Shown here piece after piece: positions 1 to 64,000 of a DNA stretch of 64,000 bases. The notes beneath the pieces were generated by a model. The model was not told where the DNA came from, did no database searches, and saw only the letters and a list, made by a program, of their open reading frames with translations. The stretch is taken from positions 62,001-126,000 of the forward strand of contig NZ_PDDM01000003.1 of assembly GCF_002914585.1 (NCBI RefSeq), given 5' to 3'. The position numbers and the translations under genes were made by a program. Source of the DNA: Pseudanabaena sp. BC1403 (GTDB lineage Bacteria > Cyanobacteriota > Cyanobacteriia > Pseudanabaenales > Pseudanabaenaceae). How positions within the stretch are numbered: the first letter of the stretch is position 1; each line of letters begins with the position of its first letter.

Positions 1-1485
1 CTAGCTAAACTGGGACTAGAACCACCTAAAGGCGTTCTGTTAGTTGGTCCCCCTGGAACTGGCAAAACCCTCACGGCGCGATCGCTTGCCAATTTGTTAG
101 GCGTAAATTACATTGCGATCGTCGGGCCAGAAATTATTAGTAAATACTATGGTGAAGCGGAAACTCGCCTACGACAGGTTTTCGAGAAAGCGGCAAAATC
201 CGCACCATGTTTGATTTTTATCGATGAAATTGATGCTCTCGTTCCCAATCGCGCCAATGTGGAAGGAGAAGTGGAAAAGCGACTAGTGGCGCAGTTGTTA
301 GGCTTAATGGATGGATTTGCCGAAACTAAGGGCGTGATTGTCTTGGCGGCAACCAATCGACCTGATGCGATCGATCCTGCATTACGTCGCCCAGGCAGAT
401 TCGATCGCGAGATTATTTTCCCGATCCCCGATCGCAAGGCTCGCCGTGAAATCCTCGAAATTCATACGCGATCGATGCCTTTGACTAGTGATGTCGATTT
501 GGAAGATATCGCCGATCGCGCCTATGGCTATGTGGGAGCCGATATTAAGGGACTCTGCCAAGTAGCGGCAACTAATGCACTACGGCGACAAGTGACAAAT
601 GTTGCCGATATTCCCGACAATCTAGATGTGAATCGGGAGGATTTTGAATTTGCGCTCAAGCAAGTCCAACCCGCCGTATTGAGATCGCTACAAATTCAAG
701 TTCCCAAAGTGCAATGGTCAGAGATTGGTGGACTCACCAAAGTTAAGCAAACTCTCCAAGAAGCGGTCGCTGGGGCATTGGTCGATCCTGCACTCTATGC
801 CCATACTCGCGCCAAGGCTCCTCGCGGTGTGTTGCTCTACGGTTCTCCTGGAACTGGCAAAACTTTACTCGCCAAGGCGATCGCAACTCAAGCCCAAGCG
901 AATTTTATCTCCGTTGCAGGTTCAGAACTATTGACAAAATGGGTGGGTGCTTCCGAACAATCAATCAGACAGTTATTTTCCCAAGCGCGTCAGGCTGCTC
1001 CCTGCGTCATCTTTATTGATGAGATCGATACGCTTGCACCTGCGAGGGGCAGCTATCAAGGCGATAGTGGCGTTAGCGATCGCGTGATTGGACAGTTACT
1101 TACAGAACTTGACGGATTGCAATCTGCCGAGGGACTATTAGTAATTGGCGCAACTAATCGCCGTGATTCTATTGATCCTGCTCTATTGAGATCGGGGCGT
1201 ATCGAACTACATATGATGGTAGATTTACCCGATCGTGATAGTCGGAGTTCGATTTTAGAAGTGCATAACCGCGATCGCCCCCTTGCAAACAATCTCAATT
1301 TAGACATTTGGGCAGAAAGAACAGAGAATTGGAATGGAGCCGATCTTGCTTTCTTAAGTAATCGTGCTGCCATTTTTGCGATTCGTCGTCATCAGCGTGA
1401 TGCTAGTGATCTATTAGAAAATTTGCGGATTACAAATGAGGATTTTGAACAGGCTTTTGCGGAACTTGTAGAACAACGAGAATAA
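1..1485 (+). CDS. CDC48/VCP-type tandem AAA ATPase, 5' end cut off
   Basis: The reading frame is open from base 1, so the true start lies left of the window. Two AAA modules are visible. The first begins at its Walker A (GPPGTGKT, bases 49-72) and has a Walker B FIDEID and an arginine-finger region RRPGRFDR. The second has GSPGTGKT and FIDEID. This two-module order is that of CDC48/p97-like ATPases, which use ATP to unfold or extract proteins in the cytoplasm. The second module has RSGRIE where RPGR is usual, so its finger region is slightly divergent. Any N-terminal substrate domain is outside the window. The family call is firm; the substrate is unknown. Confidence 0.9.
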   Translation, partial: LAKLGLEPPKGVLLVGPPGTGKTLTARSLANLLGVNYIAIVGPEIISKYYGEAETRLRQVFEKAAKSAPCLIFIDEIDALVPNRANVEGEVEKRLVAQLLGLMDGFAETKGVIVLAATNRPDAIDPALRRPGRFDREIIFPIPDRKARREILEIHTRSMPLTSDVDLEDIADRAYGYVGADIKGLCQVAATNALRRQVTNVADIPDNLDVNREDFEFALKQVQPAVLRSLQIQVPKVQWSEIGGLTKVKQTLQEAVAGALVDPALYAHTRAKAPRGVLLYGSPGTGKTLLAKAIATQAQANFISVAGSELLTKWVGASEQSIRQLFSQARQAAPCVIFIDEIDTLAPARGSYQGDSGVSDRVIGQLLTELDGLQSAEGLLVIGATNRRDSIDPALLRSGRIELHMMVDLPDRDSRSSILEVHNRDRPLANNLNLDIWAERTENWNGADLAFLSNRAAIFAIRRHQRDASDLLENLRITNEDFEQAFAELVEQRE

Positions 1486-1490
1486 AAAGA

Positions 1491-1609
1491 CAGAACACAG
1501 ATTTAGACGGATTAGAAGATGACGCAGATTTTTATGGCTGTAGATATAGCGCAAAGCGCTGTAAATAAAAATCAGTGAAATCTCAAAATCCGTCTAAATC
1601 TGTGATTCT
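1491..1609. repeat. Inverted-repeat element behind the AAA ATPase gene
   Basis: Arms of about 23 bases (1491-1513 and 1587-1609) are reverse complements apart from one indel. The core reads CACAGATTTAGACGGATT against AATCCGTCTAAATCTGTG. A small palindrome GCGCAAAGCGC lies inside. It sits between convergent genes and could act as a terminator, or it may be a small non-coding element. No terminator T-run is evident. Confidence 0.6.
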
Positions 1610-1613
1610 GCCT

Positions 1614-1904
1614 TCAATATTCAAATACCCAAATTGCCCAACCTTTTTTGATGACCGTAATCACGTAGGCAGCCGAAAGACGACTCGTTATTTTTTCTAC
1701 TTCTGTCCAGTCAAAGCTAGTACGAAATAAGCTGTAGGTCAACCCGTTATAGGCGATCGCAGCTACGGGCTTATCCAAATCTTCAACCTTAATATGGTGA
1801 TATCGAACTTCCGCAGGTGTAATCACAAAATTTGACTTTTTCCCTCCCAAACGAAATAACTCATCTTCATCTAAAGTATTGTTTTCATCTTTGTTATCTT
1901 TCAT
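1614..1904 (-). CDS. Hypothetical protein, 96 aa
   Basis: I do not recognise a family. The protein starts with an acidic, Asn/Asp/Glu-rich stretch of about 17 residues and then has a compact mixed sequence ending in aromatic residues (WAIWVFEY). There is no signal peptide or membrane segment. It is convergent with the AAA ATPase and in the same direction as the membrane protein gene upstream at 2009-2848. Codon use, including a GGCGATCGC site inside, looks native. It is probably a small conserved cyanobacterial protein. Confidence 0.55.
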   Translation of the reverse strand: MKDNKDENNTLDEDELFRLGGKKSNFVITPAEVRYHHIKVEDLDKPVAAIAYNGLTYSLFRTSFDWTEVEKITSRLSAAYVITVIKKGWAIWVFEY

Positions 1905-2008
1905 AGAGGCATTTAATCACTTGCAGGTATTCTCCTACTTTAACTTACTTGTCCTTGAGTCTGAGGTGAAAAACAGATTTTCATTCAAAGTAATTCTAAG
2001 CGACACTT

Positions 2009-2848
2009 TTAATAAAAATCTGAGGTTGATTCTTGCAATTCAGTCATTGCCTTCTGGACATCGATCGCTATTTGTACAGTTGCAGCAAAAATGCGTCCAT
2101 ATTCCTTTGCACGATTATTGATCTGGATGGATTCAAACGCATTTAAATCAATATCAAAACGCTCGGGATGAAAGTCTGGATGTTCTCGTAAAATCCGTTC
2201 AGTTTTCAATGCCCGCACAATATCATTGCGTGTCATTCTCAAAGCTGCGATCGCTGATTCTCTAGACTCTAATTTAATCGGATTTCCTGCATCTTGTAAC
2301 TGATCAAATATGTCAATATCACGGATAGTCTTATTGCATTTATCAACCTCAACAAATAGCCGTAAAACAACTGATGGAATACCTTTTCGTCGATGAGAAT
2401 CTTTTGACTTTCGCCATTGTTGAAATATTAATCTGATCAGCAACAAAGCCAAAATTCCACTAGCGATCGCAAATCCAAGGCATAGCAGAACTATACCTAA
2501 TGGCGCTCCTGTCAGAACATATAGCGAAAAAATAGCTGAGCCTATGGACACACTAAAGAAAAGTACAGTTACTTCAACAAATTCGATCGCTAAACTCAAT
2601 GCCCCCAATGTCAAACTAATCAAAAAGATAATTCCCATGATCCGTAATGGTGGCAAAAAAATACTGGCAAATGAGATAAAGTTAAGCGCGGCAATTCCCA
2701 AGGCAATCGCGCGATGGGTCTTGATCTGGCGGGGGGTTAACTCCATTGATGGCAAAATCTGTTGGCGATTAAACCCTGTCAAGTCTAATAGTTCCGCTTC
2801 CGAAATTAATAACCGTTCTAGATCTGCTCTCATAATTATCGCCACCAT
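2009..2848 (-). CDS. Hypothetical multi-spanning membrane protein, 279 aa
   Basis: Roughly residues 45-165 form four hydrophobic segments in two closely spaced pairs. They lie between a soluble N-terminal part (LLDLTGFNRQQILPS) and a soluble C-terminal half of about 110 residues with no recognised motif. The C-terminal half is charged and helical-looking. A second in-frame ATG lies five codons in (2833), and no ribosome site clearly separates the two. It has no recognised family. An inner- or thylakoid-membrane protein with a cytoplasmic tail is the most that can be said. Confidence 0.6.
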   Translation of the reverse strand: MVAIIMRADLERLLISEAELLDLTGFNRQQILPSMELTPRQIKTHRAIALGIAALNFISFASIFLPPLRIMGIIFLISLTLGALSLAIEFVEVTVLFFSVSIGSAIFSLYVLTGAPLGIVLLCLGFAIASGILALLLIRLIFQQWRKSKDSHRRKGIPSVVLRLFVEVDKCNKTIRDIDIFDQLQDAGNPIKLESRESAIAALRMTRNDIVRALKTERILREHPDFHPERFDIDLNAFESIQINNRAKEYGRIFAATVQIAIDVQKAMTELQESTSDFY

Positions 2849-2901
2849 TGTTGTTCTCAGAACAGGCGAGGGGCTATATTTAGCCCCTTTTTCAATCTTA
2901 A

Positions 2902-3146
2902 AGAAACCATTTAAGAACTTCTTGCTGTGGTCAAAAGCTCTAAGAAACCATTTAAGAATTACTTCTTACGTTCAAAAGTTCTAAGAGATCCCCCTCAATC
3001 CCCCTTAAAAAGGGGGAAGAATTTAATTCTCCCCCCTTTTTAAGGGGGGCTGGGGGGGATCTAGACAATTCTTAAATGGTTTCTAAAAGATCATCCTGAA
3101 TCCCCATTTGTAAGGGAGCTAGACAATTCTTAAATAGTTTTTAAAA
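2902..3146. repeat. Composite of whole and partial family B ends
   Basis: Around the complete family B element (2943-3083), its left end is duplicated upstream (2902-2941, with AAACCATTTAAGAA) and its right end is duplicated downstream (about 3119-3146, with AATTCTTAAATAG). A degenerate C-rich/G-rich stretch lies between the two right ends. This looks like repeated insertion or slippage at one site. No gene is present in 2849-3182. Confidence 0.6.
2943..3083. mobile_element. Family B MITE, copy 1 (141 bp)
   Basis: Terminal inverted repeats AGAAACCATTTAAGAATT and its complement bound a core with C-rich and G-rich blocks that pair with each other. TA flanks both ends (2941-2942 and 3084-3085), as expected for an IS630/Tc1-type target duplication. 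A second copy of exactly the same length lies inverted at 24884-25024. It encodes nothing, so a transposase elsewhere would have to move it. Confidence 0.75.
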
Positions 3147-3182
3147 ACCTAGCGGAGCAAGGTTTTTTAAAAAGATTAAACT

Positions 3183-3899
3183 CTAACCTAGTAGATGAAT
3201 ATTACTAAAAGCAATTTCATAGTTTTTGGTTTGACCTTGTTCGTTAGACTGTACGATTTGCTTGGTCATCACATAGTAATTGCCCATCTTTTCGTAGATA
3301 TCTTCAAAACGAGCTTGACGAACGATCTCATCATTCATCGGATTACGGAACACCGCAGTATAGAGAGAAGAAATATAACCTTCGCCAGTATCCAAATGTC
3401 CGAGGTGATTAATCACAAAGCCAATGCGTCCCATAACACGGCTAACCATCGAGATCTCTTTGCCACGGACTTTGTAGTTTGATCCCATCGAGTCCCCAGT
3501 AACCAAGATCTCCACGGCTCCTGATTCATCGGAGGCACCAAGGTTAAACGCTGATTTACCATGAGCTTCTTCAAAGGTTTTACGCTTGCGGTGAGTTACC
3601 ACATCGCGCAGTTGGTTATATAGCCATTCTTGACCTTCGTCAACAGAAACCGTTTTTTCTTCGCCGCTAGGGGTGCGGGTAGTGCGATCGATTAGTTGTG
3701 GCTCATCCATGCTAACTTCAACGGATAGATCTGGATTGATACTTGCCTTGCCAGTACGGGCTACGCCATCGATCGCAACAGAGACATCGGCAGTTAATCC
3801 TGGGAAATTGCTGTCCCATGTATAACGATTTTCGTAAGCAGCCTGAAATAGGTCGCGGGCGCTAGTATCGGAATGAGTATTTGGTGCAGTTGTAACCAT
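3183..3899 (-). CDS. DUF3386-family protein
   Basis: A soluble protein of about 238 residues, recognised as the cyanobacterial DUF3386 family from its opening (SARDLFQAAYENRYTW) and the conserved C-terminal run ending in FSNIHLLG. An in-frame extension of 27 codons exists upstream, but the ATG at 3899 begins the family-like sequence (MVTTAPNTHS) and is the better start. The function of the family is not established. It has no membrane segment or catalytic motif. It stands alone, with structured repeats on both sides. Confidence 0.8.
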   Translation of the reverse strand: MVTTAPNTHSDTSARDLFQAAYENRYTWDSNFPGLTADVSVAIDGVARTGKASINPDLSVEVSMDEPQLIDRTTRTPSGEEKTVSVDEGQEWLYNQLRDVVTHRKRKTFEEAHGKSAFNLGASDESGAVEILVTGDSMGSNYKVRGKEISMVSRVMGRIGFVINHLGHLDTGEGYISSLYTAVFRNPMNDEIVRQARFEDIYEKMGNYYVMTKQIVQSNEQGQTKNYEIAFSNIHLLG

Positions 3900-4067
3900 T
3901 TTTTTAAAGGCAATATTGAGTATCTTTAATATTTTACGTTCTGCTAGCCTTGAAAAAGTGATATTTTTATGACAGACCACCAGTCAGCAAGAACTCAAGT
4001 TCTTGGCTAAAATCTAAAGTTATCTAAAGATAACTGAACGAGCTAAACCCATTGAAGCTGATTTTAG

Positions 4068-4201
4068 CAGCGATTCTCATTATGCAACCAATTTTGGTGT
4101 TTCCAGCGCCTTCGGCGCTGGAAACACCAAAATTGGTTGTTTGAAAGCCCGCCAACGGCGGGCTTTCAAACAACCAATTTTTATAATGAGAACTGCTGTA
4201 G
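4068..4201. repeat. Nested palindromic element between DUF3386 and DUF3352 genes
   Basis: A perfect hairpin (4085-4139, arms beginning CAACCAATTTTGGTG) and a second one (4140-4170, GAAAGCCCGCC/GGCGGGCTTTC) are bracketed by an outer inverted pair resembling CAGCGATTCTCATTAT and ATAATGAGAACTGCTG. The flanks (3984-4065 and 4199-4235) resemble halves of a degenerate family D element. The palindrome may therefore have inserted into an older repeat. Confidence 0.6.
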
Positions 4202-4242
4202 TTTTAGCTCTTAGCCCGCGCACTTGATTACTGGGCAGTATC

Positions 4243-5961
4243 CTAGTTACCTGGGGTGGGTTTAAGCGTAAACAAGAAGTCTAGGCGAGTAGTCTTGGCA
4301 TCAACATTCGTGGATGTCACAGCAATACCGTTAATTGCATCAAGTACAGAACGAATTTCCGTAAAACTAGGGTTAGATTTGACTTCAGGCGGTAAAAGGC
4401 GATCGGCAAGGGAGAGCGCAGTAGTCATATTCAGATAGAAGTAACCACCATTGGACTTAGGAATATCTGTAGTTAGAATTTTGAAAGAACTACTTTCAGG
4501 TAAATTGTTGGCAGGTTTAGGAACAAAGGTATCGGCAAGATCGCCCATAGACCAAAAAACAAAATTATTATCTAAGGTGCCGCGTGTTGCCCAGTTAGTA
4601 TTGCCGATCGCCCAAGCAATTACCGATTTATCACCAATTTGTTTTGGTTTTAGATCTACTCCTTTAGGCAACAGTCCTCCAGAATTTGTTTGAGCGACCT
4701 TATCAATTTTGTCAAGCGCAGTTTTGGCAGCATTCTGATCACTAGCTTGGGCGATCGCGACAAATCCAAACCCAGGATTTGCCAAAATGCCCTGATTGTT
4801 GGGAATAGCCGCGATCGCAAATTCACCATTCATCCATTTGAGAATATCTTGCTCAAGATCGAGTTTCGTACTATCTTTTACAGCCTTACGAATTTGCTCG
4901 ATTAGTTGCGTAGAACTTGCATTCCCTTTAGCTTGAGTAACTAGCGATTGCCAAGATTGATAAAGATTTACACCCGAAACTAATAAAAAGGTTTCCTGTG
5001 GCAAGAGATTGAGAACCTTTGCATCGTTATTGGCGAGGGGATTAGAATTATTATTTTTGAGATAAGTGTTAATCTCAAAACGCAAACCTTCTTTCTGAGT
5101 ACCACCTGTCAAAGTCATCGCATCCAGTTCTCGCTTTGACTGTGCGATCGCCGCTTCGTTGAGATTGAGATTAGCTTGAGAGCCAATAAACTCTAGTGCA
5201 ACATCGCCATCTAAATACACTTGGAGCAGTGGCTCGACAATTTTGGTTTGATTGGTAGCACCATAAATCTTGGCAAAAATCGGCTTCTTAGCAAGGGACG
5301 GATTGCTGCCTTTATAAGTGTCGATCGCTTGTTGAATTAAGAGTGGGCTAGTAGCGATCGCTACATACTGCCCACCAATATCCGCAGTTACCACACTGTT
5401 ATTGGGATCGCGGGTGGGTGACTCGTAGTAAGTAAAATCTTTGTATTGCTTGGCGGTAAACTTCGCCCCCTGTTGCGCCAACGCTCCACGATATTTTGTC
5501 AAAAAGGCATCGGATTTGCTTTGATCACGGGTTGGGGCAATTACTAAAGTTGCCGCAGGTGCTTGTGGCTGCGCGGCATTAGGCACAAGCGCTGTAATGA
5601 TGTAACCCTCTAGCCAAGGTTGCACATCGCGACTATATTCAGTTTTACTCTGGACTAGTAAAGAATTTAACGGCGATTTGGTAATGCCGTCACCAATCAG
5701 CTTTTGTGAGGCAGGCGTACCAAATTGCGCTAGTTTATTCCAAGGCTCAGATTTGGTATTAAAAGCCATTACCACTTGCGCCTCTTGGGGGATCACTGCC
5801 GCCGCACCTAAAATGCCTTTAATTGACTGCGATCGCTGAGTAAAATAGAAATACGCACCCCCTGCTCCTGCGGCAATCACAGCCGCTCCAATACCGATAT
5901 ACATCAGCATTGTTGATTGTTTTTGTTTAGCAGATTTATTGATTTTAGATGACTTCGACAT
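4243..5961 (-). CDS. DUF3352-family membrane-anchored protein
   Basis: 572 residues. After a basic N-terminus (SKSSKINKSAKQKQ) comes one transmembrane segment at about residues 17-40, so the large remainder is probably extracytoplasmic. The body matches the cyanobacterial DUF3352 family (start of mature part GILGAAAVIPQEAQVV; late block GGYFYLNMTTALSLADRL). No catalytic residues are known for this family, and its role is unknown. It is transcribed toward the structured repeat at 4068-4201, and its upstream side is a 400-base gene-free stretch. Confidence 0.85.
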   Translation of the reverse strand: MSKSSKINKSAKQKQSTMLMYIGIGAAVIAAGAGGAYFYFTQRSQSIKGILGAAAVIPQEAQVVMAFNTKSEPWNKLAQFGTPASQKLIGDGITKSPLNSLLVQSKTEYSRDVQPWLEGYIITALVPNAAQPQAPAATLVIAPTRDQSKSDAFLTKYRGALAQQGAKFTAKQYKDFTYYESPTRDPNNSVVTADIGGQYVAIATSPLLIQQAIDTYKGSNPSLAKKPIFAKIYGATNQTKIVEPLLQVYLDGDVALEFIGSQANLNLNEAAIAQSKRELDAMTLTGGTQKEGLRFEINTYLKNNNSNPLANNDAKVLNLLPQETFLLVSGVNLYQSWQSLVTQAKGNASSTQLIEQIRKAVKDSTKLDLEQDILKWMNGEFAIAAIPNNQGILANPGFGFVAIAQASDQNAAKTALDKIDKVAQTNSGGLLPKGVDLKPKQIGDKSVIAWAIGNTNWATRGTLDNNFVFWSMGDLADTFVPKPANNLPESSSFKILTTDIPKSNGGYFYLNMTTALSLADRLLPPEVKSNPSFTEIRSVLDAINGIAVTSTNVDAKTTRLDFLFTLKPTPGN

Positions 5962-6364
5962 GGGTATGGAATAAACCTAAAAGTTGCAAGATGTTGAGCG
6001 CCAAGTCTCAATCAAGATACTACAGAATCGGGCATAAATAATAAGAGCGCCAATCGCTATGTAAAATTAGTTTCTGATAAAATCAGTTGACATATAGCTT
6101 TTTATCAAGATTATTTTGTTTTTTCAGATCCTGCCACATTAAAAGCCCAACTTAAATCTAAATTACGAGAGTTGATGTCTGAAAATTCAAAAAACGATTT
6201 GACAATGAGAATTGCTGTATTCTTTTGAATATAGCCTTGTCGAAAATAAACTTTTAGGAATAAGTGAGTTTTGTAATAGCAAGCTCATCTTGATCTTTAA
6301 AAAGCAGACTTTTTCCGATTTAAAGCTAAAAAGCTCAACTTTATTTAAGACGCATAGATGACAC
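5962..6364. other. Gene-free stretch with a possible gene remnant
   Basis: No intact gene is seen. On the plus strand a frame is readable from about 5998 to 6228 with a single TGA at 6088-6090. Its second half looks protein-like (FSDPATLKAQLKSKLREL). It could be a decayed gene end. Its last codons overlap a sequence (ATGAGAATTGCTGTA) like the border of the element at 4068-4201. The rest holds AT-rich DNA that may include the promoters for the flanking divergent genes, but no clear -35/-10 pair stands out. Confidence 0.35.
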
Positions 6365-7606
6365 ATGGATACAGATAATCTAGCCGTTTATAGCCTTGTT
6401 GAACAGTTGCGCGGCTATGGTCGCAAACAGTTTACTGGCAAGCTGGAACTCCATAGTGTCAAAGATTACAGATGGAGCATCTATTATTGTCATGGGAGGT
6501 TGGTTTGGGCTTCGGGGGGAGCGCATCATCACCGACGTTGGCGCAGACTGATGGCACAATACAAGCTACAAATAGACTTTAATAAAATTTCTTTCCGCTC
6601 TATCGAGGAAATTCGACTCTGGGACTACCATGTGTTGGTAATCCTAATGAAACGAATGGTCTTAACCCGTGAGCAAATCACACCAATTATTGAAGGTTTT
6701 GTTCAAGAAGTATTGTTTGATATTATCCAATGTGCTGCGAATGAAAAGATTACCTACTACTGTGATTTTGAGGATGAGATTACGCCAGTGATTTCGCTGA
6801 TCCATGCAGAAAATGCGATTGATAACGCCCATCAAGAATGGTTAGCTTGGCGCAAATCTGGAATTGCCGATTTTTCACCAAATCTTGCACCTTGGATCAA
6901 ACGCCCATCCCAGCTAAAGGAAGAAGCTTCAGAACTCACTTACAAAACACTGATCACCATCCTTGATGGTAGGAGATCGCTTCGAGAGTTATCGACCTGG
7001 ATGAAGAAAGACCTATTTAATCTCGTACAGTCGTTAATGGCATATTATCATCGAGGCATGATCGGACTTGTGGAAGTTGCGGATATTGAATCTCCAGTTT
7101 CGAGTTTTTCACCAAATGAATCTTTAGGAAATAAATCTACTCAGTTGGTTGAGGAAACTCAAGCTCCGACTAAGCTAGATCAAATCGCAAGACCTCTCAT
7201 TGCCTGCGTGGATGATAGCAATCAAGTCTGTGCAACAATAGAACAGATTGTTGGAGCATTTGGATTTGGATTTCTAGGAATTCGAGATTCTATTAATGTA
7301 TTACCATTGCTAGTTGAACATAGGCCAGAGCTGATTATTTTAGATTTGGTGATGCCAATTGTTGGTGGTTATGAACTATGCACTCAAATTCGCCGTATGC
7401 CAGAGTTTAAGGATACGCCTATCCTGATTTTGACTAGTAATGATACATTTGTTGATCGGATTAGATCGAAATTTGTCGGCGCAACAGCCTTTATGTCGAA
7501 AACCGCTGGTAATGACAAAATTGGGGAGCAAATCAAGAGATATCTACTTCCTTTTGATAAGGATCTAGAAGAACCATCCCCAACTGATTCAACAGATACT
7601 TATTAG
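6365..7606 (+). CDS. PatA/PixG-like response regulator (DUF4388 + receiver)
   Basis: 413 residues. The N-terminal part (FTGKLELHSV...WSIYYCHGRLVWASGG) is the DUF4388-type domain of cyanobacterial PatA/PixG regulators, followed by a helical linker. The C-terminal receiver (about 275-395) keeps the acidic pair in ACVDDS, the phospho-accepting Asp in ILDLVMP, the Thr/Ser in LTSND and the Lys in MSKTAG, so it should be phosphorylatable. Relatives act in phototaxis and cell patterning through Che-type kinases. No hik or che genes are adjacent, so the partner is elsewhere. Confidence 0.85.
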   Translation: MDTDNLAVYSLVEQLRGYGRKQFTGKLELHSVKDYRWSIYYCHGRLVWASGGAHHHRRWRRLMAQYKLQIDFNKISFRSIEEIRLWDYHVLVILMKRMVLTREQITPIIEGFVQEVLFDIIQCAANEKITYYCDFEDEITPVISLIHAENAIDNAHQEWLAWRKSGIADFSPNLAPWIKRPSQLKEEASELTYKTLITILDGRRSLRELSTWMKKDLFNLVQSLMAYYHRGMIGLVEVADIESPVSSFSPNESLGNKSTQLVEETQAPTKLDQIARPLIACVDDSNQVCATIEQIVGAFGFGFLGIRDSINVLPLLVEHRPELIILDLVMPIVGGYELCTQIRRMPEFKDTPILILTSNDTFVDRIRSKFVGATAFMSKTAGNDKIGEQIKRYLLPFDKDLEEPSPTDSTDTY

Positions 7607-7718
7607 CTGATGTTATGTGGATGGAATTCCTGCGATATCTAAATTATTGGGTAGGGGAATGTTTCCCTATAACGATAGCAGTAAGAGATTCATCATCTGA
7701 GTTCCGCATAGCATCAGT

Positions 7719-7824
7719 TATAGCAAAACACAAAGTGGCGCGGCCATTTTGTGTTTTTAAAACCCTTACAGAGTTTGTTTTTTAATTCGCAGAAATGTTG
7801 TCACACTTTTGTGAATTGGTATTA
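7719..7824 (+). repeat. Family A repeat, copy 1
   Basis: It carries the standard order: left hairpin around CACAAAGTGG/CCATTTTGTG, the spacer TTTTTAAAACCCTTAC, right hairpin ending CACTTTTGTGAATT, and the terminal TTGGTATTA. The right stem has several mismatches, so this is a somewhat decayed copy. Confidence 0.8.
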
Positions 7825-7852
7825 CTAGCTAGTTTATTAAGGATAAGAATCT

Positions 7853-9214
7853 ATGTTTAATTTGTTTGATCTCTTCCCAATTGAAAATCAAAAAAAGGAG
7901 CCTTTGTCTGAATCATCAAAGCAGTTGCTGAGCCAACAGATATTCACAACCAATCAACCAAACGCAATTGTGCAAGATTTTGAGGCGTTTATAGAGTTTC
8001 TGCAACTTCATAAGGTCGAAGTCAGTGCTGCTCAAAATGCGATCGCGCCGAAATACCTCGCAGATATCAATGAACGCCTTAGTCACCCAACCAAAATCGA
8101 CTTTCAGCGACCTAGCCAAAAATCTTATCCTTATATTCATGGACTCTATTTGCTTTTGCGTAGTTCTGCGATCGCACAGGTGCAATTAGACAAAAAGAAG
8201 AATATACTGCGCATCGATCCGCAAATTCTCCAGTCATGGCAAGAGCTAAACGACACCGAAAAGTATTTCAATCTTCTTGCCACATGGATCTTCTACGCTC
8301 ATGAAGGCATTATGGACAATGCAAGTAGATCTTTGAACGATTGGTGGTATGTATTTAATTTTTGGAAAGAGTTGCCTACAAAAGGTTTGAATTTCACCAG
8401 TTCTAAAGATGAAGACTGGCTGAGACGGTTGAAACTGCATAATGTAGCTTTGTTGAATTTATTTGGATTTATTGAGGTAAAAGATACTGAGCCTTTAGAA
8501 GGAAAAGGATGGCGAATTACCAAGGCTGAACCACTCCCTTTTGGGACAGCCATGATGCATTTGTTGCACTCAACTGATTGGCAGAGAGGAATGTTTCTCG
8601 AATATGAAGAAGAACTTGAAGAAGAGCGATCGCTTGGCATAGATGTTGTTGTTCAGCAATCTACACCCACGGAGATATTACAAGAGGAATTTCAAGCCCT
8701 AGATTTATTTACAGCATGGCAGAACAATTTGCAGTTGCCTGAACCTAAATCTCAAGATGGTATCTTCGTTTTTAAAGTGTCCATTCAACTGCATATTCAA
8801 AAATCCAAGGATAAATTTTCTACAGAGACCGTCTGGCGTAAGATTGCTATTCCTTCTCATCTCACAGTCTACGATTTTAGCTCGGCAATTCTCAAAGGTT
8901 TTGATTTTGCAAACGATCATCTACATCAATTCACCTATAAAGATCGTCAAGGCTTCATCAAGAGTATTTATCATCCTTATACTCAATATGAAGAAGATGC
9001 CATCTTTACCGATAAAGTTTTGCTGAGAGATTGGCAAATTAATATTGGCGATCGCATTACCTATGTATTTGATTTTGGCGACTGGTGGGAGTTTAATGTG
9101 GTCTTAGAAAGTATTGACGAGCCTGATCCTAAGATTAAGAAAGCAAAGGTGATCGACAAAAAAGGCAAGGCTCCAGAGCAATATCCTGATTCTGATGATG
9201 AAGAGAATGAATAA
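7853..9214 (+). CDS. Plasmid pRiA4b ORF-3-like protein
   Basis: 453 residues. The C-terminal third (about 300-440) matches the pRiA4b ORF-3 / IS1096 TnpR-like family, seen in VWRKIAIPSHLTVYDFS, HLHQFTY and ITYVFDFGDWWEF. The N-terminal 290 residues, mostly helical with a WW-rich middle (SLNDWWYVFNFWKEL), are not recognised. The tail is acidic (DSDDEENE). The family is common on mobile elements but its function is unknown. A family A repeat lies just upstream, and a bidirectional terminator shared with proS lies downstream. Confidence 0.8.
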   Translation: MFNLFDLFPIENQKKEPLSESSKQLLSQQIFTTNQPNAIVQDFEAFIEFLQLHKVEVSAAQNAIAPKYLADINERLSHPTKIDFQRPSQKSYPYIHGLYLLLRSSAIAQVQLDKKKNILRIDPQILQSWQELNDTEKYFNLLATWIFYAHEGIMDNASRSLNDWWYVFNFWKELPTKGLNFTSSKDEDWLRRLKLHNVALLNLFGFIEVKDTEPLEGKGWRITKAEPLPFGTAMMHLLHSTDWQRGMFLEYEEELEEERSLGIDVVVQQSTPTEILQEEFQALDLFTAWQNNLQLPEPKSQDGIFVFKVSIQLHIQKSKDKFSTETVWRKIAIPSHLTVYDFSSAILKGFDFANDHLHQFTYKDRQGFIKSIYHPYTQYEEDAIFTDKVLLRDWQINIGDRITYVFDFGDWWEFNVVLESIDEPDPKIKKAKVIDKKGKAPEQYPDSDDEENE

Positions 9215-9245
9215 AAGAAAGCGGCGCTTTGCGCCGCTTTCTTTT
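9213..9245. terminator. Bidirectional hairpin terminator
   Basis: A perfect 15-bp stem with a TTT loop, with A-run and T-run ends, overlaps the stop codons of the two convergent genes (7853-9214 and proS). It can serve both strands. Confidence 0.85.
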
Positions 9246-11034
9246 ATTTGAGTTCGTTTTGTAAGTATTCGACAACTGATTCGATTTCTACTAAAGTCGC
9301 AACCTTTGTAGCGCGATTGACGATTTCGACCTTGCCATCTGCGATCGCTTTGCCAGTAACCACACGATAGGGAATACCGACAAGATCGGCATCCTTGAAC
9401 TTAACGCCAGCTCGTTCATCGCGATCATCAAGCAATACTTCGACACCCGCAGCATCAAGAGCCGTGTAAAGCCTTTCGCCAACATCCATTTGCTTAACAT
9501 CGCCCACATTCGGCACAGTGACGATCACATGGTAAGGTGCGATCGCCTTATTCCAGATGATGCCATCTTTGTCGTAGGACTGCTCAACGGCGGCTTGCGC
9601 GAGGCGAGATACACCTAAGCCATAGCAACCCATAACTAAAGGCATTTCTTCACCTTGCTCGTTGGTGAAGGTCGCTTTCATAGCCTTGGAATATTTGGTT
9701 CCCAATTGGAAAATATGACCAACTTCGATGCCTCTGGCAGTTTGTAAGATTTGCGAAGGATCATGAACAGCGCGATCGCCAGCTTTTGCTTTATCAAGAT
9801 TCACCACTGTGGGTAATGTAAAATCCTTACCCCAATTTGCGCCGACAACATGATAATCAGCTTCATCTGCACCCGTGACAAAATTTTGTAAATACTCAAC
9901 GGTGCGATCGGCTAAACGCAGGAACTTATTTACAACATTTGAGGTTGGATCAATATAGGAGTCTTTAAGACTTGGTGCGATAAATCCTACAGGAAGTTGA
10001 GAATGCGCCCATTTCTGTTGAGATTCAGCATCAGCAACTTGGAGGTTAATAATTGCTTTACCGCCATAATTGTCTGCCAGCTTGGTCAGTTCATTTTGCA
10101 ATTTCACTTCATTAACATCGCGATCGCCTCGAATGCTGACTAGCACTAAAACTGTTGTGCCATTGTCATAGACAACTTGATAGAGAACCTGCTTGACAAC
10201 TTGTGTGGGGTCGCATTTCAGTAACTTGCACACAGTCTCGATAGTTCCCTTTTTCGGGGTATGCACTTTCTCAAATTTATCAAAATGCGAAGGTACAGCA
10301 TCAGGTGGTAAAGATACTGCTTTCTCGACATTAGCGGCGTAGCTGCTATCTTCGGTAAAGAGAATGTCATCTTCTCCAGCTTCAGCAAGCACCATAAATT
10401 CTTGCGAACCCGAACCACCGATCGCACCTGAGTCAGCCTCGACTGCACGGAATTTCAAACCACAGCGATCGAACATCTTGCGATAGGCGCGATCCATTTC
10501 GTAATATGTTTCTTTGAGGCTTTCTTCAGTGCTATGGAACGAGTAGCCATCCTTCATGATGAATTCGCGCCCACGCATCAATCCAAAACGAGGACGAATC
10601 TCATCGCGGAACTTAGTTTGGATTTGATACAGATGCTGCGGCAGTTGGCGATAGGAGCGAATCATATCTCTAGCGATCGCCGTAATAATTTCTTCATGGG
10701 TTGGGCCTAGACCGACTTCACGATTTGCGCGATCGGTGAGGGCAAACATGATCCCTTCGGCTTTGGTGTAGGTATCCCAACGCCCTGACTCTTGCCATAG
10801 TTCCGCAGGTTGTAGTTGCGTTAATAGGCATTCTTGCGCCCCTGTGTCATTCATCTCTTCGCGGACAATCGCAGAAATCTTTTGCAGGACGCGCCACATA
10901 AGCGGTAAGTACACATACAAGCCTGCTCCCACGCGCCTGATATAGCCTGCGCGGAGTAGTAATTTATGACTTGTGAGTTCTGCTTCGGCGGGATCTTCGC
11001 GTAGAGTGACCCAGAGCATTTGAGATAGACGCAT
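9244..11034 (-). CDS. proS: Prolyl-tRNA synthetase
   Basis: It charges tRNA-Pro with proline in the cytoplasm. The 596 residues fit the bacterial class II ProRS type: motif 2 region [17 protein letters not shown], then an insertion of about 180 residues between motifs 2 and 3 that carries the editing domain, then motif 3 ([14 protein letters not shown]) and the anticodon-binding domain. The ATG at 11034 gives the usual [15 protein letters not shown] start. It is a stand-alone gene. The 254 bases upstream hold no gene. Confidence 0.97.
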
Positions 11035-11288
11035 ATTGCTGGAGATGTTCGCTAGGGATAGTCGCTAGAATTTCGTTAATCTATATAACGGTGATTCTGC
11101 CTGTCGATCATATCAGGACTTGTATCCTTGGTGTTGTGGGCACTGGACTGTTAAAGAGGTATGAGTCGCTCACAGTATGTCTGAGCAAGTTTTTCACGGC
11201 TTTGCACTCAATTACCATAAATCCTGACTGGATAAACCTTGTAGCTATTCATCACTTCTTTAGAAACCAGTACCTATATCAATACCGA

Positions 11289-12746
11289 CTATTTTTTCTT
11301 GTCGCCCTTTTTAGAGGGAAGTTCGCGCTGTATAGGCAAAATTGGACGTTCATTAGGGCTGAGTTCAATTGCCTTGGAAAAAGCGGCGATCGCTTCTTTC
11401 TCTCGTCCCATACTTCTTAGTAATAATCCTTTCGCTCCCCAAGCGTCGGCACTGTTTGGCTCTAATTTTATCGCCTCTTCTACCTTTGCCAAGGCTTCTT
11501 GGGGTTTGTTATTGCGATTGAGGATCAGCGCTTGGGCAAGTAATTCTTCAACGGATAAGGGAGTTGGGGATGCGGTTGGGGAAGGCGTAGCTTTTGGAGG
11601 TGTTGGTGGAGAGATCGCAGGTGGAGTCGCTGAATTGATCACGACAGGACTATTAGGAACTTCGGGTGCATTCTTTGCAGTTTTGCTAATGATTGCCATG
11701 ACGATTAACAGTAACAAAGCCACTCCACCTGTAATCCAAATCCAGAGCTTCGGTGACTGGCGATTTGTTGCTGCTAAAGGGACGGTATGGGAAGAACTCG
11801 GATGATTTTGTGTCTCTGACAATTTTGTTGCAACTTGCGGGGACGTGATGAGAGTTTCTGTATTATTGGAGAGATGGTTGCTATTACTAATAACTGTTGG
11901 TAAATCATGTTCTGTAACTTTAGGCAAAGACTCGATCGCCTCTAGCACTTCTGAGGCAGTCTGATAACGCTGGCGGAAATCATAGCGCACCATTTTGTCG
12001 AGAATATCCAGAAATTGTGATGAATAAGTGCCCTGAATGCGATCGCGCCAGACTAATTCGGCAGTATCAGGATGCTCATCAAACAAACGTGGCTCCGCAC
12101 CAGTAACTGCTTGGATTGCCATCATCCCTACAGCATAAATATCACTACTAAAGCGCGGCTTGCCATTGAGCTGCTCAATGGGCATATACCCAGGGGAACC
12201 GATCGCGATCGTCAGATTTGTATTTCCTTGCGGGTCAACTGCCAGACTGCCAATTTCTTTGACTGCACCAAAATCGATCAGGACAATTTTGCGATCGCTA
12301 TTACGTCGGATCAAGTTAGCAGGCTTAATATCACGGTGGACGACATTGCGATCGTGGACATATACCAGTATTTCTAAAACTTCATTGAGCAAGGCGATCA
12401 CGACGGATTCAGGCGATCGCTTGCCACTACTGATCTCCTGTGTAAGATCAGTGCCATCAGCAAATTCTTGGACTAGATAAAATTCTTCGCCTTCTTGAAA
12501 GTGGGCGAGTAAACGCGGAATGCGATCGTGGGAACCCAAGGAATAGAGCATTTCTGCCTCTTGATCAAATAAGCGCTTGGCGGTTTCCAGCACAAAAGGC
12601 TCGTTGGATACAGGCTTGAGTTGTTTTACCACACAGGTAGGATGCGTCGGCAAATCAATATCTTCAGCCAGATATGTTTGCCCAAAGCCACCCCCACCAA
12701 GGTGACTAATAATTTTGTAATGCCCTCTAAGTATTGTGTTTAGCAC
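11289..12746 (-). CDS. Ser/Thr protein kinase with C-terminal TPR
   Basis: 485 residues. The kinase domain (about 8-270) has the glycine loop GGGGFGQTYLAED, the ATP-binding Lys in VVKQLKP, the catalytic loop HRDIKPAN and the metal-binding DFG. A transmembrane segment (about 340-360, LWIWITGGVALLLLIVM) follows, then a Pro/Thr-rich linker and two TPR-like repeats (AWGAKGLLLRSMGREKEA). The kinase is therefore likely cytoplasmic with a TPR tail on the other face. The substrate is unknown. The related kinase at 29297-31066 shares the N-terminal layout but has a different tail. Confidence 0.9.
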   Translation of the reverse strand: MLNTILRGHYKIISHLGGGGFGQTYLAEDIDLPTHPTCVVKQLKPVSNEPFVLETAKRLFDQEAEMLYSLGSHDRIPRLLAHFQEGEEFYLVQEFADGTDLTQEISSGKRSPESVVIALLNEVLEILVYVHDRNVVHRDIKPANLIRRNSDRKIVLIDFGAVKEIGSLAVDPQGNTNLTIAIGSPGYMPIEQLNGKPRFSSDIYAVGMMAIQAVTGAEPRLFDEHPDTAELVWRDRIQGTYSSQFLDILDKMVRYDFRQRYQTASEVLEAIESLPKVTEHDLPTVISNSNHLSNNTETLITSPQVATKLSETQNHPSSSHTVPLAATNRQSPKLWIWITGGVALLLLIVMAIISKTAKNAPEVPNSPVVINSATPPAISPPTPPKATPSPTASPTPLSVEELLAQALILNRNNKPQEALAKVEEAIKLEPNSADAWGAKGLLLRSMGREKEAIAAFSKAIELSPNERPILPIQRELPSKKGDKKK

Positions 12747-12892
12747 ATTTTCTCTGCGGGTTATCGCTAAAAATTTACAGTCATTATCGCAAAGACTTAC
12801 CAGCTACAGTTTTATTATTGCAAATTTTATTATGAATTTATGCAAACATTTGCTAGTATATAAATCGCTCTTTGAGCAAACGAGTAAATTTA

Positions 12893-12964
12893 GGGTGACT
12901 GGCGCAGTGGTAGCGCATCGGACTCTTAATCCGCTGGTCCTGGGTTCGAATCCCAGGTCACCCA
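12893..12964 (+). tRNA. tRNA-Lys (anticodon CTT)
   Basis: A 72-base cloverleaf. The acceptor GGGTGAC pairs with GTCACCC, the D arm is GGCGCAGTGGTAGCGC, the anticodon loop CTCTTAA gives anticodon CTT, and the T arm contains GGTTCGAATCC. The discriminator base is A and CCA is not encoded. The call comes from reading the fold by eye. Confidence 0.93.
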
Positions 12965-12969
12965 TTATC

Positions 12970-13010
12970 AAAAAAAGAGTTGTAGCACTTCGCGCTACAA
13001 CTCTTTTTTT
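12970..13010. terminator. Hairpin behind tRNA-Lys
   Basis: A 17-bp stem (AAAAAAAGAGTTGTAGC and its complement) with loop ACTTCGC, ending in seven T residues, begins six bases after the tRNA. It is a likely intrinsic terminator. Confidence 0.85.
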
Positions 13011-13024
13011 TGACCAGATCCCAA

Positions 13025-13061
13025 CAAAGAAAAGCGAGTGCTTTGCACTCGCTTTTCTTTG
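13025..13061. terminator. Second perfect hairpin behind tRNA-Lys
   Basis: A 17-bp perfect stem with a TTT loop (core GCGAGTGC/GCACTCGC). It probably backs up termination between the tRNA and the convergent acsF. Confidence 0.65.
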
Positions 13062-13083
13062 TTTAGGGCTTAACCAAAAGAAC

Positions 13084-13121
13084 GCAACGTAAGGGCAATT
13101 CATGAATTGCCCTTACGTTGC
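13084..13121. repeat. 38-bp perfect palindrome
   Basis: It reads GCAACGTAAGGGCAATTC followed by its exact reverse complement around a CATG/ATG centre, with no spacer. It is the third palindrome in a row. A short stretch downstream (13142-13157, TTGCGTAAGTCCTA) matches the border of family D. Confidence 0.75.
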
Positions 13122-13164
13122 AGTGCGGGTTTCAAGTCATTTTGCGTAAGTCCTATTTTTGTGA

Positions 13165-14244
13165 TTAGAGAACTACACCCTTAGGAGCGGGAATAGAAGG
13201 TTGTAAATACATCGTCAAGAACTGTACGCCATTATTTAAAAGGTGAGGCAGCTTCTGAATCTTTTTCATCCATTCAGGAGAATTGGATTCATCGATTTTT
13301 ACTAGCTTGGCATTGTTCTCTTCGCACTTTTTGAGACAATTCCAGAACTTAGGATTTTCCATGTTGATGATTACAGGGAAAGCCTTCGCAGCATCGCGAT
13401 TGGTTTCACGCAATACTTCATCAACATATTTTCTCGTATCCATGCCGATGGATTCATAGAACTCATTACGGACACAGATATCATTTAGATACATCGTCGC
13501 AAATACTGATAGCAAGAAGAACTTGCTCCAGAGCTTAGCTCTAAGCCCGTTAATATTTTTCTTGTCGCTACGAAGCAGTAAACTACAGAAATCACCATGA
13601 CGGCTCTCGTCTTGGCACCAATTTTCAAAGAAATTGAAGATTGGATAAATCCGATATTCAGGATGAGCAAGGAAATGTTGGTGAATCTTGATATAGCGCC
13701 AGTAGCCAATCTTTTCGGATAGATAGGTGGCGTAGAAAATAAACTTCGGTGCGAAGTAGGTATATTTCTTGGTTTTGGATAATGTCGAAAGATCGAGTTG
13801 GAGATCGAAGTCTGGCATTGCCTTGTTTAAGAAACCAGCATGACGGGCTTCGTCACGGCTCATCAGGCTGAAAATTTCAGCCATGAGTGGGTTCTTGTCT
13901 TTGATTTTGACAGCAATTTCTTTGTAAAGGAGAAAACCAGAAAATTCTGAGGTGCAAGATCCTTCGAGGAATACACGAAAATGCTCTCTCACTTTTGGAT
14001 CGATATGATCCCATGACTGATTGAAATCAGCAGTGCGGACAAAGTGACGACGATTGTAGTCAAATTTGAATTCTTCGAGGATCGCTTCGTAATCTGGTGT
14101 GAGATCGAAGATTTGCATCTTCGCCATTGCTTCAAAGTCTGTAGTGTAGAAGCGTGGGGTCAAGATACTATCACGTCGGCCAGTCCCATTAACCTTTTGT
14201 TGGTTTGACTGGCTTACATCGGGTTTAGAAGGAGTAGCTACCAT
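13165..14244 (-). CDS. acsF: Mg-protoporphyrin IX monomethyl ester oxidative cyclase
   Basis: The aerobic diiron cyclase that closes the fifth ring in chlorophyll synthesis, using oxygen at the membrane surface. 359 residues, the normal length. Diiron ligands are seen in SRDEARHAGF and QDESRHGDF. The N-terminus ends its variable part at RRDSILTPRFYTTDFE, the family signature. Its divergent upstream side leads to about 200 bases without a gene. chlP, another chlorophyll gene, lies 2.3 kb away, but no shared operon is possible because of opposite strands. Confidence 0.96.
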   Translation of the reverse strand: MVATPSKPDVSQSNQQKVNGTGRRDSILTPRFYTTDFEAMAKMQIFDLTPDYEAILEEFKFDYNRRHFVRTADFNQSWDHIDPKVREHFRVFLEGSCTSEFSGFLLYKEIAVKIKDKNPLMAEIFSLMSRDEARHAGFLNKAMPDFDLQLDLSTLSKTKKYTYFAPKFIFYATYLSEKIGYWRYIKIHQHFLAHPEYRIYPIFNFFENWCQDESRHGDFCSLLLRSDKKNINGLRAKLWSKFFLLSVFATMYLNDICVRNEFYESIGMDTRKYVDEVLRETNRDAAKAFPVIINMENPKFWNCLKKCEENNAKLVKIDESNSPEWMKKIQKLPHLLNNGVQFLTMYLQPSIPAPKGVVL

Positions 14245-14394
14245 AGTCTTGTGCTGTTCTCTTTTACTTTATTTGGGGCTGCTAAAGGATTTTGTTGATA
14301 AATTGCAGTTTAAATACCTATCTGACTGCCTATTTTACGACTAGTCTCTAATTTATGGGTAGTTATATCTAGAAAATAAGGTTTGCTTGTTAAG

Positions 14395-14449
14395 AAAAAT
14401 TAAGCAATTCAAGTTCGGGCAAAGCCCGAACTTGAATTGCTTAATTTTT
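14395..14449. terminator. Long perfect hairpin at the hydrolase gene end
   Basis: A stem of about 26 bp with an AAA loop (core AAGTTCGGGC/GCCCGAACTT). It contains the stop codon of the minus-strand hydrolase and gives a T-run downstream of it. Confidence 0.75.
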
Positions 14450-16108
14450 GATCGCTGCGTCAATTGTTTCGATGGTGAGCGATCGCAACAAACTCACCTG
14501 TGCTGAAGGCGTGGAAATATTGGCAAAATATGCGGGTGTAAGGTAATCAGCAAAACTAGTTTCTTGAACTAGATGGGTTTTGAAAAAGGCAACACTCAGC
14601 ATCTTGAGATAATCCTGCGACTCGATCGCACTTGAACCAGCCAAAACATTACTGACTTCAGGACTGAGGCGATCGCTTGATGTTATTGCCGTAACCGCAG
14701 TATGACCAGCTTTATTTAGCAATACTAAATATCGATTTGGAGCAGTCAACCATGTAAAAGGCACAATTTGCTCGGAAACCACAGGGGCAAAGGTATCATC
14801 TGAACTGCCAACTATCGCGATCGGGACAGTGATTTTGCTCAAAGCCGCTTTACCCAAAACATGACTAGTCACAGGGTTAACAGAGATCGCAGCTTTGATA
14901 CGTGAATCCCCTAATTTGTAGGTTTGGTTTGGTAAACCTAGTGCCACGCATTGCAATAACAGCGAAGCATTCCACTTATATTTACCTTGACAAGCTTCCG
15001 CCAGATCAGCGAACTGGATTTGGGCATCACTGACTAAAGCGAGAGCCGCATAGCCACCAAAAGAATGTCCAACCATGCCCACGTTTTGCCAATTGATGTT
15101 AGTTGCCTGTGGAGACTTCTCTAGGTAATTTAGTACCGCAGTTATATCCTGTGGGCGCTCAATAAAGCTCTCTGGTGGCGCAATCTCACTTGCTGCACCA
15201 ATAATCAATTTATCTAACTGCTCCGCACTACTATTTGGAGAAACCGTCAGTACCACCGCAAACCCATAGGATGCAAGATGTTCGGAAAGATAGAGCAATG
15301 GCTCGCGGTTAGAGATTAGCCCAGGATAGATAACGATCGCAGGTATGGGTTTAGACTTATTAGTAAGTTTTGGGACAAATAAATAAAAGGGGATTTCATA
15401 GCGATTATCCAGTGCTGGCGCTTTGAGGCTATAACGTTCCCATGGATCTTTACCTTGATCCCGCAAATCAGCTAACTCAATCGGTGAAGGTACTGGCGTT
15501 ACCGCTCCAGCTTGCTTGGTGGCTTCAGCATTAACCATTTGCACAACTTTTTGGGTGTTTTGCAACAAGTCGCTCAATTCACCAACTGTTTGTAGCCCTT
15601 CTTGAATATCGAAATAAATATCTGATGTGGGGAATTTTCTCAGGAAGCTGAGTAAAGATAAACCGTTCTGTTTGTCGGCTGTTGCCAAAACTGCGGCAGC
15701 ACGGATGGCCCGATTACCCGATAGATTTGGACCAGTTTTAATAAAGTTTCCTAAGATATCTAATGCTCTTTCCCCTTGAGATGTGTATAAGAATCTCGAC
15801 AATAGTGAGACAGGTACATCGGCTCTCTCTGTGAGGATGCGCCGAAAGTTTGCCATGTCTGGTGCAGAAATATAACGCGATGCCATGTCCAGTGCACCAC
15901 GTAACTCGCCAGTTTTAGAAAAATTCTCTAAGTCATCAACAGATACAGAAACTTCAAAAATATTAAATCGGAAATTGACGGTTTCTGCTGCTTCACTAGG
16001 CTTAGCGATCGCCCCTGCCCCGATCGCACTCAGCAAAATCATTAGAGCCGCTGATCTAGGAGCCAAGCGGCGTGAAATATTTGTGATCTTGTCCGTGAGA
16101 TATTTCAT
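14441..16108 (-). CDS. Secreted alpha/beta hydrolase with DUF1400 domain
   Basis: 555 residues with a signal peptide (basic start, hydrophobic SAALMILLSAIGAGAIA, then AKPSEAAE). Residues about 35-170 match the cyanobacterial DUF1400 domain. The catalytic half has the nucleophile elbow GHSFGG, a later acid region (GSSDDTFAPVV) and the His in NKAGHTAV, so a Ser-Asp-His triad is present. It resembles lipase or dienelactone-hydrolase-like enzymes acting outside the cytoplasm. The substrate is unknown. Confidence 0.88.
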   Translation of the reverse strand: MKYLTDKITNISRRLAPRSAALMILLSAIGAGAIAKPSEAAETVNFRFNIFEVSVSVDDLENFSKTGELRGALDMASRYISAPDMANFRRILTERADVPVSLLSRFLYTSQGERALDILGNFIKTGPNLSGNRAIRAAAVLATADKQNGLSLLSFLRKFPTSDIYFDIQEGLQTVGELSDLLQNTQKVVQMVNAEATKQAGAVTPVPSPIELADLRDQGKDPWERYSLKAPALDNRYEIPFYLFVPKLTNKSKPIPAIVIYPGLISNREPLLYLSEHLASYGFAVVLTVSPNSSAEQLDKLIIGAASEIAPPESFIERPQDITAVLNYLEKSPQATNINWQNVGMVGHSFGGYAALALVSDAQIQFADLAEACQGKYKWNASLLLQCVALGLPNQTYKLGDSRIKAAISVNPVTSHVLGKAALSKITVPIAIVGSSDDTFAPVVSEQIVPFTWLTAPNRYLVLLNKAGHTAVTAITSSDRLSPEVSNVLAGSSAIESQDYLKMLSVAFFKTHLVQETSFADYLTPAYFANISTPSAQVSLLRSLTIETIDAAIKN

Positions 16109-16265
16109 ATGTAGGTTTATCAGTGAGATATCTCCTAGAAACTAGCACAACATTCACAAAACCCAGAAAATAGCGGTAATGATCTAGCTATTTAATTACT
16201 ACGTTGCAACCTCAACCTCGAACATAATAAATTTCATCAAAGCGTTTCTTTGCAATGCTTTGATG
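16109..16265. other. Upstream region of the hydrolase, no gene
   Basis: Part of a 420-base stretch without a gene (16109-16528). This part shows no recognisable element. The remainder is occupied by a family A repeat and a hairpin. Confidence 0.5.
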
Positions 16266-16369
16266 TAATACCAAAGCACAAAATGGCTACGACATTTTGT
16301 GTTTGTAAAACCCTTGCTGGGTTTGGGTTTAATTCACAAAAGTGTCTTCACACTTTTGTGAATTGGGAT
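16266..16369 (+). repeat. Family A repeat, copy 2
   Basis: It starts TAATACCAAAGCACAAAATGG and ends CACTTTTGTGAATTGGG. The right hairpin (AATTCACAAAAGTG with its exact complement) is perfect. It lies upstream of chlP. Confidence 0.85.
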
Positions 16370-16370
16370 G

Positions 16371-16409
16371 AAGGAGTAAGAGGAATACTGAGCATTCCTC
16401 TTACTCCTT
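16371..16409. repeat. 16-bp-stem hairpin upstream of chlP
   Basis: The arms AAGGAGTAAGAGGAAT and their complement surround ACTGAGC. It abuts the family A copy. It lies in a 5' region, so a terminator role for chlP is excluded. Confidence 0.65.
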
Positions 16410-16528
16410 GGCAATACATAAAACAATACAAATGTTAATATTCATCAATTTCGCCCCAAACCCTCTGGTGGCAATGCTAACATCCAAAGAAGTTAAACCT
16501 CGATTAAATAAAGCTTTAGGAGCGCATT

Positions 16529-17749
16529 TTGACATTACGAGTTGCTGTTGTAGGCGGCGGGCCTGCGGGTTCATGTGCTGCTGAAACACTTGCCAAAGCA
16601 GGAATTGAGACCTACATATTTGAGCGTAAACTGGACAACGCCAAACCCTGCGGTGGAGCAATTCCTCTATGTATGGTTCAAGAGTTTGATCTGCCTGACG
16701 AAATCATTGATCGCCGAGTCCGCAATATGAAGATGATCTCTCCCAGCAATGTGGAAGTAGACATCAAGCTAGATAATCCCGATGAATATATCGGTATGTG
16801 CCGCCGCGAAGTTTTAGATGCATTTTTACGCGAACGCGCCGCTAAACTTGGTGCAAATCTGATCAACGGTCGCATTCTTGATATCAAAATTACCGAAAAT
16901 GGTAAAAAGCCTTACGTTCTCAGCTATTCAGACTTTGCTGAAGGCGGAAACGAAGGGATCATGCGTAGCCTCGAAGTCGATCTGATCGTCGGTGCTGATG
17001 GTGCGAACTCAGTTGTCGCTAAAGCAATGGATGCTGGCGACTATAACTATGCGATCGCTTTCCAAGAACGTATTCGCATTTCTCCAGAAAAAATGGAGTA
17101 CTACAAAGATTTAGCTGAGATGTATGTTGGCGACGATGTTTCGCCCGACTTCTACGCATGGGTATTCCCCAAATATGATCACGTTGCGGTTGGGACTGGC
17201 ACAATGCACAAAAACCAACGCATGATCAAGAAGCTTCAAGCAGGCATCCGCGCCCGTGCTTTGCCAAGGATCGAAGGTGGCGAAGTGATCAAAGTCGAAG
17301 CGCACCCAATTCCTGAGCATCCAAGACCTCGTCGTGTCGTTGGTCGGATTGCTCTCGTTGGCGATGCGGCTGGCTATGTCACCAAGTCGAGTGGCGAAGG
17401 TATTTACTTTGCCGCTAAGTCGGGTCGGATGTGCGCCGAAGCGATCGTGGAGTTTGCCGAAGCAGGCAAGCGCATTCCTACCGAAGCTGATCTCAAAGTT
17501 TACATCAAGCGTTGGGACAAGCAGTATGGCTTGACCTACAAGGTTCTCGACATTCTTCAGAATGTGTTTTACGCCACCAACGCCACCCGCGAAGCCTTTG
17601 TGGAAATGTGTGCCGACAAGGATGTGCAGAAGCTCACCTTTGACAGCTATCTCTACAAAACCGTCGTGCCAGCCAATCCTTTCACACAGTTGAAGATTAC
17701 CGCTAAGACGATCGGCAGTTTGCTCAGAGGCAATGCATTAGCTCCCTAA
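16529..17749 (+). CDS. chlP: Geranylgeranyl reductase
   Basis: It reduces the geranylgeranyl chain to phytyl for chlorophyll and tocopherol, using NADPH. 406 residues, the usual length. The N-terminal FAD-binding motif VAVVGGGPAGSCAAE and the later GDAAGYVTKSSGEGI motif are intact. The start is a TTG at 16529: it places the FAD motif at residue 5, and AGGAG lies six bases upstream (16518-16522). Two palindromic terminators follow, shared with the convergent psbM. Confidence 0.96.
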   Translation: MTLRVAVVGGGPAGSCAAETLAKAGIETYIFERKLDNAKPCGGAIPLCMVQEFDLPDEIIDRRVRNMKMISPSNVEVDIKLDNPDEYIGMCRREVLDAFLRERAAKLGANLINGRILDIKITENGKKPYVLSYSDFAEGGNEGIMRSLEVDLIVGADGANSVVAKAMDAGDYNYAIAFQERIRISPEKMEYYKDLAEMYVGDDVSPDFYAWVFPKYDHVAVGTGTMHKNQRMIKKLQAGIRARALPRIEGGEVIKVEAHPIPEHPRPRRVVGRIALVGDAAGYVTKSSGEGIYFAAKSGRMCAEAIVEFAEAGKRIPTEADLKVYIKRWDKQYGLTYKVLDILQNVFYATNATREAFVEMCADKDVQKLTFDSYLYKTVVPANPFTQLKITAKTIGSLLRGNALAP

Positions 17750-17750
17750 C

Positions 17751-17783
17751 TTAAAAAGGAGTCGCAAAGCGACTCCTTTTTAA
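17751..17783. terminator. chlP terminator hairpin
   Basis: A perfect 15-bp stem with an AAA loop (core GGAGTCGC/GCGACTCC) followed by a T-run. It starts two bases after the chlP stop. Confidence 0.85.
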
Positions 17784-17827
17784 AAATAGAAAAAATCACA
17801 GCTCTAGGGCTGTGATTTTTTCTATTT
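17784..17827. terminator. psbM-side terminator hairpin
   Basis: A 19-bp stem (AATCACAGC core) directly abutting the chlP terminator. The psbM stop codon lies inside its right arm, so it serves the minus strand. Confidence 0.8.
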
Positions 17828-17941
17828 GCTGCTTTGACCTTCTTCGCGGCTAGATGTTTGAATATATAGCGTCAGCAAGAAGACGGTAGGTACAAATACT
17901 GCTAGAACAGTTGCGAGAAGACCGAGAAAATTAGTTTCCAT
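17822..17941 (-). CDS. psbM: Photosystem II reaction centre protein M
   Basis: A 39-residue single-span thylakoid protein at the photosystem II dimer interface. The translated sequence starts METNFLGLLATVLAVFVPT and ends in a polar tail with YIQTSSREE, matching PsbM in length, helix position and the YxQT-type end of the membrane span. It is convergent with chlP. Confidence 0.9.
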   Translation of the reverse strand: METNFLGLLATVLAVFVPTVFLLTLYIQTSSREEGQSSK

Positions 17942-18034
17942 AAATTTGACTTTAATTACTTAATTTTAAATATTTCGATGGCTGCTAATATTCTAAGTTC
18001 AAAATTGATTAGTCTTACGAAAAAATTAAAAAAG

Positions 18035-18073
18035 CCAAAAAGAAGGTGACGCAGAGCGTCACCTTCTTTTTGG
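18035..18073 (-). terminator. Terminator of the S1-domain gene
   Basis: An 18-bp stem with an AGA loop (core AAGGTGACGC/GCGTCACCTT) and a T-run on the minus strand, ending four bases before the stop codon end of the S1 gene. Confidence 0.85.
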
Positions 18074-18076
18074 AGA

Positions 18077-18970
18077 TTAGGCTTCCCAGAGTTTGCTGAT
18101 ATTTTTTTCGAGACGCTCTTCGGCTTCAGCAAATACTTGCGCTGAGTTATCGAGCATTTCACCTGCATGAAGCTCAAGGATTTTAGTAGATAGAGCAATG
18201 CGATCGCGTGACTCATCGATATCGACCACTACAGCCTTGATCATGTCATTGATTTGAAATACACGAGTAGGATCGCTAACTGGCTTTTGGCTCATTTCCT
18301 TAACATGTAACAGCCCTGAAACTCCAGCAAACTCCACAAATGCCCCAAAAGGACGAATATTGGATACTCGACCTGTAATCAGTTGGCCCTTAGCAAGTTG
18401 GTTCATCGCCGCAAGTTTGGCGGCTTGGCGGTTAGATAGCACCAGCTTTTTACGGGTTTCGTCAGCTTCTAAAACCATCACAGGCAACATTTTGCCAATC
18501 AGTTTAGCGAGATCTGAGGTGTCAGAAAGATGCGATCGCGGTACAAAGCCTCGTAAACCAACAGAGTCAACGATTACACCGCCGCTGTTTGTGCCAATTA
18601 CTCGACATTCAAAGACTTTCGACTCTGCTTGGTAATCACGGAGAGTTTGCCAAGCTTGCTTGAATAACAAACGGCGAACTGATAGCTTCACTTCACCATC
18701 AGCATTTTGACTACTAATGATCAGAAATTCGTACTCATTACCGATCGGGAAAGCATCACCATTAGAGCGCGAAGCACCACTAAGAGTTGCTTCTTCGATG
18801 GGAAGGAAACCTAAAGACTTTGCGCCAATATCGACATAAATGCCACTACTTTCAACTGACACAACCTTGCCCTTCACCGTTTGCCCAACGGCAAATTCGT
18901 AGTTATGTTCGGCGAGGGCGTTGGCAAAATCGTCGGCAGAAAATGGCTGAATATTTGTTGTGGCGTTCAT
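18077..18970 (-). CDS. rps1b: S1 RNA-binding protein (30S ribosomal protein S1 homologue)
   Basis: 297 residues with three S1 domains at about 29-98, 114-180 and 198-264. The first begins VGQTVKGKVVSVESSGIYVDIG and the third begins KGQLITGRVSNIRPFGAFVEF. It is shorter than proteobacterial S1 (six domains) but fits the second, shorter S1 homologue of cyanobacteria. It is expected to bind mRNA on the ribosome or act as an RNA-binding regulator. The paralogue assignment (rps1b rather than rps1a) is made from length and N-terminus only. Confidence 0.85.
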   Translation of the reverse strand: MNATTNIQPFSADDFANALAEHNYEFAVGQTVKGKVVSVESSGIYVDIGAKSLGFLPIEEATLSGASRSNGDAFPIGNEYEFLIISSQNADGEVKLSVRRLLFKQAWQTLRDYQAESKVFECRVIGTNSGGVIVDSVGLRGFVPRSHLSDTSDLAKLIGKMLPVMVLEADETRKKLVLSNRQAAKLAAMNQLAKGQLITGRVSNIRPFGAFVEFAGVSGLLHVKEMSQKPVSDPTRVFQINDMIKAVVVDIDESRDRIALSTKILELHAGEMLDNSAQVFAEAEERLEKNISKLWEA

Positions 18971-19091
18971 GGATATGAATATGCGTAGCGTTGCTTGCGT
19001 GTATTTTATTGTAATTGTCTCATAGCGCTATAGAGAATATGAAGTAAATCTATCTTTCTCTAGAATTGCTACGCTTCTTAACATTAAACCC

Positions 19092-19130
19092 CAAAAAATA
19101 GAGCGGCGCGAAGCACCGCTCTATTTTTTG
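19092..19130 (-). terminator. Terminator of the 132-aa membrane protein gene
   Basis: Arms CAAAAAATAGAGCGG and their complement, with a GCGCGAAGC-type centre. It lies downstream of the minus-strand gene 19145-19543. Confidence 0.75.
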
Positions 19131-19144
19131 AGGTTTATCGATCG

Positions 19145-19543
19145 CTATATTTTATTGGTGACTTTTTGGCGATCGCTGATCATATAAATGATAAACAGTA
19201 TGACTATTACCAAATCAATGATCACCGCAGTTCCTGCTTGACCAAGATATTGTCTACCGTAAATCAGCACCAAACTAACGAAGGTCAGCTTGCTAATAAT
19301 TGAAATAGCCACAATTAATGAACGATTTATGGAGTTAAATGCCCCATATATTTGCATCACTCCCACAAGAGTTATTAAAGCTCCCCAATTACGGACAATG
19401 ATTTCAGAAAGCTGACCTTCAAGAGAAGCGCCAAAGAAAGAATTCAGTGCTGCTTGTGGTGCGATCGCGGCATAAAACAATGTACAAGTCAGCAAACCAG
19501 ACACAAGCATAATCCACTTAATCTTGTCAGCAACCCAATTCAT
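19145..19543 (-). CDS. Small four-helix membrane protein, unknown
   Basis: 132 residues with four hydrophobic segments at about 10-30, 50-70, 76-96 and 102-122, and a short basic tail (SDRQKVTNKI). I recognise no family or motif. It is divergent from ftsH across about 310 bases that contain two long palindromes. A GAAAGG-like ribosome site precedes the ATG. Confidence 0.6.
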   Translation of the reverse strand: MNWVADKIKWIMLVSGLLTCTLFYAAIAPQAALNSFFGASLEGQLSEIIVRNWGALITLVGVMQIYGAFNSINRSLIVAISIISKLTFVSLVLIYGRQYLGQAGTAVIIDLVIVILFIIYMISDRQKVTNKI

Positions 19544-19592
19544 TGTTTTTCCTTTCTAAATAAAGTTTTCATCTAGCTGTCGCCAGTTAATC

Positions 19593-19651
19593 TTGCACTA
19601 AAACCCAGAAGAATAGTTACGGCGCAACTATTCTTCTGGGTTTTAGTGCAA
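19593..19651. repeat. Long palindrome in a divergent intergenic region
   Basis: A perfect stem of about 26 bp (TTGCACTAAAACCCAGAAG outer arm) with a short ACGGCGC-type centre. It lies upstream of both flanking genes, so it cannot be a terminator for either. Confidence 0.8.
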
Positions 19652-19672
19652 TGCAGATTTTACTTAGGACAT

Positions 19673-19727
19673 AAAACCCAAATAAATAAAGGTGGCGCAA
19701 AGCGCCACCTTTATTTATTTGGGTTTT
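19673..19727. repeat. Second long palindrome upstream of ftsH
   Basis: A perfect 26-bp stem with an AAA loop (core AAAGGTGGCGC/GCGCCACCTTT). It shares its outer AAAACCC/GGGTTTT ends with the neighbouring palindrome and with the one at 42680-42732. Confidence 0.8.
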
Positions 19728-19856
19728 GCTTTGTCCAAGCTATCTCTTGCATTGATATATCCGTATAACAGGTATTGAGCTAATGCATTAGACTAGATAA
19801 ATAGTTAAGTCAACCGATTACCGCATCGACGGGGCAATAAGGAGCGACAGGCAGTG

Positions 19857-21749
19857 ATGTCTTCTGGAAAAAAAATCTTTTTGGCAAACTTTTGGCGGCG
19901 CGTCAAAACAACGGTCGTAAGTTTAGCCATATTGCAAAGTGTAGCGACAACCTTACCAGTATCTGCACAAACTACTGATACTGAAAGCACTGTGACCATC
20001 GGCTACACCGAACTGCTTGCAAATGTGAAAGAAAATCGAGTTCAAAAAATCGATTTAGAAAGCAATGGTCTAGCGGCGGAAGCAGTTTTGAAAGATGGGC
20101 GCAAGGTCAGGGTTGACTTACTTGCCCGTGATGGCAATACCGAGTTAATGAAGGCATTACGCGAAAATGGTGTCGATACAGCAGTGAAAGCACCACAGCA
20201 GCCAACCTTAATTTGGCAACTGGTGAGTACATTTTTTGTGCCCATGCTTTTGATCTTCATATTGCTAATGGTGTTACGTCGCCTCAGCAATGCTCCTGGA
20301 GGGCCTGGGCAAACTCTCAGCTTTGGCAAGACTAAAGCAAGATTCTCGCCCGAAGCAAAAACGGGGATCATGTTTGAGGATGTGGCGGGGATTGATACGG
20401 CAAAGGAAGAATTACAGGAAGTCGTTACATTTCTTAAACAGCCCGATCGCTTTACGGCAGTTGGCGCAAAAATCCCCAAGGGCGTATTGCTAATTGGCCC
20501 ACCAGGGACAGGTAAGACTTTATTAGCCAAGGCGATCGCAGGAGAAGCGGGGGTTCCTTTCTTCTCTTTGTCAGGTTCAGAATTTGTAGAAATGTTTGTG
20601 GGCGTGGGGGCTTCCCGCGTCCGCGATTTATTCCAAAAAGCCAAAGATAATGCTCCATGTATCATTTTCATTGATGAAATTGATGCAGTCGGTCGGCAAC
20701 GTGGATCGGGCATCGGCGGCGGCAACGATGAGCGTGAGCAAACTCTAAACCAGATGCTCACGGAAATGGACGGATTTCAAGGTAATTCAGGCGTGATTGT
20801 GGTTGCTGCAACTAATCGTCCTGATGTGCTAGATAGCGCTTTACTAAGACCAGGTCGTTTTGATCGCCAAATTACGGTGGACTATCCCGACTATAAAGGT
20901 CGTCAAGAAATCCTCAAAGTCCATGCCCGCAATAAAAAACTTGAGGAAAGTGTCTCTCTTGAATCAGTAGCTCGTTTGACTCCTGGGTTTGCAGGTGCAG
21001 ACTTGGCTAACCTGTTAAACGAAGCAGCAATCTTGGCGGCACGTCGTTATAAAGAGGCGATTGGGGAACTAGAAATTGCCGACGCGATCGATCGCATTAC
21101 CATTGGTTTAACCATGAAGCCAATGCTCGATAGCTCCAAAAAACGTCTGGTTGCTTATCACGAAGTTGGTCATGCCTTGGTAATGACCTTGCTTAAGAAT
21201 GCATCTTTGCTCGACAAAATAACCATTGTGCCCCGCTCTGGCGGTATCGGGGGATTTGCTAAAGGTGTGCCCGATGAAGAGTATGGACTGGAATCGCGAT
21301 CGCAGATTCTGGACACAATTACGATGATGCTCGGTGGTAGAGCTGCCGAAGAAGTAGTCTTTGGCGATGCCGAAATTACTACAGGCGCATCGGGCGATTT
21401 CCAGCAAGTCGCAAGGCTGACGCGATTGATGGTGACTCAATTTGGCATGTCAGACTTGGGTTTAGGCGCACTCGAAAGCGAAAGCGGCGAGATCTTTTTG
21501 GGACGCAATATGATGCCTCAAAATGATTATTCGGTCAAACTAGGCGATCGCATTGATCGTCAAATCCGTCAGATTGCCCAAAACTGCTACTACACTGCCA
21601 AGCGCTTAATCGAAGAAAATCGTGACTTGTGCGATCGCCTAGTCGATATTCTGCTAGATGTAGAAACTTTAGACGGCGAAGAGTTTCGCAAAATCGTTGC
21701 GGAATACACGAAGATACCCGAAAAGAAGACTGCTTCAGTCAAGTTCTAA
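19857..21749 (+). CDS. ftsH: ATP-dependent zinc metalloprotease FtsH
   Basis: A membrane protease for quality control; cyanobacterial FtsH complexes include those that degrade damaged D1. About 630 residues. A signal/anchor segment lies at the N-terminus and a second span at about 120-140 ([18 protein letters not shown]). The AAA domain has Walker [15 protein letters not shown] and RPGRFDR. The zinc site is HEVGH, the form common in cyanobacterial FtsH. A GTG three bases upstream (19854) is an alternative start; AAGGAG at 19838-19843 serves either. Confidence 0.95.
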
Positions 21750-21754
21750 AACAA

Positions 21755-21789
21755 AAAAAAGAATGAGCGCTGGGCGCTCATTCTTTTTT
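21755..21789. terminator. ftsH terminator
   Basis: Arms AAAAAAGAATGAGCGC and their complement around a TGG loop, followed by T residues, just after the ftsH stop. Confidence 0.85.
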
Positions 21790-21798
21790 AAAGAGATT

Positions 21799-21826
21799 TA
21801 AAGGGAGCGCTAAGCGCTCCCTTTTT
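21799..21826. terminator. Terminator at the end of the MBL-fold gene
   Basis: Arms AAAGGGAGCGC and their complement with a TAA loop. It overlaps the stop region of the minus-strand gene. Confidence 0.75.
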
Positions 21827-22602
21827 TATGTGACGGCTAATTTTTGGAGCTTTACTTCAAAGCGTTCCCAAGGTTTAGGCTCGATCACCTGTGTGGAAAT
21901 ATTATTTTCTGTAAATAGCGATCGCAGAGAATCCATCGTTCCTTCTGCCTTCAGGATATTTAGCAAGAAACCGCTATAGGTCAAATCACCACCTGCGGCA
22001 GTTGGCAACATCACTTGAGGCTTGAGCCATTTTGCAACCTGTACAGCACCTTGCTGCCCTTTGATCACCGTACCAATCAGAGGCAATTTCAAATCAATTG
22101 TGGGTGTGATCACCACGTCCACAGGCGCAAATTCCTGAATTGCAGCCGCATGATAGCCATGTGGTTCGTAATAAATAGAAGTTCCTTCTACGAGATCTTT
22201 CAAAATATACCCATTCTCAAAAGTATTTGGGCCAATGGGCGAACCCAGAACGGCTCTAATTTCTAAAAGATTGGGAATGCTAAATACTTCACCATGGGCA
22301 AGAGCTGTAACTTGCCTATAATCCAGCCCCCTAACCAGCTTGGCAGCACTCGGTGAAGCTATTACAGGAATTTGGCGATCGAGTTGTTTAAGTGTTGCGG
22401 GGTGAGCGTGATCTGGCAAGCCCTGCGACAGCAAAATCAAATCAATATTTTTTGGGATTTCTCTTGGTGTCCGTCGCTCAGATTTGAAAAACCACGCAGC
22501 ATTACCAAACATCAGTGCATCAACTAGCCAAGGATCAAGCAAGATCCGTTTGCCTGCAATCTCGATCAGCCAAGAATTACTGTCTAGCCATGTTAGGTAC
22601 AT
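21826..22602 (-). CDS. MBL-fold metal-dependent hydrolase
   Basis: About 258 residues from the ATG at 22602 (MYLTWLDSNSWLIEIAG). A longer frame reaches 22701, but its first 33 residues are unlike the family. The metallo-beta-lactamase fold is indicated by WLDSNSWLIEIAGKRILLDPW and the metal-site region SQGLPDHAH. The first His of the classical HxHxDH is replaced by Gln-Gly, so metal binding may be altered. Later GYHAAA and PTAAGGDLTYSG follow. It resembles the UlaG-like branch. The substrate is unknown. Confidence 0.8.
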   Translation of the reverse strand: MYLTWLDSNSWLIEIAGKRILLDPWLVDALMFGNAAWFFKSERRTPREIPKNIDLILLSQGLPDHAHPATLKQLDRQIPVIASPSAAKLVRGLDYRQVTALAHGEVFSIPNLLEIRAVLGSPIGPNTFENGYILKDLVEGTSIYYEPHGYHAAAIQEFAPVDVVITPTIDLKLPLIGTVIKGQQGAVQVAKWLKPQVMLPTAAGGDLTYSGFLLNILKAEGTMDSLRSLFTENNISTQVIEPKPWERFEVKLQKLAVT

Positions 22603-22701
22603 AGTTTTTTGCGTTCGTAAGTTTCTAAACAATATTGTAACGAATTGTTTACGATCCAAAAGATAGAGACTTAGCAAAGCGCAGTTTCTATCTTTTGACA
22701 T

Positions 22702-22730
22702 AAAAAACCCGCAGGAGGCATTCTTGCGGG
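22702..22730 (-). terminator. Terminator-like hairpin upstream of the MBL gene
   Basis: On the minus strand, a CCCGCA/TGCGGG stem with an 11-base loop is followed by six T residues. It lies about 100 bases upstream of the MBL start, so it may end an incoming transcript or attenuate the gene's own leader. Confidence 0.55.
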
Positions 22731-22790
22731 GAGAAATTATGTAGATACGTCGCTAGTGAGTAGAGTATCTTCCTTTTTTCTGCTTTTAGT

Positions 22791-22806
22791 GGTGACTCAA
22801 GTCACA
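22791..22806. promoter_or_regulatory. CRP-type site, one mismatch
   Basis: GGTGACTCAAGTCACA fits TGTGA-N6-TCACA except the first base, and contains the palindrome GTGACTCAAGTCAC. Cyanobacterial SyCRP1-type cAMP receptors bind this consensus. It lies 45 bases (centre to centre) from the perfect site at 22836. Confidence 0.5.
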
Positions 22807-22835
22807 TCAAGACTGCGATCATTAAAAATCATTCT

Positions 22836-22851
22836 TGTGACATCGATCACA
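22836..22851. promoter_or_regulatory. Perfect CRP-type site
   Basis: TGTGACATCGATCACA is an exact TGTGA-N6-TCACA palindrome, the consensus of CRP/SyCRP1 cAMP receptors. It is 234 bases upstream of the MBL gene and 450 bases upstream of amt. Which gene it controls is not decided by the sequence. Confidence 0.6.
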
Positions 22852-23133
22852 CATACTGGTAAAAAACTTAGCCACTCGTTACAGACCCATAAGGTTGACT
22901 GTACTTATCGACACTTTTGCAGATCATCCTTTAAACGTATAAGAAAGTAGGGCTAAACTTACGTCTATTTGCAAAATCAACTTTACTGTTATTTCTCTAG
23001 CGATCTCTAACAATTTGATTAAGGGGATAAGCGATGGATTACCAAATTTTAGGGGAATAAAGCTTTATAAAAAGCATCAACTGATCGAATCGTCATCTTA
23101 AATGATTAATCTCGTTGATGTTTTCAGTAGCAA

Positions 23134-23217
23134 GGCACAATTAAATATAAAATCCCAAAACCTGCCCTGACTGCTATACAGACGGGATAGGTTTTGAATC
23201 TGTTTATTTATTATGCC
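23134..23217 (-). repeat. Family C repeat, copy 1 (84 bp)
   Basis: It is bounded by GGCACAATTAAA at the left and TTTATTATGCC at the right. Inside is an imperfect hairpin between AAAACCTGCCC and GGGATAGGTTTT. Read on the minus strand it aligns with 32960-33043, has the same length, and shares a conserved GTACCTCGGC flank. Confidence 0.65.
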
Positions 23218-23301
23218 GAGGTACTTAGCAGCCAATCTACAATCTTCAAGACAAGATTTAAATGCTCAGCAATCTAAAATAGTGGTGTATATATCTAAAT
23301 C

Positions 23302-24756
23302 ATGGCAAAAGTCACAACAAAAAGAAAAAATTATTTGGCGCGTTTTTTAGCGATCGCCATTGGAGCAGCAATATTTGCCGCATTTACGCCGACGATTGCC
23401 CATGCGATCGAATCTCCCACGCTCGAATCTTTGAGCAAAACGACTAATGAACTGCGATTGTCAGTTGACACGGGTTGGGTATTAATCACTGGGTTTCTAG
23501 TGTTTTTCATGCAATGCGGCTTTGCCATGCTAGAGGCGGGACTAGTCCGACAAACGGGGGTTGTGAATACATTAGCCGAAAACTTTGTTGATGCTGCAAT
23601 TACACTCTTGGCATGGTGGGTTACTGGTTTTGCGATCGCCTTCGGTACAACTAGCAATGGTTTTTTTGGGACAGACGGGTTCTTTTTAAATAACGCATTA
23701 ACGATCAGTAATGGCGCGATCGAATATGCAATGGGGGCGGGCGGTTCGACTGCGCCAGTTAGTACATTCACCCTTTTCTTTTTTCAGTTTGCTTTTTCCG
23801 CAACCGCGAGTACGATCACCACAGGGTCAATGGCTGAGCGGACTGATTTTAAAGGCGACTTAATTTACGCCTTTATCATGGGAGCTGTAATGTATCCAAT
23901 AGTCGTGCATTGGGCTTGGAACAATGGTGGTTGGTTATATAAACTCGGTTTCCATGATTTTGCAGGAGATGCTGCCGTACATACTGTAGGCGGCTGGACA
24001 GCTTTAGTTGGTGCATATATTCTCGGACCTCGCCCTGATCGAGTATGGGGGCAAATCCCACCAGCACATAACCTTGGCTATGCGACCATTGGCACGATGA
24101 TTTTGTGGTTTGGTTGGTATGGGTTTAATGCTGGTTCAACCCTGACGCTTAGTAATCCTGGACTAGCGGGATTGATCGTTGTCAATACGACTCTAGCGGC
24201 GGCGGCTGGTGCAATGACTGCATTTCTCTACATTTACTTTCGCATTCGTCAGTGGCACTTATTCTGTGGACTAAATGGCTCACTCGCTGGTTTAGTCGCG
24301 ATCACGGCAGGCTGTGCTTATGTCATGCCTTGGGCGGCAGCTTTAATTGGCGCAGTAGCTGGTGTGATTGTACTTATTGCTGTAGATGTTATTGAATGGT
24401 TTGAAATTGACGATCCTGTTGGCGCATTTGCGGTGCATGGCGTATGCGGCATGATGGGCATAATCTGTGTTGGCTTATTTGGACACCCAGCATTAACGAT
24501 GAATAAAAAAGCTGGTCTATTCCTAGGAGGTGGCTTTGATTTGCTAGGAGTACAACTCGGTGGTGAAGTAGCGATTATCATCTTTGTTGTTATATTCTCA
24601 TTTTTGATGTTTGGCGCACTCAATGCTGTTGGAATGTTACGAGTCAATCCTGAAGCCGATCGCATCGGTATTGATGTTTACGAGCATGGTGCATCGGCTT
24701 GGCCAGATGTCTATCCCATCGACGATTTGCAATTTGATGACGAAGAAGAAGACTAA
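23302..24756 (+). CDS. amt: Ammonium transporter
   Basis: Takes up ammonium across the plasma membrane. 484 residues. A cleavable N-terminal segment (FLAIAIGAAIFAAFTPTIAHA) is followed by 11 membrane helices of the Amt/MEP/Rh family. The motifs MQCGFAMLEAG, the pore region GGWTALVGAYILGPR and the conserved FAVHGVCG histidine region are present. The tail is short and acidic (DDLQFDDEEED). About 600 bases upstream hold CRP-type sites and a family C repeat. Confidence 0.95.
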   Translation: MAKVTTKRKNYLARFLAIAIGAAIFAAFTPTIAHAIESPTLESLSKTTNELRLSVDTGWVLITGFLVFFMQCGFAMLEAGLVRQTGVVNTLAENFVDAAITLLAWWVTGFAIAFGTTSNGFFGTDGFFLNNALTISNGAIEYAMGAGGSTAPVSTFTLFFFQFAFSATASTITTGSMAERTDFKGDLIYAFIMGAVMYPIVVHWAWNNGGWLYKLGFHDFAGDAAVHTVGGWTALVGAYILGPRPDRVWGQIPPAHNLGYATIGTMILWFGWYGFNAGSTLTLSNPGLAGLIVVNTTLAAAAGAMTAFLYIYFRIRQWHLFCGLNGSLAGLVAITAGCAYVMPWAAALIGAVAGVIVLIAVDVIEWFEIDDPVGAFAVHGVCGMMGIICVGLFGHPALTMNKKAGLFLGGGFDLLGVQLGGEVAIIIFVVIFSFLMFGALNAVGMLRVNPEADRIGIDVYEHGASAWPDVYPIDDLQFDDEEED

Positions 24757-24797
24757 AGAAAATAAAAGCCACCGTTTCGCGATGTCTTTTATTTTCT
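24757..24797 (+). terminator. amt terminator-like hairpin
   Basis: Arms AGAAAATAAAAG and CTTTTATTTTCT flank a 17-base, partly mismatched GC-containing centre just behind the stop codon. Confidence 0.6.
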
Positions 24798-24844
24798 GTC
24801 GGCAATTCTCATCATAAAAATCTGTTTTGCTGCTCTAAAAAAAT

Positions 24845-25092
24845 TAATACCAATCCTCAAAATGGCAACATTTTGAGGATTTAAGAAACCATTTAAGAAT
24901 TGTCTAGATCCCCCCCAGCCCCCCTTAAAAAGGGGGGAGAATTAAATTCTTCCCCCTTTTTAAGGGGGATTGAGGGGGATCTCTTAGAGATTTTGACCGC
25001 AGAAAGTAATTCTTAAATGGTTTCTAAAACCCTTACCGAGTCTAATTATTAATTATCGAAAGTGTACTCATACTTTCGATAATTAATAATTA
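24845..25092 (+). repeat. Family A repeat, copy 3, split by a MITE
   Basis: The left half (24845-24883) carries TAATACCAATCC and a hairpin in which both arms changed together (CTCAAAATG/CATTTTGAG). The right half (25025-25092) resumes with AAAACCCTTACC and a long hairpin around AATTATCGAAAGT/ACTTTCGATAATT. Removing the 141-bp MITE restores the usual GATTTAAAACCC junction. Confidence 0.8.
24884..25024. mobile_element. Family B MITE, copy 2 (141 bp)
   Basis: The termini AGAAACCATTTAAGAATT and complement, and the C-rich/G-rich core, match the element at 2943-3083 in inverse orientation and in length. TA flanks both ends (24882-24883, 25025-25026). It lies inside a family A repeat. Confidence 0.8.
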
Positions 25093-25204
25093 GATTCACA
25101 ATTAGAAGCCATGACTTTCTGTTTTTAGTATTTTTCTGATGTGATTTTGCTAGTATTATTCGGAAAGCTTGTGCTGCTAAGACTAAATTCCCAAAACTTT
25201 GTTT

Positions 25205-25306
25205 TATACCAATTATCGAAAGCGTAACTACACTTTCGATAATTGGCATAACCAACCCAGTAATTTTTTTGGACGCTCAAAATGGCAATGCCATTTTGAG
25301 AATTGA
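25205..25306. repeat. Detached family A hairpins
   Basis: A right-type hairpin (25209-25247, CCAATTATCGAAAG core) and a left-type hairpin (25276-25300, CTCAAAATGG/CCATTTTGAG) occur in the reverse of the normal order. They look like fragments of further copies just upstream of the GAF gene. Confidence 0.6.
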
Positions 25307-25354
25307 TATCATTTTTGCTGAGTAGGACATAATTTAAAGATATTGACAACATCC

Positions 25355-26029
25355 ATGAATCCTGATTTAGGTTCGCAACCAGAAACATCTGAAGAGAATT
25401 CCCCCTCAGATCCTCAGGGCTTAGTAGAGCAACTGCATTATTACAAATGCTTGCTCAATGATCTGTTGTCTTTATCGATGTCATTATCCAGTACTAATGA
25501 CTTAAGAGCTTTTTTCGAGTCAGCCTTAGCAACAACTCGAAAAATGACAGCAAGTGACGCAGGTAGCATTTATTTAATTGATCGCTCTGCCCCAGTCCAT
25601 ACAGTCTGCTTTGAAGTTGCTCAAAATGACTCACAGCCTGATCGTTCACTAGTCAACTTTGCCGTACCGCTAAATCAAGATAGTATTGTCGGCTATGTGG
25701 CGATGACAGGCGAGGCACTGAATCTATCCGATGCCCACAATTTACCAGATGATGCGTTATATCAACACCACAAGACTTTTGATTATGATATTGAATATCG
25801 CACCCGCTCTGTTTTAGCAGTTCCCATGTTTGATTCGCAAAAAAGCACGATCGGGGTTTTTCAGTTAATAAATCGTAAAGTTAAAGATATTTCTATTACA
25901 GTCGAGAATGTTCAAGAAATCACTCTTCCTTATTCAGCTTTAGATGAAAAACTATTAAAGGCGATCGCCTGTCAAGTATCTCTATATATTGAGCGATCGC
26001 AGCTTTTAGGACAAGTCTTTCCAGTTTAA
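25355..26029 (+). CDS. GAF domain protein
   Basis: About 224 residues from the ATG at 25355. A TTG four codons earlier is the only upstream alternative, and neither has a strong ribosome site. A short acidic N-terminus (SEENSPSDPQG) is followed by one GAF domain (about 45-215) with MTASDAGSIYLID, VGYVAMTGEALNLSDAH and SVLAVPMFDSQKSTIGVFQLIN. There is no output domain, so it may sense a ligand and act through a partner, or bind a cyclic nucleotide. No chromophore-type Cys motif is evident. Confidence 0.82.
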   Translation: MNPDLGSQPETSEENSPSDPQGLVEQLHYYKCLLNDLLSLSMSLSSTNDLRAFFESALATTRKMTASDAGSIYLIDRSAPVHTVCFEVAQNDSQPDRSLVNFAVPLNQDSIVGYVAMTGEALNLSDAHNLPDDALYQHHKTFDYDIEYRTRSVLAVPMFDSQKSTIGVFQLINRKVKDISITVENVQEITLPYSALDEKLLKAIACQVSLYIERSQLLGQVFPV

Positions 26030-26226
26030 AAGCATCATTGCAAATGATTTCTTTTGATCGTAAATTGCTAAGCTCCGCCAGAATCATTTCGCTTAATCAT
26101 CAATTTTAAGTATTTATACTCAAAAGCAAAGAGCTGATCTTAAGGAAGTATAAGGAATTCCCATCTTTTCCTATAAGATTGAACATAGGATAAATTCTTA
26201 GATATTTATACGGAGATTATTTATTT

Positions 26227-26343
26227 ATGCTCACTTTAAAAATAGTGGTCTACATCACTGTCATATTCTTTATCAGCTTGTTCGTATTTGGCTTCCTCAA
26301 TAGTGATCCATCTCGCAACCCAGGTAACAGGGATCTCGAATAG
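26227..26343 (+). CDS. psbI: Photosystem II reaction centre protein I
   Basis: A 38-residue single-span subunit bound near D1 in photosystem II. The sequence [19 protein letters not shown] and the ending [13 protein letters not shown] match PsbI, whose C-terminus is typically DPARNPxRxDLE. GGAG lies about 12 bases upstream. Its TAG stop overlaps the GTG start of the ABC exporter by one base. Confidence 0.93.
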
Positions 26344-28136
26344 TGATCAACACTTCCAAAGCTAGCTCTGCCAAATCTCAACCTTTAAAGCTTGTCAAAA
26401 GTAATGACTGGCGATTGATGTTGAGCTTATTGCCATACGCAAAACAAAATTCTAAACAGCTTGTCATATCGCTGCTTTTACTTGTGCCCTTATCGATCGC
26501 TAGTGCCGTTCAGCCAATTCTGGTACAGCAAGCTATCGATGGGCCAATTAAAAGTGGCGATTTGTTGGGTTTGCGATGGGTTTGCTTAGTTATTTTAGTA
26601 ACGATCGCAGTCCGTCTTGCGTTTCAGTCTTGGCAGGGCTACTTGGTGCAAGAGGTCGGACAAAAAATCACGGCGGATATTCGCACTGATTTGTTCCGTC
26701 ACGTTACGTCCTTATCAACTAGCTTTTTTGATCGCACACCCGTTGGCAAATTGATTACACGCTTAACTAGTGATGTCGAAGCGTTAGGTGATGTATTTGC
26801 TACTGGGGCAGTGGGTGTCCTTAGCGATTTTGCTGCGATCGGGACAATCGCGATATTTATGTTTTTGTTGCGATGGGATTTAGCGCTGCTGCTTTTAGCA
26901 ATGGTTATCCCAGTTACAGCATTAATTGTTTATTTTCAGTACGAGTATCGCAAAGCCAATTTCAAAGCTCGCGATCGCTTGTCGGAACTCAACTCAATTC
27001 TCCAAGAAAATATTATTGGCGCGAGTATCGTTCAGCTATTTCGTCGCGAAAAGTTTAACTCCGCGCAACACCTCAAAGTCAATCAGCAATATGTAGCTGA
27101 GGTAAACCGCACGGTTTTTCATGACTCAGCCGTATCAGCAACACTGGAATGGATCGCTTTAGTAGCGATCGCAGGTGTTCTTTGGTTAGGCGGTGGACAA
27201 ATTGTCCAAAAGAATCTTACATTTGGTGAGCTTTCTGCTTTTGTCTTGTTCTCGCAGCGCCTTTTTGACCCAATTCGTCAACTAGCCGAGAAATTCACTA
27301 CAATTCAAGCAGGATTTACGGCGGTTGAACGTATCAACGCTATTTTGCAAGAACCGATCGAAATTCGCGATCCTGAATATCCCAAAACTCTTCCCCTTGA
27401 TGGCACTGGCGAAATTTGCTTTGACCATGTGTGGTTTGGCTACAAGCCTGATGAATATGTCCTTAAGGATGTTACCTTCACCCTCAAAGCAGGTGAAAAA
27501 ATTGCCCTCGTTGGCCCCACAGGTGCTGGTAAAAGCTCAATTATTCGGCTGTTATCGCGTCTTTACGAACCAACTAAAGGCAGAATTTTAATTGATGGCA
27601 TCGATATTCGCGAAATTACCCAAGCGGAATTAAGACGTTGCGTTGGTGTAATTTTGCAAGATGCCTTTTTGTTTTCTGGCGATATCAAAGACAACATTAC
27701 ATTGGGCGAAGACTATGCGATCGAGCAAGTGGTTGAAGCTGCCGAACTGATGAATGTTGATCGCTTCATTCAAGATCTACCCGAAGCCTATGCAACGCAA
27801 GTCCGAGAGCGCGGTACAAATCTCTCTGGTGGACAAAAGCAATTATTAGCTTTTGCCAGAGCCGCCATTCGTGATCCTAGAATTTTAATTCTAGACGAAG
27901 CAACGGCTAGCCTTGATGTCAGTACCGAATTCTTGATTCAACAAGCCTTAGATAGACTTTTGATTAATCGCACCACAATCATCATTGCCCACCGTCTATC
28001 GACGATTCGCAATGTCGATCGCATTCTCGTACTCAAGCAAGGCGAAGTGGTTGAAGCTGGCTCTCATGAGCAACTAATCGCCAAACAAGGTTTGTACGCA
28101 AGTCTCTACGAATTAGAAATGATGGCAACCCATTAA
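26343..28136 (+). CDS. ABC exporter, fused membrane and ATPase domains
   Basis: 597 residues, a half-transporter expected to work as a dimer. Six membrane helices lie in about residues 38-330, and the ATPase has Walker A GPTGAGKSS (about 391), signature LSGGQKQ, Walker B ILILDEATASLD and the H-loop AHRLST. It is of the MsbA/MdlB type, exporting a lipid, drug or peptide; the substrate is not deducible. GTG at 26343 is the start and is coupled to psbI by a one-base overlap. Confidence 0.92.
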   Translation: MINTSKASSAKSQPLKLVKSNDWRLMLSLLPYAKQNSKQLVISLLLLVPLSIASAVQPILVQQAIDGPIKSGDLLGLRWVCLVILVTIAVRLAFQSWQGYLVQEVGQKITADIRTDLFRHVTSLSTSFFDRTPVGKLITRLTSDVEALGDVFATGAVGVLSDFAAIGTIAIFMFLLRWDLALLLLAMVIPVTALIVYFQYEYRKANFKARDRLSELNSILQENIIGASIVQLFRREKFNSAQHLKVNQQYVAEVNRTVFHDSAVSATLEWIALVAIAGVLWLGGGQIVQKNLTFGELSAFVLFSQRLFDPIRQLAEKFTTIQAGFTAVERINAILQEPIEIRDPEYPKTLPLDGTGEICFDHVWFGYKPDEYVLKDVTFTLKAGEKIALVGPTGAGKSSIIRLLSRLYEPTKGRILIDGIDIREITQAELRRCVGVILQDAFLFSGDIKDNITLGEDYAIEQVVEAAELMNVDRFIQDLPEAYATQVRERGTNLSGGQKQLLAFARAAIRDPRILILDEATASLDVSTEFLIQQALDRLLINRTTIIIAHRLSTIRNVDRILVLKQGEVVEAGSHEQLIAKQGLYASLYELEMMATH

Positions 28137-28171
28137 AAGCAAAAACGGCGCATTGCGCCGTTTTTACTTTT
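28135..28171. terminator. Bidirectional terminator (exporter/smpB)
   Basis: The core stem AAAAACGGCGC with its complement and an ATT loop is extended by AAAAG/CTTTT. It lies between the two convergent stop codons. Confidence 0.85.
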
Positions 28172-28628
28172 AATGATTTTTCATGACTCGTTCAATTTCG
28201 CGTTTATCATCGCGCTTTTTCATGTCTTCGCGTTTGTCATGCAATTTTTTGTTGCGCACAACAGCCAGATCAACTTTAATCCAGCCTTCTTTTTGGTAAA
28301 CCTTGAGCGGTACTAAGGTTAGACCCTTTTGCTGGACTTCAGCAATTAACTTGCGGATTTCATCTTTATGTAATAGTAAGCGGCGAGTGCGCGTAGGCTC
28401 ATGATTAAAATACACACTAGTAGTGCGGTGCGGGGGAATATACATATTTAGCAGCATGATCTGCCCCTTACGCACAATCCCATAAGCGTCTCTTAGATTT
28501 GCTTGCCCCCCCTTGACTGCTTTTACTTCAGTACCAAGTAACTCGATACCCGCTTCATGGGTTTCGAGAATTTCGTAATTAAATCTAGCTTGCCGATTCT
28601 CGGCGAGTACACGATAGTAATTTGCCAT
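28170..28628 (-). CDS. smpB: SsrA-binding protein SmpB
   Basis: It binds tmRNA and delivers it to stalled ribosomes in trans-translation. 152 residues. The motifs NRQARFNYEILETHEAGIELLG, GTEVKAVKGGQANL and the basic C-terminal tail (KREDMKKRDDKREIERV) are standard. No tmRNA gene is seen in this window. The 116-aa gene upstream runs in the same direction with a 19-base gap, so the two are probably cotranscribed. Confidence 0.96.
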   Translation of the reverse strand: MANYYRVLAENRQARFNYEILETHEAGIELLGTEVKAVKGGQANLRDAYGIVRKGQIMLLNMYIPPHRTTSVYFNHEPTRTRRLLLHKDEIRKLIAEVQQKGLTLVPLKVYQKEGWIKVDLAVVRNKKLHDKREDMKKRDDKREIERVMKNH

Positions 28629-28647
28629 TTATTCCCATTGATACTGT

Positions 28648-28998
28648 CTAATATCCTGATGTAACTTCTAATAGCTTCCATTCTGGACTGTCACAGAATG
28701 CTTTAGAAACAAGATCAGAGATACTGTGACAGTGATTATTAAGCCGCAGAGGCAACTCGGCATTTTTGGTGACGCTAGTTAATTTTGCTTGATTACCTTC
28801 AATCTCAGAACGGTGTATCAAGACTTCTACCGTTACCATTTTAGCAAATGAGGCATTAGTCTCTATTTCTTGCGCAATTACATAGTCGTCGGTTTCATAG
28901 GTAATTACCAAACTACAAGATTCCAACGTTTTAATAATCGTTGAGTGTAGGTTCTCGGGAGCGATTTCAACTAAGAAATGTTGAGTATATCTAGCCAT
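28648..28998 (-). CDS. Hypothetical protein, 116 aa
   Basis: A soluble protein with alternating strand and helix character (ARYTQHFLVEIAPENLH, VTVEVLIHRSEIEG, ending EWKLLEVTSGY). I do not recognise a family. It lies 19 bases upstream of smpB on the same strand. Codon use is like its neighbours. Confidence 0.6.
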   Translation of the reverse strand: MARYTQHFLVEIAPENLHSTIIKTLESCSLVITYETDDYVIAQEIETNASFAKMVTVEVLIHRSEIEGNQAKLTSVTKNAELPLRLNNHCHSISDLVSKAFCDSPEWKLLEVTSGY

Positions 28999-29198
28999 AA
29001 ATCATCAAAACAACTGGTTCGGCTAGCAGTTTACTAGTCCTTGTCTACAAACTATCTCTAAAAAGCTATATGTCTATTCTGTGCCATGCCATTTTTTGAC
29101 ATTAACACCTTAATTTCAGTTATTAGGCATTACAGCTTATCCATCATAAACCAAGGTGTCGTTAAATCGTGAAGCATGAAATTTCTGAGTCTGCTGAA

Positions 29199-29240
29199 AG
29201 CCAAAAATAGAGGTATCACAAACACCTCTATTTTTTGGCT
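29199..29240. repeat. Hairpin in the divergent region before a kinase gene
   Basis: Arms AGCCAAAAATAGAGGT and ACCTCTATTTTTTGGCT. Both flanking genes point away, so this is not a simple terminator for either. Confidence 0.65.
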
Positions 29241-29296
29241 TTTATGTCCTAACCGCCTTGGCGGTTGCTATATTTATTGCAGAGATGGAGTCAAGC

Positions 29297-31066
29297 ATGA
29301 TTGGTCAATTACTTGATGGACGCTACCGCATAGCTAGCAAGTTGGGTGAGGGTGGATTTGGTCATACTTATCTAGCCCACGATACGCGCATCCCGAATGA
29401 GCCGCTTTGTGTGGTCAAGCATCTCAAACCTGCCAGTAGCGATCGCGAATATCTAAAAATCGCAAATCGATTATTTACCAGTGAGGCGCAAACCCTTGCC
29501 CAGTTGGGTAATCACGATCGCATTCCGCGTTTACTTGCCTATTTTGAGGAGGCGAGTGAATTTTATTTGGTAGAGGAATTTGTCGAGGGGCGATCGCTAG
29601 AGTTAGAACTAGTGCGCGGCTATCGGCTTAGTGACCAGCAAGTTTTTCAGATATTGGATGATTTGTTAAGCATTGTAGAATATACCCACAGCCACGGCGT
29701 AATTCATCGCGATATCAAGCCAGATAATATTATTCGTCGTCGATCTGATGGCAAGTTGGTGCTGATCGATTTTGGCGCGATTAAGCAAGTGCAAACGCAG
29801 ATCAATCAAGAGGGGCAGACTGCGGCGACGGTGGCGATCGGGACTTTGGGATATATGCCCAGTGAGCAAGCTCAAGGTAAACCGCGACCGAACAGTGATT
29901 TATATGCGATCGGGGTAATTTGTATTCAAGCCCTGACGGGTTTGCCACCTCGTGAATTGCAAGAAGATTATCAAACAGGGGAATTAATTTGGCAGCATCT
30001 TGTCCCCAACAAGTCGGGATTAGTCGATGTGCTAGCCAAGATGACTCGCTATCACTACAAAGACCGCTATGAATCAGCGACTGAAATTCGCAAGCTTTTG
30101 GCAACATTAGGCGATCATCAATTACCAAATCAACCAGTAAGTAACGCAGCAAATGGTCTCCAGTCCACCATTGTCAGTGTAAATAGCAATAACAACAGCG
30201 ATTTGGGTACAGAATTATTGTCCAATAGTCCGCCGACTGTCCCTCCAACAGAAGTCTATAAACCGATCAAACCATTACCAGCTCCAACTCCTCCAATCCC
30301 TACTGTTGCTGTAAATCGCCATCCTGCACCTGAGCAGCTATCTCCACAAACTGTGCAAGCCTATGCTCCACAAACCAATAGTAATGATGGTAGTAATCGC
30401 AGTAAGAAAGGTTTATGGATTGCGGTTTGGAGTGGAGCTTTTGCCACAGCGATCGCGATCGGTGTGGTGCTTGCAACTCAAAAGCCAAATCCTCAACCAA
30501 TTGCTGAGAAGACCTCTACTAATTCTTCTAACAATGCTGCTATTACCCCAAGTCCTAGTGCGACAACTGCTATACCTAGTCCACAAGCATCTATTGAACC
30601 TACGGCTAGTCCTACGCCATCTCCTACAGCCAAAGCTTCGGTTAGTCCTACGCCCAAAGCTTCGCCAAAAGTGCCGATCGAGCCTTTGTCTGAGGCTGAT
30701 GCCGTTGCGATCGTGAATAATTTGGTGGCTAGTAAAAATCAAATATTTGCCCCACCTTTTGATCGTCAATTGCTAGCTGAACTAACTACAGGTGAAGCCT
30801 ATGAAAAGCGCAAAGGGTCGATCGATTGGTTGCAGAATAATAATGCTTTTTATAGCTATGGGGAGTTTACGGTCAGTCGAGCAGGATCGTTTGGTATTCA
30901 AGATAATCAAGCGAATATAACTGTGGAGATCTTTGAGAGTCCGACACTTTATGTCAACGGCAAAATCGATCGCACGCAGTCCCAGCCATCAAGAGGTAGG
31001 TATATTTGCACGCTAATTTTTGAAAATGGCAAATGGAAAATTGCGACTCTGACAAAAGCTAATTAA
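29297..31066 (+). CDS. Ser/Thr kinase with C-terminal ARC6-type IMS-like domain
   Basis: About 589 residues from the ATG at 29297, which has GGAG six bases upstream; the frame extends to a TTG at 29258. The kinase domain has GEGGFGHTYLAHD, the Lys in VVKHLKP, HRDIKPDN and DFGAIKQ. A long Pro/Ser/Thr-rich linker, a membrane span (GLWIAVWSGAFATAIAIGV) and a tail follow. The last 120 residues (SEADAVAIVNNLVASKNQIF ... GKWKIATL) resemble the IMS/DUF4101 domain of plastid-division ARC6-like proteins. That domain is probably on the far side of the membrane and may be the sensor. Confidence 0.88.
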   Translation: MIGQLLDGRYRIASKLGEGGFGHTYLAHDTRIPNEPLCVVKHLKPASSDREYLKIANRLFTSEAQTLAQLGNHDRIPRLLAYFEEASEFYLVEEFVEGRSLELELVRGYRLSDQQVFQILDDLLSIVEYTHSHGVIHRDIKPDNIIRRRSDGKLVLIDFGAIKQVQTQINQEGQTAATVAIGTLGYMPSEQAQGKPRPNSDLYAIGVICIQALTGLPPRELQEDYQTGELIWQHLVPNKSGLVDVLAKMTRYHYKDRYESATEIRKLLATLGDHQLPNQPVSNAANGLQSTIVSVNSNNNSDLGTELLSNSPPTVPPTEVYKPIKPLPAPTPPIPTVAVNRHPAPEQLSPQTVQAYAPQTNSNDGSNRSKKGLWIAVWSGAFATAIAIGVVLATQKPNPQPIAEKTSTNSSNNAAITPSPSATTAIPSPQASIEPTASPTPSPTAKASVSPTPKASPKVPIEPLSEADAVAIVNNLVASKNQIFAPPFDRQLLAELTTGEAYEKRKGSIDWLQNNNAFYSYGEFTVSRAGSFGIQDNQANITVEIFESPTLYVNGKIDRTQSQPSRGRYICTLIFENGKWKIATLTKAN

Positions 31067-31101
31067 AAGAGAATGGGACGCTTTGCGTCCCATTCTCTTT
31101 T
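31065..31101 (+). terminator. Kinase gene terminator
   Basis: A perfect 17-bp stem with a TTT loop (core GAATGGGACGC/GCGTCCCATTC) ending in T residues, overlapping the stop codon. Confidence 0.85.
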
Positions 31102-31103
31102 AT

Positions 31104-31142
31104 AAAGATGAAAAGAGACGCAAAGCGCGGTCTTTCATCTTT
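31104..31142. repeat. Imperfect second hairpin behind the kinase gene
   Basis: AAAGATGAAAGA-type arms pair with mismatches around GACGCAAAGCGC. It is a decayed version of the recurrent palindromes. Confidence 0.5.
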
Positions 31143-31244
31143 TTTTGTAATTAATTTCCTAGAGCTTTATGGGAATAGTAATAGAAGGGTAGCGAAAAGA
31201 AGTTAGCTTTCTGAATATTTCGATTTAAATGTTGGAGCTTTGCT

Positions 31245-32006
31245 ATGTTGTATGCATCAAAAACTGTGATATCTGTGAAAACTAGCGATCGCGAAGGTTT
31301 AATAGGAGCGATCGAACAATCAACACTGCCATTGCAAAATACTGTTGGCGTAAGTTTACTATTGGTCTTGCTATGGGGAGCGCTCGGCGCGACAGTCTTT
31401 CACTACTGGCAATTGCGAAAAACCCGACAGCTATTGAAGATTGAAAGGCTTAAGAACAACGAACTTGGCAAAAAACTCAAACTAGCACTGCATACTATTG
31501 ACGAGAATGAGCGTAATCCTGATTTGATTCATTCTCGCGATTTCAATCTTGACTATCTCAGCATGAGAATGGAGGAGCCGCATTTTTGTGAAACTATCTT
31601 GGCTCAGATGAAATTAAATCTCCGTCAAAAAGTTACACCCGCATTGATGCCAAGCGAAGAAGACAGTGGCAATGCCCGCAAGGTCGATGTTATTTTTGAT
31701 GTGGCTTATCAACCTGAAAATCACGAGGATTCGCAAATTCGCACACTTTTTCGTATCCATGTCAAACTAGCCAAAATCCCTACTAATGGCTCACAAAGTA
31801 TTCTCAAGGAATTAGCAATAGGTTTGGAAAATTTTGTGGTTGCCTCGGACGCTAATCGAAATTGGCAGCCTACGATTCAGGGACGACTAGCGGTGATTAG
31901 TTGGGATCAAACGGCTAAGCCAACACCGTTATTAGTAATCGAGCAAACTAATGAAGGCACAAATGTGTTGATGCGAAATAAGCGACTTGCCCAATCTAGA
32001 AAATAA
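31245..32006 (+). CDS. Hypothetical membrane-anchored protein, 253 aa
   Basis: One membrane span at about residues 35-55 (VGVSLLLVLLWGALGATVF) is followed by a short coiled-coil-like basic stretch (QLRKTRQLLKIERLKNNELGK) and a soluble domain of about 150 residues rich in beta strands (RKVDVIFDVAYQPENHED, GRLAVISWDQTAKPTPLLVIEQ). I recognise no family name. It follows the kinase gene on the same strand with 178 bases and two hairpins between, so it is likely separately transcribed. Confidence 0.6.
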   Translation: MLYASKTVISVKTSDREGLIGAIEQSTLPLQNTVGVSLLLVLLWGALGATVFHYWQLRKTRQLLKIERLKNNELGKKLKLALHTIDENERNPDLIHSRDFNLDYLSMRMEEPHFCETILAQMKLNLRQKVTPALMPSEEDSGNARKVDVIFDVAYQPENHEDSQIRTLFRIHVKLAKIPTNGSQSILKELAIGLENFVVASDANRNWQPTIQGRLAVISWDQTAKPTPLLVIEQTNEGTNVLMRNKRLAQSRK

Positions 32007-32034
32007 AAAAGTGGGCAAGAGCGTCCTTCTTTTG

Positions 32035-32871
32035 TTAGGTAATGACATAGCTACCAAGAATTTTAAGATTTTCGGTAACAGCTTGGAGATCTTGTAAGGC
32101 TTCACTGAAGTTAGGATCGTCGATCGCGGCTTCGATGTCGAGGAAGAAAATATATTCGCCCAGAGATCGCTTGGTGGGACGGGACTCGATGCGGCTCAGG
32201 TTAATTTGGCGATCGGCGAATACTAATAGAGGCTTGACTAAGGCTCCTGGCATATTGCGTTTGAGACTAAAGGCAAGCGATGAATGTGTGCCTTTAGTCG
32301 TCGGTGCAGTGCGCCCTAAGACTAAAAAACGGGTGCAATTATCGGGTTGATCGTTGATCGGAAATTTCAGAACTGGCAAGTTGTAAATTTCAGCGGCGCG
32401 TTGTGATGCGATCGCAGCCACAGTCACGTCTTCAGCGACAATATGTAATCTATCAGTGTTGGAGTCAGTGGCAATTTGTTGAACATCTGGTAAATGGAGT
32501 TCGAGCCATTGTTGGCACTGGGCAAGGCTTTGTGGGTGGGAATAGACAACTTTGATGTCTGTAAGAGCTTGAGCACGGGTTATCAGTGCATGGGCGATCG
32601 GCAAGACGATCGCTTGTTGGATTTGCAAAGATTCCGATTGCCAGAGACTGTCAAGGGTCATGGTTACACCACCTTGGATCGAATTCTCCACAGGTACTAC
32701 CGCAATATCAACATTGCCCTGCTCGGCAGCATTAATTGCATGGGGGATGGTGTGATAAGGACACATCTGCGCAGGATCATGCTCTAAGTCTGGATGACTC
32801 AGCTGTAAATATTGCAAAGCTGCTATTTCCGAATATGTACCTGCGGGACCAAGGTAAGCAACCGTTGTCAT
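32035..32871 (-). CDS. pheA: Prephenate dehydratase
   Basis: Converts prephenate to phenylpyruvate for phenylalanine synthesis. 278 residues, a stand-alone dehydratase without chorismate mutase. The catalytic part starts VAYLGPAGTYSEIAA and has the TRFLVLGR motif. The regulatory ACT domain contains the phenylalanine-binding ESRPTKRSLGEYIFFLD region. It converges with the 253-aa gene, with a poor hairpin between. Confidence 0.95.
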   Translation of the reverse strand: MTTVAYLGPAGTYSEIAALQYLQLSHPDLEHDPAQMCPYHTIPHAINAAEQGNVDIAVVPVENSIQGGVTMTLDSLWQSESLQIQQAIVLPIAHALITRAQALTDIKVVYSHPQSLAQCQQWLELHLPDVQQIATDSNTDRLHIVAEDVTVAAIASQRAAEIYNLPVLKFPINDQPDNCTRFLVLGRTAPTTKGTHSSLAFSLKRNMPGALVKPLLVFADRQINLSRIESRPTKRSLGEYIFFLDIEAAIDDPNFSEALQDLQAVTENLKILGSYVIT

Positions 32872-32894
32872 GATTAGTTCAGATAAAATTTAAC

Positions 32895-32938
32895 CCCAAA
32901 CATATACGCCGTCGTAGACGACAGCGTATATGTTTGGG
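32895..32938. repeat. Palindrome upstream of pheA
   Basis: CCCAAACATATACGC and its complement surround a smaller CGTCG/CGACG hairpin, with one unpaired base. It lies between the cyclase gene's end side and the pheA start. Confidence 0.65.
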
Positions 32939-32959
32939 TCTTGATTATATAAGTACCTC

Positions 32960-33043
32960 GGCGTAATTAAAACCTAGTCTCAAAACCTGTGCCGCCTGCA
33001 TAGCAGGCGGCGCAGGTTTTTGGGATTTATATTTAATTGCGCC
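32960..33043 (+). repeat. Family C repeat, copy 2 (84 bp)
   Basis: Terminal repeats GGCGTAATTAAA and TTTAATTGCGCC enclose a strong hairpin (AAAACCTGTGCCGCCTGC with a near-exact complement). It aligns in reverse with 23134-23217 and is the better preserved copy. Confidence 0.7.
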
Positions 33044-33052
33044 AGCTTATAA

Positions 33053-33154
33053 GAATTCCCAAAAGTGTCGGCACACTTTTGGGAATTAAAAGAACAAGTC
33101 CAGCAAGGGTTTTAAAAGCACAAAATGGCTATACCATTTTGTGTTTTGGTATTA
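33053..33154 (-). repeat. Family A repeat, copy 4
   Basis: Inverse orientation. The hairpin AATTCCCAAAAGTG/CACTTTTGGGAATT shows paired substitutions relative to the AATTCACAAAAGTG form. It ends CCATTTTGTGTTTTGGTATTA. Confidence 0.85.
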
Positions 33155-33165
33155 CTTAGCGATCG

Positions 33166-36100
33166 CTATACTGAAGAAGAGACGCTTTGAGTGCCCTCTT
33201 TGCTTAATTCCAATATTTCTGGTCTTAGTTGAGACTTACTATCAAGCAACATATAGGTATCCATTTCACCCCTACCCTTGATAAATATTTTGCCACGATG
33301 CCAGAAAGTATACTTGTCTTTGAGTAACTCGTAGGTTGTCTGCGTGACTTGAATGCCTCCTGCTAAACCATGAGATTCCATCCGACTAGCGATATTGACA
33401 GCATCCCCCCAGAGATCATAAATAAATTTACGGATACCTATTACGCCTGCTACAACTGGCCCAGTGTTAATTCCAATTCGCAAACGGAAGATAGTATTAT
33501 CTCCTCGTTTAAAATTGGTAATGGCTTTTTGCATAGCTAAAGCCATCTCTGCGATCGCTTCCGCATGATCGGATCGAGAAGTAGGCAATCCTCCAACGAC
33601 CATATAGGCATCACCAATAGTTTTGATTTTTTCTAATCCAAACTGATCGGCAAGCATATCAAAAGAAGAGAAAATGCCATTGAGCATAGTCACTAAGTCA
33701 TTAGGAGAAACTTGCGAAGAGAGGGCTGTAAAGTCCACAATATCCGCAAACAATATAGAGACATTTTCTGATCTTGACGCGATCGCATTATTATTAATCT
33801 TCAGTTGATTGACAATCTCTTTTGGCAAGATATTGAGTAACAAACTTTCAGACTTTTCTTGCTCAGCTTTGAGAGCTTGTTCCGCTTTCTTTCGCTCTGT
33901 AATATCTTGAACAAGTCCTTCAAAAGAAATAAAGTTTCCTTGTCCATCATAGTTAGCTTTAGCATTAATCAAAACCCAAATGATACTGCGATCGCTTTTA
34001 TAAACCAAAGCTTCAAAGCTATTTACTGAACCATAAGTTTCAATTTGATGTAGAAATTCTTGATAACGATGTGATTCAGTAAATAGCCGATATGGATCGA
34101 CCGCCACTTCAGCCATTAGTTGTGTAGGCGTTTCATAGCCATAGATATGCGCAAGCGCAGGATTAGCGTTGATATAACATCCATCCGTTTGCGCCTGAAA
34201 AATCCCCTCGATCGCATGTTCAAAAATGCTGCGATACTTCTCTTCCGCTTGGCGAAGGGATTCTTCGATCTGTTTTTGATGACTAATATCAATAATCACG
34301 CCATCCCACACCGTATCACCATTTTGATTGCGATGGGGCTGAGAAATAATTCTCACCCATTTAACTTTCTTAAAGAAACTAGAAACTCGATATTCATGCT
34401 CAAAAGTCGTCATATTTTCGGCTGATATTCTTACCATCTCACTGAGTGCTGCACGATCTTCAGGATGAGCCATATCAAATACCCATTCCAAATGCTCAGT
34501 AAACTCTTCAACGGATATACCAAATATTACTTGAGTGCGAGGGCTGATATAAGGCATCGATACTCTACCATCAGGATGTAATACCGCGCGATAGACCACC
34601 CCTGGCACATTGTCAGCGATCGCAGAAAGTCTTTGCTGACTTTCTCGAAGAAGTACTTCTGCTTGCTGACGATCCGCCGCCTCATTTTGTAAACGTTTGA
34701 TCGTCTTTTGTAATTGGAGCGTGCGTTGCTCGATGCGCCGTTCCAATAATTCATTGGCATCTCTCAACTCGCCTTCAAGATTTAATAGCTCAGATTGCGC
34801 TTTGAGTAAGCGCTGATTCGCTTTAAACATTTTGGACATTGCTGCGCGAGTAATTTCAGGAGCAAGTTGGTTACGACCTTTACCCTGACCACGGCTTAAT
34901 AAACGTGTAATTGTAAATTCCAGATCTTGAGCTTCTTTTTCAAATTTCCAACCTCGCTGAATACCTTGGGCAATTTCCGTAAGCATCTCAATAACTACAA
35001 TTGATTGGTTTGGATTTAACTCCTCTGCTCCCAACCAAGGCAGTGGATTAATCGGATCGACTGTGTATAAAATTTCAAATTTTCCTGTCAAATTAACTTC
35101 TGCAACCCGACAGGCAGTGGCAATATGATGGTTGAGAGACATCATCATTCTGCCAGCAGGAGCTGAACAGATCTGAGCATAGACAGCATTACGAACTGGT
35201 AACACATCAAAGGTTTGGGCAGTCTCAACTGCTTTTTTCCACAAAAATACTTGAGTGTAGGCGGCTTGCATTACCGCATTAACTGCTAGCTGCTCCTGCT
35301 CAACTCCAAGCCAAATAGCGGCTTTACGCAAGAAATCTTGATTTTGGGATGATTCTAAGCTTTGGAAATAATTGGCACAAGCAAGATGACCTGAGATCAA
35401 AGATGGGTCGATATTTTGGATGAGTTGCTGTAGTTCCACATCCGTGAATCGCATTGATAAAATAGGAATATCTTGGGCTTTAATTCCAGCTTCGGCATAT
35501 TGCTGTAAAAAAGCTACTGACTTTTCTGCGCCCAATGTACTAATGACAGCATCAGGACTAATATGCTTTATTTTGGCAATAATATCGCCATAATCGGACA
35601 TATTGTGAGGTACAGAATCTTCACACAATATCAAGCCATTTTGCTGCTTGATTTGAGCGTTAATAATCTTATTAACCGTACGCGAATAAATTCCGTCGGT
35701 TCCGAGTAAGTAAATGTTATTCCCTTTGTTTTGGAACAACCAATTAACTGCTGGTTGTACAACCTGATTGGGGCAAGCACCAGTATAAAATACATTCTTA
35801 TAAGATTCTAAACCTTCGTAATAATAGGGATACCAAAGTTGAGCTTGATGCTTTTCTAGAATGGGAATAATACTTTTTCGAGATGAAGATGATCCGCCAC
35901 CAAATAAGTTGCTAATATTCAATTCTGATAGCAGATATCGAGCTTGTACCGTAATGTTGTAGTCATTAGAAGCGATATCTACAACAATTGGTTCGACAAG
36001 TCTTCCTAATATGCCGCCCGATTGATTAATCTCTGCGATCGCCATCAAGGTTAAATCTTTAACCAGATCGTCGCCATTGCCAAGACTGGCACTCGGAAAG

Positions 36101-36174
36101 TGCATCACGCCGACTCGTATGACTTCAGTCCTACTATTACTCTCAATATTTAAGGACTTAGCCTCTCGATTCAT
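33166..36174 (-). CDS. Adenylate cyclase fused to a periplasmic-binding-protein-like sensor and two PAS domains
   Basis: 1002 residues. Residues about 15-430 resemble the urea/amide-binding family of ABC-transporter receptors (UrtA/AmiC/FmdD type): VGVMHFPSASL, LLGTDGIYSRTVN. There is no signal peptide or membrane span, so this sensor should be cytoplasmic. A coiled coil (about 470-530) and two PAS domains follow. The class III cyclase domain has its metal Asp in FADIVDF (about 811), the substrate Lys in EKIKTIGDAY, Asp in LWGDAVN and the catalytic Arg in NIASRM. It should make cAMP in response to a small ligand. Confidence 0.9.
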   Translation of the reverse strand: MNREAKSLNIESNSRTEVIRVGVMHFPSASLGNGDDLVKDLTLMAIAEINQSGGILGRLVEPIVVDIASNDYNITVQARYLLSELNISNLFGGGSSSSRKSIIPILEKHQAQLWYPYYYEGLESYKNVFYTGACPNQVVQPAVNWLFQNKGNNIYLLGTDGIYSRTVNKIINAQIKQQNGLILCEDSVPHNMSDYGDIIAKIKHISPDAVISTLGAEKSVAFLQQYAEAGIKAQDIPILSMRFTDVELQQLIQNIDPSLISGHLACANYFQSLESSQNQDFLRKAAIWLGVEQEQLAVNAVMQAAYTQVFLWKKAVETAQTFDVLPVRNAVYAQICSAPAGRMMMSLNHHIATACRVAEVNLTGKFEILYTVDPINPLPWLGAEELNPNQSIVVIEMLTEIAQGIQRGWKFEKEAQDLEFTITRLLSRGQGKGRNQLAPEITRAAMSKMFKANQRLLKAQSELLNLEGELRDANELLERRIEQRTLQLQKTIKRLQNEAADRQQAEVLLRESQQRLSAIADNVPGVVYRAVLHPDGRVSMPYISPRTQVIFGISVEEFTEHLEWVFDMAHPEDRAALSEMVRISAENMTTFEHEYRVSSFFKKVKWVRIISQPHRNQNGDTVWDGVIIDISHQKQIEESLRQAEEKYRSIFEHAIEGIFQAQTDGCYINANPALAHIYGYETPTQLMAEVAVDPYRLFTESHRYQEFLHQIETYGSVNSFEALVYKSDRSIIWVLINAKANYDGQGNFISFEGLVQDITERKKAEQALKAEQEKSESLLLNILPKEIVNQLKINNNAIASRSENVSILFADIVDFTALSSQVSPNDLVTMLNGIFSSFDMLADQFGLEKIKTIGDAYMVVGGLPTSRSDHAEAIAEMALAMQKAITNFKRGDNTIFRLRIGINTGPVVAGVIGIRKFIYDLWGDAVNIASRMESHGLAGGIQVTQTTYELLKDKYTFWHRGKIFIKGRGEMDTYMLLDSKSQLRPEILELSKEGTQSVSSSV

Positions 36175-36435
36175 TTGTCGATACTCCCAACCTTAAACTT
36201 GATATATCTACTGAGAGGCAGCACTTAGCGCCGCCTCTCATTTACTCATTTTTGATTTCTATAAAGAAATTGACGATCTCTCTTTCATTCTTAGCTAAAC
36301 AATCATGAAATAAGTTAATAATAGCTAAATAATATAATACCTCTTAAATCTAGCTCGATCTATCACCAGATATGTTCCGCGAAATGGCTCAAGATCTACA
36401 TATAACAATCATAAATCTACAGTCCATTTACAAAA
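36175..36435. other. Gap between cyclase and hybrid kinase, no gene
   Basis: AT-rich DNA of 261 bases. Nothing is visible beyond a short GC-rich palindrome-like stretch near 36216-36238 (GAGAGGCAGC...GCCGCCTCTC). It holds the upstream region of the cyclase. Confidence 0.5.
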
Positions 36436-38853
36436 TCAGCGATCGCGGTTAGCGCTTGCTGTATTCACAAAAGAATGTGGAACGACATAACATATAGCAT
36501 TAGTAATCGACTGATGTAAAGACAATAAAATCTCGCTTCTAGCTGTATCGGCATTGTCTAAATCTAGGCTCATGCAGTCATGTAAATTCAAGTTTATAAA
36601 TCGATTTTGGAGCCAATTAATTTCAGTGAGCGCTGACTTGGTGATGATCAAGATTGGCAAATTGGGCAGCAACTCTAAATGGCTAAGCTCTTCTAGATAC
36701 TGCAACAAAAACTGATTGTCGCCATTAAGAAGAACCAAATCTGGCTGCCAAATTTTGGATAATGCATCCCCCTGAGGCAAGTCTTCAGCTTCTAGTAGAC
36801 AATGACCAATCTCTTGGAGTAAGCCAATTACAGATTCGTCCAGATTGTGGTTTAAGTATAATAATTTGAGAGATTTCGGAGCCGCCACATAGTTGGGCAG
36901 AAATGCACTAAGTTCTTCCGCTTTGATCGGCTTGATCAAAATTCCATCTGCTTGATGAGAGTTAATCTTTGGTTCATTAGCATGTTTCATCATCACTACA
37001 CGAATATGCTGCGTTATTGGATCACCCTTGAGTAAAACTAAAACATCCCATCCCGATAGCATTGGTATATTTGAACTTAACAAAATTAAGCAAGGCTGCA
37101 ACCGTCTTGCTTTTTCTAAAGCTTCAGTTCCCGATCTCGCAATTACTACTTGATAATTGAAATCCGCCAGAGTATTTCTCAGCCAATCCAAAGCATCTGA
37201 AGAAGTTTCCACAAGCAATACTAAGCGTCCATGACTAATGTCAATACGCTTTTCAAGCTGCTCCAATTGAATATGCTTACGACTAGTCTCAGGAGGCAAC
37301 AAAATTGTAAACTGGCTGCCCACATCCACCTGTGAAACAAAGGTAATATCTCCACCATGCAAACGAGCTAGATGTCTGGTTAATAGCAAGCTTGATCCTG
37401 TCCCTTCAAAGCGTCGAGTTAGGACATTTTCAACCTGTTGAAATTTTTGAAATACTAAGCTTTGTTTATCTTCAGGAATGCCAATCCCTTGATCCCAGAC
37501 AGTGATTGCAAGCCAACCTTCCCACCATCGCACCGTAACCCCTATTTTAGGAGTGATAGATGGGACATCATCAACTAATTCCGATGGGAAAAAACTAAAT
37601 TTAAAAGCATTGGAAAGCAGGTTTACGAGCATTTGCTGCAACCTAGTTTCATCCGCATAAATTGTTTGCACCGTTGGATCCATATCTAAATGAATGTCCA
37701 GTTCCCAATCTTCCTCAAAGTTATAGTTTCGGAAAATTGTGGAATCTTGTTGGACGAGCTTTTTAACCTGTTGGATACTTTTTTGGCAAATATCTTTTAC
37801 CAAAACAGTCTCGGCATATAGTTCTAGCTGTCCAGACTCGGCTTTGGCAAGGTCAAAAATATTATCGATAATCGAAACTAATTGCCGACCGCTTTGATGA
37901 ATCATCTTCACATAGCGACTTTGGCGCTCATTCAGCTCTCCAAAAGTGTTATTACTCAATAAACTCGCAATCCCAATCACGGAGGTTAAGGGCGTTTTTA
38001 ACTCGTGATTGATACAGGTCAAAAATTCATCTTTGACTCTACTTAGCCCTGCTAGCTCTTGAGCCAGATTTTTTTGAGCCGAGATGTCGTAGGCGATCGC
38101 TAGATCCATGCCTTTCAGACTGCCTTGTAGAGCCACACTAATTACTTGCCAAGTGAACGATGAACCATCAGTAGTACAGAACTGGTGAGTTACTGGTACA
38201 TTTGGTGCGAGTACTTGGGGACTATTATCAACATGCTGATTAGTCGATATTTTGCTAGTAGTCTCAGCTATTGGAAATATATATGTCTCAGCATTGTTAG
38301 GTAAACTTTCGTGTAAACTATTGCGCCATGCGGAATTCATACCCACAATCGCCCCATCGCGATCGCTGACCATCACGGGTAGGGGTAATTGATAGATCAA
38401 GGGTAACAACAGAGAGATTATAGTTGGGCTTTGACTTTGCTCAGATTGCATCAGCGATCGCAATAATTTTGAGACTTCCAAAAGCGCCGTAAATTTGCCA
38501 TTGTCATCAACTAAAGCCCATATTTCCGCAGAATGTCGATATTGCGAAATTCTTTGCAAAAAGTCAGATGTAGTCATCGAAATCGAGATCGCAGGTAATG
38601 GCTCAAGATCAATATCTTCTAATGCGATCGAGGGCGCAACAAACGCGCAATTATCTGTCTGAGATTGCCAATTTAATAAACATCTTGCATTAAATAAACC
38701 CTGCGGCAAATCGTTTTGATCTAACACCACAACATTAGACCATCCTTTTTGAAGAAAGCTTAACGCCTCAGCAGTATGTGTGGGCAGTCGGCAAATTGCT
38801 ACCAGCGACTGTCCATATATCTCTAAAGACTGATTTAAGATGAGGGAGTCCAT
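36436..38853 (-). CDS. Hybrid histidine kinase with two degenerate receivers, divergent from kaiA
   Basis: 805 residues. N-terminal CBS-like pair (about 15-130), PAS domain (about 150-260), HisKA with His283 in INHELKTPLTS, HATPase with DQGIGIP but GTGSSLLL in place of the usual GTGLGLxL, then two receiver-like domains. The first has LLSSNIPMLSG, with Ser at the phospho-accepting Asp site. The second has LVLLNGDNQFL and also lacks the Asp. Neither should accept phosphate. Pseudo-receivers behind a kinase recall CikA of the circadian input pathway, and kaiABC is divergent next door. It lacks the CikA GAF domain, so it is not an orthologue by layout. Confidence 0.85.
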   Translation of the reverse strand: MDSLILNQSLEIYGQSLVAICRLPTHTAEALSFLQKGWSNVVVLDQNDLPQGLFNARCLLNWQSQTDNCAFVAPSIALEDIDLEPLPAISISMTTSDFLQRISQYRHSAEIWALVDDNGKFTALLEVSKLLRSLMQSEQSQSPTIISLLLPLIYQLPLPVMVSDRDGAIVGMNSAWRNSLHESLPNNAETYIFPIAETTSKISTNQHVDNSPQVLAPNVPVTHQFCTTDGSSFTWQVISVALQGSLKGMDLAIAYDISAQKNLAQELAGLSRVKDEFLTCINHELKTPLTSVIGIASLLSNNTFGELNERQSRYVKMIHQSGRQLVSIIDNIFDLAKAESGQLELYAETVLVKDICQKSIQQVKKLVQQDSTIFRNYNFEEDWELDIHLDMDPTVQTIYADETRLQQMLVNLLSNAFKFSFFPSELVDDVPSITPKIGVTVRWWEGWLAITVWDQGIGIPEDKQSLVFQKFQQVENVLTRRFEGTGSSLLLTRHLARLHGGDITFVSQVDVGSQFTILLPPETSRKHIQLEQLEKRIDISHGRLVLLVETSSDALDWLRNTLADFNYQVVIARSGTEALEKARRLQPCLILLSSNIPMLSGWDVLVLLKGDPITQHIRVVMMKHANEPKINSHQADGILIKPIKAEELSAFLPNYVAAPKSLKLLYLNHNLDESVIGLLQEIGHCLLEAEDLPQGDALSKIWQPDLVLLNGDNQFLLQYLEELSHLELLPNLPILIITKSALTEINWLQNRFINLNLHDCMSLDLDNADTARSEILLSLHQSITNAICYVVPHSFVNTASANRDR

Positions 38854-38902
38854 ATGCTGAAACGCCTACGGGTTATAGTTAGTACAGCACTTTCTGAAAG
38901 AC

Positions 38903-38962
38903 CGAACTAATAAACATCTAGGAAGTGTTGCTTTGGAACACTTCCCAAATGTTTATTAGTTC
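38903..38962. repeat. Long palindrome in the divergent kai intergenic region
   Basis: Outer arms CGAACTAATAAACAT and an inner stem GGAAGTGTT, with their complements, are separated by three-base bulges and a short loop. It lies 50 bases from the kinase start and 160 bases from kaiA, upstream of both. Confidence 0.75.
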
Positions 38963-39121
38963 GGATTTTAGCGAAAATTACTCTAATTGTCATTGATCAC
39001 TAACAGCTTATAAATTTCTATATAGTTACGATCATCAATTTCACATGGTTTCGTCATTTAAGTGCGAAAATAAAGCTTAAGATAAAATCCCAGCCATTCT
39101 AACCACCAATACCAATAGCCA

Positions 39122-40003
39122 GTGCCTGTTATTTCTAATCTACAAGTATGCTGTTTGGTGGATCAAGCTAATGTAAGCCAAACAAAAACTACTCTTGCAA
39201 AGTTTTTGCCAGAAGATCGATACACCGTTACAGTTGTTTGCGAATTAGAAGCACTTGTAAGTTTATTAACAAAAACTCCAAATACTCAAGATTGTCTAGT
39301 TATATTTAAAAATGTTATTCGAGATGTCGAGACTGTCATCGATCATCTTGGGATGTTAAACATTTTTATGCCTACCATCCTAATACTAAAAGATCTTTAT
39401 GAACAAGGCGAACCTCACTATGAACAGAGCGAATCAAAAGACTTTTATCGGGCGAGTATCAGTATTAATCTTGATCAACTTCAAGATCTACCAACAATTA
39501 TTGATCAAGCGATCAACACTTTTATTAAGATTTCGCCACAAGTTAGACACCAAGTCTATGTCAATATTCCGCGCAGTGATGCTTCCGAATCTTTAAGTGT
39601 TCAACAACAAAGGTTATCTAAAAAGCTGAATGAGAGATTGGGGTATTTGGGGGTGTATTACAAACGCGATTCACGATTATTCCTGCGCAACTTATCTCCT
39701 GAGGATAGGAAAGAGTATAGCGATCGCTTAAAAAATATATATCGATCAATCATCCTAGAATATTTTTTAGAAAAGAATGAGGGGCTAAATCAAAAGATTG
39801 ATGAATTTGTTAACCTCTCATTTTTTGCTGATATTTCAGTATCACAAGTTCTAGAGATTCATATGGAACTGATGGACGAATTTGCCAAGCAATTAAGACT
39901 AGAAGGTCGAAATGATGAAATTTTACTAGACTATCGAATTACGCTAATTGACATGATCGCCCACCTATGTGAGCTATATCGTCGATCTATTCCCCGATCC
40001 TAA
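39122..40003 (+). CDS. kaiA: Circadian clock protein KaiA
   Basis: It stimulates KaiC autophosphorylation. 293 residues, the long form. The N-terminal pseudo-receiver (about 5-140) is present but weakly conserved. The C-terminal four-helix KaiC-binding and dimer domain (about 185-290) is clear: RLGYLGVYYKRDSRLFLRNL, FFADISVSQVLEIHMELMD and IDMIAHLCELYRR. The start is GTG at 39122. A 203-base gap to kaiB leaves room for a separate kaiBC promoter, as known in other cyanobacteria. Confidence 0.94.
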   Translation: MPVISNLQVCCLVDQANVSQTKTTLAKFLPEDRYTVTVVCELEALVSLLTKTPNTQDCLVIFKNVIRDVETVIDHLGMLNIFMPTILILKDLYEQGEPHYEQSESKDFYRASISINLDQLQDLPTIIDQAINTFIKISPQVRHQVYVNIPRSDASESLSVQQQRLSKKLNERLGYLGVYYKRDSRLFLRNLSPEDRKEYSDRLKNIYRSIILEYFLEKNEGLNQKIDEFVNLSFFADISVSQVLEIHMELMDEFAKQLRLEGRNDEILLDYRITLIDMIAHLCELYRRSIPRS

Positions 40004-40206
40004 AAAAATCATTGTATAGCCACATTAAACTTATAAAACATCTTTAAGATTAATATCCTTGGTCTATTGCAACTCTTGAAACTCTACATATCTTTTGTCT
40101 AAACTTTGCTTATGTCCCCCTATACCACAAGAGCAAATGCAAAGATTTATTCTATAGAAGTTTAAGAGATACGTTATAAATAGCCGACGCAACCACAATT
40201 AATGAA

Positions 40207-40506
40207 ATGATTCGTAAAACTTACGTCCTAAAACTCTACGTCGCAGGCAACACGCCAAATTCGGTGAGAGCACTGAAAATGCTCAACGATATCCTTGAGA
40301 AAGAATTTCAAGGAGTTTATACATTGAAAGTCATTGATGTGCTTAAAAATCCGCAACTAGCTGAAGAAGATAAGATCCTTGCTACTCCCACCTTAGCAAA
40401 GGTTTTACCGCCACCAGTTAGGAAAATTATTGGTGACCTGTCTGATCGCGAAAAAGTTTTAATCGGACTAGATCTACTATATGAGGAATTAATTGGCAAT
40501 GACTAG
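40207..40506 (+). CDS. kaiB: Circadian clock protein KaiB
   Basis: It binds phosphorylated KaiC in its fold-switched form and sequesters KaiA. 99 residues, thioredoxin-like: [42 protein letters not shown] and [16 protein letters not shown] are the family's conserved blocks. ATG at 40207 is used, because an ATG five bases earlier runs into a stop. Its stop overlaps the kaiC start by eight bases, suggesting translational coupling. Confidence 0.97.
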
Positions 40507-42067
40507 CCCATCAATTGAAAAAAATAACGATAGCAGCGAGACGAAAAGACAAGAGCTCGGTGTGCAAAAGTTGCGCACCATGATTGAGGGGTTAGATGAT
40601 ATCACTCATGGAGGGCTACCCAAAGGGCGATCGACTCTTGTCAGTGGGACATCTGGTACTGGAAAAACTCTTTTGTCAATGCAGTTTCTCTATAACGGCA
40701 TTACGGGCTTAGACGAGCATGGCGTATTTGTTACTTTTGAAGAATCACCCTCTGACATTATTAAAAATGCCCATAGTTTTAATTGGGATCTCCAAAAACT
40801 GATCGATGAAGGGAGATTATTTATACTTGATGCTTCTCCTGATCCTGAAGGTCAGGAAGTAGTTGGAGACTTTGACCTATCAGCACTGATCGAGCGCATT
40901 CAATATGCAATTATCAAGTACAAAGCCAAGCGGATCTCCATTGATTCGATGACTGCTATCTTTCAGCAATATGACTCTCTAGGCTTAGTTCGTCGCGAAA
41001 TATTTAGGATTGTCGCCCGACTCAAGTCTCTGGGCGTAACCACTGTCATGACCACTGAGCGCGAATTAGAATATGGGCCTGTAGCAAGATTTGGCGTAGA
41101 AGAATTTGTTTCCGATAATGTAATTATTTTAAGAAATGTCCTTGATGGAGAACGTCGCCATCGTACTGCCGAGATCCTTAAGCTACGTGGAACAACCCAT
41201 ATGAAGGGCGAATTTCCATTTACGATGACCAGCAAAGGAATTAATATATTTCCCTTGGGGGCAATGCGTCTCACTCAAAAATCATCTAATACCAGAGTTT
41301 CTTCGGGCATTATTACTCTTGATGAAATGTGCGGTGGTGGCTATTTTAAAGATTCGATCATTCTTACAACTGGGGCAACTGGTACGGGTAAAACCCTGAT
41401 GGTTAGCAAGTTTATTGAAAATGGTTGCGAAAATGGTGAACGGGCGATTTTGTTTGCCTATGAGGAATCCCGCCAACAGCTTACGCGCAATGCTTCATCT
41501 TGGGGAACGGATTTCGACAAATGGGAAAGTTCTGGCTTATTAAAAATTATCTGTGTTTACCCTGAGTCCTCAGGATTGGAGGATCATTTACAGGTAATTA
41601 AGTCGGAGATTGAGACATTTAAGCCCTCTCGTATTGCGATCGACTCACTCTCAGCATTGGCTAGAGGTGTAAGCAATAATACATTCCGTCAATTTGTAAT
41701 TGGGTTAACAGGCTATGTCAAGCAAGAAGAAATCACGGGTTTATTTACAAATACCACTGATCAATTCATGGGTTCACATTCGATTACAGAGTCACATATT
41801 TCTACAATTACAGACACGATTATTCTGTTGCAATATGTAGAAATCCGTGGACAAATGTCGCGAGCAGTGAATGTGTTTAAGATGCGGGGATCGCGCCATG
41901 ATAGCCGTATTCGTGAATATGTCATTACCGATGAAGGTGCACAAATTAAGGATTCATTCCAAGGATTCGAGCGGATTTTGAGTGGATCACCAACTAGGGT
42001 ATCTGTGGATGAAAAATCAGAGCTATCGCGGATCATTCGAGGTGTGTCAGTTGAGCCTTTAGAATAA
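40499..42067 (+). CDS. kaiC: Circadian clock protein KaiC
   Basis: The core clock ATPase, autokinase and autophosphatase. 522 residues from the ATG at 40499 (a TTG two codons earlier is less likely). Both RecA-like halves have Walker A motifs (GTSGTGKT and GATGTGKT) and catalytic glutamates (VTFEES and FAYEES). The phosphosites in [14 protein letters not shown] are conserved as Thr430, Ser435 and Thr436. The C-terminal tail that KaiA binds ([18 protein letters not shown]) is intact. A strong terminator follows. Confidence 0.97.
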
Positions 42068-42097
42068 AAAAAAGGAGCGCGTTGCGCTCCTTTTTTT
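42067..42097. terminator. kaiC terminator, shared with the pentapeptide gene
   Basis: A stem AAAAAAAGGAGCGC with its complement and a GTT loop, followed by seven T residues. It lies between convergent stops. Confidence 0.87.
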
Positions 42098-42098
42098 A

Positions 42099-42590
42099 TT
42101 AACAACCTAGAGATTCGCGAGTATCAATACCTGTTTTTGAGTTTGTGCCAGATGCGTTATTACAGAGTTTCTTTAATTGTTGAACATCTAGCAGGGCATT
42201 GGTGAAATCTGCACCAGTGACATCAACATTATCAAAGGTCGATCGCAGCATATTGGTATCAGCTAAGATTGCGTCACTCAAATCAACATTCTTAAATCTC
42301 GTCACATAAGCTATTCCCGAGCTAAAATCACTTCCATGTAGATTGGCTCCATCTAATAAAACGCCATTGAAGAGTGCGCCTCGTAAATCAGCATTTGTAA
42401 AATTTGCATCTTTTAAGGTGACGCTAGTAAATTCAGCCCGAATTAAGTTTTTGCCAGAGAAATCTTGACCTTCTGCCTTATTGAGGATTGAACCAGTGAC
42501 ACTAGAGGAGCTAGCGGCTTGGACTGACAATGGCATTAAAAATATGACTGTCGCTAAGATGATGCTGGTAATAAATCGCCAATATTTCAT
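42099..42590 (-). CDS. Secreted pentapeptide-repeat protein
   Basis: 163 residues. A signal peptide (FITSIILATVIFLMPLSVQA) is followed by pentapeptide repeats of the A(D/N)LxX type from about 50 to 135 (KDANFTNADLRGALFNGVLL, LDGANLHGSDFS), expected to fold as a right-handed quadrilateral beta helix. The tail has two Cys (LKKLCNNASG, RESLGC) that could form a disulphide in the lumen or periplasm. The function is unknown. It is convergent with kaiC. Confidence 0.87.
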   Translation of the reverse strand: MKYWRFITSIILATVIFLMPLSVQAASSSSVTGSILNKAEGQDFSGKNLIRAEFTSVTLKDANFTNADLRGALFNGVLLDGANLHGSDFSSGIAYVTRFKNVDLSDAILADTNMLRSTFDNVDVTGADFTNALLDVQQLKKLCNNASGTNSKTGIDTRESLGC

Positions 42591-42679
42591 GATTTATTGA
42601 GAATAGTTTGGGATAGTTTTTCTTTTGTTAATAACTATTAAATCTCAATTATAGTCAGCCTTGTTAACTGTTCCTGCAT

Positions 42680-42732
42680 AAAACCCAAAAGAGAATGGCG
42701 GCGCTTCGCGCCGCCATTCTCTTTTGGGTTTT
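42680..42732. repeat. 25-bp-stem perfect palindrome
   Basis: AAAACCCAAAAGAGAATGG begins the left arm; the right arm is its exact complement and the loop is TTC. It lies between two minus-strand genes and can terminate the phosphotransferase gene. Nearly the same arms recur at 58681-58731. Confidence 0.85.
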
Positions 42733-42767
42733 AGCGCAAAGCGCTTTAATTCGAGCATTGTTATAAA

Positions 42768-43751
42768 TTAAAAAGGTTTCCAGTCGGGCGATCGCAACAT
42801 CTTAAAATGCTCAAAACGTTGGTGGAAGTAACTAGCATCGAGTTTGCTGTGATTGTGCACGATCGCGGATTTGACACTGATCGCCCATGACCAAATCTGC
42901 GCTACTTGCATCAAGGGTTGCATACATTTTAATTCAATATCTTCGAGAGTCTGAGCCGACTGATAGCCATGCAAAAAAGCCTTGCGAACGCTAGGACTAA
43001 TACCAGCTTGTAAAGTCACTTGTAAAAACTTGGCTATGTCAAATGATCTCCAACCATAACCACATTGATCAAAATCAAATAGGGTGATTTCGTTGGTGTC
43101 AGTAAAATGCACATTGCCGCTGTGGGGATCACCCCAGCAGATACTCCAGATCGGGAAAGTTTGTGGAAGATGTCTGATTTGTTCTTTGATTTGGGCGATC
43201 GCATCATTCATATACGATCTTGCTGAACTATTCAAAAACGGTGATAAGTCATGTAATGAGTCATCAAGTAAATATGCGATCGTCAAATGGGGGCGATCAA
43301 TATGACAGTGAAAGTTTTGGGCAGTGCCATGGAGCTTTGCTAACGTCTCTCCTAATTTTTGCGCTTGAACTTTATTAAGATCTCCAATAGCGACTTGACC
43401 TGCGGCATAAGTAAATAAAGCTGCATAGCGTTTACCTTCAAGGGCTGGAATCTCGATCGCTAGTTGACCATCATCAGTTGTGAGTGGGTAGGCAACAGGA
43501 ATATAATTTCTATGCAAAAACGCTAATAATTCTAATTCAAATTCGATTTCCGCTTTAGAGCGCCAATGGGCATGGGAAACTCTCAGGACATAGCGGCGAT
43601 TACCTGCTTCCACCAGATATATGTCGCTCAGTCCCCGCATCCAGAATACACAACTGGTAATTTCGCCCACATCATATCGGCATAACACTCTATCTACCAA
43701 TGCTTGAGGTGCAAGGGTGGAATAGGTTATGGGGAAAAGATGGTCAGACAT
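42768..43751 (-). CDS. Aminoglycoside-phosphotransferase-fold kinase
   Basis: About 327 residues from the ATG at 43751 (MSDHLFPITYSTL); an ATG 13 codons earlier (43790) is possible. The fold is that of APH/choline/homoserine kinases: nucleotide-loop region YVLRVSHAHW, catalytic loop WGDPHSGNVHF and metal-binding LFDFDQCGYGW. The first Trp replaces the usual His of HGDxH. The likely substrate is a small hydroxyl compound; an antibiotic-resistance role is not implied. Confidence 0.83.
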   Translation of the reverse strand: MSDHLFPITYSTLAPQALVDRVLCRYDVGEITSCVFWMRGLSDIYLVEAGNRRYVLRVSHAHWRSKAEIEFELELLAFLHRNYIPVAYPLTTDDGQLAIEIPALEGKRYAALFTYAAGQVAIGDLNKVQAQKLGETLAKLHGTAQNFHCHIDRPHLTIAYLLDDSLHDLSPFLNSSARSYMNDAIAQIKEQIRHLPQTFPIWSICWGDPHSGNVHFTDTNEITLFDFDQCGYGWRSFDIAKFLQVTLQAGISPSVRKAFLHGYQSAQTLEDIELKCMQPLMQVAQIWSWAISVKSAIVHNHSKLDASYFHQRFEHFKMLRSPDWKPF

Positions 43752-43905
43752 ATTGGCGACATGCTTTAGAGACCAATCTGCGACAGGCATAGCATCGATA
43801 ATTTGATGAATTTTTAGCTTTATTCAGATATATCGCAGACTAGGGATCAAAAGTGTTTACCAAAAACCAAAAGTCGTTTTTTGTCAGTTACTTGGACAAG
43901 ATAGC

Positions 43906-43930
43906 AGCTGCGGCGCAAAGCGCCACAGCT
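43906..43930. repeat. Short hairpin upstream of trmB
   Basis: AGCTG-GGCGC and complement arms with an AAA loop and one mismatch, ending 25 bases before the trmB start codon. Confidence 0.55.
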
Positions 43931-43955
43931 TCCATCTGAGGTATTCTTAAATACT

Positions 43956-44666
43956 ATGCAAAATTCCTCAACGCCCCCACCCAATCCATCCGCAAACGAA
44001 ATCATTGTCAACATTAGCAATGAAAATGTGTCGCGGCGAGCGCGTGTACGTGAACACGTTAACCCATTAGCCAAAAAATATAGTGTTGCGATCGCCCCAC
44101 CAATCTGGGCAGAAGTTTATGCTGATTGCTCGAAGCCACTCAGTTTAGATATTGGCTCGGCTAGGGGACGCTATATTTTGCAAATGTCACAGCTCAAGCC
44201 TGATTGGAATTTTTTGGGTTTAGAAATTAGGGAGCCGCTAGTCGATCGCTGTAATGAGGTTCGTGACGAATTGGGGTTAAAGAATCTGCATTACATTTTT
44301 TGTAATGCTAATGTGTCGCTATCAGGGCTATTAACTAAAGGATCATTGCATGAAGTCACAGTCCAATTTCCTGATCCTTGGTTTAAGCGTCGCCAACAGA
44401 AACGCCGAGCCGTCCAGCCCGAATTAGTGGCGACTTTAGCAGAGTTACTTGTGTCTAATGCCGATGTATTTTTGCAGTCAGATGTTTTGGAAGTAGCTGA
44501 AGATATGCGTCAACATTTTGATGCAAATGATAGTTTTATTAATCTGGCTGGGGCAGGAAACTTTGCCGATGATTCGATTTTCCCTGAGCATATTCCCACT
44601 GAGCGCGAAAGTTCAGTAATTTCGCAAGGTCTGCCAGTTTATCGCGCTTATTTCAAACGGAAATAG
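43956..44666 (+). CDS. trmB: tRNA (guanine-N7)-methyltransferase
   Basis: Methylates G46 of tRNAs with S-adenosylmethionine. 236 residues. The SAM-binding motif DIGSARGRYILQMSQ, LGLEIREPLVDRC and the catalytic-region motif VQFPDPWFKRRQQKRR are the family's hallmarks. The N-terminal 40 residues are a variable, Asn/Pro-rich extension. A poly-hairpin terminator shared with the VOC gene follows. Confidence 0.95.
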   Translation: MQNSSTPPPNPSANEIIVNISNENVSRRARVREHVNPLAKKYSVAIAPPIWAEVYADCSKPLSLDIGSARGRYILQMSQLKPDWNFLGLEIREPLVDRCNEVRDELGLKNLHYIFCNANVSLSGLLTKGSLHEVTVQFPDPWFKRRQQKRRAVQPELVATLAELLVSNADVFLQSDVLEVAEDMRQHFDANDSFINLAGAGNFADDSIFPEHIPTERESSVISQGLPVYRAYFKRK

Positions 44667-44679
44667 ACTGTTTCTCATA

Positions 44680-44709
44680 AAAAAGCGGTGCTTCACACCG
44701 CCTTTTTTG
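44680..44709. terminator. Bidirectional terminator (trmB/VOC gene)
   Basis: AAAAAAGCGGTG pairs with CACCGCCTTTTTT around CTTCA. It ends adjacent to the convergent gene's stop codon. Confidence 0.85.
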
Positions 44710-45090
44710 TTATTCAGCTGGTTTCGGTGCATGAAGCCCAATGGAATTCCCTTCGGTATCGAGAATTAGTCCAATAAAACCTGGGTCACCAATATCGGTT
44801 GTGGGCATACAAACTTTGCCGCCACTGGATTCTACCCGTTCGAGTGCTTGCTCTAGGTTCTCAACAGTACCCAAATTTAGGTAGATCAAAGCACCAGTTG
44901 TGGAAGGCGTTAAGCGATCGCTTTTGACAATCGCGCCACCAACACCTTGGAGATCGTTAGGGAACATAGCTTGTGGTTCTCCCATAAATTCCGATTTATG
45001 GAACTCTGTTGCCAACACTGTGCTGTAAAAGTTTACGGCCCGATCAAAGTCAGTTGAGGGGATCTCAAACCAGTTAATTACGTTATGCAT
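44710..45090 (-). CDS. VOC-family (glyoxalase/bleomycin-resistance fold) protein
   Basis: 126 residues with the paired beta-alpha-beta-beta-beta modules of the vicinal-oxygen-chelate fold: VINWFEIPSTDFDRAVNFYS, GALIYLNLG, GGKVCMPTTDIGDPGFIGLILDTEGNSIGLH. The N-terminal His (MHNVINWFE) and the Glu/His in the second module could bind metal. The activity is not predictable. Confidence 0.85.
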   Translation of the reverse strand: MHNVINWFEIPSTDFDRAVNFYSTVLATEFHKSEFMGEPQAMFPNDLQGVGGAIVKSDRLTPSTTGALIYLNLGTVENLEQALERVESSGGKVCMPTTDIGDPGFIGLILDTEGNSIGLHAPKPAE

Positions 45091-45306
45091 TTAAATTCGT
45101 CTTTAATATTAGACCTTATACAGGTTAATGCAGCTCCTATGGAGTAACAAGTGTTTTCAATACAATTTAATATTTGAAAAATGTACGAATATCATTTAAT
45201 AAAGTGGTAAATTTTATCGCGCTTATTTCAAATGTAAATAGGTTTCATATTTCAATTGCCTACTTTACATGGCTTACTGAATCTTTAAAGAATCGGTTTG
45301 AATACT

Positions 45307-45471
45307 TTAAATAAGAAAGATCACACTGAATTCTATTTCACCTAGTTGAGCCGTTAATGCGTCTAAAGCTTGCCCCGCAGTTTTCCCTTCAGAGTGTTTA
45401 TCACCTGCAAGGTCGCGATATGATTTTTCACCTTTAGGATCAGAAATTGGCAAAATTGATACGGTAGCCAT
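45307..45471 (-). CDS. Small hypothetical protein, 54 aa, possibly truncated
   Basis: It reads from ATG at 45471: MATVSILPISDPKGEKSYR, then LAGDKHSEGKTAGQALDALTAQLGE, ending EFSVIFLI. A GAAAGT-like ribosome site is just upstream. The block GDK-S-GKTAGQALDALT resembles small cyanobacterial proteins that are longer at the C-terminus, as I recall them. After the stop, the +1 frame continues as VFKPIL, so a frameshift may have shortened it. Confidence in a real coding origin is moderate. Confidence 0.5.
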   Translation of the reverse strand: MATVSILPISDPKGEKSYRDLAGDKHSEGKTAGQALDALTAQLGEIEFSVIFLI

Positions 45472-45505
45472 ACTTTCATCTCAAAGTTACTCCTATAATT
45501 TTAGT

Positions 45506-46039
45506 CTATTTGCTTCGACAGTCCCACCCAGTTAGACAGCCTCCAGTTAGTAAAACATAAATTATTAGACTAACAAAAACAATATTAAAATTGTAAAGGA
45601 CTATTATGTAAATTGATGACAAGCCAAATGTTGAAGCTAACACCCATTGGATTTTCTGTTCAAGACTTTGATGAATGCACAAACATTGCATACAGCCAAT
45701 TGGAAGAGTAATAAAAACTACAGTAACGGCATTGTATGCATAAATATACGGCAAAAAAAACACGATCAGTAAACTGATAATTGCGCCTCCAGCAGATGCT
45801 AGTGTCCACCATTTCAACCCAGTAAAAAATCTTTTTAACGCTAGCCACTGAGCTAATGGAATAATTGAAACCAAGAGGATAGAAGCAACAAAATAAAAGG
45901 GATAGTAGTAAGGACTACGACTAGAATGAAGCGCCCAAGATACAGTCATACTAAATGCTGCAAATATTATAGATAATACAAATCCCAAAAAATTATTTAG
46001 TATCCACGTTCTTAAGATATCTAGTTTAGATTTGGACAT
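45506..46039 (-). CDS. Hypothetical membrane protein, about 177 aa
   Basis: Five to six hydrophobic segments cover most of the length (starting FLGFVLSIIFAAFSMTVSW and ending VSLIIYVLLTGGCLTGW). No family is recognised. The first ATG of the frame is at 46054, but MSKSKLD at 46039 is a comparable start. It follows trpS on the same strand after about 170 bases with a palindrome between. Confidence 0.55.
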   Translation of the reverse strand: MSKSKLDILRTWILNNFLGFVLSIIFAAFSMTVSWALHSSRSPYYYPFYFVASILLVSIIPLAQWLALKRFFTGLKWWTLASAGGAIISLLIVFFLPYIYAYNAVTVVFITLPIGCMQCLCIHQSLEQKIQWVLASTFGLSSIYIIVLYNFNIVFVSLIIYVLLTGGCLTGWDCRSK

Positions 46040-46119
46040 TATTTTGGTTAACAAATAATTTGTTGGGAAGTTTTTTGTCGCTATAAATTGGGCTTTGTTT
46101 TGAATACCAATTCGTTCTA

Positions 46120-46174
46120 ATTAGAAATATTTAAACATTGGTTTAGTTTAAAATCATGTTTAAATATTTCTAAT
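46120..46174. repeat. Palindrome behind trpS
   Basis: ATTAGAAATATTTAAACAT and its exact complement, 17 bases apart. It lies downstream of trpS and could end its transcript, though it is AT-rich. A TACCAA sequence precedes it, as in family A. Confidence 0.6.
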
Positions 46175-46206
46175 GTAAAAGGTTTTTAAAAAGTGGTTTG
46201 ACAAAC

Positions 46207-47205
46207 TTACAAAGGGGGTAAATAACCCATTGCATCTTTGACAGAATTGAGGGTTTTAAAAGCAGTTTTAAAAGCTTTTTCACGACCTTCTTTTAATACT
46301 TGATCTAAATAGCCAGACTCTTTGACCACTTCATTATATTTAGCTTGAATTGGCTCAAGATGAGCGATCGCAGCATCAGTCAGCACATTCTTAAAATCAC
46401 CCCAACCGCGCCATGTCGCTGCTTCGGCTTGCACTTGCTCCTTAGTTTTATTCGCAAAAATCGCGTATAAGCCGAGTAGATTATTTGCTTCAGGGCGATC
46501 GCTATCATCAAAAGCTAACTCACGCACTGCATCGGTTTTACACTTCTTGATTTTCTTGGAGATCTCATCGGGTTTGTCGAGCAAATGAATCCGACTCATT
46601 TCTGAAGGATCGGACTTAGACATTTTTTTTGTGCCATCGGTGAGGCTCATCACCCGCGCCCCTTCTTTGCGAATTAAGGGATTAGGAATTTTAAACACAG
46701 GTTGAAAGCGATCGTTAAAACTTCCTGCAATATCCCGCGTTAGTTCCAAATGTTGCTTTTGATCTTCACCGACAGGCACTAAATCTGCTTGATACAGCAA
46801 AATATCGGCTGCCATCAGCACAGGATAGTCCAACAGCCCCACGCCCACATTTTCGCCTTGCTTGATCGCCTTCTCTTTAAATTGGATCATCCGCTCCAAC
46901 CAGTTCAGCGGTGTGATGCAGTTAAGCAGCCAAGTTAGTTCAGCATGTGCCGAAACATGGGACTGCACAAAAATCGTAGAAATACTTGGATCAATACCAC
47001 AGGCGATATATAGGGCGGCAATATCGCGGGTATTGCTAGCTAGAGTCTTTGGATCATGGGGAACCGTGATCGCATGTAGATCAACCACACAAAAGAAATT
47101 TTCGTAATCAGCCTGAGTCTCTACCCAGTTGCGAATTGCCCCCAAATAATTGCCAATGTGAAGGTTGCCAGTCGGTTGTACGCCAGATAGAACTCGTTTT
47201 TGCAT
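46207..47205 (-). CDS. trpS: Tryptophanyl-tRNA synthetase
   Basis: Charges tRNA-Trp in the cytoplasm. 332 residues. Class I signatures are present: the HIGH-type motif GNLHIGNYLGAIRNW near the N-terminus and KMSKSDPS. The substrate-pocket GEDQKQHLELTRDIA is conserved. Its upstream side is an array of direct repeats with hairpins (47221-47504). Confidence 0.97.
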   Translation of the reverse strand: MQKRVLSGVQPTGNLHIGNYLGAIRNWVETQADYENFFCVVDLHAITVPHDPKTLASNTRDIAALYIACGIDPSISTIFVQSHVSAHAELTWLLNCITPLNWLERMIQFKEKAIKQGENVGVGLLDYPVLMAADILLYQADLVPVGEDQKQHLELTRDIAGSFNDRFQPVFKIPNPLIRKEGARVMSLTDGTKKMSKSDPSEMSRIHLLDKPDEISKKIKKCKTDAVRELAFDDSDRPEANNLLGLYAIFANKTKEQVQAEAATWRGWGDFKNVLTDAAIAHLEPIQAKYNEVVKESGYLDQVLKEGREKAFKTAFKTLNSVKDAMGYLPPL

Positions 47206-47220
47206 GGGATTTTCAGATCA

Positions 47221-47504
47221 TAGAGAGAACGCAAAGCGTTCTCTCTATATATTTAAATTACAGGTTGATAATGTATAACACCATAGAATGAACGCGAAGC
47301 GCTCCCTCTATATATTTACAGAAATTTCCGATCAAACGAACTACAAGAAATTTTTTAAAAGTGTTGCTTCGCAACACTTTTAAAAAATTTCTTAGTTTGG
47401 GTTTGAGAGCAAAGCGCTGTAGGTTACAGGTTGATAATGTATAACACCATAGAATGAGCGCGAAGCGCTCATTCTATATATTTAGGTTACAGGTCGATAA
47501 TGTA
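47221..47504. repeat. Direct-repeat array with embedded hairpins
   Basis: A unit containing TTACAGGTTGATAATGTATA appears at 47257, 47423 and, shortened, 47486. Between units lie three versions of a hairpin: 47221-47253, 47284-47317 and 47450-47484, each ending TCTATATATTTA, with cores AACGC/GCGTT and GAGCGC/GCGCTC. The last unit overlaps the 3' end of the gene at 47474-48133. Confidence 0.8.
47345..47393. repeat. 23-bp-stem perfect palindrome inside the array
   Basis: AAGAAATTTTTTAAAAGTG opens the left arm; the loop is TTC closed by TTGC/GCAA. A close relative, with AACACATTTTTTAAAAGTG, is at 54334-54384. Confidence 0.8.
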
Positions 47505-48133
47505 TTTACAGGAACAGGGGAGGGGAAAACGACTGCTCGACAAAAAGGCAAACTGACTTTTCCTAAATCCTGCTCAAAAGCTTTTGGTATTGTACCAATT
47601 AGCGTTTCGACTATACTTTTGCGCGGATCGGATGGCGCGACTTGATAGATCACACTCAGGACATCATCAGGAAACCAAGCCCGAACGAGATTCAGTAACT
47701 CTGGTGCAGTCAGGGCGCGATCGCGATTATCAGGAGTTAATCTAATCCCCACTAAGCGATCGCTTTCAAAATAAATATTGGCAGTAAAGCCCCTAACATA
47801 AACCAACTTGCGATCGGGCAATGCATACAAGCCCTCGCCACCTGGTTGCAACTGGTGCATCGTATATTCATCGCGATGAATCGTCGCGATCGCAGCCCAG
47901 TTATTATCCTGAGCATACTTAAAAAACTGCGGTTCTAACATGCCCAAATGTAGAGTATCAGGCTGTAAAGGTGGATGTGCTCTTGTCTGGAGACTGGGTA
48001 ATGTTCTTATTGTGCCTAATTTTTGATTGCCAGCATCATTTGATCTCGCCACAGGAGCAAAGGCGATCGCACTGAAAAAGCTTGCCGCGATCGCGCTACC
48101 AATTGATATACAAAAGTTAACTCTAGTTGCCAT
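47474..48133 (-). CDS. Secreted hypothetical protein with a repeat-derived C-terminus
   Basis: 219 residues with a signal peptide (FCISIGSAIAASFFSAIAFAPVARS). The middle is soluble and conserved-looking (DEYTMHQLQPGGEGLYALPDR, VRAWFPDDVLSVIYQVAPSDP) but I recognise no family. The last dozen or so residues (VNTLSTCNLNI) and the stop codon are read through a unit of the direct-repeat array, so the original end was probably replaced. Expected location is periplasm or lumen. Confidence 0.65.
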   Translation of the reverse strand: MATRVNFCISIGSAIAASFFSAIAFAPVARSNDAGNQKLGTIRTLPSLQTRAHPPLQPDTLHLGMLEPQFFKYAQDNNWAAIATIHRDEYTMHQLQPGGEGLYALPDRKLVYVRGFTANIYFESDRLVGIRLTPDNRDRALTAPELLNLVRAWFPDDVLSVIYQVAPSDPRKSIVETLIGTIPKAFEQDLGKVSLPFCRAVVFPSPVPVNTLSTCNLNI

Positions 48134-48229
48134 ACATGCACCTAATACAGCATTACTGAAAATGGCTTGTTTTTTCTGTTTCTACTTTAGCAAAAATTCT
48201 TGTTTGTTGTGACAAAAGCAAGACAAATT

Positions 48230-48280
48230 AACCCTAAGAGATAGAGTTAATGCTTTGGATTATCTCTACCTCTTAGGGTT
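48230..48280. repeat. Hairpin between divergent genes upstream of ftrC
   Basis: AACCCTAAGAG-ATAGAG pairs with CTCTACCTCTTAGGGTT around a 17-base loop. It is 72 bases before the ftrC start, not behind a gene. Confidence 0.65.
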
Positions 48281-48351
48281 TTAAGATAAAGTGGTGTAGC
48301 GGTTTCATGCTATAGGTAGTAACTAATAGTTTCTTGGTATTTTGTTAGATC

Positions 48352-48723
48352 ATGTCCCTTAACCCAGAGTCAGAGTCAGATCGTGGGAAAAATAAAGCAT
48401 CCTCTAAAAGTTTTGAGGCAATGCGAAAATTCTCCGAAAAATACGCAAAGAATACAGGCACATTCTTTTGTGTCGATCCTAGCGTAACTAATGCCGTTAT
48501 TGAGGGCTTGGCTAAGCATAAAGAAGAGTTAGGCTCTCCTCTATGTCCCTGTCGCTATTATGAAGATAAGGAAGCTGAAGTCAAAGATACCTACTGGAAC
48601 TGTCCTTGTGTGCCAATGCGCGAACGCAAAGAATGTCACTGTATGTTGTTTCTGACCGAAGATAATCCTTTTGTTGGCACGAAACAAGAACTAGAATTAG
48701 TTGAAATTGTCTACGATGCCTAA
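48352..48723 (+). CDS. ftrC: Ferredoxin-thioredoxin reductase, catalytic subunit
   Basis: Passes electrons from photoreduced ferredoxin to thioredoxin through a 4Fe-4S cluster and a redox disulphide. 123 residues. Conserved cysteines are in FFCVDPS, CPCRYYED, NCPCVPMRERKECHCMLF, the family's full set. The first 20 residues are a variable polar extension. The variable subunit gene (ftrV) is not in this window. Confidence 0.96.
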   Translation: MSLNPESESDRGKNKASSKSFEAMRKFSEKYAKNTGTFFCVDPSVTNAVIEGLAKHKEELGSPLCPCRYYEDKEAEVKDTYWNCPCVPMRERKECHCMLFLTEDNPFVGTKQELELVEIVYDA

Positions 48724-48729
48724 ATCCTA

Positions 48730-48766
48730 AAAAATAGAGGTGATGCTTTGCATCACCTCTATTTTT
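48730..48766. terminator. Bidirectional terminator (ftrC/ComFB gene)
   Basis: A perfect 17-bp stem with a TTT loop (core AGAGGTGATGC/GCATCACCTCT) bounded by A and T runs, between convergent stops. Confidence 0.87.
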
Positions 48767-49763
48767 GATTGCTCGATCGCACCCAACATTCCTTTCCAGA
48801 TTGAGCAAGTTCTAGAGATTTGGATACAGTTTCACCCAGATTCTGCCATGTCACTTTCTGATCAAAAAGTAATTTACTGACTTTAGCTAAAGCTTGCTCT
48901 CTTTCATAACGAATTTTAGAGAACATCAGGGAATCGATGTTTTTATAACTGGCATTACGCGCTTCTAGCATCGACTCATGCACAATAATGGCAACTTCCG
49001 AGCCGATATTCATTTGTGCATGATAGCGCAAATGACCAAGTCCTTTTGTTGATGTGGCATACAAGGGCGGTAGACGATTTAAAGTTCGTGCTAGTACATC
49101 TTCTAGCCGAATAAACCTCAGATCGGATGGAGGAAAACTTTGTGCTCGGTTTTGCGCCATTCTCATCACCAGTCGTTCTAAAGAATGGACTAACTGATGA
49201 GATTCCAGCATATAAACGTCATATTCTTTTTGTTTAGATTCAGGGGCTACACTGCTTTTTTGCTTAGACTTAGATTTACTAAGATACATTTGTGAACTCG
49301 TCTGTCGCTGCCCAAAAGAGCCATATTTACTTACACGCGGCGATAAATTTCCAGAATTATATTTAGCGATCGCATTTTCTAAATTATCTTCTAATGCCTT
49401 GGGCAAATCACACCACATGAGATTTGTCCAACCTAGCTTGTTTTGAGCATCCAGCAAAGCATAGGGTGCATTGGCTACTTCAATATCTTCCAGCGGTTGA
49501 GGCTCCCGCAAAGGATCGCGACGCACTCCTAACAATGCTTGACGAGTTACCTTAGTAATATCGGCTTGAATAGCAGTACATTCTTCTCTCTTGTTTCGCA
49601 ACCCAATCTCTGTGGATGCAAACATAGATGGCAGACGATTTAAAGCATAGGCAATCACCTCGTCAACATTATATTTATGTCTAATCCCACTGCCTAAGCC
49701 CTGAATTTGAGCAATAGCTTCTCTATAAACAAATTCAAGCAGAACATTGCGGCAGGATTCCAT
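48759..49763 (-). CDS. Protein with two ComFB-type domains
   Basis: 334 residues. Two copies of the late-competence ComFB fold lie at about 5-110 and 195-300; each has the hallmark ALNRLPSMFASTEIGL or TLNRLPPLYATSTKGL. A basic, Ser/Gln/Lys-rich linker joins them. ComFB-family proteins of cyanobacteria have been reported as c-di-GMP receptors; whether both copies here bind is inference. It is the last gene of a same-strand cluster with CheW and a hybrid kinase (gaps of 17 and 61 bases). Confidence 0.83.
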   Translation of the reverse strand: MESCRNVLLEFVYREAIAQIQGLGSGIRHKYNVDEVIAYALNRLPSMFASTEIGLRNKREECTAIQADITKVTRQALLGVRRDPLREPQPLEDIEVANAPYALLDAQNKLGWTNLMWCDLPKALEDNLENAIAKYNSGNLSPRVSKYGSFGQRQTSSQMYLSKSKSKQKSSVAPESKQKEYDVYMLESHQLVHSLERLVMRMAQNRAQSFPPSDLRFIRLEDVLARTLNRLPPLYATSTKGLGHLRYHAQMNIGSEVAIIVHESMLEARNASYKNIDSLMFSKIRYEREQALAKVSKLLFDQKVTWQNLGETVSKSLELAQSGKECWVRSSNQK

Positions 49764-49780
49764 TTTTCGGATAGATATAA

Positions 49781-50299
49781 TTATGAATGTAAAATTGTAG
49801 ATTGCACAATATTTTCAGCTTTTAGTAAATAAGAAAAACCTCCCTTCTCACTAATATATCCTTTAAGATATGGTCTCAATGTATTTGGTACAAGGCTAAT
49901 ATTTTGCTCAAAGCTGCCATTTGGGATATGAACAACTCCCAAAATTTTAGGCACGATCAAAGCCAGCGAGAGTTGTTGGGCTGATGTCAGAATTACTTCA
50001 TAGAGTCCAATATTTTGATCTAGTGGTTGCAAACCCAATAGCATTGCTAAATCGATCGCCCAATAAACTCGGCGACGACGGCTTAATATACCTAAGATGC
50101 AAGATGGTTTATTTGGCACAGGCATAATGTGAGATGCCTTGAGCGTCAAAACTTCTTGAGTAAATTCACTTTCAAGTAAGCCAATAGTTTGCGGATCGAT
50201 CACAAATTTCAGACAAGTATCAAGCCCTGACTCTTGCTGGACACTCATCTTTTCCTCTTGAATGTGATCGACACTTTGTGGAAGTGTTTGCATGGACAT
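49781..50299 (-). CDS. CheW-like protein
   Basis: 172 residues. The CheW fold is indicated by LKASHIMPVPNKPSCILGILSRRRRVYWAIDLAMLLG and the later strands LALIVPKILGVVHIP. CheW domains link receptors to CheA-type kinases, here probably for pili, motility or adhesion. It has a 30-residue N-terminal extension. It sits 17 bases upstream of the ComFB gene and 61 bases downstream of the hybrid kinase, likely one operon. No cheA or receptor gene is present. Confidence 0.8.
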   Translation of the reverse strand: MSMQTLPQSVDHIQEEKMSVQQESGLDTCLKFVIDPQTIGLLESEFTQEVLTLKASHIMPVPNKPSCILGILSRRRRVYWAIDLAMLLGLQPLDQNIGLYEVILTSAQQLSLALIVPKILGVVHIPNGSFEQNISLVPNTLRPYLKGYISEKGGFSYLLKAENIVQSTILHS

Positions 50300-50360
50300 A
50301 TGTCAACTTTAGTAAACATTAACCATGTATAGCGATCAGAGTAATCGTTTGTATTCAGCA

Positions 50361-51932
50361 TTATGGCTGCTTGCGTCCCCATCTTTCGATCGCAGTCTGA
50401 ATTTGCTCGACCTTAAATGGCTTGGCAATGAAATCATTCATCCCTGAGGCAAAGCATTTGTCGCGATCGTCCTGCGTCGCATTAGCAGTAATTGCAATAA
50501 TTTGAATAGATTGGTTTGACGAAGTTAGGTTAGATAATTCAATTTGCCCACTTTCCTCCATAGCTCGAATTTGCCTAGTTGCCTCTAAGCCATCCATCTC
50601 AGGCATCTGCACATCCATGAAAATAAAATCATAGGATTGTTTTTGGATGGCTTCTAATACTTCGATTCCGTTTGTAGCAATATCAATACCATAACCCATC
50701 TTCTCAAAAAGACGATTTGCCAATTTCTGATTGACAGGATTATCTTCAGCAAGCAAAATCTTGAGGGGAATTTGTGCAGCTAATTTGGGGATGTTACTAG
50801 ATAAAGCTTTGTTCTGATTACTCTCGGCTGGGCGCTCTGAAGACACATCTAATCCATGATCAACAATTTCTATGGCAGGATATCTTTTCGTTGCAACGGG
50901 ATAATAGGGAATCGCAAATGAAAATGTTGTACCTTGATCCAAAATGCTCTCAACCCAAATATCACCACCCATTAAGCTGATCAGCTTTTGACAAATGGCT
51001 AATCCTAAACCAGTGCCTCCAAACTTACGGGTTATAGAAGAATCAATTTGCGAAAACGGTTTAAATAATTTATCTAATTTGTGAGGTGGAATGCCGATGC
51101 CAGTATCTTTTACAGCAAAAACAAGTTGATTGTCTTGATACTTTCTGATATCAATAGTGACTTCGCCCCCAGAAGAAAATTTAATTGCATTCCCCACCAG
51201 ATTGACTAAAATTTGCTGTAAATAGTTAATATCTCCTTCAATTAGTGGAGAAACCTGCGGATCAATTGAGTAGTGGACTCTTAAGGATTTTTCCCTAGCC
51301 ATGAAGTCAACTAAACTGAGCACAGTCTCAATACATTCTCTTATTTCAAAAGGCTGTAATTCCAAATCGACTTTTCCTGATTCAACCTTGGAAAAGTCCA
51401 AAATGTCATTAATCAGCATTAATAGCGCTGCACCACTAGTATTGATTGTTTCCACATATTCGCGTTGCTCTGGCTCTAGGTGAGTATCTAGCAACAGATT
51501 AGTCATACCAATCACGCCATTCATCGGGGTGCGAAGTTCATGGCTCATTGTGGCTAAAAACTCAGATTTCGTTCGGGCGATCGCTTCCGATGTCTCTTTT
51601 TGTTGTTGAAGTTCTATTCTTAAAATATTAGTCTTGATCAAGTCTTGAATGGTGAGAAAGCCAACTTTGACCACCATGTAGACAAACAAAGCGCCAAAAA
51701 AGAAGATAACTCCTGTGAGAACCAAGATGAGCCATTGGATTTTCAAATAGAACAGTATTAATACCCCAAAATAACCGAAGAGGAAGAAAACCATCAGCGA
51801 TCGCAATATGTTCCAGTTCTGGCGATATTTATTGTCTTGAATCAAAGCCAAAATCTTTCGTGTTTCTTTAATCGCAAGAAACATCACAAATCCGCCAAGG
51901 ACGATTAAGACAATAGTAAAAATATCGCTCAT
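50361..51932 (-). CDS. Membrane hybrid histidine kinase with active receiver
   Basis: 523 residues. Three hydrophobic segments in about the first 100 residues (FTIVLIVLGGFVMFLAI, LMVFFLFGYFGVLILFY, LILVLTGVIFFFGALFVYMV), then a coiled coil, HisKA with MSHELRTPMNGVIGM, an intact HATPase (KDTGIGIPP, GGTGLGLAIC) and a C-terminal receiver with LLAEDNPVNQKL, MDVQMPEMDG and the Lys in FIAKPFK. Phosphotransfer to its own receiver is expected. It has no extracytoplasmic sensor domain of note. First gene of the CheW/ComFB cluster. Confidence 0.92.
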   Translation of the reverse strand: MSDIFTIVLIVLGGFVMFLAIKETRKILALIQDNKYRQNWNILRSLMVFFLFGYFGVLILFYLKIQWLILVLTGVIFFFGALFVYMVVKVGFLTIQDLIKTNILRIELQQQKETSEAIARTKSEFLATMSHELRTPMNGVIGMTNLLLDTHLEPEQREYVETINTSGAALLMLINDILDFSKVESGKVDLELQPFEIRECIETVLSLVDFMAREKSLRVHYSIDPQVSPLIEGDINYLQQILVNLVGNAIKFSSGGEVTIDIRKYQDNQLVFAVKDTGIGIPPHKLDKLFKPFSQIDSSITRKFGGTGLGLAICQKLISLMGGDIWVESILDQGTTFSFAIPYYPVATKRYPAIEIVDHGLDVSSERPAESNQNKALSSNIPKLAAQIPLKILLAEDNPVNQKLANRLFEKMGYGIDIATNGIEVLEAIQKQSYDFIFMDVQMPEMDGLEATRQIRAMEESGQIELSNLTSSNQSIQIIAITANATQDDRDKCFASGMNDFIAKPFKVEQIQTAIERWGRKQP

Positions 51933-51991
51933 GCTCTTACAAACTTAGGCAGACACAAGTATATACTTACGACCTATCACAAACCTTAATC

Positions 51992-52098
51992 TAATACCAA
52001 AACACAAAATGGCGTAACCATTTCGTGTTTTTAAAACCCTTACTGGACTTGTTTTTTAATGCCCAAAAGTGTGACGACACTTTTGGGCATTGGTATAA
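51992..52098 (+). repeat. Family A repeat, copy 5
   Basis: TAATACCAAAACACAAAATGG to GCATTGGTATA. The right hairpin ATGCCCAAAAGTG/CACTTTTGGGCAT carries two paired changes relative to copy 2. Confidence 0.88.
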
Positions 52099-52131
52099 AT
52101 AGCAAATTTTAAATAGCGATCGCTATACTAG

Positions 52132-52238
52132 TTATACCAAAACACAAAATGGCTGCGCCATTTCGTATTTTTAAAATCCTTACTGGGTTTGGTTTTTAAT
52201 TCACGAAAGTATTGCCACACTTTTGTGAATTGGTATTA
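52132..52238 (+). repeat. Family A repeat, copy 6
   Basis: TTATACCAAAACACAAAATGG to GAATTGGTATTA, only 33 bases after copy 5. The two are adjacent but not identical, so they are not a fresh tandem duplication. Confidence 0.88.
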
Positions 52239-52293
52239 TCTAGACTGAGTTAATGTTTGCACTAAATATTTAGCTAACGCACAGAGAACACAT

Positions 52294-52749
52294 ATGAATC
52301 TGAATCGCCGTAAGTTACTTTCTTGGTTTGGTTTAGGCTGGTTGGCTAGCCTTCTGCCTTCGTCGTTAATTGGATGTAGTGAAGCTGCTCCTCCTACTGC
52401 GTCAGTACCTACATCAGCACCTGAAAGTGTAGCTGCTGCACCTAGTGGTAATTTCAAAGCGATCGGTACAGTTGCTCAACTGGACAAAGACAAGGTTTTG
52501 GTTTCCTCAGACAAAAAAATTGCTGTGGTACGCAATCCTAATGATGCAACAAAGGTCTTGGCTGTTAATGCTTCATGCACTCATAAAGGCTGCACAGTAG
52601 TGTGGAAGTCGGCAAGCACAGAATTTGTATGTCCTTGTCATGATGCTAAGTTTGCCGCTGACGGTGCTGTACGCCAAGGGCCAGCTGATAAACCCTTACA
52701 ACGCTTTACTGCCAAAATTGAGAATGGACAAGTACTGGTTAGTGCATAA
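52294..52749 (+). CDS. Rieske 2Fe-2S lipoprotein with Tat-type signal
   Basis: 151 residues. The N-terminus has NRRKLLSWFGLGWL, a twin-arginine-like signal, and a lipobox LIGC, predicting export in folded form and lipid anchoring. The Rieske cluster ligands are Cys-x-His in CTHKGC and Cys-x-x-His in CPCHDAKF, including the two disulphide cysteines. It is small and lacks the long anchor of PetC, so it is a Rieske-type electron carrier rather than the cytochrome b6f subunit. The partner is unknown. Confidence 0.88.
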   Translation: MNLNRRKLLSWFGLGWLASLLPSSLIGCSEAAPPTASVPTSAPESVAAAPSGNFKAIGTVAQLDKDKVLVSSDKKIAVVRNPNDATKVLAVNASCTHKGCTVVWKSASTEFVCPCHDAKFAADGAVRQGPADKPLQRFTAKIENGQVLVSA

Positions 52750-52788
52750 CTAGTTAAAAGTTCTGCTTTACGAGACTTTTAACTAGTT
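52748..52788 (+). terminator. Rieske gene terminator
   Basis: AACTAGTTAAAAGT and its complement, 13 bases apart, begin at the stop codon and are followed by a T-rich run. Confidence 0.75.
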
Positions 52789-52837
52789 TTTGTTTTTTGT
52801 CTTGTGTCAAAGCGCCGTAATAGAGCTATAGAAAATA

Positions 52838-52931
52838 AAATCCAAAGTTGTTGCGAATTCGGTTACAACTTTGGGTTTTTTGATTTCTCTCAGTATTATT
52901 CAGTGAGTGGTAGCGCTCCGCGCTGCTACTC
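52838..52931. repeat. Two further hairpins upstream of the NarL-type regulator
   Basis: 52838-52877 pairs AAATCCAAAGTTGT with ACAACTTTGGGTTT. 52905-52931 pairs GAGTGGTAGCGC with GCGCTGCTACTC around TCC. They lie in the 5' region of the response regulator gene. Confidence 0.65.
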
Positions 52932-53031
52932 GTTTCTTGGCGTTTTACGGCAACGGCATAAATGATTTGGGATTGCTATATATTGGTAGATATTGCGATC
53001 GCAAAATAACAGCATAACTATAAGGATAACT

Positions 53032-53736
53032 ATGTCAGGACATATCCTGCTTGTGGATGATGAACCAGGTCTGAGAGAGGCGGTGCAAGCCTATCTCGAA
53101 GATAGTGGCTTTGCAGTGCAAGTTGCTAACAATGCGCGAGACGCATGGCAACTACTAGAGCAAACCACACCAGATCTCGTGATTTCGGACATCATGATGC
53201 CGCAGGTGAGTGGGTATGAATTTCTAAAGCAAATGCGTGAAGATGTGCGCTTTTTAAATTTGCCTGTGGTGTTTTTGACAGCCAAGGGCATGACCAAGGA
53301 TCGCATCGAGGGCTATAACGCAGGTTGTGATGCCTATTTGTCTAAACCTTTTGATCCTGATGAACTAGTAGCGATCGCGGAAAATTTGATCGCCCGTCGA
53401 GCGATCCAAGCAGTTACAGCTAATAGTAATACTTCAGAAATAACAGATCTGGCAGGTCAGCTTGCAGAAATCAAGGAATTGCTGAAAGAGAAGGCAGCGA
53501 TCAAGGTTAAGGTGACCCCACCACCGATCAAGATTGAGTTTACACCTCGTGAACAGAGTGTTTTAGAGCTTGTAGTTGAAGGCTTGATGAATAAAGAAAT
53601 CGCTAAGCGCCTTGGTACAACTATTCGGAATGTTGAGAAATATGTCAGTCGTTTATTTAGTAAAACTGGTACTAGCAGCCGTACCGAGTTGGTTCGCTAT
53701 GCGTTACAACATGGCTTGATTGAGGCTTATTCATAA
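53032..53736 (+). CDS. NarL/FixJ-type response regulator (Ycf29-like)
   Basis: About 234 residues from the ATG at 53032, which has AAGGA six bases upstream; the frame extends 13 codons further. The receiver has LLVDDEPG, phospho-Asp in ISDIMMP, FLTAKG and the Lys in LSKPFDPDE. A linker with some Lys/Pro precedes a LuxR-type helix-turn-helix (FTPREQSVLELVVEGLMNKE, NVEKYVSRLFSKTG). The layout and sequence resemble Ycf29 of plastids and cyanobacteria. The cognate kinase is not adjacent. Confidence 0.88.
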   Translation: MSGHILLVDDEPGLREAVQAYLEDSGFAVQVANNARDAWQLLEQTTPDLVISDIMMPQVSGYEFLKQMREDVRFLNLPVVFLTAKGMTKDRIEGYNAGCDAYLSKPFDPDELVAIAENLIARRAIQAVTANSNTSEITDLAGQLAEIKELLKEKAAIKVKVTPPPIKIEFTPREQSVLELVVEGLMNKEIAKRLGTTIRNVEKYVSRLFSKTGTSSRTELVRYALQHGLIEAYS

Positions 53737-53754
53737 AAAAGCGAGGAAATAAAG

Positions 53755-54039
53755 ATGATTACTGAAACAACTCAGGCGCAGATTAATGCAGATTTAAACG
53801 TATTACTGGATCGTGTTGTCAATGATAGAGAGATTATCTATGTCAAAAGTCAAAGTGGAGAAAATGTTGCTTTGATTGCTGCTGACGAATTACAAAGTTT
53901 ATTAGAAACTATGCATCTTCTGCGATCGCCCAAAAATGCAGAACGTCTTTTAAATGCTATTAATCGTGCTAGAACCAGTTCTCATTTTCCTCAGTCACCT
54001 GATGATTTACGCAAGGAGCTAGGACTTGCCAAAGAATAA
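53755..54039 (+). CDS. YefM/Phd-family antitoxin
   Basis: 94 residues. The N-terminal YefM/Phd DNA-binding fold (AQINADLNVLLDRVVNDREII) is followed by VALIAADELQSLLETMHLLRSP, the hallmark block, and a flexible toxin-binding C-terminus. It overlaps the toxin gene by 14 bases and should autorepress the pair. It begins 19 bases after the regulator stop, so the three may share a transcript. Confidence 0.88.
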   Translation: MITETTQAQINADLNVLLDRVVNDREIIYVKSQSGENVALIAADELQSLLETMHLLRSPKNAERLLNAINRARTSSHFPQSPDDLRKELGLAKE

Positions 54040-54307
54040 TTCGCCTTTACCGAGAGAGGCTATTTTCGATCAGGATTTCCGTGTAGATTTAACGCATTGG
54101 ATATCTGTTGATCGCAAGGTTGCTTTGAGAATAATGGATCTGGTTGATGTAGTCATGCGAGATCCATTTAGTGGGATTGGTAAGCCAGAGCCTTTGAAGT
54201 ATCTCGGTTCGGGTATATGGTCTCGCCGTATTAATCAAGAACATCGCTTGGTGTATTTAGTTGAGACTAACTATATTAAATTTTTGCAATGTCGATATCA
54301 CTATTAG
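54026..54307 (+). CDS. YoeB-family mRNA interferase toxin
   Basis: 93 residues, a ribosome-dependent RNase of the RelE superfamily. The C-terminal block is characteristic: GKPEPLKYLGSGIWSRRI, NQEHRLVYLVE and the terminal CRYHY, with catalytic Glu, Arg, His and Tyr positions occupied. The start is a TTG at 54026, inside the antitoxin gene; no ATG fits near it, and a weak start would keep toxin below antitoxin. The N-terminus is slightly longer than usual. Confidence 0.88.
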   Translation: MPKNNSPLPREAIFDQDFRVDLTHWISVDRKVALRIMDLVDVVMRDPFSGIGKPEPLKYLGSGIWSRRINQEHRLVYLVETNYIKFLQCRYHY

Positions 54308-54333
54308 CAAGCGCTTTGCGCTCCAATCCTAAC

Positions 54334-54384
54334 CAACACATTTTTTAAAAGTGCTGTAAATAAACACTTTTAAAAAATGTGTTG
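54334..54384 (+). terminator. Terminator behind the toxin gene
   Basis: CAACACATTTTTTAAAAGTG and its complement, 11 bases apart. It is closely related to the palindrome at 47345-47393. Confidence 0.7.
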
Positions 54385-54535
54385 ATTCATTCGATTAAAA
54401 ATTGTTGTATGTCCAGTGAGTTATCCACTAACATTTTTCTAGAAATTTCTAACCTAAAATACATTGCTCTTAATATTGAACTTAGGGATGAAAAGTACTA
54501 GATACTGTTCATCCCTGAGCTTATAAATTTTTTAT

Positions 54536-56668
54536 ATGCAATGGTTTAAATTTAACTGGCTGAGTATTAAGTCGAAACTGATTGTAATGCTGCTAACCGT
54601 GAGCAGTAGCTCGATCCTCGTGACTGCATATCTGGGTTATCAAAGCGGGAAGTCCAATTTGACCGATCGCGTATTTAATCAGTTAACCAGTGTGCGGGCT
54701 TCTAAGGCTTATCAAATCGAATCCTATTTCAAAACAATTCGCAATCATATTCAAACGCTGAGTAATGATCCTTCAGTGGGAATAGCGATCGCCGAATTTA
54801 CGAATGCATACCGACAGCTTGAAACTGTGCCATTACCAGTCGATGCATCGTCAAAACTTACTGCATATTATCAAAACGAATTTCTGCCCAAGTTAGCGCA
54901 AACAGAGCAAGGTTCTCCTGTTCTGAATTCATTTTTACCTGAAGCGATCGCGAGTAATTATCTGCAATATCATTACATCGCCAATAATTCTAATCCTATT
55001 GGCAAAAAGCATCTCTTAGACAAAGCCAATGATAGTAGTGAATATAGTCGCCTCCACGGTCGTTATCATCCGATCTTTCGGAATATTATTGAGAAATTTG
55101 GTTACTATGATTTGTTCCTAATTGATCCTGATGGCAGAATAGTTTATACAGTTTACAAAGAGACAGATTTTGCTTCTAGTCTCACTGTTGGTGCTTACAA
55201 CGAAAGCAATCTTGCCCGTCTATTTGCCTCAGTACGCCGTTCTAAAGAAAAAGACTATGCGCGGATTATCGATCTGGAGTCTTACGCTCCTTCCTATGGT
55301 GCTCCAGCCGCTTTTATTGCCGCTCCTATTTATAATCAAGATAAATTTATCGGCGTTCTCGCGATTCAAGTACCTGTTGATGAGATTAATAATGTGATGA
55401 CAGGTAATCGCAAATGGGAAGCTGATGGCTTAGGCAAAAGTGGTGAAACCTATCTAGTTGGGCCAGATTACTTAATGCGATCGGTTTCGCGATTTTTGAT
55501 TGAAACACCTGAAGAATACTTAAAAACTCTAGTTGCTTTAGGGGTAAATAACGAAACAATTAATCGGATTCGCCAATACAAGACCTCGGTTTTGGCTCAA
55601 GCTGTCAAGACTACTGCTGTTGAGGAAGCGATGATGGGTAAGCAAGATATTAAAATTATCCGTGATTATCGTGATATTCCTGTCCTGAGTTCTTACTCGC
55701 TGTTACAAATAGAAGGATTAAAATGGGCAATTCTCTCAGAAATAGATTTAGCAGAAGCCTATGCTCCGATTTATGATTTTGAAAGACAGTTAGTAATTTC
55801 GGCAACTTTGCTAATGTTGTTAGTAATTTTATTGGCAATGGTGATGGCTTCTTTATTTGTGAAGCCGATTAATCAATTAATTACCAGCGCTCGTAAAGTG
55901 GCTGCGGGGCAATTGGATGCGATCGCAGTTTTAGAAACTGAAGATGAATTTGGAGAACTCGCGCAATCTTTTAATTTAATGGTGTCGAGTTTGCACGATC
56001 AGACCGAATTAGTCGAAGAAAAAAATCGCGAAAATGAGCAATTGTTGCTAAGCATCTTTCCTGCGGCGATCGCTAAACGTCTAAAACAAGGTGAAAAGAA
56101 TATTGCCGAAAGTGCTTCTAATGTGACGGTGCTATTTTCTGATTTGACGGGCTTCTCGAAGTTGTCAGATTCTCTTACAGCTTACGAAATTGTCAGCATT
56201 CTCAACGATCTAGTCACTAGTTTTGATGAAACCGCCGATCGCTTTGGCATGGAAAAAATCAAAACCATTGGTGACAGCTATATGGCAGTCTGTGGTCTGT
56301 CGGTTCCCTATCTCGACCATGATAAACGAGCGATTGATTTTGCGCTAGAAATGCAAGCGATCGTGCGGAGGTTTAGCCAAGAGCGTGGATTCAAATTGAA
56401 TATCAGCTTAGGGATTAACTCAGGCGATATCGTTGCAGGCATCGTTGGCAGAAATAAATTTATCTATGATGTTTGGGGCGACACGATTAATATTGCTAGC
56501 GCTTTAAAGTCCGCCTGTCCTGAAGGTGCAATTTTAGTTTCTCGAGATATTTACAATCGTCTATGTGACCTCTACGAGTTTGCGCCACTAGCCACCAAAA
56601 TCGAGGATGGGGAAGTTATTTTGGAAGCGTGGCATCTCAAAAGCACGATCAAAATTAAACCAAGTTAA
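54536..56668 (+). CDS. Membrane class III cyclase-like protein, catalytic Arg replaced
   Basis: 710 residues. A first span (about 12-32) and a second (about 422-445) enclose a large Cache-type extracytoplasmic sensor. HAMP (about 445-500) and a class III cyclase domain follow. Metal Asp536 (FSDLTGF), Asp580 and substrate-type Lys576 (EKIKTIGDSY) and Asp649 (VWGDTIN) are present. The transition-state Arg expected four residues after Asn652 is Ala656 (NIASALKS). Activity may be lost, reduced or changed. The MscS channel gene with a cyclic-nucleotide fold starts 16 bases after the stop. Confidence 0.88.
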   Translation: MQWFKFNWLSIKSKLIVMLLTVSSSSILVTAYLGYQSGKSNLTDRVFNQLTSVRASKAYQIESYFKTIRNHIQTLSNDPSVGIAIAEFTNAYRQLETVPLPVDASSKLTAYYQNEFLPKLAQTEQGSPVLNSFLPEAIASNYLQYHYIANNSNPIGKKHLLDKANDSSEYSRLHGRYHPIFRNIIEKFGYYDLFLIDPDGRIVYTVYKETDFASSLTVGAYNESNLARLFASVRRSKEKDYARIIDLESYAPSYGAPAAFIAAPIYNQDKFIGVLAIQVPVDEINNVMTGNRKWEADGLGKSGETYLVGPDYLMRSVSRFLIETPEEYLKTLVALGVNNETINRIRQYKTSVLAQAVKTTAVEEAMMGKQDIKIIRDYRDIPVLSSYSLLQIEGLKWAILSEIDLAEAYAPIYDFERQLVISATLLMLLVILLAMVMASLFVKPINQLITSARKVAAGQLDAIAVLETEDEFGELAQSFNLMVSSLHDQTELVEEKNRENEQLLLSIFPAAIAKRLKQGEKNIAESASNVTVLFSDLTGFSKLSDSLTAYEIVSILNDLVTSFDETADRFGMEKIKTIGDSYMAVCGLSVPYLDHDKRAIDFALEMQAIVRRFSQERGFKLNISLGINSGDIVAGIVGRNKFIYDVWGDTINIASALKSACPEGAILVSRDIYNRLCDLYEFAPLATKIEDGEVILEAWHLKSTIKIKPS

Positions 56669-56683
56669 AAACATGACAAATCC

Positions 56684-58150
56684 ATGTTCTTAACTTCAAT
56701 TGGAAATCTCAACATGTTGCAACCTAGTACCAATCATTTATTTATTTCGGCGATCGCTTTAATTGTCGGATTGGCTCTGTCAGTAATTATTCTGGGCGAA
56801 GTCATCTATCGCCTACAACACCGCCGCCGCCCCCTTGCAGCCACATTACAAGTAGTGCGAAACTTGGTACTACCAATGCTCGCGTTCATGCTGTTTATTC
56901 AGTATGTGTTGCAACGTCCTGCTGATGATGACATTGTTAAAAGTGTCCAAACTCTATTTTGGATTTGTGTACTGCACGCGGCTTTATCGTTACTGAATGC
57001 GATCATTTTTGAGCAAGCAAAAGCTGATACTTGGCGGGCGCGAGTTCCTAAACTCTTAATTGATTTATTTCGATTGTTTTTAGTACTTTTGGGAGTAGCG
57101 ATCGTCCTTGCGAAGGTCTGGAATGCTGATCTCGCAGGATTAGTCACAGCCTTAGGCGTTAGCTCGATTGTGATTGGTTTAGCACTTCAAGATACTCTCG
57201 GCAGTGTCATGTCAGGTATTGCATTGATATTTGAGCGGCCATTTTCTGTTGGTGATTGGCTGGAAGTCGATGATTTGACGGGACAGGTGATAGATATCAA
57301 TTGGCGAGCCGTGCGGTTGCAAACCTTCGAGCGCGAAATGGTGATTATTCCCCACAAGCTGATTGGCAATGCGATTATTCGCAACTTTAGCCGTCCAATC
57401 CCTATTCATGCAGAACGAATTCGTCATGGGTTTTCCTATAATGATCCGCCCAATTTAGCAAAACATGTCCTATTGACTACGGCTCTGGAGACAGAAGGCA
57501 TTTTAAAAGACCCAGAGCCAGAGATTTTTACCATTTCCTACGATGACTTTGCGATTACCTACGAAGTAAAATTTTTTATCGATGACTATAGCAATATTGA
57601 AAGTATTCGCGATCGCTTTATGAGTCGGATCTGGTATGCCGCCCAACGTAACAACCTGACAATTCCTTTTCCCATTCGGACTCTTTATCATTTCAATGGG
57701 CCAACCTTACAGGCTAAGGGAACTACCAAAAAATTTACTGAAAGCCTGCAATCTGTACCTGCCTTTGTACCATTACAAAACCCTGATTCTGTTGCCGATG
57801 GTATTGATTTACAACATTTTGGCGCGGGTGAGAAAGTAATCTGGCAAGGAGTCAACAATAATGCGCTGTATATTGTGATCGCTGGTACGGCGATCATGTC
57901 CGTCAGCGATCGCGAGCATATCGAACATGAGCTATTAACAATCAAGACTGGCGAGTTTTTTGGTGAGATGACGCTTTTTTCTGGTGAGCTTAGTCCGATA
58001 TCAGTAACTGCGATCGAGGATTTAGAAGTGATGATGCTGTCTGCTAATGCTGTTAATCAAATGATCGATCGCCAGCCTAGTTTTGCCCGTGAAATAAGCC
58101 AGATCTTAGAAACTCGCCGTCGTGTGGTAAATACAATTCAAAAATCGTGA
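56684..58150 (+). CDS. MscS-type channel with C-terminal cyclic-nucleotide-binding domain
   Basis: 488 residues (ATG at 56684; ATG at 56714 is an alternative). Four hydrophobic segments lie before the MscS pore and beta domain (VTALGVSSIVIGLALQDTLG, FERPFSVGDWLEVDD). The last 130 residues are a cyclic-nucleotide-binding fold with FFGEMTLFSGELSPISV. Glu428 is kept, but the phosphate-binding Arg position is Ser437. The layout is that of bacterial cyclic-nucleotide-gated MscS channels (bCNG). It follows the cyclase-like gene by 16 bases, so the two are very likely cotranscribed. Confidence 0.9.
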   Translation: MFLTSIGNLNMLQPSTNHLFISAIALIVGLALSVIILGEVIYRLQHRRRPLAATLQVVRNLVLPMLAFMLFIQYVLQRPADDDIVKSVQTLFWICVLHAALSLLNAIIFEQAKADTWRARVPKLLIDLFRLFLVLLGVAIVLAKVWNADLAGLVTALGVSSIVIGLALQDTLGSVMSGIALIFERPFSVGDWLEVDDLTGQVIDINWRAVRLQTFEREMVIIPHKLIGNAIIRNFSRPIPIHAERIRHGFSYNDPPNLAKHVLLTTALETEGILKDPEPEIFTISYDDFAITYEVKFFIDDYSNIESIRDRFMSRIWYAAQRNNLTIPFPIRTLYHFNGPTLQAKGTTKKFTESLQSVPAFVPLQNPDSVADGIDLQHFGAGEKVIWQGVNNNALYIVIAGTAIMSVSDREHIEHELLTIKTGEFFGEMTLFSGELSPISVTAIEDLEVMMLSANAVNQMIDRQPSFAREISQILETRRRVVNTIQKS

Positions 58151-58152
58151 AC

Positions 58153-58197
58153 CCAAGAATTTATTGGCGGTGCAAAGCACCGCCAATAAATTCTTGG
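58153..58197 (+). terminator. Channel gene terminator
   Basis: A perfect 21-bp stem with an AAA loop (core GGCGGTGC/GCACCGCC) beginning three bases after the stop, then TTT. Confidence 0.82.
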
Positions 58198-58223
58198 ATT
58201 TTGACTTGACTACTAGCTTCCAA

Positions 58224-58272
58224 GCCAAGAATAAATGGTGCAGGGCTTTGCCCTGCACCATTTATTCTTGGC
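58224..58272. repeat. 23-bp-stem perfect palindrome upstream of hli
   Basis: GCCAAGAATAAATGGTGC opens the arm; the loop is TTT. Its outer CCAAGAAT is shared with the preceding terminator, so the two may descend from one element. Confidence 0.8.
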
Positions 58273-58386
58273 ATACCTCTTTGTATAGGCAAAGTAAAGC
58301 TTCTAAGCATACCTTTAGCTAGATTCACACTTTGAAACACTTTGTTATATTTCTTTACATAAGGAATTCACACATAGGACAAAGCA

Positions 58387-58596
58387 ATGAGCAACAGTTA
58401 TAGAGTCGATGAGCGCGGTGTTCTCAACAATTTCGCAGTTGAGCCTAAGATGTATGTTGAAGAAACCCAAAAAGCTGGTTTTACACCTTACGCAGAATTG
58501 TTGAATGGAAGATTGGCGATGATTGGTTTTGTATCTTTGCTAATCCTTGAGTTTTCTACGGGGCATGGGTTGGTTTGGTGGCTTGCTAACGTATAA
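58387..58596 (+). CDS. hli: High-light-inducible protein
   Basis: A 69-residue single-helix member of the CAB/ELIP/HLIP family that binds chlorophyll and carotenoid during stress. The chlorophyll-binding motif is in ELLNGRLAMIGFVSLLILEF, with the Glu-x-x-Asn-x-Arg arrangement. The preceding region is polar and the tail very short. An intrinsic terminator with a T6 run follows. Confidence 0.92.
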   Translation: MSNSYRVDERGVLNNFAVEPKMYVEETQKAGFTPYAELLNGRLAMIGFVSLLILEFSTGHGLVWWLANV

Positions 58597-58649
58597 GCAA
58601 TGACCGTTCCTAATCAAAATGTTTGAGATAAAGTAAAAACGATTATTCG

Positions 58650-58676
58650 ACCCTACCTTTTGGTAGGGTTTTTTAT
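58650..58676 (+). terminator. hli terminator
   Basis: ACCCTACC/GGTAGGGT stem, four-base loop, then TTTTTT. A classical intrinsic terminator. Confidence 0.9.
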
Positions 58677-58680
58677 TGCA

Positions 58681-58731
58681 AAAACCAAAAGAGAGTTGCG
58701 GCGCAAAGCGCCGCAATTCTCTTTTGGTTTT
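58681..58731. repeat. Near-perfect 24-bp-stem palindrome
   Basis: AAAACCAAAAGAGA to the GGCGC-AAA-GCGCC centre, one mismatch. Its arms are nearly those of the palindrome at 42680-42732. Confidence 0.8.
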
Positions 58732-58738
58732 GAATTTA

Positions 58739-58777
58739 TTACGAGAGAGTTTAGCCACACTTTCGGGAATTGGGATA
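58739..58777. repeat. Remnant of a family A right end
   Basis: CCACACTTTCGGGAATTGGGATA matches the end of family A; the matching left arm is degraded. Confidence 0.5.
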
Positions 58778-58796
58778 AGTAGCTAAGCAAAGTTAA

Positions 58797-58859
58797 ATTA
58801 AAAACCCGAACATCTGTACCGCCCGCTACGCGGACGGTACAGATGTTCGGGTTTTTAAT
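58797..58859. terminator. Long palindrome at the marR gene end
   Basis: ATTAAAAACCCGAACATCTG opens an arm of about 29 bp with one mismatch, loop TAC. The T-run on the minus strand follows the marR stop region, so it can terminate marR. Confidence 0.75.
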
Positions 58860-59311
58860 TATGCTAATTTACTTAATAACCGATCGCAGATTTGCTGTAA
58901 GGTTCTCGCTTCATCATCTGAGATGTGGCTAGCAAAATACTCGGAAATCCCCTCTGCATAAACTATCCACATTTTTTGTTGCATTGCTAGACCTGATTCT
59001 GTTAAGACAGCATAAGTTCCCCGTCGATCATTGGGACAGGACTTGCGATAGAGAAAGCCTGCATTTTCAAGGCGATCAACAAGGCGGGTTAGATTGCTGC
59101 GACTTAATAGAACTTTTTCAGCTAACTCACTCAATCGCAAGGAGTAATCAGGAGCTTCTTTTAGTGTGAGCATTACGTCATACCATTCCAACGGCGGCAG
59201 CTCGGCTTGAGTGATTTTTTCGGCAATGCGATCAAGCAACTTGCTATGGACGGTCAAAAGCGATCGCCAAGCTAAATTTCGTAAAGGATCTAAGGCTAAA
59301 TTAGTTGACAT
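58859..59311 (-). CDS. MarR-family transcription regulator
   Basis: About 150 residues from the ATG at 59311 (MSTNLALDPLRNLAW); the frame extends 32 codons through the operator region, which is not likely translated. The winged helix is typical: LRLSELAEKVLLSRSNLTRLVDRLENAGFLYRK and CPNDRRGTYAVLTESG. It is divergent from the GST gene, with two identical palindromes between, so it probably represses both. Ligand unknown, likely an electrophile or oxidised aromatic. Confidence 0.9.
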   Translation of the reverse strand: MSTNLALDPLRNLAWRSLLTVHSKLLDRIAEKITQAELPPLEWYDVMLTLKEAPDYSLRLSELAEKVLLSRSNLTRLVDRLENAGFLYRKSCPNDRRGTYAVLTESGLAMQQKMWIVYAEGISEYFASHISDDEARTLQQICDRLLSKLA

Positions 59312-59334
59312 GTTAACAGTATGAGAAAAAATCG

Positions 59335-59346
59335 TTGCAATTGCAA
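59335..59346. promoter_or_regulatory. MarR operator O1
   Basis: TTGCAATTGCAA, a perfect 12-bp palindrome, within a 16-base direct repeat TTGCAATTGCAATTAA. On the minus strand its TTGCAA is 17 bases from CATACT (59318-59323), a possible marR promoter, although its start site would fall almost at the ATG. Confidence 0.75.
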
Positions 59347-59370
59347 TTAAATATGCTAAATTAATATTAG

Positions 59371-59382
59371 TTGCAATTGCAA
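59371..59382. promoter_or_regulatory. MarR operator O2
   Basis: A second exact TTGCAATTGCAA, 36 bases from O1, on the GST side. It overlaps the probable -35 box of the GST promoter. Confidence 0.75.
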
Positions 59383-59404
59383 TTAATGCAAATGCAACTA
59401 TATT
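59377..59404 (+). promoter_or_regulatory. Probable promoter of the GST gene
   Basis: -35 TTGCAA (59377-59382), 16-base spacer, -10 TATATT (59399-59404). This places the transcript start about 17 bases before the ATG at 59428. Confidence 0.5.
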
Positions 59405-59427
59405 CAAATATTAATAACACTCTTGTC

Positions 59428-60090
59428 ATGTTGCCTAAACTCAAACTGATTAGCCATATTCTTTGTCCCTATGTACAGCGATCGCTAATCACCGTCATCG
59501 AAAAGCAAATACCTTGCGATCGCGAATATATTGACCTTGGCAATAAACCAGACTGGTTTCTTAAAATTTCGCCACTCGGCAAAGTTCCTCTTCTACTCGT
59601 TGATGGCGAAGTCCTATTTGAATCTGCTGTAATTTGTGAATATCTTGATGAAATCACCCCAAATTCTCTACATCCACTAGATCCTTTAACAAAAGCTAAA
59701 CATCGCTCTTGGATTGAGTTTGGATCAAATCTACTTGCAAAAATTGCGGGATTCTATGCGGCTAAAGACCAAGAGACTTTTGAAACAAAACGTTTGGATC
59801 TAATCGCAAATCTAGAAATCCTCGAAGCTCAATTAGATGCATCTCCATTTTTTGCTGGTGAAAAGTTTTCACTGATCGATGCAGTCTATGCGCCCATCTT
59901 CCGATACTTTGTCACCTTTGATCGCTATCAAAATTTTGGCTTTAGCGATCGGACTCCCAAGATTAATGCTTGGCGCAAAGCCTTGTTGGAAAGACCATCT
60001 GTACAACAAGCAGTTTCTGAAAACTATTACGATTTATTAGATGAGTTTCTCAAAAAGAGAAATAGTTTTTTAAGCGAGTTGATGAATTAG
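59428..60090 (+). CDS. Glutathione S-transferase family protein
   Basis: About 220 residues from the ATG at 59428 (MLPKLKLISHILCPYVQRS); the frame runs back into the operator. The N-terminal thioredoxin-like domain has the CPYVQR active-site region and VPLLLVDGEVLFESAVICEYLDE, the glutathione-binding Pro and Glu-Ser motif. The C-terminal all-helical domain contains SLIDAVYAPIFRY. It is expected to conjugate or reduce small electrophiles in the cytoplasm under control of the divergent MarR regulator. Confidence 0.9.
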   Translation: MLPKLKLISHILCPYVQRSLITVIEKQIPCDREYIDLGNKPDWFLKISPLGKVPLLLVDGEVLFESAVICEYLDEITPNSLHPLDPLTKAKHRSWIEFGSNLLAKIAGFYAAKDQETFETKRLDLIANLEILEAQLDASPFFAGEKFSLIDAVYAPIFRYFVTFDRYQNFGFSDRTPKINAWRKALLERPSVQQAVSENYYDLLDEFLKKRNSFLSELMN

Positions 60091-60166
60091 TAAGGTGGGC
60101 AATACCCACCCTACTAAATTCTTGTTCCCTCCCTTTTGCAAGGGGAGGGCTAGGGTGGGGTAAGTA

Positions 60167-60616
60167 TTATCTAATGTATGTTTCTAAGGAAGGTTGAAAC
60201 TCTTCCCAACGGCGGCTGACTTGCTCGTAACAGTCGGGTGGAAAGATTTTTAGATTTTGGAATAGATTTATTTCGAGATGCTGTTCCATTTTCATGAGCA
60301 GAACAAGTTCTTGGGCTGGGGCGTAGTTACCAACTGCATGTACAAGAACTGTGATCAATTCTTGATCGAGAGAAAAAGCTTGAATTGAAGTGATTAATTC
60401 TTGTTCAGCAATAAATTGGGATTTAAATGGAGTAACTTCTAAGCCTGTGTTACTGGGAGCGATCGCACTGCGATCAATATCACAAACTACGACTCCTCGA
60501 CCATTCTGCAAAAAGCCTTGCCATGCCGAATAGCCGATCATCATTAGGTTTGCGTGAATAAAGCTTTTTTGCCAATAGCCAAAATTGCCTTGCCAGTCGC
60601 TATCTTTTAACTTCAT
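60167..60616 (-). CDS. Uncharacterised protein under a cobalamin riboswitch
   Basis: 149 residues, soluble, no signal peptide or span. The N-terminal part (GNFGYWQKSFIHANLMMIGYSAWQGFLQNGRGVVVCDID) and the rest (LITVLVHAVGNYAPAQELVLLMKMEQHLEI) are not a family I can name. The start ATG at 60616 has GAGGT eight bases upstream. A B12 riboswitch precedes it on the same strand, so its product should relate to cobalamin or cobalt, or to a process that replaces a B12-dependent enzyme. No cobalamin gene is adjacent. Confidence 0.7.
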   Translation of the reverse strand: MKLKDSDWQGNFGYWQKSFIHANLMMIGYSAWQGFLQNGRGVVVCDIDRSAIAPSNTGLEVTPFKSQFIAEQELITSIQAFSLDQELITVLVHAVGNYAPAQELVLLMKMEQHLEINLFQNLKIFPPDCYEQVSRRWEEFQPSLETYIR

Positions 60617-60633
60617 CTATTACCTCGTAGATG
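60614..60633 (-). promoter_or_regulatory. Hairpin hiding the start codon and ribosome site
   Basis: On the minus strand CATCTA pairs with TAGATG around CGAGGTAA. The ATG lies in the stem and the GAGGT in the loop. It lies just downstream of the riboswitch and is the likely expression platform, acting on translation. Confidence 0.55.
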
Positions 60634-60649
60634 TAGATTTATGGATTTG

Positions 60650-60786
60650 AAATGAGCTTCGGCGGGCGTTCTGACTCTTTCTGCTGATCAACAGAAAATC
60701 ACAGTTGCGGGACAGCGTTGGATTTGCACCAATCTTTCCCCATTACTTTTAGTGACTGCTCCTCACTAAAACCGAAAGCTGAAGTA
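60650..60786 (-). ncRNA. Cobalamin (B12) riboswitch
   Basis: Read on the minus strand, the conserved aptamer core appears in order: GGGAA, then GGTGCAAATCC, TGTCCCGCAACTGTGA, and the B12-box-like GAGTCAGAACGCCCGCC. AGCTTTCGG near the start and CCGAAGCT near the end can form the closing P1 helix. A side hairpin TTTTAGTGA/TCACTAAAA is present. Boundaries are approximate. Confidence 0.9.
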
Positions 60787-60797
60787 AAAGTATAACA

Positions 60798-60946
60798 TTA
60801 GGACTTACATAGCCCTGCACTCAAGTGCGGGCTAAAAGCTCAAACCCGTTGAAACGGGTTAATTTAAACTATTCTGTAGTCCACTTCAGTGGACTTGAGC
60901 TTTGAGCCAAGAACTTGAGTTCTTGGTTTATTTGCGTAAGTCCTAA
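60798..60946. repeat. Family D repeat (149 bp, four hairpins)
   Basis: Terminal inverted repeats TTAGGACTTAC and GTAAGTCCTAA enclose four hairpins in a row: GCCCTGCACT/AGTGCGGGC, AACCCGTT/AACGGGTT, AGTCCACT/AGTGGACT and CCAAGAACT/AGTTCTTGG. Partial relatives occur at 3984-4235 and 13142-13157. Confidence 0.75.
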
Positions 60947-60984
60947 CATCTATGGGGATTGGCGATTTTTCATAGGCTGGTTTA

Positions 60985-61087
60985 GACAAAAACACAAAAT
61001 GGCTTTGTCATTTGGTACTTTTAAAACCCTTACTGGGTTTGGTTTTTAATTCGCAAAAGTGTTAGCACGCTTTCGTGAATTGGTATT
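60985..61087 (+). repeat. Family A repeat, copy 7
   Basis: AAAACACAAAATGG to GTGAATTGGTATT with the standard TTTTAAAACCCTTACTGGG spacer. Left stem decayed (TCATTTGGTAC). It lies 60 bases before the ATPase gene. Confidence 0.82.
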
Positions 61088-61149
61088 GCATCCGCTATAT
61101 TAGGATAGGCGGCATTTGATATGGCTCATCCTCATCCTAAAATCCGACT

Positions 61150-62442
61150 ATGGATCTTGAACTTTCGCGATTTTATAAGGCTTGCAACCCGACGCATCCT
61201 CTTGATTCTAGTAATGAAGAGGATCGCAGCTATTATGTTGATCTCTCAACGGTGCGGGGTGAAAAGTTAATTGAAAGTTTATCTCGTAAGATTGTGAGGA
61301 TTTCACCCGATGAGTCAACCTGTCAGTTATTTACAGGACATATCGGCTGCGGCAAATCGACAGAGCTTTTGCGGCTGAAGCATGAACTGACCGAGAAAAA
61401 GTTTCATGTCGCTTATTTTGAATGCGATCGCCAGTTAGAACTGAGTGATGTCGATGCGAGCGATATTTTGTTAGCGATCGCAGGACAACTCAGTAATGGG
61501 TTGGAAAAGGAAGGGATCAATATCATCCCAGAATATTTCAAGAAATTGTTTGGCGAACTGAAGGATATTTTGCAAACCAAGCTCGATCTGAGTGCAAACT
61601 TTAAGCTGTCAGTGGGGATTGCCGAGATTACGGCTCAAGCCAAGAATAGCCCGTCATTGCGTCGGCAAATGCGCGAAAGATTGGAATCACGCACCAATAG
61701 CATTATTACTTCCATTAATAAGGAGTTACTGGCTCCTGCAAAGGAAAGACTGCAAGCTGCTGGCAAGAAAGGCTTAGTAGTGATTGTGGATAATCTCGAT
61801 CGCATTGAAAACCGCATCGATCTTAAAGAACAGTCAAGGGCGGGATATTTATTTGTCGAACGGGGCGATCAGTTGCGGGGTTTGGATTGCCATGTAGTTT
61901 ATACGGTTCCATTGTTGCTAACTTTTTCTAATGATGCTGCGATCGTGACGAGTCGATTTGGAACCGATATTAAGACTTTGCCAATGGTTCCTGCAAGATT
62001 AAAGGACGGCAGTGAGTGTGAGGCAGGAATGGCGCTACTCAGACAAATTGTGATGGCGAGGGCATTCCCAAAGGTTAATTCCGTCCAACGAATTAATAGT
62101 GAATTTGTGAACAAAGTATTTGATTCACCTCAAACTCTCGATCGCTTATGTCAAGCTAGTGGTGGTCATGTTCGTAATTTATTTCGACTGCTATATGGTT
62201 GCCTAGAGCAGGACGATCCACCGATTACGTCTAAGTTGGTCGAGAGTATCATCGCTAAGGAGCGGAATAATAAAATCAAAACAATTACTGAAGATGAATG
62301 GGAACTAATTGCGAAAGTAAAACAGGATAAGAAGGTAAGAGGTGAGTCAGAGTATCAGACGCTGATCAAGAGCCAGTTTGTGTTTGAGTATGAATATCAA
62401 GGTGATAGTTGGTTTGATGTAAATCCAATTTTGGATGATTAG
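61150..62442 (+). CDS. P-loop ATPase of a two-gene module
   Basis: 430 residues. Walker A GHIGCGKST at about 63-71, Walker B VVIVDNLDR at about 210-218, and a C-terminal helical part with GGHVRNLFRLLYG, like the sensor-2/winged region of ORC/STAND-like ATPases. The KAP/STAND-type VDNLDR resembles regulators that gate signalling or defence. The next gene starts 12 bases after the stop with its own GAGGAAAG site, so the pair is an operon. No precise family is assigned. Confidence 0.75.
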   Translation: MDLELSRFYKACNPTHPLDSSNEEDRSYYVDLSTVRGEKLIESLSRKIVRISPDESTCQLFTGHIGCGKSTELLRLKHELTEKKFHVAYFECDRQLELSDVDASDILLAIAGQLSNGLEKEGINIIPEYFKKLFGELKDILQTKLDLSANFKLSVGIAEITAQAKNSPSLRRQMRERLESRTNSIITSINKELLAPAKERLQAAGKKGLVVIVDNLDRIENRIDLKEQSRAGYLFVERGDQLRGLDCHVVYTVPLLLTFSNDAAIVTSRFGTDIKTLPMVPARLKDGSECEAGMALLRQIVMARAFPKVNSVQRINSEFVNKVFDSPQTLDRLCQASGGHVRNLFRLLYGCLEQDDPPITSKLVESIIAKERNNKIKTITEDEWELIAKVKQDKKVRGESEYQTLIKSQFVFEYEYQGDSWFDVNPILDD

Positions 62443-62453
62443 AGGAAAGTTCG

Positions 62454-64000
62454 ATGAGCGATCGCACCGAAATAATTGCAGATAATAATCGCGATGCATT
62501 ACGTCGATTGACGAGAATTGTGACGCGATCGCAGGGATTTTCATTGTCGATCGCTTTGTGTAACTATCGCGTATTGCAGGAGCGCGTATTGCAGGACTTG
62601 CGATCGCAATTAGCAGAAAACAACTTACCAGAAACTGCGATCGCCATACTTGAACTGAAACCTGATGCTAAGACTTTACTTGCACCGATTCAGGTATTGA
62701 TGGGAGAGGTGAATCAATTGCCAGCCGAGCAGAAGCCCAAGGTATTAATGGTTTTGGGATTGGATGCGGTTACGGAAATCGAAGTGGTTTTGAAATCGGC
62801 GAATCGAGTACGCGAGGAATTTGCTAATTGTTTAGAATTTCCGATGCTACTGTGGCTGAACGATCGCACTCAGGATATTTTGACCCGAGAGGCGAGCGAT
62901 CTGGCGAACTGGACGACAGCAGGGGCGATCGAGTTTCAGCTTGAGACAGACGAACTAAAGATACTGCTCCAAGAGTCAACGGAGGAGATGTTTGAGCTTT
63001 TTCTGAATCTTAGCAATCGTAAATCGCTACAAACTGCGATCGCAAGTGGTTTACAACAGTTTGAACTAAGAACTGCGGTGACAGAATTAGAAACAGAAAG
63101 TATTATCGATCTAGAACTGATGGCAAATCTCGATTTTGCTTTTGGTTGTATTGCTTTTACGGAATCGCAAATAAATCAGGCAAAGGAACTGTTTCAAAAG
63201 AGTTTAGGATTTTGGAAAGGTGGAAATCAGCTTAAACAAGCAATTTGCCTATTGCAGTTAGGGATGTGCGATCGCGCGATCGCTTTTCGTAGTCGCTTCA
63301 ATAAAGAGCCATTTTATCGGACATCGCAGCAATATTTTACGCAAAGTATCACCATTTTTCGACAAATAGAACGCTGGGATCTCGTTGCCGAATATATTAA
63401 TTTTTTGACAGTAACGGTAGAAGAGCTAGCAAGTTTAGAATTCTCTACCCTATCGCATCACAATCAAGTAAATGATAACTTGTGGGAGGAACTAGAATCC
63501 CTTGCTAATGAGGCATTAGTACTACATCAGACTTATCCCAATCAATTACGAGAGGCTAGCGATCGCGGTATTCTTGCCGCAGTCAGACTAGTTAATGCTG
63601 ACTATGCATCTGCAAAACAGTTTGCCGAGTCAGCACTGGCTCTCTATCAGGATGCGGAATCTCTCAAACTCCCAAATCTACCATTTTCAGAACGCTATAT
63701 CTATGGAAAATATGAGCTTTGGCTAGCCAAAGCCTTAGCAGGAATGGATGACAGACAAGGTGCGATCGCTAGATTAGAAGGGGTACGCGATCGCTGGCGA
63801 CATCAGTATGACGCTAGGGTATATGTGGCAGTCTTGGAGGAATTGCGATCGCTCTATACATCGGCAGGACTATATCTCGAAGCCTTTGAAACGAAGCAAC
63901 ATCAGCGATCGGTGGAGCAGCAATATGGGCTACGTGCCTTTATTGGGGCAGGAACGCTAAATCCTAAAAGGGAAGCCAGTAATCCTGATATGTATGCTTC
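62454..64000 (+). CDS. Large helical-repeat (TPR-like) protein, 3' end cut off
   Basis: Open from ATG 62454 to the window edge, 515 codons. The first 170 residues look like a degenerate NTPase or sensor domain without a P-loop (FSLSIALCNYRVLQERVL, KVLMVLGLDAVTEIE, FPMLLWLNDRTQDIL), of a kind found in large cyanobacterial STAND/TPR proteins. From about 215 on, helical repeats appear (MANLDFAFGCIAFTESQINQAK and ALAGMDDRQGAIARLEGVRD). It ends at GLRAFIGAGTLNP, which could precede a further NTPase domain outside the window. It is the partner of the ATPase at 61150-62442. Confidence 0.75.
   Translation, partial: MSDRTEIIADNNRDALRRLTRIVTRSQGFSLSIALCNYRVLQERVLQDLRSQLAENNLPETAIAILELKPDAKTLLAPIQVLMGEVNQLPAEQKPKVLMVLGLDAVTEIEVVLKSANRVREEFANCLEFPMLLWLNDRTQDILTREASDLANWTTAGAIEFQLETDELKILLQESTEEMFELFLNLSNRKSLQTAIASGLQQFELRTAVTELETESIIDLELMANLDFAFGCIAFTESQINQAKELFQKSLGFWKGGNQLKQAICLLQLGMCDRAIAFRSRFNKEPFYRTSQQYFTQSITIFRQIERWDLVAEYINFLTVTVEELASLEFSTLSHHNQVNDNLWEELESLANEALVLHQTYPNQLREASDRGILAAVRLVNADYASAKQFAESALALYQDAESLKLPNLPFSERYIYGKYELWLAKALAGMDDRQGAIARLEGVRDRWRHQYDARVYVAVLEELRSLYTSAGLYLEAFETKQHQRSVEQQYGLRAFIGAGTLNPKREASNPDMYA

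Follow-up and report, generated by a model that had tools for sequence, protein, structure and literature searches.

A conserved cyanobacterial pair of cyclase-like receptor and cyclic-nucleotide-domain MscS channel, apparently maintained for something other than cyclic-nucleotide chemistry

We analysed two adjacent genes in a 64,000-nucleotide stretch of the Pseudanabaena sp. BC1403 genome (hereafter the window, to which all coordinates refer; all features lie on the + strand). The upstream ORF (54536–56668) encodes a 710-amino acid receptor with the order Cache–HAMP–class III cyclase (dCache–HAMP–Guanylate_cyc), which is probably a pseudocyclase. Its residues 1–436 (54536–55843) make up a periplasmic sensor of the double-Cache type, placed between a transmembrane (TM) helix and a further TM segment; the Pfam match of the sensor to dCache_1 (E 1.3e-9, 38.4 bits) is below the 45-bit cut-off of Pfam, and in the model the region is built of helices and strands with pLDDT mostly 80–95. 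It is followed by a HAMP domain (residues 437–488, 55844–55999; Pfam HAMP E 2.2e-12), a signalling helix linker (residues 489–526, 56000–56113) and the class III cyclase domain (residues 527–683, 56114–56584). The downstream ORF (56684–58150, 488 amino acids), in the same frame after a gap of 15 nt, encodes an MscS-type channel with a C-terminal cyclic-nucleotide-binding-type domain, or CNBD (MS_channel_2nd/3rd and cNMP_binding). The closely spaced cyclase-like and MscS–CNBD genes of an initial annotation of this DNA are real ORFs on one strand. The start of the channel is probably ATG 56714 (residue 11), not ATG 56684, because the orthologous channels begin at the former, which is preceded by GGAAA. 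ATG 56684 is buried in an AU-rich hairpin of 15 pairs (56662–56696) that also spans the stop codon of the cyclase ORF.

The cyclase domain has the class III fold, with a Pfam match at E 1.8e-42 and Foldseek matches to cyclase domains (Rv1625c, AC and GC) at a target-normalised TM of 0.8–0.9; the AlphaFold2 model of the cyclase has a pLDDT of 81. The window copy keeps the two metal-binding aspartates, the substrate-binding Lys and Asp, and the Asn (D536, D580, K576, D645 and N652), a retention that counts against regarding it as a pseudocyclase that works by contact. At the position of the transition-state Arg, however, it has Ala656 (codon GCT, 56501–56503). In a PDB search ‘NIASRMDT’ of AC9 aligned with ‘NIASALKS’ of the window, placing Ala656 opposite the Arg, and Arg occupies this position in each of the 20 other class III cyclase domains that the genome encodes, in agreement with the initial annotation. 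Loss of the transition-state Arg lowers the activity of a cyclase, but need not abolish it.

The channel has the MscS pore helix and beta domain (MS_channel_2nd, residues 170–237, 57191–57394, E 1.1e-20), with YnaI, MscS and MscK as the best Foldseek matches. A CNBD C-terminal to the MscS core (residues 377–465, 57812–58078; cNMP_binding E 1.1e-14, together with CNBD secondary structure) gives it the layout of bacterial cyclic-nucleotide-gated (bCNG) channels. In the AlphaFold2 model five predicted long helices precede the beta domain, followed by the MscS core and a CNBD with the standard strands, the phosphate-cassette helix and the C-terminal helices; the mean pLDDT is 71 and the pTM 0.35, so that the arrangement of the domains is of low confidence. 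The AlphaFold2 models thus support the fold assignments and say nothing about assembly. Where bCNG channels have the phosphate-binding Arg, the window channel has Ser437 (codon AGT, 57992–57994). All seven canonical MscS–CNBD channels compared, one of them from the same genome (G000:C6:24993-26342), have Arg at this position, which upholds the second substitution that had been noted.

Across the family the two positions have behaved very differently. Ser437 is present in 103 of 105 family channels (the remaining two have one Asn and one Thr), and with a single change among 69 channels (6th percentile) its column is among the most conserved of the CNBD. Column 656, in contrast, underwent 30 changes among 71 cyanobacterial cyclases when mapped on a tree built from the Cache and HAMP regions, which puts it at the 98th percentile within the cyclase domain, and holds 14 residues (A, S, Q, G, E, T, L, F, H, K, D, I, N and R). 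As the column is hypervariable, position 656 was freed from constraint, and not exchanged for a residue that confers another specificity. Arg is absent from it in 78 of 88 family cyclases; the ten that have it all belong to one Nostocales/Microcoleus clade, whose cyclases carry the full set D536/K576/D580/D645/N652/R656. The existence of this clade also counts against the pseudocyclase view. One or both metal aspartates are missing in 27 of the 88 cyclases, in several lineages, and Asp536, Asp580, Lys576 and Asn652 were lost in several; the retention of metal and substrate residues claimed in the initial annotation thus holds for the window copy and its genus, and fails for the family. Ser437 is present alike beside cyclases with intact and with degenerate catalytic sets, and so the CNBD does not track the catalytic state of its partner.

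These patterns bear on the proposal that the two arginines were lost as a matched pair. Ser437 is old and family-wide; since it is constant while 656 varies, a matched loss acting as a coupled switch is rejected. Homologues in the same operon do keep the usual Arg in the cyclase of the one clade, and never in the channel; of the two residues whose joint conservation had been suggested as a check, Ser437 is conserved and Ala656 is not. Among the residues fixed specifically in the family are C586, L593 and R598 in the cyclase domain and S437, D446, E470 and E476 in the channel.

We compared the coding sequences of eight close relatives. Pairwise dN/dS was about 0.06 overall; the signalling helix (0.016) and the cyclase domain (0.025) had lower values, and the CNBD a slightly higher one (0.074). 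The pair is thus not decaying, in line with the argument of the initial annotation against simple decay; it is under strong purifying selection, and the relaxed selection that would have indicated decay is contradicted. That an old cAMP circuit decayed in both genes together would explain why both hallmark arginines are gone and why catalytic residues vary through the family. This reading is barely credible in view of these dN/dS values, the open frames, the fixed Ser437 and the retention of both genes across many cyanobacterial families.

It is distinctly unlikely that the cyclase still makes a nucleotide (slowly, with another base, or by forming a heterodimer with a cyclase that has the Arg) and that the channel reads this nucleotide despite Ser437. 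The five catalytic residues kept in the window and the genus, the full catalytic set of the Nostocales/Microcoleus clade, and the 20 other class III domains of the genome as possible partners would all fit it. However, the variation of position 656 does not resemble a specificity switch, the metal aspartates were lost in other lineages with the partner channel unchanged, and Ser437 is fixed even beside an intact cyclase. Of the suggestion that the pair uses a different nucleotide or direct contact, then, contact or an unusual ligand stands as a likely alternative to cyclic-nucleotide signalling, whereas a specificity swap at 656 does not.

The CNBD might instead be a small-molecule switch whose ligand lacks a cyclic phosphate, such as a nucleoside or another neutral ribose compound, with the cyclase domain sensing an NTP or nucleoside by binding it, or supplying the ligand. 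Besides the fixed Ser437, this unlikely alternative is favoured by Glu428, the ribose-binding residue of canonical CNBDs, which is present in 96 of 105 family channels and also counts against the contact view. It has a precedent in the regulatory subunit of trypanosomatid PKA, whose CNBD binds nucleosides after replacement of the cassette Arg by polar residues (PMC10959531). The family CNBD resembles it in having a polar residue for the cassette Arg, but lacks the nucleoside-specifying Glu, and belongs to an MscS channel, not a kinase subunit. Indeed, the signature of nucleoside-binding CNBDs (Glu at the A202 position with a polar residue at the Arg position) was not found in any of the 105 channels; the equivalent position, 430, holds A, T, S, V, G or I and never Glu. 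In addition, position 428 is Val in six channels and Met or Ala in others, and such a ligand alone would leave the co-retention of the channel with an often degenerate cyclase unexplained. Loss of Glu428 was not significantly associated with loss of a metal Asp (Fisher P 0.10, with only 5 independent pairs on the tree).

Of 340 cyanobacterial genomes surveyed, 69 had both genes; the channel occurred in 71 in all, and the cyclase in 73 (Fisher P ~1e-64, not corrected for phylogeny). The exceptions are a channel next to a cut-off cyclase fragment (G092, G313), sequences cut by contig ends (G272, G288, G322), and a Cache–HAMP receptor fused to an MCP-type output (G225). Of 82 channel copies, 68 lie at most 500 nt from the cyclase gene. 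In a scan of species genomes we found 79 loci, most with the cyclase directly upstream of the channel; they occur across cyanobacteria (Pseudanabaena to Cyanobium, Planktothrix and Nostoc) and in single members of Acidobacteria, Microbacterium and unclassified bacteria; both full-length proteins were found in the same genomes in 58 relatives. No third conserved partner gene was found near the pair, the top clusters being shadow ORFs within it. The pair is thus a conserved two-gene module, which bears out the idea of a sensor-to-channel pair. In at least seven genomes (G008, G011, G018, G027, G034, G021 and G040) both genes are kept although 4.5 kb to 1.7 Mb lies between them or they are on different contigs. 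Such separation, with contact only a proposal, would suit two proteins that share regulation or an ecological role without acting on one another. We regard this as highly unlikely, given the near-perfect co-occurrence, the rarity of separate retention, the lack of a third conserved gene, and the coupled rates of the two cytoplasmic domains described below.

Among 198 genomes of the class of Microbacterium, the channel was present in 14 (15 copies, one being the query itself), each time with the cyclase upstream. The residues were read from a profile-added alignment, in which single columns are less certain. In the cyclases the position of Asp580 (GD-Y in canonical enzymes, beside an invariant Gly-Tyr) is N, G, Q, S or E, so that Asp is found there in 0 of 15, a read-out that argues against an active cyclase within the uncertainty of the alignment, and the substrate Lys is replaced by R/T-type residues. 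Position 437 of the channels is Q, A, T, V or N, and never Arg. The degeneracy of the actinobacterial pairs on both sides counts in favour of the contact-based module proposed below. In Mycobacterium tuberculosis, the cyclase-like gene Rv2435c adjoins the MscS–CNBD gene Rv2434c; the two may be a relative of the actinobacterial pairs, which have this gene layout. An actinobacterial survey names both Rv2435c and Rv2434c.

We analysed whether the rates of evolution of the two proteins are coupled, fitting branch lengths for each domain to a single topology with 66 pairs and 129 branches. The strongest partial correlation between the proteins was that of the cyclase domain with the CNBD (0.32, permutation P < 0.0005), close to those within a protein (MscS–CNBD, 0.34; Cache–HAMP, 0.38), while the Cache–CNBD and cyclase–MscS correlations were about 0. 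It fell to 0.28 (P 0.002) without the longest 10% of branches, to 0.17 (P 0.05) without the longest 25%, and to 0.20 (P ~0.015) by ranks or logs. This coupling of the cyclase domain and the CNBD is suggestive; the weakening to P ~0.01–0.05 in the variants, a Cache–TM coupling nearly as strong, and the lack of charge complementarity between cyclase helix 592–619 and CNBD residues 444–485 (r -0.11) count against contact.

We favour, with a probability of roughly 55%, a contact-based receptor–channel module, in which a pseudocyclase receptor gates an MscS-type channel whose CNBD no longer reads a cyclic nucleotide. The Cache–HAMP protein would sense something outside the cytoplasm, and a conformational change would pass via the HAMP domain and the conserved signalling helix to the class III fold, serving mainly as an output or docking domain. 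The latter would then act on the CNBD, probably by direct contact, and so alter the gating of the MscS/YnaI-like channel; the CNBD would keep its fold and the fixed Ser437, with the phosphate of a cyclic nucleotide no longer used. Contact, gating, and the loss of cyclic-nucleotide synthesis and binding in the window species are what we infer from the sequences. The best-supported statement is that selection no longer keeps the module for its cyclic-nucleotide chemistry, with direct contact as the leading candidate mechanism of signalling. As to the order of events, the simplest reading, tentative because the root of the tree is uncertain and several deep rows are long branches, is that the channel gave up the cyclic-nucleotide phosphate early and for good, and that the cyclase was freed later and repeatedly. 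More tentatively, at slightly less than even odds, an ancestral second-messenger pair may have been rewired to direct protein–protein signalling, with the cyclase fold docking and the CNBD receiving, in a module spread over Cyanobacteria, Actinomycetota and Acidobacteriota.

The closest known channels are the bCNG channels of the MscS superfamily (for example, Ss-bCNGa of Synechocystis), which share the MscS core and C-terminal CNBD and likewise occur in cyanobacteria. The family channels differ by their nearly invariant Ser at the phosphate position, are set apart by score (at least 300 versus at most 252 bits with A1), and have a Cache–HAMP protein as partner instead of a CHASE2-type cyclase. 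As a contrast to the family, other cyanobacteria have canonical cyclase and bCNG genes side by side, both with their arginines (L192, L201), and for marine picocyanobacteria a published study mentions adenylate cyclases in the vicinity of an MscS channel regulated by cAMP (PMC7522525). The receptor, in turn, is like class III cyclases with Cache–HAMP sensors in fold, domain order and similarity to AC9 and Rv1625c, and unlike them in the frequent loss of the transition-state Arg and of metal aspartates. Pycsar systems also combine an adjacent cyclase fold and CNBD protein, and PycC models match the cyclase domain (E 9e-14); the matches extend over no more than the cyclase and CNBD folds common to both, however, and Pycsar lacks the membrane Cache–HAMP receptor and MscS channel. 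Among the papers searched, none united bCNG, mechanosensitive channel and cyclase, and none dealt with pseudocyclases.

An MscS–CNBD channel with a cyclase-like neighbour is readily read as a cAMP-gated channel with its adenylate cyclase. The results suggest that this usual reading is wrong for a widespread set of such pairs, which are under strong selection, though seemingly for something other than cyclic-nucleotide chemistry. If contact is the true mechanism, the pair would illustrate how a second-messenger circuit can lose its messenger; it also opens to experiment the question of what CNBDs and cyclase folds can do without nucleotides.

In the window, the cyclase gene is immediately preceded on its 5′ side by genes for a YefM-like antitoxin and a YoeB-like toxin (window 53755-54307; Pfam E-values of 1.2e-11 and 4e-33, respectively). 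An inverted repeat, CAACACATTTTTTAAAAGTG ... CACTTTTAAAAAATGTGTTG, lies in the intergenic region that separates the cyclase from the toxin gene (window 54337-54384). Close to the 3′ side of the channel gene lie three long palindromes, perfect or near-perfect, with stems of 20 pairs (window 58153-58197, 58685-58727 and 58805-58851). It is possible that these palindromes belong to a dispersed repeat family or, alternatively, act as terminators; terminator-like sites are found in this stretch above shuffled expectation (18 versus 4.4 in shuffles).

At a few of the other loci compared, an ORF resembling an ammonium transporter, as identified by eye, lies 5′ of the pair (L154, 1384-1887; L170, 1962-3431; L171, 1892-3385). 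Cyclase–channel–cyclase triples, in which the channel gene has another cyclase-like member of the family on its 3′ side, were seen in L178, L181, L128 and G248:C182. Both cyclase copies of the L178 and L181 triples are degenerate, and the L128 copy is broken across frames. L196 (3488-3955) and L197 (5644-6093) carry stand-alone CNBD ORFs of the Ser family, 150-156 amino acids long and without an intact MscS part, which are possibly remnants. In L186 (2770-5235; genome G225), the Cache-HAMP sensor of the pair is joined to an MCP-type signalling domain, which replaces the cyclase.

In L192 (1405-4655) and L201 (1685-5484), an MscS-CNBD channel bearing the Arg adjoins a CHASE2-type cyclase with intact residues; this arrangement is a canonical counterpart of the cyclase–channel pair.
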